Of a stretch of 45,040 bases of DNA, positions 1 through 45,040 are shown piece by piece. The DNA is from Candidatus Zixiibacteriota bacterium (GTDB taxonomy: Bacteria; Zixibacteria; MSB-5A5; GN15; FEB-12): the NCBI GenBank assembly GCA_040752815.1, contig JBFMGC010000022.1:1-45040 (forward strand), read 5' to 3'. Every line of letters starts with the position of its first letter. Position 1 is the first letter of the stretch. The notes below the pieces were generated by a model. The model was not told the origin of the DNA. It made no database searches and saw nothing but the letters and a program-made list of their open reading frames with translations. The translations under genes were made by a program, and so were the position numbers.

Positions 1-61
1 GCACGGAAATCGTGCCGTCGGGCGACCATGGCCGACGGTGTCACTCCTCTGGTCCGATGTC

Positions 62-742
62 CTACACCCCGCGACGAATCAGATCGTTCGCCTGCTCGAT
101 CAGTGTGCGTGACTTTCTGGTTCGGATCGGCACGATATTAGTCGTCAGATCAGTCTCGCTTAGTCGGGCAATCGCCCCGGCCACCAGGTGCGCCTCGTAC
201 TCGGATTTCAGGTCGAAAATCGCCACGCAGCAGGTCGTGTCACACTCAACAACTTCAACTCCCGCCTCGACCAGGCCCAGCTTGCTCAGGATGTCACACA
301 TCTGATCCTGGTTGAGCGCCAGCTCCCGGCTGACACCATCGACACTGAGATCATACCCCACCGTGTGATAATGACTGAATGGTACGAATACCAACGCCAG
401 TACTGCGACTGCAACAGCACCCATAGTCCAGCGCATTCCCGGCCTCAGCAGAAAGGACCATCCCGAAGCAAACGCGGCCGCGGGCATCGTGCGGTGCACC
501 ACGCGGTGTCCGGCACGGAGCCTCTGGTCCACCAGCTCACGCTGTTGATCGAGCGATATGGTGCTGCCGGTGTCGTCAAGTCGAGCCGTCTCGAACGCAG
601 TCTGAAGCATTTGACCGGTCCGGGCGTACTCGGCGCACTCTCCACAGTCATGCAGATGGACCTGCAAGTCGAAATCTGCGGTCCCGGCGCTCTCGTTCTG
701 ACCGAGCACGTCTATTCTGCGTCTGGCTTCGCGACAACGCAT
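62..742 (-). CDS. membrane-anchored anti-sigma factor (zinc-finger type)
   Basis: Probable anti-sigma factor that would hold the sigma factor encoded just upstream at the inner membrane. The 226-residue product has an N-terminal His-x3-Cys-x2-Cys motif (H29, C33, C36), as in zinc-binding anti-sigma (ZAS) domains. One membrane segment follows at about residues 105-122, then a C-terminal domain of about 100 residues that should be periplasmic. The C-terminal domain contains a Cys-Cys pair and I do not recognise it. I chose the ATG at 742 over a longer frame because the HxxxCxxC domain then sits at the N-terminus and a GAGAG-like ribosome site precedes it. The gene overlaps the end of the sigma gene by 31 bases, so the two are probably translationally coupled. 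The signal sensed is unknown. Confidence 0.75.
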   Translation of the reverse strand: MRCREARRRIDVLGQNESAGTADFDLQVHLHDCGECAEYARTGQMLQTAFETARLDDTGSTISLDQQRELVDQRLRAGHRVVHRTMPAAAFASGWSFLLRPGMRWTMGAVAVAVLALVFVPFSHYHTVGYDLSVDGVSRELALNQDQMCDILSKLGLVEAGVEVVECDTTCCVAIFDLKSEYEAHLVAGAIARLSETDLTTNIVPIRTRKSRTLIEQANDLIRRGV

Positions 743-1278
743 TGTTCTCTCGCGACAATAGGTTTCTTGTTCGTGGCGGCAACACGAGCTGCTTTCAGCA
801 AAGCTGCCTTCATTTTCTTCCTCGCCCGAAAGAGCTGTAGTTTGATCGCTCCCTCGGATTTGCCGTAAAGAGCGGCCAGTTCCAGCAGCGGCCAACCCTC
901 CAACTCATGCAGCGTGATCAGGGCCTGGTCGTCAGCGGAAACCGCCTCGAACGCTCGATTCAGCCATCGACGGGCGGAGAGGCTGTCGCCGGGGTCGGGG
1001 GGGACCATCAACGCTTCGTGCTCCGGGGCCAGCGCCACCTTGCGCCGCCACCACGGGCGGCGAACCGTCCCGTGGAACGTGGTTATGATTATCCGATATA
1101 GCCATGGGCGAAAGGCGGCCTGATCGCGGAGGTCGCCAAACCGGGTGCAGGCGACAACCAGGGCGTCCTGGTAGAGATCGTCGCCCTTATCGCGGTCGCC
1201 TATCAGCTTGCGGCAGAACATCATAGCACGATAATACTCCGCTTCCAGGAGCTTCCAAAAGCGGTCCTGTTCGCTCAT
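712..1278 (-). CDS. ECF-type RNA polymerase sigma factor
   Basis: Sigma-70 family factor of the extracytoplasmic-function type, 188 residues with the ATG at 1278. Region 2 is visible near the N-terminus: a DLYQDALVVACTRF helix followed by AFRPWLYRIIITTF. Region 4 is in the C-terminal half: ALITLHELEGWPLLELAALYG, with a GAIKLQLFRARKKM recognition helix. No extra C-terminal domain is present. In-frame ATGs at 1290 and 1350 would only add a non-conserved extension. The gene overlaps the anti-sigma gene, the usual arrangement for an ECF pair. The 186-base gap upstream separates it from the kinase gene and contains palindromic repeats, so it probably has its own promoter. Targets cannot be told from this window. 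Confidence 0.88.
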   Translation of the reverse strand: MSEQDRFWKLLEAEYYRAMMFCRKLIGDRDKGDDLYQDALVVACTRFGDLRDQAAFRPWLYRIIITTFHGTVRRPWWRRKVALAPEHEALMVPPDPGDSLSARRWLNRAFEAVSADDQALITLHELEGWPLLELAALYGKSEGAIKLQLFRARKKMKAALLKAARVAATNKKPIVAREQCVVAKPDAE

Positions 1279-1446
1279 GCTTCGTACCATAGACGCCCGA
1301 CCGATCCGGCGGGTTACGGACAATGTTGATCGGTTTGGGAGATGGGTCAACGGTTATTATACGGAGACGGGCCGCCTGGGTGCCTCAGCGCTTGTGCTGG
1401 AAGGGCCTACGCGGTGCATCGAATGTAGATTTCGAGGAGTCGGCCA

Positions 1447-1496
1447 CCCACAGCAAGCTGTGGGCTACCTGTTGGGGCAGACCGGAGGTCTGCCGC
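1447..1496. repeat. two adjacent palindromic repeats (families B and A)
   Basis: Two hairpins lie side by side. CCCACAGC/GCTGTGGG spans 1447-1464 and is followed by CTACC. A second palindrome, GGCAGACC/GGTCTGCC, spans 1476-1494. Related copies occur in other intergenic gaps at 9920-9938, 21554-21571, 44174-44246 and 44421-44438. Here the repeat pair runs into the end of the hybrid kinase gene and supplies its last codons and stop. Confidence 0.85.
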
Positions 1497-4400
1497 CCTC
1501 GAATACCTCGTTTGTGGGGATAGCGACGGGTCGAGCTAATTCCGTGCGAATCGCCGCCCCCAGCGTCTGCAGAGTGTACGGCTTTTTCACGTACTGTCCC
1601 GCGCCGAGTTTCTGCATCTCTTCGACTCTCTCAGTCGAGGAAAACCCGCTGACGACAATAACCTTCTGGCCCTGTCTGAACTGTATAATCTCGCGATAGG
1701 TGTCCAGGCCGTCGAAATCCTTCTCCATGATCATGTCAAGGACGACGATGTCGAACGACTCGCGCCGGAGGACTGCCAGCGCCTCGTGGCCGTTTGCAGC
1801 GCAGGCGACAAGGTAGCCCAGGCTGCCCAGCAGTTCCGAGGCCATCTCGCGCTGGTTGTCATCATCGTCGACCACCAGCACGCGTTCGGCGCCGCGAATT
1901 TCCGGAGCGCACTCTTTCCGGGCTTCCTCACCGACCGCCGTTATCGGCAGGTACATGATGAATTCGGTCCCCTTGCCGACTTCCGAGATGACGTCGTAGT
2001 ACCCGTTGTGGTCCTTGACGACCCCGTACACAACCGACAACCCCAGACCGCTGCCGCTGCTGCCCATCTTCTTCTTGGAGTAGTACGGCTCGAATATCTT
2101 GTCGATATCGGCCGGATCAATGCCGGTTCCTGTGTCTTGCACACTGAGCACGGCATAGTCGCCATGCTGCACGTCTTCGTAGCCGCTGAGGAGTCGGTCG
2201 AGGTGTTGCCGCCGTGTGCTGATGGTCAACGACCCGCCGTGGGGCATGGCATCAAATGCGTTCACCACGAGATTCATGATAACTTTCGACAAGTGCGGCG
2301 CGGAGCCCATGATCTTGCCGATACCGGGATCGAGACCGGCACTGAAGGTGACGCTGCCCCGGGTCTCGCGCAGTTTGGCAAATCCCGGCGTGTCGAGATA
2401 GCCCTCCACTACGGCGTTAAGATCGATTGGCACCATTTCGTAGCGGCCCCGCCTGGCCAGAGTCAGCAGGTCCTGCACCACGCTGGCCGCCTCGTTGGCG
2501 GCCGTGCCGATGCGTTGGACATGCTTCCTGATCGGGCTGTCCTGCGGAAGCTTCAGGAGAATGAGCTCGGGATAACCGACCAGCGGCCCGAGCATGTTGT
2601 TCAGATCGTGCGCCACTCCGCCGGCCAGGACGCCGATTGATTTCATGCGTTCGGCCCGGTCAAGCTCCTCGCGCAGGTGACGCTGCTGTTCATCCGCGCC
2701 TTTGCGCTCGATTACTCTTGCGATTGGATCGGCGATCGACATCAACCAGTCAAGATCGGCGTCGCTGTAGGCCTCGGGGTCGTGGTAATTCTGCACCGCC
2801 AGCACGCCAATCGTGCCGGTGGCAGTGCGAAGCGGCACGCCCATCCACGCGGCCGCGGGTGTACCGGCCGACCTGATCTCACCGCGCTCGTCAAGAAGCC
2901 GCTGTTGCCGGTCGTCCACCAGCAATTGTACGCCATGTTTCCTGACATAATCGGTCAGGCTGCCGTCGAGTCTCTGAGGCGAGTAGTCCTCGTCCGGATG
3001 CTCGTCGTGGCTGTACGGGAATGTATAAAGTTGACGCTCGGAGTCCCAGAGCGCGACGTAGAAGTTCTTGGTGTCTATGAGCCCGCCGAGCTGGTGCTGC
3101 ACGGTCTTGAGCAGGCTCTCGAGACTGTCGGTTTGGTTAGCCGCTTCCGCCACCTTCATCAGGATCGTGTGCGCCTGCTCAGTGCGGCGACGATCGGTAA
3201 TGTCGCGCGCAAACGCGCAGTTATAGGCCTTTCCCCCGAATTCGACGTAGTTAGCGGTGATCTCGACCGGATATTCCCTGCCGTCTTTCCTCCGGAACGA
3301 CGACTGAAAGGTCAGGCTCCCTTTGCGCCGCAGTTCGCTCCAGTGAATCGGCCAGGCTTCGGTGGGGAAATTCGGGTCAATGTCATGGATAGATTTGGCC
3401 AGAAGTTCCTGGCGACTGTAACCGAGCGATTGGCAAGCAGCCTCATTGACATAAAAGAAACGAGCGTCCTGGCGCATCCAGAAGGCCGATTCGGCGGCAT
3501 GGTCGACCGTAAACTGGGTGAACTGCATGTGCTCGGTGGCGCGTATCCGCTCGGTTATGTCGCGGAAACTCCATACGCGTCCGGCCAGCGTGCCGTTCTG
3601 GATCAGGGGACACGAGTAGCGCTCGAACACCCTTCCGTCCCTGAAATTTAGGATGTCGGTAGATTCGTCACGAGAGTCGTACAATTCCCGAACCTTGCCC
3701 AGGAAAGCCGGAGCGTCGACGAGCTGGTCGAGGACATGGGCGAGCAGCCGGTTGTCGTCGCGCGTGGCCAGCAGCTCGTCGGGAATGTGCCACATGTCGG
3801 CAAATCGTTTGTTGCTGTGAGTCGCCCAGCCCTGTGAATCGACCACCAGGATGCCGTCGGCCGTAGATTCGATCGTCGCGCGAAGCAATTCGCGGCCTTC
3901 TTCCAGAGCTTTCTCCGCTCTTTTCCGTTCTGCCAGTTCCTCCTGGAGGGCGCGAGTGCGTTCCTGAACGAGTGACTCAGACTGGTCGCGCGCCTGGCTT
4001 ATCTCTCCGAAAGCGCGCCCCAGGGCCGCCTGCATGTTGTTGAAGGAACTGCCCAGGGAGACGAAGTCCCGATGGAGGGGGGCAAGATCGATAACCGACT
4101 TCATGTCTCCTGAGCTGATGCGCGCCGCGGCCTGCTCAAATGTCTTGATGGGCTGAACGACGCGACGTGATACGACGATGCCGATCACGCCGGTGAGGAC
4201 GAAGAGGCACGCGGCCACGGACAGGGCTATGCCCATACTCTTCCGCAACTGGACGAGCATTGCCTCCTCACTCACTACCAGCCACAGGCAGCCCACGGTC
4301 CGTCCCTTGACCGTGACCGGCCGCTCGATCAGGCACAGAGGACCGCGGCGAGTGATTTCCAGGGAGTTGACGAAATTACACGAATCGGGAATCGGGGCTT

Positions 4401-4707
4401 CCCGGTTGTAGCCTGCGGAACGAAAGACCTGTCGGCGGTCTGTGTCATAGATGCTGATACCGACAACATTGCTGTTGCCGATAGCCGTCGTCGCGATTTC
4501 AGCGACATAAACGCTGTCGTTGAACTCCAGGCCCGGGCCGATATTGTCGGCCAGGAGCCGGGACGTGCTTATGGCATTTTCGTCAAGGCTGCGGCGCAGA
4601 TGGCTTCTGACCTGTACGATTGTCAGCAGAGTAAGCGTTACCACCACCACGGTAACCGCCATCAGAACCAGAAGGAAGATCTGCCATTTGAGCGACAGGT
4701 TTCTCAC
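1465..4707 (-). CDS. hybrid sensor histidine kinase (sensor-HAMP-PAS-PAS-GAF-HisKA-HATPase-REC)
   Basis: Membrane sensor kinase of 1080 residues with an attached receiver. Visible parts in order: first membrane segment about 10-32; periplasmic sensor region to about 155; second membrane segment about 158-180; HAMP-like linker about 181-235; coiled coil about 236-270; two PAS domains about 270-390 and 395-510; GAF domain about 520-670; dimerisation and phosphoacceptor helix with H700 in GGVAHDLNNML; ATPase with an N-box near 815, DTGTGID and GSGLGLS; and a REC domain with VVDDDD near 945 and phosphoacceptor D991. It has no DNA-binding output, so the signal must pass to another protein. It follows the YfiR-like gene after 3 bases, suggesting that protein delivers the signal. 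The last 11 or so residues (GGRPPVCPNR) are encoded by an intergenic palindrome that also runs into the stop. Confidence 0.93.
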   Translation of the reverse strand: MRNLSLKWQIFLLVLMAVTVVVVTLTLLTIVQVRSHLRRSLDENAISTSRLLADNIGPGLEFNDSVYVAEIATTAIGNSNVVGISIYDTDRRQVFRSAGYNREAPIPDSCNFVNSLEITRRGPLCLIERPVTVKGRTVGCLWLVVSEEAMLVQLRKSMGIALSVAACLFVLTGVIGIVVSRRVVQPIKTFEQAAARISSGDMKSVIDLAPLHRDFVSLGSSFNNMQAALGRAFGEISQARDQSESLVQERTRALQEELAERKRAEKALEEGRELLRATIESTADGILVVDSQGWATHSNKRFADMWHIPDELLATRDDNRLLAHVLDQLVDAPAFLGKVRELYDSRDESTDILNFRDGRVFERYSCPLIQNGTLAGRVWSFRDITERIRATEHMQFTQFTVDHAAESAFWMRQDARFFYVNEAACQSLGYSRQELLAKSIHDIDPNFPTEAWPIHWSELRRKGSLTFQSSFRRKDGREYPVEITANYVEFGGKAYNCAFARDITDRRRTEQAHTILMKVAEAANQTDSLESLLKTVQHQLGGLIDTKNFYVALWDSERQLYTFPYSHDEHPDEDYSPQRLDGSLTDYVRKHGVQLLVDDRQQRLLDERGEIRSAGTPAAAWMGVPLRTATGTIGVLAVQNYHDPEAYSDADLDWLMSIADPIARVIERKGADEQQRHLREELDRAERMKSIGVLAGGVAHDLNNMLGPLVGYPELILLKLPQDSPIRKHVQRIGTAANEAASVVQDLLTLARRGRYEMVPIDLNAVVEGYLDTPGFAKLRETRGSVTFSAGLDPGIGKIMGSAPHLSKVIMNLVVNAFDAMPHGGSLTISTRRQHLDRLLSGYEDVQHGDYAVLSVQDTGTGIDPADIDKIFEPYYSKKKMGSSGSGLGLSVVYGVVKDHNGYYDVISEVGKGTEFIMYLPITAVGEEARKECAPEIRGAERVLVVDDDDNQREMASELLGSLGYLVACAANGHEALAVLRRESFDIVVLDMIMEKDFDGLDTYREIIQFRQGQKVIVVSGFSSTERVEEMQKLGAGQYVKKPYTLQTLGAAIRTELARPVAIPTNEVFEGGRPPVCPNR

Positions 4708-4710
4708 GAC

Positions 4711-5292
4711 TTACGACTTTCCTTCCCAAATCTCACACAAGCGCAGCAATTGTGCGCCGAAGCGGCTTCCCTCGCTTTGAGCCGCAGCAAGATTTACGAT
4801 GATGGCATTCTTTTTCTCGTCCGGCCTTACGCTGACCGCCACTCCAAATGGAATCTGTACGGCATCAAAGGCGAACGTCCTGATGCGGGTTCCGCTCTTG
4901 AGATCAGCAAGGAGGCGGGTTTGTTCCTCGTTCAGGCTTGTCAGCATCATGATGTTGTAATCATCGGGGGACAACTGATCGACTATCGTTCTGAGGCTGT
5001 CACAGCAGACCGGTTGAAAACGGATTCGGCTGCCCAGCACTGTCAGGTCGGCGTTCTTTTCAAAGTACCTCTGGGCTACCCGGTACTGCTCGTACGAAGG
5101 CGCTTCACGGCGGTCGTACGGCAGGTAGACCGTGACAGTGCGATCAGGCCCGCCTTGAAAGCTCTGATCGTACGACACGATTTTGAGAAAGAGCGGTATC
5201 GCCTGGGCTGGATCGAGAGCCTCTGCGACGGACGATGCGTGGCTGCCCAGCAGGAAAAGACCGATTATGAGTACGTTTCCGGGATGCTTCAC
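4711..5292 (-). CDS. YfiR/DUF4154-like periplasmic protein
   Basis: Small exported protein of 193 residues. It has an N-terminal signal peptide (hydrophobic stretch about 7-17, then HASSVAEA) and a mature part resembling the YfiR/DUF4154 family: ALFLKI-like start, DYNIMMLTSL in the middle and a RFGAQLLRLCEI ending typical of the family's last helix. In Pseudomonas, YfiR is a periplasmic repressor of a membrane diguanylate cyclase. Family members are often found beside sensor kinases and TonB receptors, as here. It starts about 50 bases after the receptor stop and ends 3 bases before the kinase start, so the three genes form an operon. The inferred role is a periplasmic adaptor between the outer-membrane receptor and the kinase. 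The internal Cys-Cys pair at about residues 95-96 may be redox sensitive. Confidence 0.78.
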   Translation of the reverse strand: MKHPGNVLIIGLFLLGSHASSVAEALDPAQAIPLFLKIVSYDQSFQGGPDRTVTVYLPYDRREAPSYEQYRVAQRYFEKNADLTVLGSRIRFQPVCCDSLRTIVDQLSPDDYNIMMLTSLNEEQTRLLADLKSGTRIRTFAFDAVQIPFGVAVSVRPDEKKNAIIVNLAAAQSEGSRFGAQLLRLCEIWEGKS

Positions 5293-5341
5293 GTTGTCGT
5301 TTTCCCGTACCGATCGAGCTGCTTCAGCGCAACTCGTGTCA

Positions 5342-7501
5342 TTACCATTTCGTAGCCAGCCGCAAGCTCAGGAACGCCGAGCGACCCGGACGTTCGATAC
5401 TTGTGGAGGGTGCGTAGTCAAACGAGAGCGGAACTCGATACTCTTTGTCGAACACGTTTTTGACTCCGACCCCGATGTCCAGGGCGCCAACAAGCCGGCG
5501 CGACTGCAACATCGCGTCCAGAAGCCAGACCTGTGCAAGCCGCCCACCATCCCAGGTGGTGCGCGTCGAGATGTGCTGGGCCTTGACCGAGAGAGCCAGT
5601 TTATCCTGCCGCAACTGATAGGTAAGTCCGACATTTGCGAGCCAGCGCGGCGAGTTGGGCAGACTTTTATGTATGCCGCCCTGGTCCTGAACCGCCTCCT
5701 GCCAGGTGAGGTTGGCGAAGCCGCTAAAGCGGTATGCCGGGCTGCTGCGAAGCGCCGCTTCCACGCTCTTCAGGTGCATCTCGCCGCCGTTGCGGAACTG
5801 GAGGATCTCCTCCTCATAGGGATTGCCGGGGTGGCCGGGATCGGTCGTGTCGACCTGGGTCAGTCGAATCAGATCGGTCACCAGGCTGGAGTTGACCGCG
5901 ACATCAGCGGCCAGACCATACGGGAATTGCTGGCTGACAATGACCTCATAAGAGGCGATAAGCTCCGGGACCAATTCGGGATTGCGGTAGTAGAACGATG
6001 CGTCGTCGAACGCCATTTCATAGAAGGTGGGTGAGCGGAAGCCGCGGCTCGCGATGAACTTCCAAGTAGCCCCGCGATACGGCGTGACGATCAGCACTCC
6101 CTTGGGCATAACCTTGCCGGTGGTATAGCTGAAACTGTTGAAGTGCACGCCGCCGACCACGCTTGCGAACGAGGTCAGTCGGTAGTGATCCTGGGCGTAC
6201 AGATTGTAAAGCCGACCATCCAACTCGACATGCGCCGCCGGAATGACGTTTTCCACTACGCTTTCACCGTCGGATTCGGTCTCGCCGGAGATTTGCTTCA
6301 ATCGATGAAACTGGCCCTCGCCGCCGACTATCAGCCGGTGCCGGTCGCTGAAATCGAAGTCCAGGCGCAACTCCGCGCCGACGTATCGATCCTCTTCCCA
6401 GTCCGTCCATATCGGCCCGGGGAGATACGAGGGCGACGTTTCGAGGGACGCGTAATTGTAGAGGATGTAATCCTGGAACTCCCAGTAGCTGTAGATCAGG
6501 CGCGCGTTCATGCCCACACCCGGCGAGACGACTTTCTGGTAGGTGAGATCGGCATAGTGGCGGGCCTCCCAGTAACGGTTCTCCGGTCGCTGAAACAGCG
6601 AGCCCCAGGCGCTGTGAGCCAGCCCGGTCTCCAGCCGGGCCAGGTGCAGGGTGAAGCTGATATCGCCCAGGGTAAGCCGACTGTGGGTCGAGAAGTTGCG
6701 CCGCGTGTTCTTGTCTCTGGCCCAGCCGCCCGTAAAGGCTGACGAGTCCAGGTAGAACTGGTTGTACCCGTCATCGTCGAGGCGCAACAGGGTGCTGTCG
6801 CCAAGATCGCTGAATTCGCGGAAGAATAGATCGCTGCCCTGCTGATCCCGAAATGAACCGGTGATCTTAAGCGATACGTCGTTGTCGAAGCGGCGAAACA
6901 GCTCCATGCTGGTGGTGCGTGTGTCCGCGCCGCCGGAATAGCGTCCGGTTACACTCATGCCATCTTCTGTACTCTGCCTGGTGATCAGGTTGATCAAGCC
7001 GAAGAAAGCGTTGGAGCCGTAGAGCGACGATGCCGGCCCCTTGATAACCTCTATTCGCTCGATGTTGTCGATGTCCAGGCCGGAAACGTCGATCGAGGTG
7101 CTGCCGCTGTATTGCTCGTTAAGCGTACGCCCATCGATAAGCACCATCACGTGGCTGTTCCAGTCACCGAACGCGGAGACTCCCCGGATGCCGATCTGGG
7201 TCAGGGAATAGTCATCGGTGATATACATGCCCGGGGCGAGGGCCAGGGCCTCGGCGATCGACTCGCAGCCGTAGTTTTCAATCATGGCGCGAGTCACGAT
7301 ATAGACATTGGCCGGAGACTCCTCGAGTGTTTCCTCGTGCTTGGAAGCGGAGACCACGACATTGTCCAAGAGATTCTGCAGGTCGAGGTCGGCTACGTCC
7401 CGAGGCCGATCCGCAAGAGCGGTGGTTGCCGCCACGGAGACAGCCAGAGACAGAGCCAGCCGTATTGCCCTCCCGGCAAAGGAAATCGGTCGTTCGGTCA
7501 T
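5342..7501 (-). CDS. TonB-dependent outer-membrane receptor
   Basis: TonB-dependent receptor of 719 residues. I chose the ATG at 7501 because AGGAGG lies 12 bases upstream and it gives a clean signal peptide ending near TTALA (about residue 30). A 12-codon-longer frame has no ribosome site. After the signal comes a NLLDNVVVSASK segment, then a plug domain (about 50-170) with the typical IGIRGVSAFGDW, VLIDGRTLN and IERIEVIKGPASSLYGSNAF motifs, and a long beta-barrel ending in an aromatic residue (W). There is no carboxypeptidase-like N-terminal domain, unlike the receptor at 29118. The substrate is unknown; no riboswitch for cobalamin or another cofactor was recognised upstream. It is the first gene of the operon with the YfiR-like protein and the hybrid kinase. 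Confidence 0.92.
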   Translation of the reverse strand: MTERPISFAGRAIRLALSLAVSVAATTALADRPRDVADLDLQNLLDNVVVSASKHEETLEESPANVYIVTRAMIENYGCESIAEALALAPGMYITDDYSLTQIGIRGVSAFGDWNSHVMVLIDGRTLNEQYSGSTSIDVSGLDIDNIERIEVIKGPASSLYGSNAFFGLINLITRQSTEDGMSVTGRYSGGADTRTTSMELFRRFDNDVSLKITGSFRDQQGSDLFFREFSDLGDSTLLRLDDDGYNQFYLDSSAFTGGWARDKNTRRNFSTHSRLTLGDISFTLHLARLETGLAHSAWGSLFQRPENRYWEARHYADLTYQKVVSPGVGMNARLIYSYWEFQDYILYNYASLETSPSYLPGPIWTDWEEDRYVGAELRLDFDFSDRHRLIVGGEGQFHRLKQISGETESDGESVVENVIPAAHVELDGRLYNLYAQDHYRLTSFASVVGGVHFNSFSYTTGKVMPKGVLIVTPYRGATWKFIASRGFRSPTFYEMAFDDASFYYRNPELVPELIASYEVIVSQQFPYGLAADVAVNSSLVTDLIRLTQVDTTDPGHPGNPYEEEILQFRNGGEMHLKSVEAALRSSPAYRFSGFANLTWQEAVQDQGGIHKSLPNSPRWLANVGLTYQLRQDKLALSVKAQHISTRTTWDGGRLAQVWLLDAMLQSRRLVGALDIGVGVKNVFDKEYRVPLSFDYAPSTSIERPGRSAFLSLRLATKW

Positions 7502-7970
7502 TTCAGATTCGTTCCTCCTGTCGAAGCCGCTTTTCAATACGTCTGATTATCGACAAAACTGCCTTAAACGTGACGTACCAATCCCGGTGTCGACTGCCCA
7601 GAAGGCGGCTGATGAGGCCGCTGAGCTGTCCAAAAAACGGTCAGGAAACACTCCCTGGTTTTGGTCGACAGGAATGAAGTCAAGCCTGTCCGGAGGCCCG
7701 GCGATAAGGGACCCACAGACATGATTCGACCGCTGTTTCAACTTTGCCTGAGGCGTCACCCCGGTTTTGCTCCATTGGCGCAAGGTCTTAGTTGACAAAC
7801 GAGAAAACTGTTGTTAGTTAGGCATGTACCTGCCCGCCGGGTTCCGATTCGATGTCGAGGTTACTCGAAACGCCGGGCGGTGGATTCCCCACATCCGGGG
7901 CGGTAGTGAAAGCCACCGGAACCGAGCCCAGGTTGCTGTTTGTGAGACTTGCCACAGTGGAGTTACATCG
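7502..7970. other. divergent intergenic region with a long hairpin and a possible promoter
   Basis: This 469-base stretch separates the receptor operon (minus) from the protease gene (plus). In it, 7630-7664 can fold into a long hairpin: CCAAAAC pairs with GTTTTTTGG and an inner CAGG with CCTG. It lies about 130 bases before the receptor start on the minus strand and could be a structured leader. On the plus strand, TTGACA at 7792-7797 is 17 bases from a poor -10 (TAGTTA, 7815-7820). An 83-codon frame on the minus strand (7547-7798) shows no protein-like features, and I do not call it. Confidence 0.4.
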
Positions 7971-9845
7971 ATGCCCTGCCTGCTCAATTGTCGTGATCTG
8001 AAAAACAGGCTTCTGCTTGTTGCGCTGGGACTAATCCTCGGCACACGGGGGGGAAGCTCCGCGGAGACCATCAAAGCTGATTCCCTCAACTGGTGCGGCA
8101 CCCAGAAGAAGTTCGACGATGAACTGCGGGTGCTGGGCCTGGGCGCCGCGTCGGCCGCCTACGCCTGCCCCGAGTACGGGCCGTGCGACAACCCTGACAC
8201 CCGTGACGGTTGGATTCCCGACCCCGGCGCGCCGATCACGCGAGTTCGGCTGGCTATACATGTTCTGGCCAATTCCGACGGCTCCAGTCCGTTCACCACG
8301 CCGGCCTCGGTGCAGAACGCGGTCAATCTGATCAACCAGCATTACGCGCCCAGCCGCATTCAGTTTGATCACGTGTTCGACCAGGTCAATTTCACCGAGT
8401 GGCGCCTGCTCAGCGAGTACGAGATCGACAATATGAAGACCTACTCGGCGTTCGATGCGACCCGCTGGCTCAATGTCTGGGTGACCAGTGTGGACTACGG
8501 GTATTCATTCGGCACCTTCCCGTTCAGTTCCGATGCCCTCGGGCCGACCGGCGGGATTGTTTTGGGGCATTTTCACTGGGGCGGCAATTTCAGCACGTTT
8601 GCCCATGAGATCGGCCACTGCCTGGGGCTATGGCACACGTTTCACGGTGTAACCGAGGTCAACCGCTGCGGCCCGTGTTACGAATTCGTGGGCGCTGCAA
8701 ATCGCGACGTGCTCGGCGATATGTGTGAAGACACCCCGCCTACCAATGTCTGGTACGAATGCAACTCGGCTACTGGTGTCGATTCCTGCACCGGCCAGCC
8801 ATGGGGGTTCACCCAGCCGGAAAACATCATGGGTTATACGCCCAGCAGTTGTCGTACCATGTTTACGCCGCAGCAGCAAGCCCGCATGCGCTGCTGGATC
8901 GACGACAAATTGAGCGGGTGGATCAGCGGCGTACTGATACAGGCTGACACGTTGTTTGGGCCGGCGCCGCTTGGCGTCAATATCACTGCCCTCACTTTCC
9001 GCCAGGTGAATTCCTGGTCGTGGGACATGGGGGACCAGACAATCATCAATCTGTCGGCCGCTTCCCACACCTACGCACAACCCGGCATGTACACAGTCGG
9101 GGTGGCAATACAAACCCCGGACGGCCCATTCTCTGATACCCGTCCCGATCTGGTCTGGGCTTACGCCGACACGGTCGCGCTTGTCACCGGCGCCATAGTT
9201 CCGGAAGAACCTGTGCGGGTCGATATCAGCGTGCGGAACTTTGTCCCGATGTCCGAACTGCTCATTCCGATCACTTGGACCGCGGGCAACAGCCTCCGCC
9301 TCGACTCGATTTCTACCGCCGGTCTCCGCGGTGAGACTTTCGACACTCGCTCTTTGGTGCATGTAAACAACACGCTGCGCCAGGCGACACTGCTGCTGGT
9401 TCCGGATAACGACGGCCAGACACTTCTACCGCCCGATTACGGCCCGGTCGCGGCGCTGTACTTCACTCCCCAGGAGGCGTTGAGAGACACCACCTCTATC
9501 GCCGTTACCAGCTACGATTCCTACGCCCCCTTCTTTGCTACGCCTGTGGGCCTGTACCAGCCGAGTCTCCTGGCCGGAGAAGTGTATGTCAGAGGATGTT
9601 GCCGTGATAGAGTCGGGGATGCCAATAACTCCGGCGACGATGAGCCGACTGTGGGCGATGTTGCCGCGATAATCGATATGCTCTACATAAACGGCACGGC
9701 GGTCGACTGCATGGCAGAGGCCGACGTCAATCAGTCCGGAGGCCCTGACCCGTCGGTGGAAGATATCACGGTCGGCGACGTCAGCGCGCTCATCGACTAC
9801 TTGTTTATTACCGGCCCTTCACTTGGCCTGCCCGACTGCCTCTGA
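7971..9845 (+). CDS. secreted M43-like metalloprotease with PKD, cohesin-like and dockerin-like parts
   Basis: Exported zinc metalloprotease of 624 residues. I chose the ATG at 7971 because GGAG precedes it and the product then begins with a signal peptide (hydrophobic core about 13-24); the longer open frame from 7824 looks untranslated. The catalytic motif HEIGHCLGLWH is at residues 212-222, followed by a Met-turn region (NIMGYTPSSC, about 286-295), as in the pappalysin-like M43 metzincins. Next come a PKD-like domain (about 325-405, with WSWDMGD), a beta-rich region resembling cohesin-type domains (about 411-540), and a C-terminal dockerin-like module (about 545-623). The module has two EF-hand-like loops, DANNSGDDEPTVGDV and DVNQSGGP...ITVGDV. 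The dockerin suggests attachment to a partner protein or the cell surface. Many cysteines in the catalytic half suggest disulfides. Confidence 0.85.
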   Translation: MPCLLNCRDLKNRLLLVALGLILGTRGGSSAETIKADSLNWCGTQKKFDDELRVLGLGAASAAYACPEYGPCDNPDTRDGWIPDPGAPITRVRLAIHVLANSDGSSPFTTPASVQNAVNLINQHYAPSRIQFDHVFDQVNFTEWRLLSEYEIDNMKTYSAFDATRWLNVWVTSVDYGYSFGTFPFSSDALGPTGGIVLGHFHWGGNFSTFAHEIGHCLGLWHTFHGVTEVNRCGPCYEFVGAANRDVLGDMCEDTPPTNVWYECNSATGVDSCTGQPWGFTQPENIMGYTPSSCRTMFTPQQQARMRCWIDDKLSGWISGVLIQADTLFGPAPLGVNITALTFRQVNSWSWDMGDQTIINLSAASHTYAQPGMYTVGVAIQTPDGPFSDTRPDLVWAYADTVALVTGAIVPEEPVRVDISVRNFVPMSELLIPITWTAGNSLRLDSISTAGLRGETFDTRSLVHVNNTLRQATLLLVPDNDGQTLLPPDYGPVAALYFTPQEALRDTTSIAVTSYDSYAPFFATPVGLYQPSLLAGEVYVRGCCRDRVGDANNSGDDEPTVGDVAAIIDMLYINGTAVDCMAEADVNQSGGPDPSVEDITVGDVSALIDYLFITGPSLGLPDCL

Positions 9846-10029
9846 TCTCTGTTAAACGTGCCCCGGGCGAGCCTGCCTGGGGAAATCCGTGCGCAAGTTC
9901 ACGCACCTTTTTCGTGGGCGGCAGACCTCCGGTCTGCCCCGTCTCGCTCGGATCCAAGCAGCTAACTCCTTGATCCTTGTTGCTTCGATCTAGCCCCGTG
10001 CCTACTTTGCCTTCAGGTGCACCAAGTCT
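9846..10029. repeat. intergenic palindromes (families F and A)
   Basis: This gap holds a degenerate copy of the CCCAGGGC-type hairpin at about 9861-9884 (minus orientation, CCCCGGGC...GGGG). It also holds a perfect copy of the GGCAGACC/GGTCTGCC palindrome at 9920-9938, preceded by GTGGGC. The second is the same element that forms the end of the kinase gene at 1476-1494, in the other orientation. I see no gene here. Confidence 0.75.
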
Positions 10030-11556
10030 ATGATCTCACTTAAGGAATGGGTGAAAGCACACCCGCTCGGAGCGGTGCTCGCGGCGGCGATCGCAGTCCG
10101 ACTGCTCGCGGTCATCTGGTCGCAGGGGTTTATCCACTCCGACGACCATTTCGAGACAGTCTCGGTGGCCTGGGATTGGTTGACCAGCGGATTATCGGGC
10201 GACGATGGTTTCCTTACGTGGAAACACAAAGGGGCCGAGACCATCACCCGCTTTCCGCTCTACACGCTCTTCCTCTTTGGGCAGATGAAGCTGTGCCAAT
10301 GGCTCGGAATCGATACGCTCGGCGCCATGATGTACGTTATCAGATTTGTCCACGCCCTGCTGTCGCTGGTACCGGTTTGGGCGGCGTTTCAGATAGCGCG
10401 AACCGTTACCGGATCGGTCCGCTGGGCCGTAGCGGCCGGGCTGGTCATGTCGTTCCATTTCGCCCTGCCGTTTTTGGGAATGCGGAACCTTATCGAGGTG
10501 GTGGGCGGGGGTATCTGGCTCGCGGCGCTGGTTTATCTGTACCGCTATCATGATGACAAACGCATCTTTTGGCTCAATGTCGCGGGCACGCTTACCGGGC
10601 TCGCCTGGATGATACGGTTCCAGATCGCCTTTGCCGTACTCCCGGTGCCGCTACTGCTCTGGTGGAGGGAGCAACACATTCGACCGGCCGCACACTACTC
10701 GGGAGCGGTGGTGGCGACGATTCTGCTATCTGGCCTGGCAGACTGGTGGCTGCTGGGCGGGTTCGCCCGGTCGACCTTCACCGGTCTTGCCAGAAACTTC
10801 GGCCTTCAGGCTCACTACCACACGATCCCGCTGCTCTATTTCGTGATGCTTGTATTGCTGCTCGTGCCGCCGATCTCGCTTGTCATGCCCTTCCTGGCCT
10901 TTCGCCGCCGGTTCGTCCGTGAGCAAGCACTGTTAGTCTGGTCATCAGTCAGTTTTGTCGTGTTCCACACCCTCCATCCGTTGCAGCAGGAAAGATACGT
11001 CTTTCCAATCGTGCCGGCCGTGATCGTGATGGGCATCCTTGCCGTCTGGCACTACCTGAACCGCGACCGACAAACTGCGCTGTTGCCACAGTGGCTGAAG
11101 CTCACGGCATGGGCCTCGTTGGCGGTCAACATGGCCCTGCTCTTCTTTTTCACGTTTGCCTACGGCCACAAGGGGATGATCGAACCTCTGCGGTGGTTGC
11201 AGGACACCGCCCCGGACGCGCGCGTGATGTTCGTGCAGCCGGAGGTCAAGCGCTGGGTACCGATGGAATACGGGGGGAAGTCTTTGCGGCCCGTGTACGT
11301 TCGAGAATGGGAGTCTTTACGACAGTGGTCGCCGAGTCAGGCAGGGGAGCCTGAATTCGATTACTTTGTTATTTACCCCAAGACCGATACCCGTTTGCCG
11401 GCCTATCTCGATTCGCTGGAGATCAGATTCGGACCGCTGGAGCTGGTAGAGCAGATACCGCCGTCATACTATGACCGGACCCTCCACCTCTTGAACCCCG
11501 GCCATAATGATGACTTTGCGGCGTATGTCTACTGCCCGGCTGGCGGCCATCAGTAA
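10030..11556 (+). CDS. GT-C-type membrane glycosyltransferase (GT22/ALG9-like)
   Basis: Polytopic membrane protein of 508 residues with about nine to ten hydrophobic segments. After the first membrane segment (about 15-28) comes an acidic loop motif, FIHSDDHFETVSVAWDW. It corresponds in position and style to the HPDEHFQ-type motif of the GT-C family GT22 (ALG9/PIG-B mannosyltransferases). GLAWMIRFQIA near residue 185 and a late GHKG turn also fit that family. GT-C enzymes use polyprenyl-phosphate sugars and act on the outer face of the membrane. The acceptor is unknown. The last 120 residues form a soluble domain. The ATG at 10030 has an AGGTG-like site before it. It is monocistronic and convergent with the receiver gene downstream. 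Confidence 0.7.
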   Translation: MISLKEWVKAHPLGAVLAAAIAVRLLAVIWSQGFIHSDDHFETVSVAWDWLTSGLSGDDGFLTWKHKGAETITRFPLYTLFLFGQMKLCQWLGIDTLGAMMYVIRFVHALLSLVPVWAAFQIARTVTGSVRWAVAAGLVMSFHFALPFLGMRNLIEVVGGGIWLAALVYLYRYHDDKRIFWLNVAGTLTGLAWMIRFQIAFAVLPVPLLLWWREQHIRPAAHYSGAVVATILLSGLADWWLLGGFARSTFTGLARNFGLQAHYHTIPLLYFVMLVLLLVPPISLVMPFLAFRRRFVREQALLVWSSVSFVVFHTLHPLQQERYVFPIVPAVIVMGILAVWHYLNRDRQTALLPQWLKLTAWASLAVNMALLFFFTFAYGHKGMIEPLRWLQDTAPDARVMFVQPEVKRWVPMEYGGKSLRPVYVREWESLRQWSPSQAGEPEFDYFVIYPKTDTRLPAYLDSLEIRFGPLELVEQIPPSYYDRTLHLLNPGHNDDFAAYVYCPAGGHQ

Positions 11557-11578
11557 AACCTTCGCCCCTGAACAGCGG

Positions 11579-11612
11579 AAAAAACGAGTCGGCCGTTTTG
11601 CGCAACCGGCTC
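11579..11612 (-). terminator. rho-independent terminator after the receiver gene
   Basis: Read on the minus strand, GAGCCGG pairs with CCGACTC (7 bp including one G-T wobble) around a 13-base loop. A GTTTTTT tract at 11584-11579 follows. It lies 24 bases beyond the stop codon of the receiver gene and in the short gap between convergent genes. Confidence 0.7.
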
Positions 11613-11635
11613 TTGTTCCGTGCTGTTATCCGCTG

Positions 11636-12004
11636 TTAGTTTTGGATGTACTTGCCCAGGATACGGCTCATCCGATTGGTCATGATCGTGTTGGTCAGTA
11701 CCTCGGTCGCGCCCGCCTTCATGGCAGCTTGCATCTGATCGGCCATGACATGGGGCGAGTAGCAGACAATAGGAATCTGACTGGTCGCCTTGTATGACCG
11801 CAGCTTATTGATCAGCGAGGGCGCCTCGATCCCGTTCAGGTTAAGATCCATGATGATAAGATCGGGCTGCATCTCCTGAGCCTTGGTGAATATGTCATCC
11901 GAGCGGATCGCCTTGATCCCCTCGGCCTCCAGATTGTCCAAAATGGACATAATCTTAGAGGTGAAAATCATGTTGTTTACTGCCAGGATAACTTTACGAG
12001 CCAT
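11636..12004 (-). CDS. stand-alone receiver-domain protein with degenerate active site
   Basis: Single receiver domain of 122 residues with no output domain. I chose the ATG at 12004 because GGGAGG lies 7 bases upstream. The fold is clear: beta-1 KVILAVNN, beta-3 PDLIIMDLNLNG with the phosphoacceptor-position Asp (D53), beta-4 IPIVCYSP and beta-5 ATEVLTN. Key residues are altered. The acidic pair that binds magnesium is Asn-Asn (N10, N11), and the conserved beta-5 lysine appears as Asn (VLTN instead of the usual L-x-K-P). D53 and the Ser at beta-4 remain. It may therefore be a pseudo-receiver working by protein binding rather than phosphorylation. It has its own promoter (12063-12091) and terminator. 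Confidence 0.85.
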   Translation of the reverse strand: MARKVILAVNNMIFTSKIMSILDNLEAEGIKAIRSDDIFTKAQEMQPDLIIMDLNLNGIEAPSLINKLRSYKATSQIPIVCYSPHVMADQMQAAMKAGATEVLTNTIMTNRMSRILGKYIQN

Positions 12005-12062
12005 ACCCAACCCTCCCTTGGACACCTGTCCAAGATAGGTCTTCGCGTTCCGTGCGCGTTCG

Positions 12063-12091
12063 AATATAACTAAATCCTAACTCAAAATCAA
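12063..12091 (-). promoter_or_regulatory. sigma-70-like promoter of the receiver gene
   Basis: On the minus strand, TTGATT (12091-12086) and TATATT (12068-12063) are separated by exactly 17 bases. The spacing fits a housekeeping promoter and would give a leader of about 50 bases before the ATG at 12004. Confidence 0.6.
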
Positions 12092-12286
12092 TACCGGTTC
12101 CAAAACAAGCCCGTCCGCGGCAGATAACGCGCAACGCGTTGTCATACAACCGGATAGTATCAGTCTCGAAGCGTCGAGCGTGGCCGGGATCGCCTACTTT
12201 TTGTTGATTTCGGCCCTCCGACGCGCTCTTTCTCCTTGTCCTTGTACCATTTAGAACAATAATGCGTTCGATCCAGATTGGCAAGA

Positions 12287-13216
12287 ATGAGACAACATTT
12301 TGTAGGACAAAGCGTTAACGACACAGAACCATTCCGACGGTGGTTGACTGCCGGACGGTTTTCGTTGCTTCTGCTCCTTCTCGCCCCTTTGATCTCGCCG
12401 GGAAAAGCGTGGGCCGGGAAGCAGATCGCGATCACGTTTGATGAACTCCCTGCCGCGCGATCTTTTGACGAGGTCGACCGCCAGGCCATCAACGACACCA
12501 TCCTGGCTGTGCTCAAGAGGCACAAAGTCAAGGCGGCCGGGTTTGTGATCGGGGAGCAGATTGAGGGTGCCTATGATATACTGGGCGCCTGGCTGAACCA
12601 GAGTCACCGGCTGGGCAACCAGACGTTTTCCGGACAGGACTACAACGAACTCACACCCGAGCAATTCATCACCGACATTCGCCGCGGAGCGGACGCCTTG
12701 GAGCCGATGCTCTCCGGGTTCGGACAGAAGAAACGGTATTTCCGTTTCCCGTTCCTCCACTACGGTGACACGCCGGAGCGGAGAAAAGCGGTTACGCCGT
12801 TCTTGAACGACCGGGGCTACGTGGTCGCTCCCGCGACTGTCCTGCCCGAAGACTACCTGTACAACCTGAATCTGCTCAAGCTGGGAAAGACCCCCGATTC
12901 GGCCAAGTTCGAGCGGTTGCTCAATGACTACATCAACCACGTGCTGGACGAATTGGAGCGCGTCGAGCGACTGGCGGAGAATCTTGTCGGACGCCAGATC
13001 CGGCACATTCTGCTGCTCCGGGCCAACCAGCTGAACGCCGCCTATCTGGATGAGCTGCTCATGGCATTAGAGGCGGCCGGGTACAGCTTTGTGTCGCTCG
13101 ACGAAGCCCTCAAGGACAAGGTCTACAAGATGACCGAGGGGTATTACAGTCTCAAGGGGGTAGGCTACCTGGACATGATCGAGCAGAGCGACCCCGACCT
13201 GCTTCCGGCGAACTAA
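12287..13216 (+). CDS. polysaccharide deacetylase-family protein lacking metal ligands
   Basis: Exported or membrane-anchored NodB-type polysaccharide deacetylase homologue, 309 residues. The hydrophobic segment is about 26-40 and ends in a signal-peptide-like SPGKAWA. Family motifs are recognisable but changed. Motif 1 reads ITFDELP (residues 49-55), where active members have TFDD. Motif 2 reads LGNQTFSGQDYN (about 109-120), where active members have GNHTxSH, so both metal-binding histidines are replaced (Q112, G116). RYFRFPFLHYGD (150-161) is intact. The codons read CAG and GGA without ambiguity. Loss of the metal site suggests a non-catalytic carbohydrate-binding role or a different mechanism. 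The start may instead be the TTG at 12278; ribosome sites are weak for both. Confidence 0.82.
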   Translation: MRQHFVGQSVNDTEPFRRWLTAGRFSLLLLLLAPLISPGKAWAGKQIAITFDELPAARSFDEVDRQAINDTILAVLKRHKVKAAGFVIGEQIEGAYDILGAWLNQSHRLGNQTFSGQDYNELTPEQFITDIRRGADALEPMLSGFGQKKRYFRFPFLHYGDTPERRKAVTPFLNDRGYVVAPATVLPEDYLYNLNLLKLGKTPDSAKFERLLNDYINHVLDELERVERLAENLVGRQIRHILLLRANQLNAAYLDELLMALEAAGYSFVSLDEALKDKVYKMTEGYYSLKGVGYLDMIEQSDPDLLPAN

Positions 13217-13297
13217 TAGTCGCGCTGCGGCTGACCGGGTCACGTCGCGAATCCCATTGGCGCTTGGCCGACAGCGCGCGTATCTTCGAGTCGCGCT

Positions 13298-15190
13298 ATG
13301 CGGCACCGAATTGTAACAGGCGTAATCCTGGCGGCACTGGTCGGGCTGTTTGTCTGGCAGTCGCTGGTGTTCGACTTCTTCCAGGACGACGCCTACATCT
13401 CATACCGTTTCGCGGCGAACTATCTCGATGGCCATGGGCTGGTCTATAATCAGGGCGAGCGGGTAGAGGGCTATACCAATTTCGGCTGGGTACTTGGCCT
13501 GGTCGTCAGCGGAGTCCTGGGTTTTGACTACGTTCTGGTTTCTCGCGTCGTAGGCATCGGGCTGGCGAGCGCTGCAATCATCTTGACTTTTCTCTTATCC
13601 CGGCGGTGTCTAGCGGGGAGTTCACCGTACTGGTCGCTTCTGCCGGCGGCGCTGGTGTCCCACAATCTGTCGCTTGCTTACTGGGCGCAGTCGGGGCTTG
13701 AGAGCACCGCGTTCGTATTTCTTAGCGCACTCGCACTTTACCTCTACCTGTGCCGCTCATGGCTGCTAATTGCGGTGCTGGTTGCGGCCGTGCTGATCAG
13801 GCCTGAAGGTGCGTTGGTGGCTGTGCTGCTGGTTCTGTTGGAGATACTGGTGCGGCGACAGCGGCCATGTTATCCCCTCCGTTCTGCACTGATTGCGCTC
13901 GCGTTCACTCTCCCGTATCTCGGGTTTAAGCTCGCGTATTACGGATCCATCTTGCCCAACCCGTTTCATGCCAAGACGGCGTTCGATATCGAACAGGTAG
14001 AGGCAGGGATAGCCTACGCTCAGACGTTCATCCAGCATTACCCAGTTCTGGCCGCCGGTTTCATTCTTCTGCCGGTTTTGTGGCGTCGTCTGAATACCGA
14101 TTGCTGGTCACTGTGGCTTTTCACGCTCGGTTACGCCGCGTATGTCGTTTTGATCGGCGGCGACGTGCTCATGGTGCATCGGTTCTTCCTGCCGGTGATT
14201 GTCACGCTAGCGATAGCGTCATCATCGGCAATTGCACTGGCCGCGCGGAAGCTGAGGGTAATCTTCCAATACCCCCTGTTGATCGTTTCGGCTGTGGCCA
14301 TGGTTTATCTGGGTATGGCGCTGCCGAACGAATATGTCACGCGGTACGCGAACCTCGAGAAGGGGCTGGTCATCAAGATGGGTTTTTTCGCCGAGCGATT
14401 GAAGGAGATCGGTCAGGGCAATTTCACCGTGGCGGCATCGACAATCGGCCGCCTTGGGCACGACCTTCGCGGACATCGGATCATTGATCTGCTCGGACTG
14501 ACCGACTCCACTATCGCGCGTCACCCGGAGCCACTCCCTTTCAGCATGGAATCGACCTGGCGGGAGAGATCGTTCAATTCGGGTTACGTACTTGGGCAGG
14601 CGCCCGATTTCATCGTTTTCTCCACCGGGCTCAAACCTTCGGCGCCGGCCGAGCGGGCGCTGCTTCGCTACAGCCAATTCCTGGACTGCTATCGCGGCGC
14701 GGCCTGGTATTTCGATCCGACCGACAGCCTGCTGACCGGTCAATTGGTGTCGTTGTTCGGCAAGGTCTGCGAGCCCGAACCGCCCCTTACGCCTGTCTAT
14801 CCTATTGAGTTCGTCAACTACTACACGGCCGGCTGTAATGCGATGAACTCAGGCAAGTATCACGCGGCCGAAGACTATTTCGGGCGCGCTCTCGAACTCG
14901 GCGGCAACCCGCCGTATGTCTACCTGCTGCATCGACTGTCCATTACTTCCTTCCAATTGAATCAGGACGCGCGAGGAGAGAGTCTTCAGAATTGGGTGCT
15001 CGAAATCGATAGTACAGTGGCGGAGGTGCAGGGCGACCTGTATGTTTACGAATACATCATCGGCAATGAAGAGAAGGCCGCAACACATCGTCGGTGGCTG
15101 GAATCGCTATGGCCGTGGATGGTGGAGCGGTACGATTCGCTGGCCCGGTCCCGAGCGGAGGCCTGGAAAGCCGGGCAATCGCGTCAGTAG
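13298..15190 (+). CDS. GT-C-like membrane glycosyltransferase with C-terminal helical repeat tail
   Basis: Polytopic membrane protein of 630 residues with about ten hydrophobic segments. The N-terminal extracytoplasmic loop reads DDAYISYRFAANYLDGHGLVYNQGERVEGYTN. The DDAYISxR...GxGLVxNxGERVEGYTN pattern is characteristic of a large GT-C family of bacterial membrane glycosyltransferases related to arabinofuranosyltransferase-type proteins. The acidic DD pair is the likely catalytic or metal site. Membrane segments end near residue 350. A soluble region follows, and the last 120 residues contain TPR-like helices (YTAGCNAMNSGKYHAAEDYFGRAL). Likely role: transfer of a sugar from a lipid-linked donor to an envelope glycan or protein. 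The start is the ATG at 13298 with only a weak ribosome site. It is 81 bases from the deacetylase homologue, in the same direction. Confidence 0.72.
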   Translation: MRHRIVTGVILAALVGLFVWQSLVFDFFQDDAYISYRFAANYLDGHGLVYNQGERVEGYTNFGWVLGLVVSGVLGFDYVLVSRVVGIGLASAAIILTFLLSRRCLAGSSPYWSLLPAALVSHNLSLAYWAQSGLESTAFVFLSALALYLYLCRSWLLIAVLVAAVLIRPEGALVAVLLVLLEILVRRQRPCYPLRSALIALAFTLPYLGFKLAYYGSILPNPFHAKTAFDIEQVEAGIAYAQTFIQHYPVLAAGFILLPVLWRRLNTDCWSLWLFTLGYAAYVVLIGGDVLMVHRFFLPVIVTLAIASSSAIALAARKLRVIFQYPLLIVSAVAMVYLGMALPNEYVTRYANLEKGLVIKMGFFAERLKEIGQGNFTVAASTIGRLGHDLRGHRIIDLLGLTDSTIARHPEPLPFSMESTWRERSFNSGYVLGQAPDFIVFSTGLKPSAPAERALLRYSQFLDCYRGAAWYFDPTDSLLTGQLVSLFGKVCEPEPPLTPVYPIEFVNYYTAGCNAMNSGKYHAAEDYFGRALELGGNPPYVYLLHRLSITSFQLNQDARGESLQNWVLEIDSTVAEVQGDLYVYEYIIGNEEKAATHRRWLESLWPWMVERYDSLARSRAEAWKAGQSRQ

Positions 15191-15534
15191 TCGCGAGGCG
15201 CGGGGTGACAGGACCGGGCGTCTCGGCTCAGGGAACGAACGTGGATCGGTAGGGCGCGTTTGCTTCATACCCGCCACGCTGTCATAGTGTCCGGCTGTTG
15301 TCGGGTTTCTCGCTTGAATTGTCAATGCTCGGAACCCGACCTACGGCTGGTATCCGGAAGTCACAGTCCCATTAAACAAAACCCGGGGTCGTTCGTTCTT
15401 AGGCTCAGCAGGCTGGGAGCCAGGGGACAGGCACCAAGAAGGCACCGGATTCACAGGGTAAATCGCTCCGGCACCAATTCGGGGCGCAACAAGAACGTGG
15501 GATTACGCACCCTGGTGAAAAGAGGACTCTGGCA
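15191..15534. repeat. gene-free gap with palindromic repeats (families C and D)
   Basis: This 344-base gap has no gene. At 15249-15277 is a 29-base element, GTAGGGCGCG followed by TTTGCTTCATACCCGCCAC, that recurs at 44379-44407 with two mismatches. At 15300-15344 a hairpin with stem GTCGGGTT/AACCCGAC is followed by CTAC. On the minus strand this reads TAGGTC..., like the family D hairpins at 18172 and 21476. Around 15420-15432 the sequence AGGGGACAGGCACC resembles short remnants seen near REP-associated transposases elsewhere; no transposase is present. Confidence 0.65.
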
Positions 15535-17931
15535 ATGGTACATTCCTGCAAGCACTGGTCTCGGTCAGTCTGCGTCAGTCTGGTCGGAACAAGCCTGATA
15601 CTCGCGACCGCGGTATCGGCGACCACTACATCCCCTCTGGTGTTCAACCCGAAACTGGAGACGCGCAAGCTGGCCAGTGAGATCAAGATCGACGGCAAAC
15701 TCGACGATACCGGCTGGTACTCGGCCGGGCGTGCGGCTGGTTTCGTGGAGCGGTACCCCGGCAACAATGCGCCGCCGCCCGTCAGGACCGAGGCGTTGAT
15801 TACCTACGACGACAGCAAACTATATGTCGCGTTTGCCTGTCTCGACGATCCCGGACACATCCGCGCCACCATGGCGCAACGGGATCAATACTACGGCGAC
15901 GACGAGGTCATTTTCTGCCTCGACACTTACGGCGACGCCGCCTGGGCGTATGAGTTTCAGGTAAACCCGTACGGAATCCAGAAGGACTTCCTGTGGACCA
16001 AGGTCCTCGGAGAAAACCGGGGATTCGATCTCATCTGGGAATCGGCCGCTCATATCAACGATTCCGGTTATACCGTGGAGATGGCCATCCCGTTTGCCAG
16101 TCTTAGATTTCCAAACAAAGATATCCAGAGCTGGCGGGTCGACTTCCAGCGCGGGCATCCGCGCGAGACTACCCGCTTCTACTCCTGGTCGCCGAACACC
16201 TATGACGAACAGTGTTGGCCATGCCAGTGGGGGACTGTCGAAGGCATAACCGGAGTTCGCCCCGGCAAGGGGCTGGAAATACTGCCGTCGTTTGTCTCCA
16301 CCCAGGCCGGCGAGCTGGCCGGGATGCGGGAACTGTCTACTTCCCAGATCAATCCCGATACCTCGTTCCAGAACGGTGATATTCTCGGCGAGCTTTCGAT
16401 CGGCGCGAAGTACTCGGTGAACTCCGACGTGACAATCGAGGGTACTTACAATCCGGATTTCAGCCAGGTAGAAGCCGACGCCGCCCAGGTGGATGTGAAC
16501 TCGACCGTGTCGCTCTTCTATCCCGAGCGGAGGCCGTTTTTCCAGGAAGGCTCCGATCTGTTCATAACTCTGTTTAACTCATTCTATACTCGAATGGTGA
16601 ATGATCCCGACGTTGCGGCCAAAGTGACTGCACGATGGAACCGTTTTAGCCTGGCCTATACCATGGCGCACGATGAGAATTCGCCTTACTCGATACCGGT
16701 CGAGGAACGGGGCTGGACCCCGGTGATCGGCAAGAGCACGGTCAATGTGGTGCGAGGGCTGGGCAATGTCGGGAGCGGCTCGACACTCGGTTTTCTGGTG
16801 TCGCACCGAGGGTATGAGCACGACGGCGCCGGTTCTATTCTGGCTGGTGACATGGAAATCAAACTGAGCCGCAGCTACACCGTAGTCGGCCAGGGTGTGA
16901 TCAGCCACACCAGAGAGCCGAAGATTACCGACCCCGTTCAGATTGAAAAACTCGCTCTTCCGTCCGGGTCGATGTTTGACAACAATAAATACACTGTGGA
17001 CCTTGACGGCGAAAAGTACTGGGGTACCGCGTTTATTTCCCAGTTCCGGCGCCGCGCCCGACACTGGAATTTCACCATTAACTACGATCAGCTGACGCCC
17101 ACTTATCGCACGCAGGTAGGATACGATCCGTGGAACGATCAGAAGACCTTCTTTGCCTTTACAACGTACAATTTCCGCCCGACCTCGGGCATTTTTGAGC
17201 GAATCGGGCCGCAGATCGGGGTCTCTCGGCGATGGAGTTTTGGCGCCGGGGACGAGGAAGTTGTCCGCAAGTGGGCGCGCTTCAACACTAACGTGAGCGC
17301 CAACCTTCGCTGGGCACAGACCTACATTGAGATGGGTACCGAACAAGGATCGCAACGTTGGTTCGGGCACGAGTACGACAAGTTGTTTACCGCCCGTCTG
17401 ACAGTCTTCAGTCAACCGCACAGCAAGCTGGGCTACAACTTTACGTACAGGTACGGCCAGGGACCGGCTGTCTTTGCCAATGCCAAGGGAAACGAAACCG
17501 GCGTTAACGCCGGACTGGATCTTAAGCCGATCGATCGCCTGGTGGTCGAGCCCAGTTTTAACTACTCGCGAAGCAAGCACACTGACACCCACGATGTGCT
17601 CTTTGAAGAGACAATTCTTCGCTCACGCTTCCGGTTTCAGGTCAATCCGCGCTTGTCGCTGAGACTGGTGGTGCAGTACGATGACTACGACGTCAACGTG
17701 TTTGTCGGTGCGCCTGCGTACTACCACATCAGCGGCCGTACCTGGGAGTTCGATCCGCTCTTAACGTATCGCATTAACTCGTTCTCGATGTTCTACTTCG
17801 GTTCCACTCATGACCTGCTCGATTTCGGCGTGCCGACCGACGGTTTCGACCTGCCCGACAGCGCTCCGTCGCAATGGCGCCAGTCCAGCCGCCAGTTCTT
17901 CATGAAGCTGCAGTATTTGTTTCAGATCTGA
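15535..17931 (+). CDS. outer-membrane DUF5916-type protein with N-terminal CBM9-like domain
   Basis: Exported protein of 798 residues with a signal peptide (about 1-30). It has an N-terminal beta-sandwich resembling the carbohydrate-binding CBM9/DOMON-like domain: IKIDGKLDDTGW, then LYVAFACLDD, and YTVEMAIPFASLRFP near residue 190. The remaining 580 residues form a beta-barrel-like DUF5916 region. It contains NPDFSQVEADAAQVDVN and the family hallmark FYPERRPFFQEGSDLF, followed by alternating-hydrophobicity strands up to the last residues. The family is common in Bacteroidetes-group and other environmental bacteria. It is presumed to act in the outer membrane in glycan or organic ligand handling, with no proven substrate. 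AGAGG precedes the ATG. A strong terminator follows, so this is probably a single-gene unit. Confidence 0.82.
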   Translation: MVHSCKHWSRSVCVSLVGTSLILATAVSATTTSPLVFNPKLETRKLASEIKIDGKLDDTGWYSAGRAAGFVERYPGNNAPPPVRTEALITYDDSKLYVAFACLDDPGHIRATMAQRDQYYGDDEVIFCLDTYGDAAWAYEFQVNPYGIQKDFLWTKVLGENRGFDLIWESAAHINDSGYTVEMAIPFASLRFPNKDIQSWRVDFQRGHPRETTRFYSWSPNTYDEQCWPCQWGTVEGITGVRPGKGLEILPSFVSTQAGELAGMRELSTSQINPDTSFQNGDILGELSIGAKYSVNSDVTIEGTYNPDFSQVEADAAQVDVNSTVSLFYPERRPFFQEGSDLFITLFNSFYTRMVNDPDVAAKVTARWNRFSLAYTMAHDENSPYSIPVEERGWTPVIGKSTVNVVRGLGNVGSGSTLGFLVSHRGYEHDGAGSILAGDMEIKLSRSYTVVGQGVISHTREPKITDPVQIEKLALPSGSMFDNNKYTVDLDGEKYWGTAFISQFRRRARHWNFTINYDQLTPTYRTQVGYDPWNDQKTFFAFTTYNFRPTSGIFERIGPQIGVSRRWSFGAGDEEVVRKWARFNTNVSANLRWAQTYIEMGTEQGSQRWFGHEYDKLFTARLTVFSQPHSKLGYNFTYRYGQGPAVFANAKGNETGVNAGLDLKPIDRLVVEPSFNYSRSKHTDTHDVLFEETILRSRFRFQVNPRLSLRLVVQYDDYDVNVFVGAPAYYHISGRTWEFDPLLTYRINSFSMFYFGSTHDLLDFGVPTDGFDLPDSAPSQWRQSSRQFFMKLQYLFQI

Positions 17932-17953
17932 CAGAATTGCAGCGGCTAAGCCG

Positions 17954-17984
17954 AAAACCCCGCCCCGCAAGGGCGGGGTTTTTT
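17954..17984 (+). terminator. strong rho-independent terminator after the DUF5916 gene
   Basis: ACCCCGCCC pairs with GGGCGGGGT around a 5-base CGCAA loop, followed by a T tract. It begins 22 bases after the stop codon. The preceding A run makes it nearly symmetrical, so it could also act on the minus strand. Confidence 0.93.
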
Positions 17985-18060
17985 GCATGGGATTAAACAC
18001 CGGTTACAGAGCAGTAGCGTCGGGTTGCCTCTCCATTCGGTGCCACTGAGCAGGATGTGA

Positions 18061-18088
18061 TTGCGCGGTCTGAGACTTCCGATATACT
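18061..18088 (+). promoter_or_regulatory. possible promoter for the ribonucleotide reductase gene
   Basis: TTGCGC (18061-18066) and TATACT (18083-18088) are spaced by 16 bases, about 130 bases before the nrdJ start. Three palindromic repeats lie between this promoter and the gene and would be in the leader. Confidence 0.4.
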
Positions 18089-18104
18089 TGAGTACTAGGG
18101 AATC

Positions 18105-18198
18105 GTGGCGGACGTGGACGTCCGCCACGCACTGGAGTCACCCTTCGACAGGCTCAGGGTGACGAATTGCTGTAGGTCGAAACCCCTGCGGTTTCGAC
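18105..18198. repeat. three consecutive hairpin repeats
   Basis: Three perfect or near-perfect hairpins follow one another. GTGGCGGACG/CGTCCGCCAC spans 18105-18128 (10 bp, 4-base loop). TCACCCT/AGGGTGA spans 18138-18162 with CTTCGACAGGCTCAG in the centre, a motif widespread in intergenic DNA of environmental bacteria. A family D hairpin, GTCGAAACC/GGTTTCGAC, spans 18176-18198 and is preceded by TAG. The last ends 20 bases before the nrdJ start. Confidence 0.85.
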
Positions 18199-18217
18199 AT
18201 TGTTAGAGACTGTGACC

Positions 18218-20509
18218 ATGTGGACCAAAAAAGACATACCGCTTACCGACAACGCTCGCGCCGTACTCCAGCGTCGCTACCTGCGCAAGGATCAGCACGG
18301 GCGAGTGATCGAGACTGAACGGGAGATGTTTGTCCGCGTGGCTCGGTTCATCGCCGAGGCCGACCGCAACTACGGCGCTGACTCCGACCAGATAGATGAA
18401 ACCGCCGCCGGCTTTTTCGATATCATGACCTCACTTGAATTCCTCCCCAACTCGCCTACCCTGATGAACGCCGGGCGCGAACTGGGCCAGCTTTCGGCCT
18501 GTTTCGTGCTTCCAGTCGAGGATTCGATGGAGGGGATTTTCGAGACCAACAAGCACGCCGCGCTCATTCACAAGTCGGGCGGCGGCACCGGCTTTTCGTT
18601 TTCGCGTCTCAGACCCCGCAACTCGGTGGTAGCATCGACATCGGGGGTGGCGTCCGGACCGGTTTCGTTCATGAAGGTCTATGATGCCTCCACGGACGCG
18701 GTCAAACAGGGTGGAACCCGACGCGGCGCCAATATGGGGATACTCCGCGTCGACCATCCGGATATTCTCGAGTTTATATCCTGCAAGGACGATACCGGCG
18801 AGATTACCAATTTCAACATCTCGGTGGCAGTCACGGATACCTTCATGGACGCGGTAGGGAAGGGCGAGAAATACGCTCTGATTGATCCCCGTTCCGGCAA
18901 AACGTATTTGAAAGATGGCCATGAGCAGCTTCTCGATGCCCGCGAGGTATTCGACCAGATCGTGCAGCACGCTTGGAAAACCGGCGAACCGGGCGTGATT
19001 TTTATCGACCGGATGAACCGTCTCAATCCGACTTACCCGACCGAACAGATCGAGGCCACCAATCCGTGCGGCGAACAGCCCTTGCCGGCCTACGACTCCT
19101 GCAATCTCGGCTCGATCAACTTGAGCCGGTTTGTCTTAGACCCGCTGCCAGATAATTACACGACCGGCTCGCCTGGCGACGGTGTCGATTGGGAGCGGCT
19201 GGGCGATGTTATCCGCAAGGGAGTGCATTTTCTCGATAATGTCATCGACCAGAACCAGTACCCGATTCCGCAGATTGAATTTCAGACCCGCAAGAACCGT
19301 CGTATCGGGCTCGGCGTCATGGGCTGGGCCGACATGCTCATCAAACTGCGGCTGCCGTACGATTCCCCCGAGGCGCTCGCCCTGGGTGAGCGGTTAATGG
19401 AATTCGTCCAGTCCGAGGCGAGAAAGCACTCTTCCGAACTCGCCAAAGCTCGCGGCCGGTTCCCCAGCTGGGACGGTTCCATCTATGCGCGGGACCAGGT
19501 CGCGATGCGTAATGCGACCGTCACCACGATTGCGCCCACCGGCACGATCTCGATTATTGCGGGGTGCTCATCGGGGATTGAGCCGTATTACTCGCTTGCG
19601 TACGAGCGCAATGTTATGGACGGCACCCGCCTGACAGAGTTCAACCCGCAGTTCGAAAAGGCCGCACGCGACGGCGGATTTTATTCCGACGACCTGATGG
19701 CGAAAGTGGCTTCCCAGAGAAGTATCGCCGACCTTGACGAAGTGCCCGCGTCGGTGCGCGCGGTCTTTCTTACAGCCGCCGATATCTCCCCGGAGAATCA
19801 TATCAGAATGCAGGCCGCGTTCCAGAAGCACTGTGACTCATCGGTGTCCAAGACGATCAACCTTCCGGAAAGCGCCGGGCCGGAGCAGGTCAGATCGGCG
19901 TTTGAACTGGCCTATGAGTTGGGCTGCAAAGGGGTGACGGTCTACCGGGATCGTTCCCGCCCCGACCAGGTGCTTTCGCAGGTTACCGAGACTTCGGAAC
20001 GCGCTGTTGCCGATGGAGAGCCAGCCCGCGCGCGAATTGTTGCCAAACGCCCGCGGGTGCTTCAGGGAATCACCGAGAAGATTCGCACCGGCTACGGAAA
20101 CCTGTATGTAACGGTGAACCTGCGCGAGGGCCATCCATTCGAAGTGTTCGCTCATATCGGCAAATCGGGTTACACGACGATGGCCGATACCGAGGCTATC
20201 TGCCGGCTCATATCGCTAACATTGCGCTCAGGAATCGGGGTCGATCAGGTCATTCGCCAGCTTCGCGGAATCGGCGGCTCCAGCCCGGTGTTTACTGAGG
20301 GCGGGAAGGTGTCATCGATCCCGGATGCCATCGCCCAGGTTCTTGATCGAAACTTTAGATCATCGATGGCTGCCGGGCGGAGTGAGCCTGCAACAGCCGA
20401 CGGCAAATCCCGGGGCCAGCCGCTGGAAATCTGCCCTTCCTGCGCCTCGCCCATGAGCTTCGATTCCGGATGCTACTTCTGCCGCTCCTGCGGTTATTCC
20501 AACTGCTAA
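18218..20509 (+). CDS. nrdJ: vitamin B12-dependent (class II) ribonucleotide reductase
   Basis: Adenosylcobalamin-dependent ribonucleoside-diphosphate reductase, 763 residues, making deoxyribonucleotides without an oxygen-dependent radical subunit. Visible motifs: NSPTLMNAG; LSACFVLPVEDSM with the redox cysteine; GGGTGFSFSRLRP; ATNPCGEQPLPAYDSCNLGSINLS with the catalytic cysteine and glutamate; PTGTISIIAGCSSGIEP; HCDSSVSKTINLP; and ELGCKGVTVYRDRSR. The C-terminus ends in a CPSC...CYFCRSCGYSNC cysteine cluster, as in NrdJ proteins where it serves in re-reduction or zinc binding. I chose the ATG at 18218 over an upstream TTG at 18200, which falls at the end of a repeat. The organism therefore needs cobalamin. 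A 51-base gap with a GGGACC/GGTCCC hairpin separates it from the next gene. Confidence 0.96.
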   Translation: MWTKKDIPLTDNARAVLQRRYLRKDQHGRVIETEREMFVRVARFIAEADRNYGADSDQIDETAAGFFDIMTSLEFLPNSPTLMNAGRELGQLSACFVLPVEDSMEGIFETNKHAALIHKSGGGTGFSFSRLRPRNSVVASTSGVASGPVSFMKVYDASTDAVKQGGTRRGANMGILRVDHPDILEFISCKDDTGEITNFNISVAVTDTFMDAVGKGEKYALIDPRSGKTYLKDGHEQLLDAREVFDQIVQHAWKTGEPGVIFIDRMNRLNPTYPTEQIEATNPCGEQPLPAYDSCNLGSINLSRFVLDPLPDNYTTGSPGDGVDWERLGDVIRKGVHFLDNVIDQNQYPIPQIEFQTRKNRRIGLGVMGWADMLIKLRLPYDSPEALALGERLMEFVQSEARKHSSELAKARGRFPSWDGSIYARDQVAMRNATVTTIAPTGTISIIAGCSSGIEPYYSLAYERNVMDGTRLTEFNPQFEKAARDGGFYSDDLMAKVASQRSIADLDEVPASVRAVFLTAADISPENHIRMQAAFQKHCDSSVSKTINLPESAGPEQVRSAFELAYELGCKGVTVYRDRSRPDQVLSQVTETSERAVADGEPARARIVAKRPRVLQGITEKIRTGYGNLYVTVNLREGHPFEVFAHIGKSGYTTMADTEAICRLISLTLRSGIGVDQVIRQLRGIGGSSPVFTEGGKVSSIPDAIAQVLDRNFRSSMAAGRSEPATADGKSRGQPLEICPSCASPMSFDSGCYFCRSCGYSNC

Positions 20510-20560
20510 TCTGCCGATAATGGGCCGATAGGGACCATTCCGCCGGTCCCTGGGTATACT

Positions 20561-21247
20561 ATGGCCAGGACAGACCTCATACCGACCGGACGAACCTCGC
20601 TGGTGAAGCTCGGCGCGACCGAACTCCAAATCCAGACCGAGTACGCCTATCGTCCTGTCCCGCGCATTACCACAACCGTGCTGCGCACCGGACAGGTGAT
20701 CCAGAAAATCGAGATGAATCTTGACCAGCCGATCACCAGCCTCGCGGAGAAAGACCGAATCGAGGTCGCCATGCGGAAACAGCATGCCGAGGTGATCGAT
20801 ATCATTCAGCGCGGCAGTCAGCGTATTCCCATCCCTGTGGAATTACAGGAGAAACCGATCCGTCCCAGCTACAAGCCGAGCCTGGTTGCGTCGGAGCCGA
20901 AACCGTACCCGGAACCAGAGCCCGTGGCTACCATGCTGGAGCGTCTGGAGCGCCTTCCGGGGATACATCGCGTCTATCGCCTCGACAACGGGGGGAATTT
21001 CGAAAACGCCGCAGTGTCGAAAGAATTCCAAAAGGCCTTCAAGGATGTTTTCAAGAACCTGCATGATGTCCTGACTGTGTTTGCCGAGGTGCCGGGGATC
21101 GGCCTGACTCGCGAAAGCGGTGTGATCGAGATCGAGCACGACGCGCTCTATCTGGTTTCTACGGGATTAGAAATCTACATCTTCTGTCTTACCCGCCCCG
21201 ATTATTCTATTGATTACGAAAAGCAACTCCGCGCGATGCTGCGGTAG
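20561..21247 (+). CDS. protein of unknown function downstream of nrdJ
   Basis: I do not recognise this 228-residue protein. It has no signal peptide or membrane segment. The N-terminal half (about 1-100) is beta-rich and charged, with TEYAYRPVPRITTTVLRTGQVIQKIE. A proline-rich linker follows (about 100-125, PKPYPEPEP). The C-terminal domain (about 128-228) has an alternating pattern, LERLPGIHRVYRLDNGG then EHDALYLVSTGLEIYIFC. It is reminiscent of small roadblock/LC7-like regulators, but this is only a resemblance. It lies 51 bases after nrdJ on the same strand and may be co-transcribed. The start is the ATG at 20561, with no clear ribosome site but a hairpin (20530-20551) just upstream. Confidence 0.6.
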   Translation: MARTDLIPTGRTSLVKLGATELQIQTEYAYRPVPRITTTVLRTGQVIQKIEMNLDQPITSLAEKDRIEVAMRKQHAEVIDIIQRGSQRIPIPVELQEKPIRPSYKPSLVASEPKPYPEPEPVATMLERLERLPGIHRVYRLDNGGNFENAAVSKEFQKAFKDVFKNLHDVLTVFAEVPGIGLTRESGVIEIEHDALYLVSTGLEIYIFCLTRPDYSIDYEKQLRAMLR

Positions 21248-21668
21248 TTCGGTGGCCCACCCGCTTGCGGGTGGGGGCGAGCAACGCGGCATCGATCCGA
21301 ATCCCCTCCCAGGGCAAGCCCTGGGGCACCGTAGCGACGATGCCGGGTGGGGAGTGATTGGCTTAGGTGGCTCACCGGTGCCCCACCCAATGGGCGGGAT
21401 CTTCGTTGAGACAATCGAATCAGGTTTGTAGCTGGCGTACGTCCTCGTGCGCCAACAGAACGCGTGGCAAACAATGTAGGTCAAAACCCCTGAGTCGAAC
21501 GCGTTAGCGTGAGACGTGGTTTTGACGTTTGAGTTCTGTTCAGATGCGAACAACCCACAGCGAGCTGTGGGCTACCAGACTGCGATCGCGACAGCCCATG
21601 AACCCCCGATCGTCGTCGGGCGTGACGGACCTGGGCGCCGTCGGTCTACGCGCCGTGATCGACAGACT
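21248..21668. repeat. gene-free gap filled with palindromic repeats
   Basis: This 421-base gap between convergent genes is largely repeats. CCCACCCGC/GCGGGTGGG spans 21256-21275, preceded by GGTGGC. CCCAGGGC/GCCCTGGG spans about 21308-21326 and is followed by GCACC. TGGCGTACG/CGTGCGCCA spans about 21433-21454. A family D hairpin, GTCAAAACC (21480-21488) with GGTTTTGAC (21518-21526), contains an inner ACGC/GCGT hairpin. Family B, CCCACAGC/GCTGTGGG, spans 21554-21571 and is followed by CTACC. No protein-coding frame looks real here. Confidence 0.8.
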
Positions 21669-22319
21669 TCACTTCTTCAGTAGCTTGAATGCGTGTGTCC
21701 AGCGGTTGTGGCTGAGTCCAGGTATGCACCAGAGGATCGCCAGCGGTTCAATCGCACGCGCTGCCTCTACCCTGCCCATGTCTTCGATTTCCCAGCCGAA
21801 AGTACCAAGTATGTTAGTCACTTCCTGCTTTGCGCCGGTGTCGTTGCCGCAGATGAACATGGTCGGTTTGAGGCCGCCGAAGTCGGGATTGACCATCAGC
21901 GGACTGCCTACACAACTGAACGCCTTCACGAAACGCGCCTCCGGGGCCGCCTTCTGCAGCCGCTCCATCAGGGAGTCGTTCATCGGTGTGAAGTACTGAA
22001 GGACACCGTTGACCGGGGTAACCGAGTCAATAGGATTGGTAGCATCGATCACTGTTTTACCCCGCAGGTTTTCGATGCCAACTGACTTGACCGTCGCTTC
22101 GGCCGCGGCTCCCTTGACCGCGAGGACCACTGTCTCTCCGAACCGGGCGGTTTCGGCAAACGTGCCAACCGCTGCCTTTCCGTTCGTCGCTTTTTTCAAA
22201 TCGTCGTACTTATTCCGGCTGCCAGTGCCAATCATGACGTCATGGCCATGTCTAACAAACCCGTTGGCCAGAGACTGCCCGACCATTCCCGATCCAAGAA
22301 TTCCGATTTTCTTGCTCAT
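21669..22319 (-). CDS. NADPH-dependent oxidoreductase of the F420/NADP-reductase family
   Basis: Cytosolic Rossmann-fold protein of 216 residues. The N-terminal dinucleotide-binding motif is KIGILGSGMVGQSLANGF (about 4-21), followed by MIGTGSR at the end of beta-2, a pattern that favours NADP. VVLAVKG and KTVIDATNPID near 65-100 are typical of the F420H2:NADP oxidoreductase-like family (COG2085). Substrate could be F420 or another small molecule; the sequence alone does not decide. GGAG lies 8 bases before the ATG at 22319. It stands alone, convergent with the nrdJ group and downstream of a candidate RNA gene that ends in a terminator before it, so it must have its own promoter. Confidence 0.8.
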   Translation of the reverse strand: MSKKIGILGSGMVGQSLANGFVRHGHDVMIGTGSRNKYDDLKKATNGKAAVGTFAETARFGETVVLAVKGAAAEATVKSVGIENLRGKTVIDATNPIDSVTPVNGVLQYFTPMNDSLMERLQKAAPEARFVKAFSCVGSPLMVNPDFGGLKPTMFICGNDTGAKQEVTNILGTFGWEIEDMGRVEAARAIEPLAILWCIPGLSHNRWTHAFKLLKK

Positions 22320-22401
22320 GTTATTGCTCCAGTTTGGTGTTGCATCTCAAACAGGAGTGGGCGAGGTTGGGTTCCGCGCAGGCTGGGTTGGGCAAAGGCA
22401 C

Positions 22402-22427
22402 AAAAAAACCACCCCGAAGGGTGGTTT
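22402..22427 (-). terminator. rho-independent terminator of the candidate ncRNA
   Basis: On the minus strand, ACCACCC and GGGTGGT form a 7 bp stem around a TTCG-type loop, followed directly by seven T. It lies upstream of the oxidoreductase gene and faces transcription coming from above 22430. No protein gene on the minus strand ends there, which implies a non-coding transcript. Confidence 0.85.
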
Positions 22428-22632
22428 CAAATCTGGGGGAGAGAGCGACGAATTTGAAAAACCTCCACATACCTTACGGTAAAGGGTTTTTACAGCCACC
22501 TCGCGCATTCTGTTTTCGCTACCGGCAATCCGGCCGGGTCACGGCGTTCACGCGGCGCTGAAGAGACGACCTTCATAAGTGGATTGTTAGAAGTTTTCAA
22601 ATGGCAGCTCTCTCCATATTTTCTTCTCGTCT
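22402..22632 (-). ncRNA. structured RNA, candidate 6S-like RNA
   Basis: Predicted transcript of about 230 bases with its own promoter and terminator and no coding frame. The outer stem is a perfect 9 bp, GGAGAGAGC (22615-22607) with GCTCTCTCC (22446-22438). After a small internal loop comes ATTTGAAAAC (22602-22593) with GTTTTTCAAAT (22462-22452), then TCCAC (22583-22579) with GTGGA (22468-22464). A wide open region follows, with a small CCTT/AAGG hairpin on its 3' side. The apical arm begins CAGC/GCTG and ends in CCGGC/GCCGG with a 6-base loop. The distance from 22615 to 22438 is 178 bases. A long rod with a central bubble, a 3'-side bubble hairpin and a length near 180 matches 6S RNA, the RNA polymerase decoy. 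The assignment rests on hand folding only. Confidence 0.5.
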
Positions 22633-22638
22633 GCAGTT

Positions 22639-22668
22639 AATATACGCAGATTGACAAAACGCAAACAA
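22639..22668 (-). promoter_or_regulatory. promoter of the candidate ncRNA
   Basis: On the minus strand, TTGTTT (22668-22663) and TATATT (22644-22639) are separated by 18 bases, placing the start near 22632. This lies about 17 bases before the outer stem of the predicted RNA. Confidence 0.55.
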
Positions 22669-22682
22669 CTCTTTTTTGGCCG

Positions 22683-22711
22683 TTGCCCAATGTTCACACG
22701 TAGGGTATGTT
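22683..22711 (+). promoter_or_regulatory. promoter of acpS-pyrE
   Basis: TTGCCC (22683-22688) and TATGTT (22706-22711) are spaced by 17 bases. They lie about 30 bases before the acpS start at 22743 and diverge from the ncRNA promoter. Confidence 0.45.
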
Positions 22712-22742
22712 CCGCTCGATTTGGCAACGAAACCCGCGTAAG

Positions 22743-23117
22743 ATGGCTGATTCCATAGGTATCGACATCGCCGATGTAACCCGATTCCAACGGCTTCTGG
22801 ACCAATACGGCCCCCGGCTCATTTCGCGAATTCTCGGGTCGCAGGAACGCGAAGTAATTGCCCGGCGGCATGATCGCGCCGCGTTCCTGGCCGGTCGTTT
22901 TGCTGCCAAAGAGGCGCTTATCAAGGCGCTGGGCAAGTACCTCGCGAATCGGCCGGCGATGTCCAGCCTCGAAGTCCTCGGGGATGACAGCGGCCGCCCG
23001 ACAGTTCATCTTCCGCCGTCACTGTCAACCCAACTCGCTTTCCTTCAGATAGAAATCTCGATCAGTCACGAACAAAGTCATGCCGTCGCTCTGGCGGTGA
23101 TCACGGAGAAACGATGA
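22743..23117 (+). CDS. acpS: holo-[acyl-carrier-protein] synthase
   Basis: 4'-phosphopantetheinyl transferase that moves the phosphopantetheine arm of coenzyme A onto apo-acyl carrier protein, needed for fatty acid synthesis. It has 124 residues, the normal AcpS size. The family motifs are clear: GIDIADVTRF with the metal-binding Asp (D8), and GRFAAKEALIKAL (about 51-63) with the metal-binding Glu (E57). SISHEQSHAVALAV is at the C-terminus. I chose the ATG at 22743 rather than 22707 because GIDI then sits at its normal place near the N-terminus. Its stop overlaps the pyrE start (ATGA), so the two are translationally coupled. Confidence 0.95.
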   Translation: MADSIGIDIADVTRFQRLLDQYGPRLISRILGSQEREVIARRHDRAAFLAGRFAAKEALIKALGKYLANRPAMSSLEVLGDDSGRPTVHLPPSLSTQLAFLQIEISISHEQSHAVALAVITEKR

Positions 23118-23692
23118 ACCAGGACGAGATACTCAAGCTGTTTCGCGACTCAGGCGCGCTATTGACAGGCCATTTCAAGCTGACTTCGGGGCGCCATTCC
23201 GACGTCTATTACGAGAAGTTCACGCTGCTGAAAAATCCGGCGGTGGCCACGCAGCTTTGTCGCAGCATGGCCGAGAAACTCGCGCCGGTGGGTCCGGAGG
23301 TTGTAGTCGGTCCCACCACCGGTGGTATCATCATCGCCTACGATGTCGCCCGCTATCTCGGAATAGAAGCGCTCTATGCTGAGTCAGGCGAGAACGGCGC
23401 GGGACGCGTTTTCAAACGCGGGTTTTCTCTTAATCCCGGGCAGAGCGTGGTGATTGTCGATGACGTTCTCACGACCGGCCGGTCGATTTTTGAAGTGATC
23501 GCACTGGTGAAAGGCTACGGAGCGGAGATAGTCGGGATAGGCGAACTTCTTGATCGTTCCGGCGGCACGGTAAAGTTCGACTATCCCTTCTTCCCGCTGG
23601 CCGCGGTCAGCGCGCAGAGCTGGGAGCCGGAAAAGTGTCCGCTCTGCGCCAAGGGGCAGCCGCTGACACAGCGCGGGAGCAGGAAGTTCTGA
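23114..23692 (+). CDS. pyrE: orotate phosphoribosyltransferase
   Basis: Enzyme of pyrimidine synthesis that joins orotate to phosphoribosyl pyrophosphate to give orotidine 5'-phosphate. It is 192 residues and cytosolic. The N-terminal HFKLTSGRHSDVYYEKF (about 20-36) is the characteristic orotate-binding region. The PRPP-binding motif VIVDDVLTTGRS is at about 113-124. VVVGPTTGGIIIAYDVAR (63-80) is also typical. GGAG lies upstream inside acpS. The pairing of acpS with pyrE is not a functional pathway and probably reflects shared growth-related expression. Confidence 0.95.
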   Translation: MNQDEILKLFRDSGALLTGHFKLTSGRHSDVYYEKFTLLKNPAVATQLCRSMAEKLAPVGPEVVVGPTTGGIIIAYDVARYLGIEALYAESGENGAGRVFKRGFSLNPGQSVVIVDDVLTTGRSIFEVIALVKGYGAEIVGIGELLDRSGGTVKFDYPFFPLAAVSAQSWEPEKCPLCAKGQPLTQRGSRKF

Positions 23693-23727
23693 ATTCTCCG
23701 GATCAAGGGTGGTGATGAGTGCCGGGC

Positions 23728-25413
23728 TCAGTGCACCGGCACCGGCTCGACGGCTTCGACTGCCATGGGAAAGCTGATCGCGATTCGCGTCCCGTTGCCG
23801 GGCGATGATTCGATATCGAGTTCGCCGTGATGATTGTCGATTATTCGACGGCAGACCATCAGGCCGATTCCGTGCCCCGCTTCTTTCGTGGTGAATTGCT
23901 GACGGAATGCCTTGGTGAGTGCGTCGGAATCGAATCCCACGCCAGTGTCCTCGATTGTAAGGCGAAATCGACCGAGTTCCTGATTGGTTTCGACTCCCAC
24001 CCGAATCTCTCGCACCGGGCAGTCGAGCGTGGCATCGGCGGCATTGCGAAAGAGGTTGTACAGGAGCTGCTGAATCTGGGTCGAATCGGCCTGCAGCGAC
24101 ACCGGTTCGAGATCCTGGGGCACGATCAGCTCCACGTCACGGAAACGCTTCTGAGGGCGAAGGTACTCCACGACCTCGACTAACAGCTGATCGAATCTAA
24201 TCAGCTCCTCCTCCGAGGAAATCGATCTCAGATCCATCAGGTTTTCCGCAAAAGACTGGACCTTGCCCAGGGTCGAAGAAACGGTGTCGAGGTATTTCCC
24301 GAGCTTGTCGTAGTTGCCCTTGCCCAGGTGATGCGACAGCATTTCGACATTGCCGACCACCACGCCCAGGAAATTGTTCAATTCGTGACCAATCTCGGCC
24401 GACATAATTCCCCGGGTGGCCATTTTTTCCAGCTCGATAGCCTGGTCCTGCAGCTCCTTCAGGCGGCTGTAGGCCTGCTGCGCTTCCTCAAGGAGATTCA
24501 GGTTTTCCAAGGAGATGGCCAATTGACTGGCTGTAATGGACATGAATTTGAGATCGGTCTGCTTGATTCGGACGGTGTCTTCGCTGGGCGTCAGCAGCAT
24601 AATGCCGTAGAAGGAGGCCGCCCTGACTACCGGAACTGCGATCAGCTGTTCTTGCTCCCCTGTCCATGGGGGGAGCAGAAAGCGACGCAGGTCAGGGTCG
24701 GGCCGCTTGCGGTAGATGGGATGATCCTCGAGGTTGGAGACCAATGTAGGCTCATGAAACTCGATCAACATGCCGTCAGAGACCATCGCGTGGAGCGGAT
24801 CTCGGCCGATCACCTCCTCGTGGGAATTACCGGCCTGCTCGGTTAACATGACGTAAGCCTCGGAGGCGGTGTCGAAGTAGAGCACGGAACCGCGCTCGCA
24901 CTTCAGGTGCATCATGGCGAACTTCAACGACGACGCCACCAGCGACTTGCGGTCGCCGGCAGCAAAGAGCATGTTGCTGAGATCGGAGAGCGAATTCAGC
25001 TGGTCATGGGAAGCTGCCGCGGCGACAGCCTGCAGCTTGTCGAGGCTGTTGCGAACCGCCTGGCGAATATCGGAGAGCTCGAAAGGCTTCATGATGTAGT
25101 CGAGCGCTCCCCGCTTGATGGCGTCTTTGGCCGAACTCAGCGAGGCGTAGCCGGTCATGAAGATCACGCCGATACTCGGGTTGAGCGCGCGCGCCTGCTC
25201 CACGAGATCGGTGCCGCTCATTTTAGGCATGCGGATATCGGTGATCAGCAGATCGATCGGTTGAGTCCTCAGGATCGCCAGGGCCTCGGCGCCGCTGTTG
25301 GCAGTGAGCACATGATACCCCTCCTCCTCAAGGGCGTCGCGCACCAGCGACTGTACGATTTCTTCGTCGTCTACCGCCAGGATGCGGCAAACCCAGGACG
25401 TCGTGTCGCTCAT
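23728..25413 (-). CDS. REC-GAF-histidine kinase fusion
   Basis: Soluble signalling protein of 561 residues with no membrane segment. An N-terminal receiver domain (about 9-120) has the acidic pair VDDEE and phosphoacceptor D59 in LLITDIRMPKMSG. A GAF-like domain follows (about 145-305). The kinase domain has H343 in SAEIGHELNNFLG, then an ATPase region with NLFRNAADAT, EDTGVGFD and GHGIGLMVCRRII. The phosphoacceptor helix is slightly divergent but keeps HELNN. The protein can thus receive a phosphate on its REC domain and also act as a kinase, as in a relay. The start at 25413 makes an ATGA overlap with the preceding receiver gene; a longer frame to 25488 would read back through that gene. 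It is the last gene of a five-gene operon. Confidence 0.92.
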   Translation of the reverse strand: MSDTTSWVCRILAVDDEEIVQSLVRDALEEEGYHVLTANSGAEALAILRTQPIDLLITDIRMPKMSGTDLVEQARALNPSIGVIFMTGYASLSSAKDAIKRGALDYIMKPFELSDIRQAVRNSLDKLQAVAAAASHDQLNSLSDLSNMLFAAGDRKSLVASSLKFAMMHLKCERGSVLYFDTASEAYVMLTEQAGNSHEEVIGRDPLHAMVSDGMLIEFHEPTLVSNLEDHPIYRKRPDPDLRRFLLPPWTGEQEQLIAVPVVRAASFYGIMLLTPSEDTVRIKQTDLKFMSITASQLAISLENLNLLEEAQQAYSRLKELQDQAIELEKMATRGIMSAEIGHELNNFLGVVVGNVEMLSHHLGKGNYDKLGKYLDTVSSTLGKVQSFAENLMDLRSISSEEELIRFDQLLVEVVEYLRPQKRFRDVELIVPQDLEPVSLQADSTQIQQLLYNLFRNAADATLDCPVREIRVGVETNQELGRFRLTIEDTGVGFDSDALTKAFRQQFTTKEAGHGIGLMVCRRIIDNHHGELDIESSPGNGTRIAISFPMAVEAVEPVPVH

Positions 25414-25778
25414 TTGACTCTTGCCTTTTCCAGGCCCTTCTCGATTACGTCGCGAAGCTGTTCGAGTCCGAACGGCTTGCGCAGGCAAGTGAATTCAGTC
25501 GAGCTTTGTATCATATCATACAGCTCATCGGGGAGCGAATCGGTGAAGACGAACTCCATTCCGTGGCGATCCTTCCCCAACTCTTTCAGCAGCTGATATC
25601 CGTTCTTGCCCGGCAAGTGCAGATCACAGATGCAGATATCATAGCCGCCGCTTCGCGCCTTCGCGAGGCCATCCTGGCCGTCGGAAGCGGTGTCAACCTG
25701 GTGGCCCAGCTCGCCCAGGTATTCGGTGAGCAGTTCGCGAATGACCGAGGAATCGTCGACGACCAGTATCTTAGCCAT
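25410..25778 (-). CDS. single-domain response regulator (CheY-like)
   Basis: Stand-alone receiver of 122 residues. All active-site parts are present: VVDDS at residues 6-10, phosphoacceptor D52 in ICICDLHLPGKNG, a Thr in FVFTD and the Lys in CLRKPF. No output domain is present, so it acts by binding partners or shuttling phosphate. GGAGG lies 5 bases before its ATG. It overlaps the previous receiver gene by 8 bases and the next gene by 4, so all three should be made together in fixed ratio. Confidence 0.93.
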   Translation of the reverse strand: MAKILVVDDSSVIRELLTEYLGELGHQVDTASDGQDGLAKARSGGYDICICDLHLPGKNGYQLLKELGKDRHGMEFVFTDSLPDELYDMIQSSTEFTCLRKPFGLEQLRDVIEKGLEKARVK

Positions 25779-26157
25779 CGCTGCCTCCGTTGGGCTCGAG
25801 CGCGTCGCTGACAGCTTGCATCAGCTCTTTGATACTGAACGGTTTGGCCAGAAAGGCGCAGGCCCCGTGGCTGACCGACTGGCTCACCGTGTGGAGACTG
25901 GAATAGCCGGAGATTACAATCACTTTGGTGTTGGGGTGAAGCTCCCGGGCTGCCTTGACGACCTCCTGACCCGGCACCTTCGGCATACGCAGATCGGTGA
26001 TGACCAGATCGAATTGGCGTTCCTTGAGCCGGGCTATGGCTTGATCGCCGTCGCAGGCCACCGCAACGTCGTATTCCTCAAGTACTTCCGACAGGAAATC
26101 ACGGATGATCTCCTCGTCATCTACGATGAGAATGGAATGATTTGCAGTCGCTCCCAT
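25771..26157 (-). CDS. single-domain response regulator (CheY-like)
   Basis: Stand-alone receiver of 128 residues with a complete active site: IVDDEE at 11-16, phosphoacceptor D55 in LVITDLRMPKVPG, Ser in VISGYSS and Lys in FLAKPFS. The sequence style (TDLRMP, SGYSS) resembles NtrC-type receivers, but there is no AAA or DNA-binding domain. It starts 16 bases after the membrane kinase gene ends and is probably its direct target. Confidence 0.93.
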   Translation of the reverse strand: MGATANHSILIVDDEEIIRDFLSEVLEEYDVAVACDGDQAIARLKERQFDLVITDLRMPKVPGQEVVKAARELHPNTKVIVISGYSSLHTVSQSVSHGACAFLAKPFSIKELMQAVSDALEPNGGSDG

Positions 26158-26173
26158 GTGCCGTCAGCGCGTA

Positions 26174-27847
26174 CTAAGCTTTCTGTTCGCTCTCTGCTTT
26201 TTCCGCTATATCGGCTGACGGCTCCGGTTTCTGTACAGGTATGATAACGGTGAACGTGGTTCCACGGCCCGTCTCGGATTCGACGGTTATCTCGCCGCCG
26301 TGCTCCTTGACGATTCCATAGCTGACCGACAGACCCAGGCCGGTTCCCTTGCCGACCTCTTTGGTCGTGAAGAACGGCTCGAAAATCTTCTTGAGGTTCT
26401 CCCTGTCGATGCCGTGGCCGTGGTCGATTATGGCGACCTCGACTGTCCCCCCGAACTGGCCAAGAGCCGGGCAATAACGGGTGCTGACCGTGATGGTCGA
26501 CCCCGGCTTTGACGCGTGCATGGCATTGATTATCAGATTGGTAAACACCTGCTGCAACTGGCCGGCGTTGCCCTGGATGACCGGGATATCAGATGCCATT
26601 TCCACTTTTAGTTCCATCTGGCTAATGCGGAGCTGATGCTCGACAAACGACAACGTCTGTTCGAGGGTTTGGTTGATGTTTACTTCCTCGAACTCGACGG
26701 TCCGCGAGGACCGTGAGAACCTGAGCAGGTTTTGCACGATCGTCTTGCAGCGCCTGGCCTGGAGTTCGATATCGCCCACGTACCGAACGTAGCTCTCGAT
26801 CTCCTTGGGCGTGGTCCTCTCGGGTGTATTCTTGCGCAGCTTTTCGAGCGTGAACTGGGCATAGCCGAGGATTCCGCCCAGTGGGTTATTCAGTTCGTGA
26901 GCTACTCCCGCCGCCAGTTGGCCGATAGCGCTCATTTTCTCCGACTGAATGAGCTGGGCCTGGGCTTCCTCGAGCTGCTGGGTGCGCTCGATAATCTTCT
27001 CTTCCAGAGTCCGGTTGTACTGCTCAATCTCCTCGCGCGACTGCTTGAGGAAGCTGGTCATCCGGTTGAAAGTCTCGGCAAGCCGGCCGATTTCGTCGCT
27101 GCGATCGACCGTGACGATCGTACTGAAATCACCGCGGCTGATCTGGTCGGTCGCCTCGGCCAGCAGCGTGATCGGCTTGACCACCTTGCTGACGATCACG
27201 GTCACCACGATGATCGTTAGCAGCAATACCAACGCAGCCAGGAGGATGACGGCGCGAGCCGCTTCGGTGGTGGCCTTATCCATGCTGTCCATGGACATGC
27301 CCAGTTCGATCCAGCCGATAGTCTCCGCGACTGTTGACGCGGTCATGGTCTGATCGAGACTTCCGGTCAGGCCGAGGGACTCGCGGTGGACCACCTGCTT
27401 CTCATGGGTAATCGGAGCGATCAGTACCAGCAGCTTGTGGCCGTGCTCATCCTCATAGTAGTCCGAAACGAGCGTCATCTGATGTTGGGCGTCCTCGCGT
27501 AGCGCGGTCAGTTGCTCACGGGCGAGATGGTTCTGGCCTAAATGGGAAAGAACGATACCGTCAAGGTTGCGAATCAGGCAGTAATCAACTGACGCGAACC
27601 GCTGGGTGCCTTCCAGCAGGGCGTCCAGTTCATAGATGGACTCGAACAGCACGCCGCTCTCGGCATTTACCGCGAGGATCTTGATAATAGTCTCGCCGGT
27701 GGCACGAAGCTCCCGCCTAAAACCGTCCGCTTGGCGGTTGATAAGGTAGCCGCTGATGATGGCTATACAAACCACCACGATTACGGAGATCGGCAGTACG
27801 AAACGCAGCCTGAGGTTGGCATTGGAGGCCAGCCATCGCCGGGTCAT
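26174..27847 (-). CDS. membrane sensor histidine kinase with HAMP domain
   Basis: Sensor kinase of 557 residues. First membrane segment about 14-36; periplasmic sensor domain about 37-197; second membrane segment about 198-220; HAMP about 221-275; coiled coil about 275-303. H317 is in [12 protein letters not shown]. The ATPase carries an N-box (NLIINAMHA, about 437-445), DHGHGID and GKGTGLGLS. The last 20 residues are acidic and low in complexity. Its ATG overlaps the stop of the substrate-binding-protein gene (ATGA), which strongly links the two products. The periplasmic domain probably reads the state of that binding protein. Confidence 0.93.
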
Positions 27848-28797
27848 CGGTAGACCTCCTTGGCGACAGCCACCAGCTCGGCCGGAATATCAACCTGGAC
27901 ATGCTTGGCGGTTTTTTCGTTATAGTGAAACCAGATGATATCCGGAGTAGTGACCGGGATGTCACCGGGTTTGGCTCCGTTCAGAATCTCGATCGCCAAT
28001 TGACCGGCCTGGCGTCCAATGGCCTTGTAGTCGAAATCGAGTGCGAAAAGCGCCCCGGACTCGACCACGTACCGGGAAAAACCCATGAAGGGGAGTCCCT
28101 TGCGAAGTGAATTCAACAGAATGAACTTTGTTGACTGCGGATCGAACAGGTTCTGGTCGGCCACCGACCAGAGTCCCTGCGCGCAGGCTGCCAGTGAGTC
28201 GAGAGCGCGGGGGAGATCTCTGGGGGTGGTTATTTCCAGAGAGATAAGTTCCAGCCCCATGGCCGATGCTATCACCCGTGCAGGGGCGATCAACTTGGCG
28301 GTATTCGATGTGTACAGCACGCCGACTCGTTTGAGATTCGGTATGATCTGCCGGAAATACCGAAATTGAATTTCGACTGGAATATCGAGCGACGCGCCAG
28401 TTACATGGCCGCCGGGACGACCAACGGATTGCACGAAGCCGGAGATGACCGGGTACTTCACGGAGGAAAAGACAATGGGCAGGGTGGGAAAATTATCCTT
28501 GGCGATCTGGGTCGCGCCGCTGCCCACGGTCACCAGCAGGTCCGGTTTCAGCGAACGGATCGACTGCAGCTCACCCGATATGGCCGCCGGGTCCGCGCTG
28601 AGCTGTACCGTATGAACGACCGCTGAGTCGCTCTTTTCCTTAATAACGGAACGGGCGCCGCTGATGGTCCGGTTGGTGGCGGTGAGCGTGTCGGTCGACA
28701 GGATCACCACGGTCGGGGACGCAGCCACAACAGCACCGCTTGACAGGCACAGCGTTGCCAGGGCGATGAGGAGTATGTTGCGAGCGGCGAAGTTCAC
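27844..28797 (-). CDS. ABC-type substrate-binding protein, probably a sensor partner
   Basis: Exported periplasmic binding protein of 317 residues. It has a signal peptide (about 1-25, ending AVVAAS) and the two-lobed fold of the ABC_sub_bind family (PF04392, related to TrpX/YtrQ types). Typical segments are KPDLLVTVGSGATQIAKD, FSSVKYPV, GGHVTGASLDIPVEIQFRYFRQIIPNLKRVGVLY and the C-terminal GRQAGQLAIEILNGAKPGDIPV. No permease or ATPase gene accompanies it. Instead the next gene is a sensor kinase, overlapping by 4 bases, so it probably presents a ligand to that kinase rather than feeding a transporter. The start codon is GTG at 28797; there is no better start nearby, and the signal peptide supports it. 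The ligand is unknown. Confidence 0.85.
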   Translation of the reverse strand: MNFAARNILLIALATLCLSSGAVVAASPTVVILSTDTLTATNRTISGARSVIKEKSDSAVVHTVQLSADPAAISGELQSIRSLKPDLLVTVGSGATQIAKDNFPTLPIVFSSVKYPVISGFVQSVGRPGGHVTGASLDIPVEIQFRYFRQIIPNLKRVGVLYTSNTAKLIAPARVIASAMGLELISLEITTPRDLPRALDSLAACAQGLWSVADQNLFDPQSTKFILLNSLRKGLPFMGFSRYVVESGALFALDFDYKAIGRQAGQLAIEILNGAKPGDIPVTTPDIIWFHYNEKTAKHVQVDIPAELVAVAKEVYR

Positions 28798-29117
28798 AGA
28801 ATCGGGCAGTCCTCGGTTTGTCTAACCTCTTTTCCCCCCGACACATCGCGGTTTTCGGGCACACGTCGGCAATTGGCCCGGCTCAGTTCTGCTCTGAGTC
28901 GACCGCTGTTCCTATTTGTTATCGGGCAATAGGCGTGAAACTTGACGGATAGCCCCGATGGGAGGGTTCAAGAATCGGAAACTTATAGCTTCCGCTTCAG
29001 TCAAGGAATTCGGTCCGGAGTCGATACTATAATCGTGAGAAATCGCAAGCGGGTCGTTTCGGCGTTCGCAGGTGCCGAGCCGGCCAGGCTCCAACACTAA
29101 TACTAAACGGTGGCATT
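28798..29117. promoter_or_regulatory. divergent promoter region between signalling operon and receptor operon
   Basis: This 320-base gap must hold promoters for both directions. On the plus strand a perfect -10 hexamer TATAAT lies at 29028-29033, about 85 bases before the receptor start, but without a good -35. This may point to activator control or another sigma factor. I could not pick a convincing minus-strand promoter. A 61-codon minus frame (28912-29097) has no protein-like features and is not called. Confidence 0.4.
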
Positions 29118-31793
29118 ATGGTTTTGCAGAGACGGCTGACACTAACGCTTGTTGCGCCGCTGCTGTTTGTACTCATGGTGGCATCCGGTCAGGTACACGC
29201 GACCGTGACAGGGAAAATCTCCGGGGTTGTTATTGATGCCCAGACAGGTAAACCGGTAGAAGGGGCAACGGTATCCGTGGTTTCCAGCAATCTGGCGACC
29301 AAAACGGACGAGGACGGCGAGTACTTCATCATCAACATTCCCATAGGGGAGTACGACCTGGCGGTTACCCATGTGGGTTACGAGCGGGTCGCCAAGAAGG
29401 AGGTGCGCGTCTTGGTAGACCTGACAACGCCGGTCGATTTCGAGGTGAAGCAGGCTACAGCCGAACTGGCCAATGAGGTGGTGGTATACGCCACCGCGCC
29501 GCTCATTCAAAAGGACCTGACGGCATCGCGCATGATCTTCACCGAGGAAAGGCTGAAGAACCTGCCGAACATCACCACGGTGCAGGCGATTCTGACGAAA
29601 TACCCGGGCGTAGTCAGCGACCAGGACTACCAGTTGCACATTCGTGGGGGGCGCTCGGGGCAACTGTCGTACTATTATGACGGCTTCTCCGTTCAGGATC
29701 CGTTCTTTGCAACGTCGGGGATAAGAATCGTGCCCACGGCGCTAGGCGAACTGTCGCTTACCTCGGGAGGATTCTCGGCCGAGTACGGTGAAGCCCTTTC
29801 GGGTGTGGTCAGCGCTGTCACCAAGGAAGGCGGCCCTGATTATAAAGGCAACCTGCGTTTCTTCAAAGGCGCCACCCATCCGTACGACATCTATTCCGCC
29901 GAGTGGGGCAGGCTGAAGACCGTCTCCTCTCATTCGATTGCCGGAAACTTCTCAGGTCCGGTCCCGGGGTTGGACCAAAAGCGTTACAATTTCTTCGCCT
30001 CGGGCGAATACCTGCGCGACAACGGCTATCTCCCACACAACTGGCTGAACTCATATGTCGGAATCAGCAAGTTCACGATGCAGCCGCTTCCGCGCCTGAA
30101 AGTCAAAACCAATGTGTCGGTGGAACAGTCCGATGGAGCCACTTATACCCATCGTGATGTCAACAACCGGTCGTACGATTTCAACCTCGACGGCCTGCCG
30201 GTATGGGAGCAGGATGCCTACCTGGTGGGCATGGTGAGCAACTACGCCGTCAATGACTGGTCGATCGCCTCGCTAACCTACAACCAGTTTTACACCGAGC
30301 GCCAGAGCGGGCCGGCCCATTTGAAAGGGGTTTACTGGAAAGACTGGCCGGGATACTCCGAGGACGCCAACGGAGTGTACAACGGCACGATCGATGATGA
30401 CAACTACGGCAGCGATATAGACTGGACCGACCCGATGCAGGTCACCGGCTTCACGGTCGGCGACGATTTCGAGCCGACCTACGCCTACCGGCAGACCCGA
30501 TACCATTCTCTGTCGGGCAGCTATGTCGCCCAGGTGGACAAGCGTAACCAGATCAAGACCGGGTTTGAGTACCGCCGCTATCACGTGGAATGGGATAAAA
30601 AGCAGTTCTATAATGATCAGCCGTACGGTGAAAAGTACTCGAGTCGCCCCAAGTTAGCATCGGTCTATATCGAAGATAAGCTGGAACAGCGCGATTTCGT
30701 GGTGAATATCGGCCTGCGCTATGATTACCGCGACGCCGACATCTCCTACAACGCGACGCCGGAGGACACGATCGCGCGATACGAGCAGGCCGAGTCCAAG
30801 TCGCGGCTCGCTCCGAGATTGGGCGTGTCGTTCCCGGTCTCTGACCGCACCGCCCTGCACTTCAACTATGGCGTCTACTACCAGGCGCCGCAGTATCGCT
30901 TCCTGTACACGAATCTGCAGGGTGACCGCACTAGCGGACTGCCGATCCTGGGCAATCCCAACCTGGAGCCCGAGGAAACTGTCGCCTATGAGATCGGAGC
31001 TGATCACATGATCGGTAACCAGCTTCGGCTCGACGTCACTGCTTATTACAAGGATATCGAAGACCTGGTAACCACGCGCGAGGTCGGTCAGCTCTCCACC
31101 TATCCGGTGACAAGGTATGTCAACGAGGACTACGGCACAGTAACCGGGTTCGACGTCTCCCTGGAGAAGTTGCCGGTATCCGGGCATCTCAGCGGTTCGA
31201 TCTCCTACGGCTTCATGATCGCCAAGGGGAACAGCTCCGATGCCAACGAACCGTACTACACATATCTGACCTCGAATACCGATACGCTGCCTCCGCTGTC
31301 TCAATACGCCCTTGATTTTGATCAGCGTCATACGGTCACGGCGGTCTTAGACTACCGGGTACCCGCGGGCTGGAAAGGCAACTGGCTGGGCCTGGGGATT
31401 CCGGGGGCATGGGGTATTTCAATGGTTGGTTACTTTGGATCCGGGCTGCCTTACTCGCGCACCGATGCCGACGGCAACCGCCTGGGTGAACGAAACGAGA
31501 ACCGCCTGCCGGCGACATACTCCGTCGACATGCGCTTCAACAAGGACTTCTTCATGGGCCGGGCCGGGCGGATCCTCACGTTCTTCGTCGAGGTCGACAA
31601 CCTTTTCAATCGCAAGAACGTGCTTGACGTCTACTCCCGCACCGGGCTGCCCGATGATGACGCCAATATCCAGGGCGCGGGGCTTTCGCTCGACGAAGAC
31701 GAATTGAACAAATACGATGAACTGTTTGATCACGATCCTCAGAACTTCTCTCCGCCGCGGACTATCCGCACGGGGCTGGAGCTCACCTTCTAA
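29118..31793 (+). CDS. TonB-dependent receptor with carboxypeptidase-regulatory-like domain
   Basis: Outer-membrane receptor of 891 residues. Signal peptide about 1-29; a CarboxypepD_reg-like beta-sandwich (about 30-117, GKISGVVIDAQTGKPVEGATVSV, DGEYFIINIPIGEYDLAVTHVGYE); plug domain (about 130-240, LHIRGGRSGQLSYYYDGFSVQDPF, GFSAEYGEALSGVVSAVTKEGG); then a barrel ending in LELTF with the usual C-terminal Phe. This type is typical of the Bacteroidetes group, including SusC-like and OAR-like proteins. No SusD gene follows. The next genes encode a large exported protein and a PorV-like protein, 15 and 12 bases apart, so the receptor belongs to an export-related operon. The substrate is unknown. 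Confidence 0.92.
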   Translation: MVLQRRLTLTLVAPLLFVLMVASGQVHATVTGKISGVVIDAQTGKPVEGATVSVVSSNLATKTDEDGEYFIINIPIGEYDLAVTHVGYERVAKKEVRVLVDLTTPVDFEVKQATAELANEVVVYATAPLIQKDLTASRMIFTEERLKNLPNITTVQAILTKYPGVVSDQDYQLHIRGGRSGQLSYYYDGFSVQDPFFATSGIRIVPTALGELSLTSGGFSAEYGEALSGVVSAVTKEGGPDYKGNLRFFKGATHPYDIYSAEWGRLKTVSSHSIAGNFSGPVPGLDQKRYNFFASGEYLRDNGYLPHNWLNSYVGISKFTMQPLPRLKVKTNVSVEQSDGATYTHRDVNNRSYDFNLDGLPVWEQDAYLVGMVSNYAVNDWSIASLTYNQFYTERQSGPAHLKGVYWKDWPGYSEDANGVYNGTIDDDNYGSDIDWTDPMQVTGFTVGDDFEPTYAYRQTRYHSLSGSYVAQVDKRNQIKTGFEYRRYHVEWDKKQFYNDQPYGEKYSSRPKLASVYIEDKLEQRDFVVNIGLRYDYRDADISYNATPEDTIARYEQAESKSRLAPRLGVSFPVSDRTALHFNYGVYYQAPQYRFLYTNLQGDRTSGLPILGNPNLEPEETVAYEIGADHMIGNQLRLDVTAYYKDIEDLVTTREVGQLSTYPVTRYVNEDYGTVTGFDVSLEKLPVSGHLSGSISYGFMIAKGNSSDANEPYYTYLTSNTDTLPPLSQYALDFDQRHTVTAVLDYRVPAGWKGNWLGLGIPGAWGISMVGYFGSGLPYSRTDADGNRLGERNENRLPATYSVDMRFNKDFFMGRAGRILTFFVEVDNLFNRKNVLDVYSRTGLPDDDANIQGAGLSLDEDELNKYDELFDHDPQNFSPPRTIRTGLELTF

Positions 31794-31808
31794 GCCGGAG
31801 ACAAGGGC

Positions 31809-34544
31809 ATGAAGAAAGCAATGATACTGTTAACCACCCTGGCCGTCGGGCTGGGGTTTACCCTTGGAGTCGTTGCTGAGGTCCGGGCGGCCGCGCCGAA
31901 GCATGGCAACCCGCCTCCCTCGGGGGCGCCCGGCGGCGACGGCGATGACCCCGCGAGAACACCCGCGCCGGTGACTATCGACATGATTGTTCACGATCAG
32001 GGGAATATTGTCACGACTGTCGACAACTACGGCCTGATCGGAAGCCATCATTATTATGGGTACCCGTCCGGGGAGTGGCCCCGCAATTCCGGCCATGACT
32101 ACCTCGCCGAAATCAACTACTGGATGGGCACGGTGACCGTCGACGGTGACACGCTAGTGGCCGACACATACGAAGACTTTCAGGCGATTCCTTCATTAAT
32201 AACCGGACAGGCCCAAAACCGGATACTGCTTTCGACCGACAGCACCCGCTACTTCGACTTCGACCCCGCCGATACTGTCGGCGCGGGCGGCGGCAACCCG
32301 GCTCGGGGCTGGCGGGTATGGAGCGGCGACTCGGCGGCCTGGGTTTATCCGCTGAACTACAACCCGACCACGTCCAGCTTTTTCAGCGGCGGACCGTTGT
32401 CGGTACAGGAATCGCACTATCGCTTCGGCGACCACGCCCTGGGCACATCACTTTTGGGCCTGGAAATGACCCACACTGTGCTCCAGTGGAACTACTGCTA
32501 TAATGAAGACTTCATGTTCGTGATTCTCGAAATCACCAACACCTCCACAGAGGACTACAACAACTTCGCCTTCGGCCTGTACTGCGATATGGACGTCGGC
32601 GGTTTCGACGGTACCGGCGAGAACGGCCGGTTGGGCGACCTGGTCGGCTCCGATTCCACCGAAAACCTCGCCTGGATATACGATGAAGACGGGTATGATC
32701 CCGGTTGGGGACGCAACGTGGAAGCCGGCTTTATGGGCACCAAATACCTCGAAACGCCCGGCGGCGGCGGCATGACTGCGTTCCGCACCGGCGACTGGGC
32801 GCTTCTGCCTGACGACGACCCGGGGCGCTACGCCCTCATCAACAGCACGCAGTACGACGGATCCTTGCCGCCAACCGACCAGTATTACGTGCAGTGCACT
32901 CGCGGCATCACTTTGGCTGCGGGAGCTACTGTTCGGGTCGTGTACGCGCTGGTAGCGGGTCAGGATGAGGCCGAGCTCCGCGATAACGCGCAGCTCGCCC
33001 AGGAACTCTATGACAATTATTTTGTTGGTCCGGAACCGCCGAACACGCCTGCTCTGACCGTGCAGGCGGGTGACGAGAAGGTATACCTGCGCTGGAACGA
33101 CACTGCCCAGCATACGATCGACCCGCTTTCCGGTGAGAACGATTTCGCCGGCTACAAGCTGTACCGCAGCGATGATCGCGGCCGTACGTGGGGCGATCCA
33201 ATCTACAACACCGGCAACGACTGCCTCGACCTGGACTACAAGCCGATTGCCAAGTACCAGGTGAATAATCCTGACGATCCAATTCAGCGCAGTATCATAG
33301 ATACCGGTCTCATCAACGGCGTCGAATACTGGTACTGCCTGGTGGCCTATGATACCGGCGCCAGCGCAACCGGTGTCGACGTGCTGCAGACCGGATTTGG
33401 CGTGCCCGGCTCGTCGCCAAACATCGTGTCGGTCAGTCCGCGCACCGATCCGGCCGGTTATTACGAGGCTGCCGGTACAGTCCGGCATGTCTACAGCGGC
33501 ACCGAGGAGCCGTCCGAAGGCAGTGTGGTGCCGGTGGTGTTCGACCGCAGCCAGACCAGCGGCGATGATTATCAGGTAGTATTCGAGGACACGCCTGAGA
33601 GAACCTACTGGCATCTCATAAACGTCACGACCGGTGATACGGTGCTGGTATCTCAGACGCTTGAGAATGCAGATCCCGGCATGTACGAGGTGGCGGAGGG
33701 GCTGCGAGTGGTCGTGCGCAACGCCGACCCGGTGCCGCGCTCGATGGGCCAGACCGCTTTGGGCGGGGCTGACACCAACCTGGTTGTTACGTCAAACAAC
33801 TTCTTTGGCACAACCACCGAGTTCTTCCTGGGCGAGAATTTCGGCAGCGAACCCCATCGCGCCACCTACGAACTCCGGTTTAGCGTCGACAGCACGGTCG
33901 CATCGGCCATCAACGACGACGTCGGCATGGGCATGGCCTGGTCGATCCCGTTCGAGGCCTGGAACGTTTCGGCGAATCAGCGGGTAGCCCTGGTCATCTA
34001 TGACATCGGACTCGATGGCGCCTACGACCCGTGGGATCCGCTGATCATAGTCAATACGCCCTACGACCCTGTTACCGACCCGTTTACGACGGCCTGGCCA
34101 TACGACTTCAGTTGGATGTTTCGCTTTAGCTATACGCTCTACAACCCGAGTATAGGCGACGTCTATACCATTCAGGGCGCTCCGATGAACAGCCCCGAAG
34201 ATGTTTTCGAGTTCTCGTCGGATGCAGTCAACAGCTCCAATGCCAGGGGCCAATTGGCGCGCGTCAAAGTAGTGCCCGATCCGTATTATGCTTACGCCTC
34301 CCTGTGGGAGGTCGGTGCGGGTGAATCCAACCTGCAGTTCCAAAACCTTCCTGATCGCTGCACCATTCGCATTTACACGCTCAGCGGCGAGCTTGTCAAA
34401 ACGCTTGAGCACACCAACGGCAGCGGCACCGAGGAATGGAACCTGCAGAGCGTGGATCAGCGCCTGGTGGTTTCGGGCGTGTACATCTATCATATCGAAT
34501 CAAGGTACGGTGAGCGGCTCGGCCGTTTTGCCGTGGTCAAGTAA
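31809..34544 (+). CDS. large exported protein with sorting-domain-like C-terminus
   Basis: Secreted or surface protein of 911 residues. Signal peptide about 1-28, then a Gly/Pro-rich linker (GNPPPSGAPGGDGDD). The body is beta-rich with many Asp and Tyr. It includes a stretch like fibronectin type III near 405-515 (KVYLRWNDTAQ, FAGYKLYRSDDRG, NGVEYWYCLVAYD). The final 60 or so residues (TIRIYTLSGELVKTL ... GVYIYHIESRYGERLGRFAVVK) match the style of type IX secretion sorting domains or FlgD-like C-terminal domains. No catalytic motif is seen. It sits between a TonB receptor and a PorV-like protein, as expected for a T9SS-type cargo. The start at 31809 has GGAGA upstream. Confidence 0.78.
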   Translation: MKKAMILLTTLAVGLGFTLGVVAEVRAAAPKHGNPPPSGAPGGDGDDPARTPAPVTIDMIVHDQGNIVTTVDNYGLIGSHHYYGYPSGEWPRNSGHDYLAEINYWMGTVTVDGDTLVADTYEDFQAIPSLITGQAQNRILLSTDSTRYFDFDPADTVGAGGGNPARGWRVWSGDSAAWVYPLNYNPTTSSFFSGGPLSVQESHYRFGDHALGTSLLGLEMTHTVLQWNYCYNEDFMFVILEITNTSTEDYNNFAFGLYCDMDVGGFDGTGENGRLGDLVGSDSTENLAWIYDEDGYDPGWGRNVEAGFMGTKYLETPGGGGMTAFRTGDWALLPDDDPGRYALINSTQYDGSLPPTDQYYVQCTRGITLAAGATVRVVYALVAGQDEAELRDNAQLAQELYDNYFVGPEPPNTPALTVQAGDEKVYLRWNDTAQHTIDPLSGENDFAGYKLYRSDDRGRTWGDPIYNTGNDCLDLDYKPIAKYQVNNPDDPIQRSIIDTGLINGVEYWYCLVAYDTGASATGVDVLQTGFGVPGSSPNIVSVSPRTDPAGYYEAAGTVRHVYSGTEEPSEGSVVPVVFDRSQTSGDDYQVVFEDTPERTYWHLINVTTGDTVLVSQTLENADPGMYEVAEGLRVVVRNADPVPRSMGQTALGGADTNLVVTSNNFFGTTTEFFLGENFGSEPHRATYELRFSVDSTVASAINDDVGMGMAWSIPFEAWNVSANQRVALVIYDIGLDGAYDPWDPLIIVNTPYDPVTDPFTTAWPYDFSWMFRFSYTLYNPSIGDVYTIQGAPMNSPEDVFEFSSDAVNSSNARGQLARVKVVPDPYYAYASLWEVGAGESNLQFQNLPDRCTIRIYTLSGELVKTLEHTNGSGTEEWNLQSVDQRLVVSGVYIYHIESRYGERLGRFAVVK

Positions 34545-34556
34545 TGGAGGCCTGGC

Positions 34557-35555
34557 GTGAAAACCGTAATTAGCCTTCTGATAGTTCTCGCGCTCGCCGT
34601 GCCCGTCATGGCGGGCGGAAACAACGGCGGTTCGGTCGGTGCGCAGTTTCTCAAGATCGGCGTGGGTTCGAGATATCTCGGCATGGCCGATGTCGGTGTC
34701 GTGACCGCCCATGACGCCTATGCCGCTTATTGGAACCCGGCCGGCCTGGTCGAGGTCGAAAACTGGTCGCTGGCGTTTACTAACGTAAACTGGCTGGTAG
34801 ATATCGACCTCAACTATTTCGCGGCGGCGCGCCAGTACGAGGATGTCGGTGTGTTCGGCGCCTCGGTGGCGGTTCTCTCCGCCGGTGAGCAGGAAATCAC
34901 CACGGTTGCGGATCAAGACGGCACCGGCAGCACTTATCGCATTTCGTCCTATGCCATCGGCCTGTCGTTCGCCCGACAACTGACGCACCGGTTTGCATTC
35001 GGTATGTCGGCCAAGTATGTCGGGGAGGAAATCGGCGAGGTGGACTCGCGGGGATTCGGGGTGGATTTCGGCACCATGCTCTACACCGGCTTCAACTCTC
35101 TGCGGGTGGGTATGGCTATTACCAACATGGGGCCGGATCTGCGCTTCTCCGGAGCGGCGCTGAAAGTCGATTATGACGGTCAGAGCGGCAACGATTCCGA
35201 CGCGCCGGTCGACGCTGAATTGAGCACGCGGCCGTACAACTTGCCGCTGACTTTCCGAGTCGGCATGGCTTACGACTTTGATTTCGGACCGAGGTCGGTT
35301 CTGACCCTGGCCGCCGAACTGAACGACCCCAGCGACGGACGTCAGCGGGGAGCTTTCGGGGCCGAGTTGGGCTACATGGAGCGGTTCTTCCTCCGGGGCG
35401 GATACAAGCTCCGGTACGAAGAGCAGGGCCTGGCGGTGGGCGGTGGAGTAGTGGCGCCGCTTGGCGAGAATACACGGATGACTATCGACTACGCCTGGCA
35501 GGACTTCGGCCGATTGGAATCAACCCAACGCTTCTCGGTCGGGTTTACTTTCTGA
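34557..35555 (+). CDS. PorV/PorQ-like outer-membrane protein
   Basis: Exported beta-barrel protein of 332 residues with a signal peptide of about 17 residues (ending PVMAGG). The N-terminal mature region GAQFLKIGVGSRYLGMADVGVVTAHDAYAAYWNPAGLVE is characteristic of the PorV/PorQ (UPF0164) family, FadL-like barrels. In Bacteroidetes, PorV is the shuttle that passes type IX cargo to the surface. It ends in RFSVGFTF, a typical outer-membrane C-terminus. The start codon is GTG, with GGAGG 6 bases upstream, 12 bases after the cargo-like gene. It is the last gene of the operon, followed by a terminator. Core T9SS genes are not in the window. Confidence 0.85.
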   Translation: MKTVISLLIVLALAVPVMAGGNNGGSVGAQFLKIGVGSRYLGMADVGVVTAHDAYAAYWNPAGLVEVENWSLAFTNVNWLVDIDLNYFAAARQYEDVGVFGASVAVLSAGEQEITTVADQDGTGSTYRISSYAIGLSFARQLTHRFAFGMSAKYVGEEIGEVDSRGFGVDFGTMLYTGFNSLRVGMAITNMGPDLRFSGAALKVDYDGQSGNDSDAPVDAELSTRPYNLPLTFRVGMAYDFDFGPRSVLTLAAELNDPSDGRQRGAFGAELGYMERFFLRGGYKLRYEEQGLAVGGGVVAPLGENTRMTIDYAWQDFGRLESTQRFSVGFTF

Positions 35556-35575
35556 GCCGGCGCAATCGTCAAAGC

Positions 35576-35603
35576 AAAAGCCCCGTTCGCGGGGCTTTTT
35601 TTT
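35576..35603 (+). terminator. strong rho-independent terminator after the PorV-like gene
   Basis: AAAAGCCCCG pairs with CGGGGCTTTT around a TTCG tetraloop, followed by further T. It lies 20 bases after the stop codon. Confidence 0.95.
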
Positions 35604-35612
35604 GATCGCCGG

Positions 35613-35641
35613 TGGACAAAGTCGGTACAAAGATTTATTAT
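35613..35641 (+). promoter_or_regulatory. sigma-70-like promoter of the metalloprotease gene
   Basis: TGGACA (35613-35618) and TATTAT (35636-35641) are separated by 17 bases, just after the terminator and about 35 bases before the ATG at 35675. It supports the later start codon, because the upstream in-frame ATG at 35612 lies within the promoter. Confidence 0.65.
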
Positions 35642-35674
35642 ACGCGCCACAAAATCATAATAGGGTCTGCAGAA

Positions 35675-37267
35675 ATGAGTAGATTGTGTAAAGCCGCCAT
35701 AGTTACGGTGCTGTCGATGCCGATCTGTTTCTCCGGCGCCCGTGCTGAAGACTCCTGCCCCGCCGCCATTGGGGTCATAAACGAGTACTTCGAACTGGTA
35801 GCCCGCGGCAGCTATGACATCGCCGGCGACATGTGGACACCCGAGGCTCTCGAGCGCTCCGGCCGCTTCAGTATCAGGTTCAACTCTGTTCCTCTGAAAG
35901 TCGACTGCAATTCGCCGATCATGCGCAATGTCGATCAATTCTCCGGGAAAGTTATCGCCCCGATACGTGCGTGTCAGCAGGTCGACAGCACTGACTGGTA
36001 TCGGCTCGAATACGCCGATATCTACGGCAGCAGCTTGTTGCGTCACGACTACTTCCTACAGAAACGGGGCGACTGGTTCTGGATCGGCTACCCGCAGGAT
36101 CATTATGCGGCCACCTGGTCGGTCACCGAATCTCGCTACTTCAGAATTCGAACTCATCCCGATGCAGAGAAGTACCTGAACCCGGCGGCGATCGCCGAGG
36201 CGGACAGGTTCGTCGAACAAACGTGCTCGCTGCTGGGTATCGCTGACTCGACACTCCGGAGGATCGCGGCCCCGAAGATCGAATATTACTTCTGTCCGAC
36301 CGACAGCGTTGTAAAGCAGATCACCGGCTTTCTGGTGGTGGGGACGCTCGATCTGGCATCCAACGACATCATCACGGCTGATTTCCCGCATTTCCACGAA
36401 TTGACTCACTTGCTTATCAACATCCGCTTGCGGGAAGTGCCGCTGTACACATTGCCGATTATGCGCGAGGGTCTCGCAACCTATCTGGCCGGACGCTGGG
36501 GAAAACACCCGGCCCCACTGATGGACCTGGCGATCTTTCTCTATAACGAGGACCTGGTCACGTTCGACTCGATCTTCACCATGGCCGGATTCGACACCGA
36601 TTCGGGAGCCGATATCGTTTATCCGGTGGCCGGACTGTTCTGCGGCTACCTGATAGAGAAGCTGGGTATGTACGGCTGTCTCGATCTATATGTAAGTCTG
36701 TCCGGCAGGTTCCCCGAGGTAAACGGTCTGACTCCGGCGGACGTCCAGTCCAGGATCTGTGCCGCGGTCGACCAACCCCACTGGGCTGGCCTGAAGACTG
36801 ACTTTGAGGCTTATCTGGCGCGGTACCAGGCGGAGCGGGTGGTGGCGCTCCCCGGCGAGGGCGCCAGGGGCGAAGCGATAATGAACGGCGACCGTATCGC
36901 TGTCTACGACGCCGGCGATTGGATCGGCTTTGAGTTTGTTGCGGCTCCTGACGATACACTCTGTCAGGGCAACCTGGTTTTCGCGCCGGCGGACGGGCTC
37001 CAGGGTCAGAGGTCACAGTTGTTTGAATCTCAGTACTCCGAAAAGCAGGCTTTCGAGGGATACCGCTTCGGGGTTCGCTATGATCGGAATGAGGCGGGGC
37101 TTTACGATTACGCCACCAACCAGTTGCTGGCCAAGTTCATCATGGGCATTACGCCTTCCGATGACTACTTCGATGCGGAGCGGAAGATTATCAAAGTGCG
37201 CTTCCGCAAGTCGCTGCTGAACGGACAGCTTCCCGCATCGGGGCAGTACCGTCTGCTCCCGCTTTAG
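35675..37267 (+). CDS. exported gluzincin-like zinc metalloprotease
   Basis: Exported protein of 530 residues with a signal peptide (about 1-24, ending GARAED). An N-terminal domain of about 130 residues resembles small NTF2-like or immunity folds, but I cannot name it. The peptidase motif is HELTH (H241, E242, H245), with a third ligand candidate E265 in REGLATYLAG about 20 residues on. This HExxH...E spacing fits gluzincins of the peptidase MA clan. A family name is not certain. The C-terminal 150 residues are beta-rich. I chose the ATG at 35675 because a promoter overlaps the longer frame. It is 8 bases from rmuC and probably co-transcribed with it. Confidence 0.72.
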   Translation: MSRLCKAAIVTVLSMPICFSGARAEDSCPAAIGVINEYFELVARGSYDIAGDMWTPEALERSGRFSIRFNSVPLKVDCNSPIMRNVDQFSGKVIAPIRACQQVDSTDWYRLEYADIYGSSLLRHDYFLQKRGDWFWIGYPQDHYAATWSVTESRYFRIRTHPDAEKYLNPAAIAEADRFVEQTCSLLGIADSTLRRIAAPKIEYYFCPTDSVVKQITGFLVVGTLDLASNDIITADFPHFHELTHLLINIRLREVPLYTLPIMREGLATYLAGRWGKHPAPLMDLAIFLYNEDLVTFDSIFTMAGFDTDSGADIVYPVAGLFCGYLIEKLGMYGCLDLYVSLSGRFPEVNGLTPADVQSRICAAVDQPHWAGLKTDFEAYLARYQAERVVALPGEGARGEAIMNGDRIAVYDAGDWIGFEFVAAPDDTLCQGNLVFAPADGLQGQRSQLFESQYSEKQAFEGYRFGVRYDRNEAGLYDYATNQLLAKFIMGITPSDDYFDAERKIIKVRFRKSLLNGQLPASGQYRLLPL

Positions 37268-37275
37268 AGGCTGGC

Positions 37276-38361
37276 GTGGAAATACCTTCCTCAGTCCTTT
37301 TTGTCCTCTGGCTTGCCGTTCTTCTGGTGCTCGTATGGATAGCCGTCCGCCTGAGACCGGGTCAGGGCGATCGCACCGCCGAGCGCCTTGAGTCCACCGT
37401 GGCCATGCTGAAGGCGGATCTTATCTCCCGGCAGGCGGACTCACTCCTGGCTATGCGGGACTCGATCGATTCCGCCAATCGCATCATCAATGAGCGCCTG
37501 GCCGAGGGAACGATTAGTCTTGATCGCCGGATGGCCGTTCTGGGAGAACTGGAGAGCCAGCTTGGCAAACTGGCGGTGCAAGCGAGCAATATAGAAAACG
37601 TCGGAAAAAACATTCAGTCGCTCTCGGACCTGCTGCGTCCGCCCAAGCTGCGCGGCGCGGTAGGAGAACTGCTGCTTGAAAATATCCTCTCGCAGATTCT
37701 GCCTCCCGCCGGTTACGAAACACAGCATTGTTTCCCGGACGGTTACCGGGTGGACGCGGTTGTCAAACTCTCGGGACGACTGTTGCCGATCGATGCGAAG
37801 TTCCCTCTCGAAGCTTTCGAGCGCGTGTTGAAAGAACCTGAAGACCAGAATCTGCAGAAGCAGTTCGCTCAGAGTCTGCGGAAGCACATCGATGACATCG
37901 CTCTGAAATACATCCGCCCGGCCGACCAAACTCTCGATTTCGCGATCATGTACATTCCGGCCGAGGCCGTATACTTTCAATTGATTTCGCAAAACCACCA
38001 GGACGGACTTGAATACGCCCTGTCCCGGCGAGTGATTCCCAGTTCGCCGGGGCATTTGTATGCGTTCCTGGCGACTGTCGCCGCGCTGCACTCGCACATA
38101 GCCGTGTCGGCCCTGGAGATGGGCGAGGGGAGTCGCCGGCTGCAAACGGGGCTCGATCAACTCTTCGAAGCGAGTGAGCAGCTGGCGCGTTATCACAGCC
38201 GAATGGAAGGGTCGCTGAGGGCTCTGACTGCCGCCTTCGAACGAGCCAAAAGCGAACTTGATCAAATCAGACTGCAACTGGAGAAGCTGCGCCAGCCGTT
38301 CGAAAGAGCCGAATCGCCCTTGTCAGATATAGCAGCCCAAAGGGATTCTGAAGCGCGTTGA
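37276..38361 (+). CDS. rmuC: RmuC-family DNA recombination protein
   Basis: Member of the RmuC family, a nuclease-like protein that limits inversions at short inverted repeats. It has 361 residues and a GTG start with AGAGG upstream. An N-terminal membrane segment (about 5-23) is followed by a coiled coil (about 30-115). The RmuC core begins at SLSDLLRPPKLRGAVGELLLENIL and continues with YETQHCFPDGYRVDAVVKL and LPIDAKFPLEAFERVL. The core's D-x-K signature (IDAKFP) fits a PD-(D/E)XK-like fold. It ends in a second coiled coil. Given the dense inverted repeats in this genome, its presence is notable but not evidence of a link. Confidence 0.92.
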   Translation: MEIPSSVLFVLWLAVLLVLVWIAVRLRPGQGDRTAERLESTVAMLKADLISRQADSLLAMRDSIDSANRIINERLAEGTISLDRRMAVLGELESQLGKLAVQASNIENVGKNIQSLSDLLRPPKLRGAVGELLLENILSQILPPAGYETQHCFPDGYRVDAVVKLSGRLLPIDAKFPLEAFERVLKEPEDQNLQKQFAQSLRKHIDDIALKYIRPADQTLDFAIMYIPAEAVYFQLISQNHQDGLEYALSRRVIPSSPGHLYAFLATVAALHSHIAVSALEMGEGSRRLQTGLDQLFEASEQLARYHSRMEGSLRALTAAFERAKSELDQIRLQLEKLRQPFERAESPLSDIAAQRDSEAR

Positions 38362-38397
38362 GGGCTGGCACAACGGTTTTGGCTGCGAACTATTAGC

Positions 38398-39798
38398 ATG
38401 GAACACAGCACTTATGATTTAGTAGTAATCGGCTCCGGTCCGGCCGGAGAGAAAGCAGCGGTCGAGGCGGCCGGCTTTCACAAACGCGTGGCAATTGTGG
38501 AACGCCAATCGGTGCAGGGGGGAGTCTGCCTGCACACCGGTACTATACCGTCCAAAACACTTCGCGAAACGGTGGTTTATATCGCCGGGCTGCGGCAGCG
38601 TTCAGTTTACGGCCTGGTGCCGCCTACGGTGCTCAACGTGACCCCGCGCGAACTGATGTACCGCAAGGATCAGGTCATCCGCGAGGAACTGGAAGTTATT
38701 CACCAGAATATGAGCCGCCTCGGTATCGAGGTCATCCACGGCACCGGGCGGATCGAAGATCCCCATACGGTGAGTGTGACCTCCGGCGATGGCCGGCCGC
38801 GGACGCTCAACGCCGGTGTGATTGTCATCTCCACCGGCACCCGCTCGTATCGCCCGGCCAATATAGACTTTGACGGCAAGTACGTTTACGATGCCGAGAC
38901 CGTGCTCGATCTCGATATTATCCCGCGTACACTGACCATCATCGGCGGCGGCGTGGTCGGCTGTGAATATGCATCGATATTCTCCCATCTTGGCATCCGC
39001 GTGACCATTGTCGACACTCGCGATCGACTCCTGCCGTTTCTTGACAACGAAATCGCCGAGGCGCTGTCGTACCTGATGCGTAAGTACGGAGTGACACTCG
39101 TACTCAAGGAGACCGCCGATCAGATCGTTGTTGAGAACGGCCAGACAATTACGACTGTCCGCTCGGGGCGGAGAATTGTTTCCGATCGGCTTTTGTACGC
39201 GGCGGGAAGATGCGGCAATGTCGAGGGACTCGGTTTGGATAGACTCGGTATAACGACCGATGACCGCGGACTGATCATGGTGAACGAACGGTATCAGACC
39301 AGCGTCCCCAACATATACGCGGTCGGCGACGTAGTCGGGTTCCCGTCGCTGGCGTCAGTGTCGATGGACCAGGGGCGCCTGGCCGCGAGACATGCGTTCG
39401 GGCGCGGCGATATCAGTTGCCTGAACAGCCTGCTGCCCTTTGGCATCTACACGATTCCGGCGGTTTCGATCGTAGGCGAGACAGAGCAGTCCCTGGCCGC
39501 TTCCGGCCAGAATTATGCCATCGGCACGGCCCGTTACTATGAGCTGGCGCGCGGCCAGATAATAAATGACCACGACGGGATGTTGAAGATATTGTTCGAT
39601 CCCGAGTCAAAACGTATTCTCGGTGTCCATATCATAGGCGAACGTGCCACAGAACTGGTGCATATCGGGCAGGCGGTGATGTCACTCGGGGGGAATCTCG
39701 ACTACTTTATTGAAACCGTGTTCAATTATCCCACCCTCGCTGAGGCTTACAAAGTTGCAGCTCTGGACGGCCTCACGCGGCTGAGTTATCGGCAGTAG
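38398..39798 (+). CDS. sthA: SthA-like soluble pyridine nucleotide transhydrogenase / flavoprotein
   Basis: FAD-dependent pyridine nucleotide-disulfide oxidoreductase family member of 466 residues. FAD motif DLVVIGSGPAGEKAAVEAA is at about 7-24; the NAD(P) motif TIIGGGVVGCEYASIF is near 180-195; the second FAD motif is NIYAVGDVVGFPSLA near 305. The redox region reads GGVCLHTGTIPSKTLRE: the first cysteine is present, but the second is Thr, as in the E. coli transhydrogenase SthA (GTIPSK) and unlike lipoamide dehydrogenases (GCIPSK). It therefore probably exchanges hydride between NADH and NADPH. The dimerisation domain fills the C-terminal third. It is 36 bases after rmuC. Confidence 0.85.
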   Translation: MEHSTYDLVVIGSGPAGEKAAVEAAGFHKRVAIVERQSVQGGVCLHTGTIPSKTLRETVVYIAGLRQRSVYGLVPPTVLNVTPRELMYRKDQVIREELEVIHQNMSRLGIEVIHGTGRIEDPHTVSVTSGDGRPRTLNAGVIVISTGTRSYRPANIDFDGKYVYDAETVLDLDIIPRTLTIIGGGVVGCEYASIFSHLGIRVTIVDTRDRLLPFLDNEIAEALSYLMRKYGVTLVLKETADQIVVENGQTITTVRSGRRIVSDRLLYAAGRCGNVEGLGLDRLGITTDDRGLIMVNERYQTSVPNIYAVGDVVGFPSLASVSMDQGRLAARHAFGRGDISCLNSLLPFGIYTIPAVSIVGETEQSLAASGQNYAIGTARYYELARGQIINDHDGMLKILFDPESKRILGVHIIGERATELVHIGQAVMSLGGNLDYFIETVFNYPTLAEAYKVAALDGLTRLSYRQ

Positions 39799-40099
39799 TT
39801 GGTGTTTTCGGTCATGTCGTCTTGTATATCGCGACCCTTGCTGTTCTGACACTGGACCTGAGGCGATGTGGGGTGGGGTCGTACGCACGCGGCGACAGCT
39901 AATCCCCCGCGCGAGCGGGTGGGCCACCAAGGCCGCGCTGCCGGATGTGAACTCAGACAAATCAGGTCATCTTTGATTACAGCCAAATGTATTGACAGCG
40001 CATCGCTACGGCGGTACATTATTAGAGTGACGCGTGTGTCAGGTGGGTGGTTTTTCGCCATGCGCCGGAGCCGAACGGCTTGTATCAGCGAGTTCAAAC
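39799..40099. promoter_or_regulatory. gap with a family E repeat and a promoter for the dockerin protein
   Basis: At 39904-39929 a CCCGC...GCGGG palindrome followed by TGGGCCACC is the reverse-orientation relative of the element at 21251-21275. A good promoter follows: TTGACA (39992-39997), 17 bases, TACATT (40015-40020). It would give a leader of about 70 bases before the ATG at 40100. Confidence 0.65.
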
Positions 40100-41308
40100 A
40101 TGTCACGAAATCGAATCGCTCGAACCAGCTTAATCATGATTGCTGTGGGGATACTTGTACATCTCACACTATCAGCCAGTGTGTATTCACAAGGAAGTTG
40201 CTGTGTCGGCAGGGTCGGCAATGCAGATGGTAGTGGTGGCGATGAGCCGACAATTGGCGATGTAACCACCATGATCGGTTCGACGTTCATCTACGGGTGG
40301 CAGTATTGCGAACAGGTCTATCAGTGTGTGGCGGAAGCCGATATCAATCAGTCTGGCGGCCTGAATCCTGAGTGCACCGACGTTAGTATAGGCGACATTA
40401 CAATTCTTATCGACTACCTGTTCATCACTGGTTCGTCACTGGGTTTGCCCGACTGCTTGCAGCAGTCGAGCGACCCTCATGGATACGCTGTTGGCTATGG
40501 TGGTTGTAAGGGAGCAGCGGGTTTGGATGGCGGGCGGATTGCAAGTATGCAAACATGCGTTTCATACTCATACGATGGCTCCGGCATTCTGGCTCTTACT
40601 CATGTCGATGCCGGATTGAACTGCTGCCCGGTGACAACACTTGGTGTCAGCATCACAGGTGATACGATAAGAGTGAGCGAATACGACCTCGGTCTGTGTG
40701 ATTGCTCTTGCCTCTATGATATTGAATACCGAGTGGAAAACCTCCCTACGGGGAGTTATCGGATTGTTGTAGACGAAGCAATTCCGAACGATGGCGAACC
40801 CCTCGATTTCACGGTCGACCTGGCGCTCGCGCCAACCGGGGTTTTTTGTGTGGCGCGTACCCAGTATCCTTGGGGCGGCGGCACCGCGGGTTACTTGTTT
40901 TCGCGCTCTGACTGCAAAACTAACTTCGGCGCGGCCCAGGAAAACGGTGCTATGGCGACTTCAAGCTGCATCGAGTATGTTTACGATGGCTACGGGACGC
41001 TGATGATGACACACGTGAACGCCGGTCTCAATTGCTGTCCGACCGAAATCTCGGCGCAATTCAGTTTTGAGGGTTCGACGATTACGGTGACCGAGATCGA
41101 AGACCTCTCAGGCGGCGGCTGCCACTGTCTCTGCTTGTATGATCTCGAGTACCGTATCCTGAACCTAGCGCCAGGTGAATACCGGCTCGTGATAATCGAG
41201 CCGTACGTGGAGCCTCCCGTCGCGGTGCTTGACTTTACGCTGGGCCTGACAATCGCCGCTTCCGGCGTGCATTGCGTTGAGCGGACAGTCTATCCGTGGG
41301 GGCAGTAG
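40100..41308 (+). CDS. exported dockerin-bearing protein with duplicated Cys-rich domain
   Basis: Exported protein of 402 residues. Signal peptide about 1-29 (ending SASVYSQG). Directly after it comes a dockerin-like module (about 32-112) with two EF-hand-like loops, NADGSGGDEPTIGDV and DINQSGGLNPECTDVSIGDI, ending FITGSSLGLPDCL. Two tandem copies of a domain of about 130 residues follow, sharing Y-S/V-YDGxGxLxxTHVxAGLNCCP, CDCSCLYDIEYR versus CHCLCLYDLEYR, and ending YPWG. I do not recognise this repeated Cys-rich domain. The dockerin is almost the same as the one at the C-terminus of the protease at 7971. I chose the ATG at 40100 because it gives the signal peptide. It has its own promoter. 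Confidence 0.78.
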   Translation: MSRNRIARTSLIMIAVGILVHLTLSASVYSQGSCCVGRVGNADGSGGDEPTIGDVTTMIGSTFIYGWQYCEQVYQCVAEADINQSGGLNPECTDVSIGDITILIDYLFITGSSLGLPDCLQQSSDPHGYAVGYGGCKGAAGLDGGRIASMQTCVSYSYDGSGILALTHVDAGLNCCPVTTLGVSITGDTIRVSEYDLGLCDCSCLYDIEYRVENLPTGSYRIVVDEAIPNDGEPLDFTVDLALAPTGVFCVARTQYPWGGGTAGYLFSRSDCKTNFGAAQENGAMATSSCIEYVYDGYGTLMMTHVNAGLNCCPTEISAQFSFEGSTITVTEIEDLSGGGCHCLCLYDLEYRILNLAPGEYRLVIIEPYVEPPVAVLDFTLGLTIAASGVHCVERTVYPWGQ

Positions 41309-41372
41309 ACACTTATTTGCCTACAAGGCGGTTTGTGAATCGGTAGGTCTGAAGCAGATCTGCCCTACTTGG

Positions 41373-41978
41373 CTATTCCCCCTCCATCTCCTGTCGTCCC
41401 TCAAGCGCACGCGAGAGCGTCACCGAATCGGCATACTCCAAATCCGAGCCCACCGGTAAGCCTCGTGCAATCCGTGTGACTTTCGGTCCCAGCGGTGAGA
41501 TTAATTTGGCAAGGTATAGCGCCGTCGCCTCCCCCTCCACGTTGGGATTCGTGGCAATTATTATTTCTTTGACTTCGCGGTCGATCCGATGTAACAGTTC
41601 TTTGATGCGCAAATCATCCGGCCCGATTCCATCCAGCGGCGACAGCCGTCCCCCGAGAACATGATACAGACCGCGATACAGATCGACTTTGTTCAGCGCG
41701 GCGGCATCCATCGCGTCCTCAACCACGCAGATGACATCACGACGACGCCTTTGGTCGGAACAGGTCGAGCAGGGATCGGTCTCGGAGATGTTATAGCATA
41801 CTGAGCAGAAGCTGACTTTCTCTTTGACCTCGCGAATCAGGTCGGCCAGCTCGAGCGCCTCCTCCGACGGTAGCTTCAGAATGTGAAACGCCAGCCGCGC
41901 GGCGGTCTTGCGCCCGATTCCGGGCAGGCGCGACAACCAGTTGGCGAGACGCTCAATTGATCCGGCGGATTCGAACAT
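41373..41978 (-). CDS. recR: recombination mediator RecR
   Basis: RecR, which with RecO loads RecA at single-strand gaps. It has 201 residues, the normal size. An N-terminal helix-hairpin-helix region contains LSRLPGIGRKTAARLA. A C4 zinc finger (C58, C61, C70, C73 in CSVCYNISETDPCSTC) is followed by a Toprim domain (about 80-175, VICVVEDAMDAAAL, YHVLGGRLSPLDGIGPDDL). GAGG precedes the ATG. It is the last gene of the dnaX-ybaB-recR group, 16 bases after ybaB. Confidence 0.97.
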   Translation of the reverse strand: MFESAGSIERLANWLSRLPGIGRKTAARLAFHILKLPSEEALELADLIREVKEKVSFCSVCYNISETDPCSTCSDQRRRRDVICVVEDAMDAAALNKVDLYRGLYHVLGGRLSPLDGIGPDDLRIKELLHRIDREVKEIIIATNPNVEGEATALYLAKLISPLGPKVTRIARGLPVGSDLEYADSVTLSRALEGRQEMEGE

Positions 41979-41994
41979 CGTTTTTGCGCCTCGC

Positions 41995-42321
41995 TCAAAA
42001 CGGAAGGTTCAGCCCCGGCAGACTCAGGCCTCCGGTGAGACTGGACATCTGCTGCTGCTGAATTTCCTGCGACTTTTCCCGCGCCAGATTGAGCGCGGCC
42101 ACAATCAGGTCCTGCAGCATCTCGACATCATCCGGATTGACAACTTCGGGATCGATCGTAATCGACCTGATCTCATTCTTGCCGCTGACCACGACCCTCA
42201 CCATGCCGCCACCGGCGCTGCCCTCAATCTCGGTTTGTTCCAGTTGCTGCTGGATTTCAGCCATCTTGGCCTGCATCTGCTGCACTTGTTTCATCATATT
42301 GCCCAGGCCGCCCTTGCTCAT
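41995..42321 (-). CDS. ybaB: YbaB/EbfC-family nucleoid-associated protein
   Basis: Small DNA-binding protein of 108 residues. It has the usual arrangement: an N-terminal helix MKQVQQMQAKMAEIQQQLEQTEIEG, a small sheet with GGGMVRVVVSGKNEIRSITIDPEVV, and a C-terminal helix with DLIVAALNLAREKSQE. It forms dimers that coat DNA. AGGAG lies 7 bases before the ATG. It lies between dnaX and recR, the conserved order in many bacteria. Confidence 0.96.
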   Translation of the reverse strand: MSKGGLGNMMKQVQQMQAKMAEIQQQLEQTEIEGSAGGGMVRVVVSGKNEIRSITIDPEVVNPDDVEMLQDLIVAALNLAREKSQEIQQQQMSSLTGGLSLPGLNLPF

Positions 42322-42373
42322 ATCACTTCTCCTTGGTTATTCCTTACTCAATTCGCCGGATGTGTGCCCGTGA

Positions 42374-44041
42374 TCAGTCTTCCGCTTTCTTGATGCCGAT
42401 TATCTCGCCGTTCACCATATCGACCAAACCCTTTAGCCTCGGAGAGCGCTCGACCAGTTCCTTTGGATCGACTTTGGGTTTCTCGGGGCTGCTCTCGGCG
42501 GGTTCGACCTTCTGCTGGTCAATCTCGAACGTTATCGACAGGCTCGCCTTGAAACAGTCGCGCAGGGTTTGCTCGATCAATTTCAAATTCTCCGGTTTGG
42601 TAACCAGTTGGCGTGAGGCCTCGCCCGACGCCGCAAAGAACATTTGCAGGCGGTTGTCTTTGATCGCGCGAAGCTCCGCCATGCGCACCTGCGAAGCCAG
42701 CATCGGGCTCGACTTTCTCAGCACCGCCAGAAAACTCTCCCATCCCGATTGAATTGTCGGCATGTTGACAACGCGCGTACCCGCTGGCGGCGTCTGCGGC
42801 GGCAGAGGCGTGCCGAGAACAGTCGCCGACTGCGTCGAGGAATGACGTTTCGATCTGAACAGATCGCGCTCAGTAGTGTTGTTGGACGACCCGCTGTCGG
42901 TCGCGCCCTCGTTCTGCTGGAGGTATTTGAGAATCTCCTCGAATCGGACTGTCGATTCCATCTCGGCCATCTTCACCGCGGCGGTCTCGAGCAGGAGACG
43001 CTGATCGATCCCGCGCTTGAGATCGTCGTATAGGTCAACGGCGATTTTGACCAGGCGGAGCATATCACCGAGCTGGAAAAAATCCGCCTGGCGCCGGTAC
43101 TCCGTGGTCTCTGCGGCATCCAGTTCGAGGAGTCGTCCCGCGTCCGGGTCGGACTTGATGACGATCAATTGTCGGAAATGCTCGAGCAGCTCCGCCGTGA
43201 AATCCGACACGTCGATACCGGCGTCGAATACCGCCTTAATGAGATGCAGCGCCTTGCGCCGGTCCGAGGCTGCAACAGTCTCGACAAACTCAAATAGAAA
43301 CCGGCGATCGACCAGCCCCAGCGCGCTCACCACGTCTTTCTCGGTGACCCGGTCGCCGGAAAACGCGGCCACCTGATCGAGCAAAGACAAGGAATCGCGC
43401 ACCGAACCGTCGGCTTTTCGTGATAGCAACTTGAGCGCCGGTTCGTCGAACTCTAATTTCTCTTTCGCCGCGACATCTTTGAGGTGAGCGGCCAGATCGT
43501 CAACCGAGACCCGGCGAAAGTCGAATCGTTGGGTTCGTGAGAGAATCGTATCCGGCACTTTGAGCGGCTCGGTAGTCGCCATCACGAAAATGACATGCTC
43601 CGGCGGCTCCTCAAGCGTTTTTAGAAGCGCGTCGAACGCCGATCCGGATAGTCGCTGGACCTCGTCGATAATGAAGATCCGTTTCTTGCCGCGTGTCGGA
43701 AGATACCGCACGTTTTCACGCAGCGTGCGGATGTCATCGACTCCAGTGTTGGAGGCGGCGTCGATCTCGAGCACGTCCATCGATGATCCCGCGGTGATTT
43801 CGATACAGGCGGGGCATTCTCCACAGGGCGTTTCCGTGGGGCCGTTGATGCAATTCACCGCCTTGGCCAGCAGGCGGGCCACAGTGGTCTTGCCGGTGCC
43901 GCGCGGCCCGCAGAACAAGTACCCGGACGCCACCCGTCCGTTGCGAAGCGCGTTTCTGAGCGTGCGCGTAACGTGTTCCTGGGCCACGACTTGATCGAAC
44001 GTGGCCGGACGGTACTTCCTCGCGAATACCAGATAGCTCAT
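42374..44041 (-). CDS. dnaX: DNA polymerase III gamma/tau subunit
   Basis: Clamp-loader ATPase subunit of the replicative polymerase, 555 residues. The Walker A motif is GPRGTGKT (45-52), with zinc-binding cysteines C64, C73, C76 and C79. The Walker B region is IFIIDEVQRLS (about 122-132), and the SRC-like sensor region is TILSRTQRFDFRR. Domain III follows to about 365, then a linker rich in Ser and Thr (TDSGSSNNTTERD). A C-terminal domain (about 425-555) is consistent with the tau-specific part. I did not find an obvious A-run slippage signal for making a shorter gamma form. It is the first gene of the dnaX-ybaB-recR group. Confidence 0.96.
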   Translation of the reverse strand: MSYLVFARKYRPATFDQVVAQEHVTRTLRNALRNGRVASGYLFCGPRGTGKTTVARLLAKAVNCINGPTETPCGECPACIEITAGSSMDVLEIDAASNTGVDDIRTLRENVRYLPTRGKKRIFIIDEVQRLSGSAFDALLKTLEEPPEHVIFVMATTEPLKVPDTILSRTQRFDFRRVSVDDLAAHLKDVAAKEKLEFDEPALKLLSRKADGSVRDSLSLLDQVAAFSGDRVTEKDVVSALGLVDRRFLFEFVETVAASDRRKALHLIKAVFDAGIDVSDFTAELLEHFRQLIVIKSDPDAGRLLELDAAETTEYRRQADFFQLGDMLRLVKIAVDLYDDLKRGIDQRLLLETAAVKMAEMESTVRFEEILKYLQQNEGATDSGSSNNTTERDLFRSKRHSSTQSATVLGTPLPPQTPPAGTRVVNMPTIQSGWESFLAVLRKSSPMLASQVRMAELRAIKDNRLQMFFAASGEASRQLVTKPENLKLIEQTLRDCFKASLSITFEIDQQKVEPAESSPEKPKVDPKELVERSPRLKGLVDMVNGEIIGIKKAED

Positions 44042-44468
44042 GACCCGTCAATATACGCCAAATGCAATAGTGAGGGTATCATATTCTGACCTGCCCAACA
44101 GGCGCTGCAGAACTCCGGGTTCACGTGCGCCAAAGGTCTCTCGCAGTTGTGCGGAGCAGACCTCCTGTTATTCGTGCGCGGCAGACCTCCGAGAGACGTG
44201 CGCGGCAGACCTCCCGAGAGACGTGCGCGGCAGCCCCCGGTCTGCCCGGCCATTACGTACTGGCTCGCAGACATCGCAAGCGCGAGTTTTCTCTTGCATC
44301 GCACGGTACCGTAGACTATGGTATTTGTAAGATCCGGTATCCCGCAGCTCTGCTGTGGGTGGGCTGAACTGGAAGACCGTAGGGTGGGTTTGCTTCATAC
44401 CCGCCACTGGTGACTGGTGGCCCACAGCTTGCTGTGGGTGGGCAGAACTGAAAGCACGGGAGGTCGCG
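44042..44468. repeat. gene-free gap with tandem and palindromic repeats
   Basis: This 427-base gap has no gene. From 44174 there are tandem units of 24-25 bases, each starting GTGCGCGGCAG (starts at 44174, 44198 and 44223). The last is closed by GGTCTGCC, so the block is an amplified half of the family A palindrome. At 44341-44359 and 44421-44438 are family B hairpins (CCCGCAGC/GCTGTGGG with a wobble pair, and CCCACAGC/GCTGTGGG). Both are followed by TGGGC(A/T)GAACTG. Between them, 44379-44407 is the family C element also found at 15249-15277. Confidence 0.8.
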
Positions 44469-45040
44469 ATGGTGAGAATCAAGAGTACAAAAGTAGTGTT
44501 TATGGGGGGTATTGCTTGCCTGTGTCGCCTATCCTCTTGGGGCACAATTCGGTAGCTGGATGGATGCCTTGCGGCACATGTGGAATGCCGATGAGTATCG
44601 CAAGCAAGCATCGGAGCAGACCGCCGCAATCCTGAGGAAAATGGGGACGATCCAGGTGGGCGATACCCTCGCTGACTTCAGCCTTGAGGACATCGATGGT
44701 CAGTGGCATCGGCTGTCGGAGTTGGTGATTGATAAAACGCTGATTACATTTGTTAAGCCGGACTGCGATGCTTGCCTGATTGAGCTTGAGAGGTTGAGAG
44801 AATCAGCCCGCGGTCCGGATGATTACGAACATGTCTTACTGATTACGTCAGCGAATCCGCTACACTTGCAAAAGCTCAGAGCGGATTACGGTTTGGGGTG
44901 TGCGATCTTATATGATGAGGAGCGTGCTTTCGGAAACGCTCTGAAAGTTCAGAGCTTCCCGTTTAACATTGTTGTAAACAACTCGCGTGTTATCGAAGAG
45001 ATTCACGCGAACACGTTGTTCCCCGACGATTACGAGCGGT
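44469..45040 (+). CDS. exported thioredoxin-fold protein, partial, apparent frameshift in signal peptide
   Basis: Envelope thiol-disulfide protein of the TlpA/AhpC-TSA type, running off the window end. The main frame is open from 44497 to 45040. It carries GDTLADFSLEDIDGQWHRLSEL and a CxxC motif in FVKPDCDACLIELERL, followed by KVQSFPFNIVVNN with the cis-Pro region. This frame has no good early start; possible ones are the TTG at 44512 or the ATG at 44560. An ATG at 44469 begins a basic N-terminus (MVRIKSTKVVFM) that stops at 44555 in another frame. Removing one G from the G6 run (44504-44509) joins the two into a good signal peptide, MVRIKSTKVVFMGVLLACVA, with a lipobox-like LLAC. This could be a sequencing error, a phase-variable tract or a real lesion. 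Confidence 0.65.

Follow-up and report, generated by a model that had tools for sequence, protein, structure and literature searches.

At positions 22,402-22,668 of the window, the 45,040-nucleotide stretch of Candidatus Zixiibacteriota DNA analysed as a whole, the minus strand raises two questions, namely whether it carries a small RNA gene and, if so, to which kind of RNA this gene belongs. The original prediction described an unannotated structured RNA resembling 6S RNA, divergent from acpS and possibly a diverged copy of 6S itself.

Conservation, signals and neighbours of the gene

The first DNA search covered 61 genomes of Candidatus Zixiibacteriota from 48 genera, among them that of the window. 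The RNA was matched by DNA search alone in 55 of them, with one match in each. These 55 sequences were aligned to build a covariance model, R1; MAFFT alone misplaced the closing stem P1, and sequences were realigned to covariance models. R1 found exactly one copy in each of 119 of 132 Zixiibacteriota genomes, including 73 of the 78 good ones (completeness of 90% or more, contamination of 5% or less). The good-quality genomes in which R1 found no match, G051, G097, G099 and the nearly complete G124 and G125, may have lost the gene, contain gaps or carry a strongly diverged copy. Folding energy alone provides modest support, with a minimum free energy z-score of -2.7 against dinucleotide shuffles and 1 of 200 shuffles folding equally well. 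The conservation of the RNA is far beyond chance, and the window holds a real small RNA gene that was formerly uncatalogued.

Outside the phylum, a second covariance model, R2, matched seven genomes with E values from 2e-10 to 2e-26, and these loci, when read, carry the same motifs as the Zixiibacteriota copies. Searches with the model R3 through three outside phyla were positive in 15/17, 4/4 and 1/1 genomes, the first of these phyla being positive in all of its good genomes (9/9). The genomes G267 and G275, which lie beyond the three phyla searched whole, bear the RNA as well. As judged from these sequence matches, the RNA is present in at least three other phyla besides Zixiibacteriota. A record labelled Calditrichaeota (L082) was not counted as outside and was taken as G084:C52, which belongs to a genome of the same family as the window. 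Pattern matches in records of Nocardioidaceae, Rhodoferax and Maricaulis (L058, L088 and L098) and in a viral contig (L212) were set aside as chance.

A -35-like hexamer, TTGTTT (22663-22668, minus strand), and a -10-like hexamer, TATATT (22639-22644, minus strand), are separated by 18 bases, at the positions originally predicted, and would form the promoter of the gene with a transcription start expected near 22632. In the same way, in the loci of 117 relatives, TTGC, the apparent -35 core, clusters at 30-50 nt before the RNA. An arrangement of GGCAAC, a short gap, AAAAA, a short gap and (G/A)TTGC was also observed 50-80 nt upstream of the RNA, around the -35 region, in many relatives (for instance L011, L013 and L042) and at about 22670-22695 in the window. 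Its GGCAAC and TTGC ends make up an inverted repeat, and the arrangement could be an operator or a UP element plus -35. At the other end, the expected strong terminator is present on the minus strand at 22427-22402, where the sequence AAACCACCC-TTCG-GGGTGGTTTTTTT gives a GGGUGG hairpin followed by seven T (seven U in the RNA). A hairpin-plus-U terminator follows the RNA in 64 of the 117 loci (4% in shuffles), and 35 further loci of the 117 have a U-run directly 3' of the closing stem (14% in shuffles).

The divergent neighbour is acpS (22707-23117, plus strand; PF01648), which was found in 66/117 loci, always on the opposite strand, with pyrE behind it in 53/117. On the other side, a conserved protein of about 220 aa without a Pfam match (20561-21247, plus strand) is convergent with the RNA in 67/117 loci. 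Across Zixiibacteriota this protein sits between a class II ribonucleotide reductase and the RNA. In the window, and only there among the 117 loci, a gene for an F420-dependent NADP oxidoreductase-like protein (21669-22319, minus strand) separates the RNA from its usual convergent neighbour. Elsewhere the surroundings differ: recA is the convergent neighbour in 6 loci of the phylum of G134, and ilvC takes this place in G267, according to a reading of the translated sequence. The position next to acpS is right for 66 loci as a description of context only, the neighbour being recA in another phylum. No conserved gene on the same strand was seen after the RNA among the 117 loci, so that the RNA is a stand-alone gene and not a leader. 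The original claim of an unannotated, stand-alone structured RNA gene is fully supported by conservation, by the terminators and by the covariation that follows.

Fold and covariation

The RNA core modelled by R1-R3 covers 22438-22615 of the minus strand, and its stem-to-stem length is indeed 178 nt. It is composed of a closing stem P1, an internal loop, a helix P2, a central bubble, a short helix P3, a 2 x 9 loop, a helix P4 and an apical domain P5-P8, in this order. P1 pairs GGAGAGAG (22608-22615) with CTCTCTCC (22438-22445), and 8/8 of its pairs are changed on both sides among the relatives. The window sequence has a ninth pair, C22607-G22446, which completes the perfect 9-bp outer stem foreseen between 22615-22607 and 22446-22438. 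In P2, the 'downstream' helix, the 5' strand (22590-22602, with 22602-22594 and 22592-22590 paired) and the 3' strand (22452-22465, with 22452-22460 and 22463-22465 paired) show changes on both sides in 12/12 pairs.

The central bubble is almost symmetric in length: its 5' strand, UAACAAUCCACUUA (22576-22589), has 14 nt in the window and in 84/100 copies, and its 3' strand, which starts CCGUA (22466-22479), has 14-15 nt in 81/100. It is closed by P3, formed by UGAAGG (22570-22575) and CCUUUA (22480-22485, the last A being 22480), in which 99.7% of cells are paired and compensatory changes occur in several lineages. Outside the phylum, P3 takes the forms UGGAGG/CCUCUA and UGAGGG/CCCUUA instead of UGAAGG/CCUUUA, and AUGG/CCAU was found inside the phylum in L026. 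Beyond P3 lies an asymmetric loop in which two nucleotides (22569-22568) face the conserved strand UGUAAAAAC (22486-22494), 9 nt long in 84/100 loci. P4 then joins 22560-22567 to 22495-22502, with 6/7 pairs changed on both sides. The apical domain P5-P8 (22503-22559) rests on covariation and on the loci read, and it displays the conserved loops CGCCGUGACC and GGUAGCGAAAAC. It is absent in L178, whose RNA has 137 nt, and reduced in L175. These natural members with a lost or shortened apical domain (L178 2715-2851 and L175 2686-2845, both on the minus strand) are useful minimal versions of the RNA.

Over 100 aligned copies, compensatory changes were observed in 38/47 modelled pairs. Double-change cells numbered 741, against 237 after shuffling and 70-137 in slid controls, so the covariation in relatives on which the original prediction depended was found. 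G-U pairs are about three times as frequent as A-C (364 GU/UG against 112 AC/CA cells), and together with the U-runs this fixes the minus strand as that of the gene. One detail of the fold first proposed has to be abandoned, a small hairpin (GUAAA/UUUAC) on the 3' side of the open region. The bases assigned to it pair with the 5' strand in P3, and the compensatory changes in P3 break the hairpin, which was rejected on this ground.

Comparison with known RNA families

The 6S family models of Rfam were run on the locus as originally suggested, and RF00013 gave no match to the window at the gathering level. With E up to 10, RF00013 matched neither the RNA region nor the RNA in 20 relatives, and no family of Rfam 15 matches the RNA. 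The only matches in permissive scans, such as those to istR and RNAI, were look-alikes of the terminator hairpin. Conversely, R2 and R3 gave chance-level scores when run unfiltered against E. coli ssrS and 20 genuine 6S loci. The RNA is thus set apart from 6S by the lack of a covariance-model match in either direction, and the idea of a divergent copy of 6S was not borne out by these searches.

With RF00013, 6S was found in 0/61 Zixiibacteriota genomes. A search of 386 genomes likewise gave no match in Zixiibacteriota or in the RNA-bearing genomes outside, and 138 other genomes were positive. A more sensitive search revealed no credible match in 22 RNA-bearing genomes and recovered both positive controls (2/2); the two matches at E <= 1 in RNA-bearing genomes were short and weak. 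At a background rate of about 138/254, seven outside genomes all without a 6S match would be expected by chance with a probability of about 0.4%, a figure to be read with phyla and not genomes as the independent units. RF00013 was also without a match in 7-10 of 14 control genomes, and the absence of matches is confounded both by phylogeny and by what this model is able to find. The window's own genome (G000) and most relatives have class A RNase P and small SRP RNA at other loci, and most relatives also have tmRNA at another locus. A full tmRNA above the cut-off was not found in G000, which may be due to an assembly gap or to a permuted form. As separate genes, RNase P, SRP RNA and tmRNA were ruled out as the identity of the RNA, which leaves 6S as the housekeeping RNA for which no match is found.

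The likeness to 6S lies in the architecture. Both are RNAs of about 180 nt from a single stand-alone gene, with a closing stem, an internal loop, a downstream helix and a long imperfect apical arm. The RF00013 consensus has its parts in the same order, with a bubble of 16 x 13 nt against 14 x 14-15 here, and the 3' bubble strand starts with ACCU in the 6S consensus and with (A)CCGU in the RNA here. The original wording 'resembling 6S RNA' accordingly holds for part order, length, the symmetric 14-nt bubble and the absence of an RF00013 6S alongside the RNA, but not for membership in the family model. In contrast to 6S, the RNA has a constant 6-bp P3 beside the bubble, followed by the 2 x 9 loop, and the sequence of its apical domain is conserved.

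Two further families, 6S-Flavo (RF01685) and Bacteroidales-1 (RF01693), the 6S-type RNAs of Bacteroidota, would be expected to have a similar role, and neither matched the RNA and its 20 relatives with E up to 10. Ms1 is another rod with a bubble, about 300 nt long and with an additional hairpin at either end, which binds core polymerase and is found lineage-wide in Actinobacteria, where 6S was not found (PMC9130861). Measured against that description, the RNA here is set apart by its 178 nt, its terminal P1 and the different taxa. Literature searches that combined Zixibacteria with 6S RNA or with noncoding RNA turned up no paper.

The central bubble and the function of the RNA

On balance, we think it probable that this new family of about 180-nt, single-copy RNAs works like 6S, as a decoy of RNA polymerase. 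The RNA probably stands in for 6S in these bacteria, because its shape is like that of an opened promoter and the standard models find no 6S there. All steps involving the polymerase we infer as follows. The rod, with a central bubble of about 14 nt between two helices, would imitate an open promoter, P1-P2 acting as the downstream duplex and P3-P8 as the upstream duplex. RNA polymerase with its housekeeping sigma factor would bind the RNA and be kept from DNA promoters. When nucleotides return, the polymerase would start a short product RNA at a conserved C, open P2 and be released. A dispensable apical domain fits with B. subtilis 6S-1, of which derivatives of 78-82 nt still work in vitro (PMC8876501), since the domain appears dispensable here too (L178, 137 nt). 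Nevertheless, the sequence of the apical arm is more conserved than a pure promoter mimic would need, which counts against a 6S-like reading, as do the constancy of P3 with its nearly invariant G-U pair and the 2 x 9 loop, which has no counterpart in the 6S consensus.

The product RNA of 6S is copied from the 5' bubble strand, and the 3' bubble strand contains a -10-like region (PMC8876501). When the last P3 base on the 3' strand of the RNA here (A22480) is set at -11, the sequence along this strand is U(-12) A(-11) N N N U(-7), with U(-7) at 22476. A(-11) is present in 117/117 loci, including 17/17 outside the phylum, and U(-7) in 97/100 inside and 13/17 outside. Outside the phylum, the three bases between them vary freely, and from -11 on along the 3' strand only these two are well conserved. 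In TATAAT, the positions of the -11 A and the -7 T are the best conserved. The 3' bubble strand is therefore proposed as the non-template, -10-like strand, in which UANNNU would be the -10 mimic. On the other strand, the near-invariant C of UAACA at 22586 (99/100 inside and 14/17 outside, when positions are numbered from the P2 side) is put forward as the template base for +1. With +1 on this C, the product RNA would begin with G, and the bubble register predicts GUUAGAAGUUUUCAA... (GUUAGA...), which corresponds to 22586-22600 on the plus strand. The -11/-7/+1 register is a prediction and not a proof, as it was found by inspection after the data had been seen.

Whether the polymerase is the partner at all is the point on which the main alternative differs. 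A new housekeeping or regulatory RNA with another partner, such as a protein scaffold or sponge, a ribonucleoprotein component or an Ms1-like core binder, is possible, if not what we would expect; its resemblance to 6S would then be only that of any bulged rod. The internal loops and apical arm are strongly conserved (UGMGC, CGCCGUGACC, AGCGAAAGCAAAA, UAAAAAC), which suggests a specific binding surface, there is no cross-match with 6S, and Ms1 is a precedent for a 6S-looking RNA that binds the core enzyme instead (PMC9130861). However, another partner would leave the bubble size, the -11/-7/+1 pattern and the absent RF00013 6S unexplained, and some members lack the apical domain. Rather unlikely is a highly diverged true homologue of 6S, below the reach of covariance models, a claim of descent that overlaps with the polymerase decoy. 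It would account for a layout equal to the RF00013 consensus and for the absence of RF00013 matches from RNA-bearing genomes. In one 6S locus, L180, the model moreover aligns on the right strand and in register, bubble over bubble and (A)CCGU over ACCU. This is a hint only, L180 being one of 20 loci with 11.7 bits and an E of 0.57 over the set, and no phylum with intermediate forms was found. That the family is unrelated by descent to 6S and Ms1 is quite conceivable, at slightly less than even chances, and it would then be either an independent open-promoter mimic, forming a third polymerase-binding class, or an RNA with a new housekeeping function.

Two other readings fare worse. A regulatory RNA that base-pairs with mRNAs would suit a stand-alone gene whose RNA ends in an intrinsic terminator and has some conserved single-stranded stretches, but it is improbable given a whole fold conserved phylum-wide, very few unpaired stretches and one copy everywhere. 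A cis-acting leader or attenuator of a neighbour such as acpS is very improbable: acpS is close in 66/117 loci, yet invariably on the opposite strand, as is the convergent neighbour, the neighbours change to recA or ilvC elsewhere, and the RNA ends in its own terminator. Cis-regulation of acpS itself was rejected on account of orientation and changing context.

The RNA family extends over a whole candidate phylum and reaches into parts of at least three further phyla, and their genomes lack its annotation because Rfam 15 does not contain the family; the alignments made here suffice for a new family model. Under the polymerase-decoy reading, the conserved bubble leads to exact predictions, namely a start at C22586, a product GUUAGA... 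and an essential role for A(-11) and U(-7). According to PMC11077062, the structured RNAs known to bind bacterial RNA polymerase are of two kinds only, 6S and Ms1. If the RNA described here is a third kind or a 6S diverged beyond detection, it would become testable which bacteria truly lack 6S-type control.
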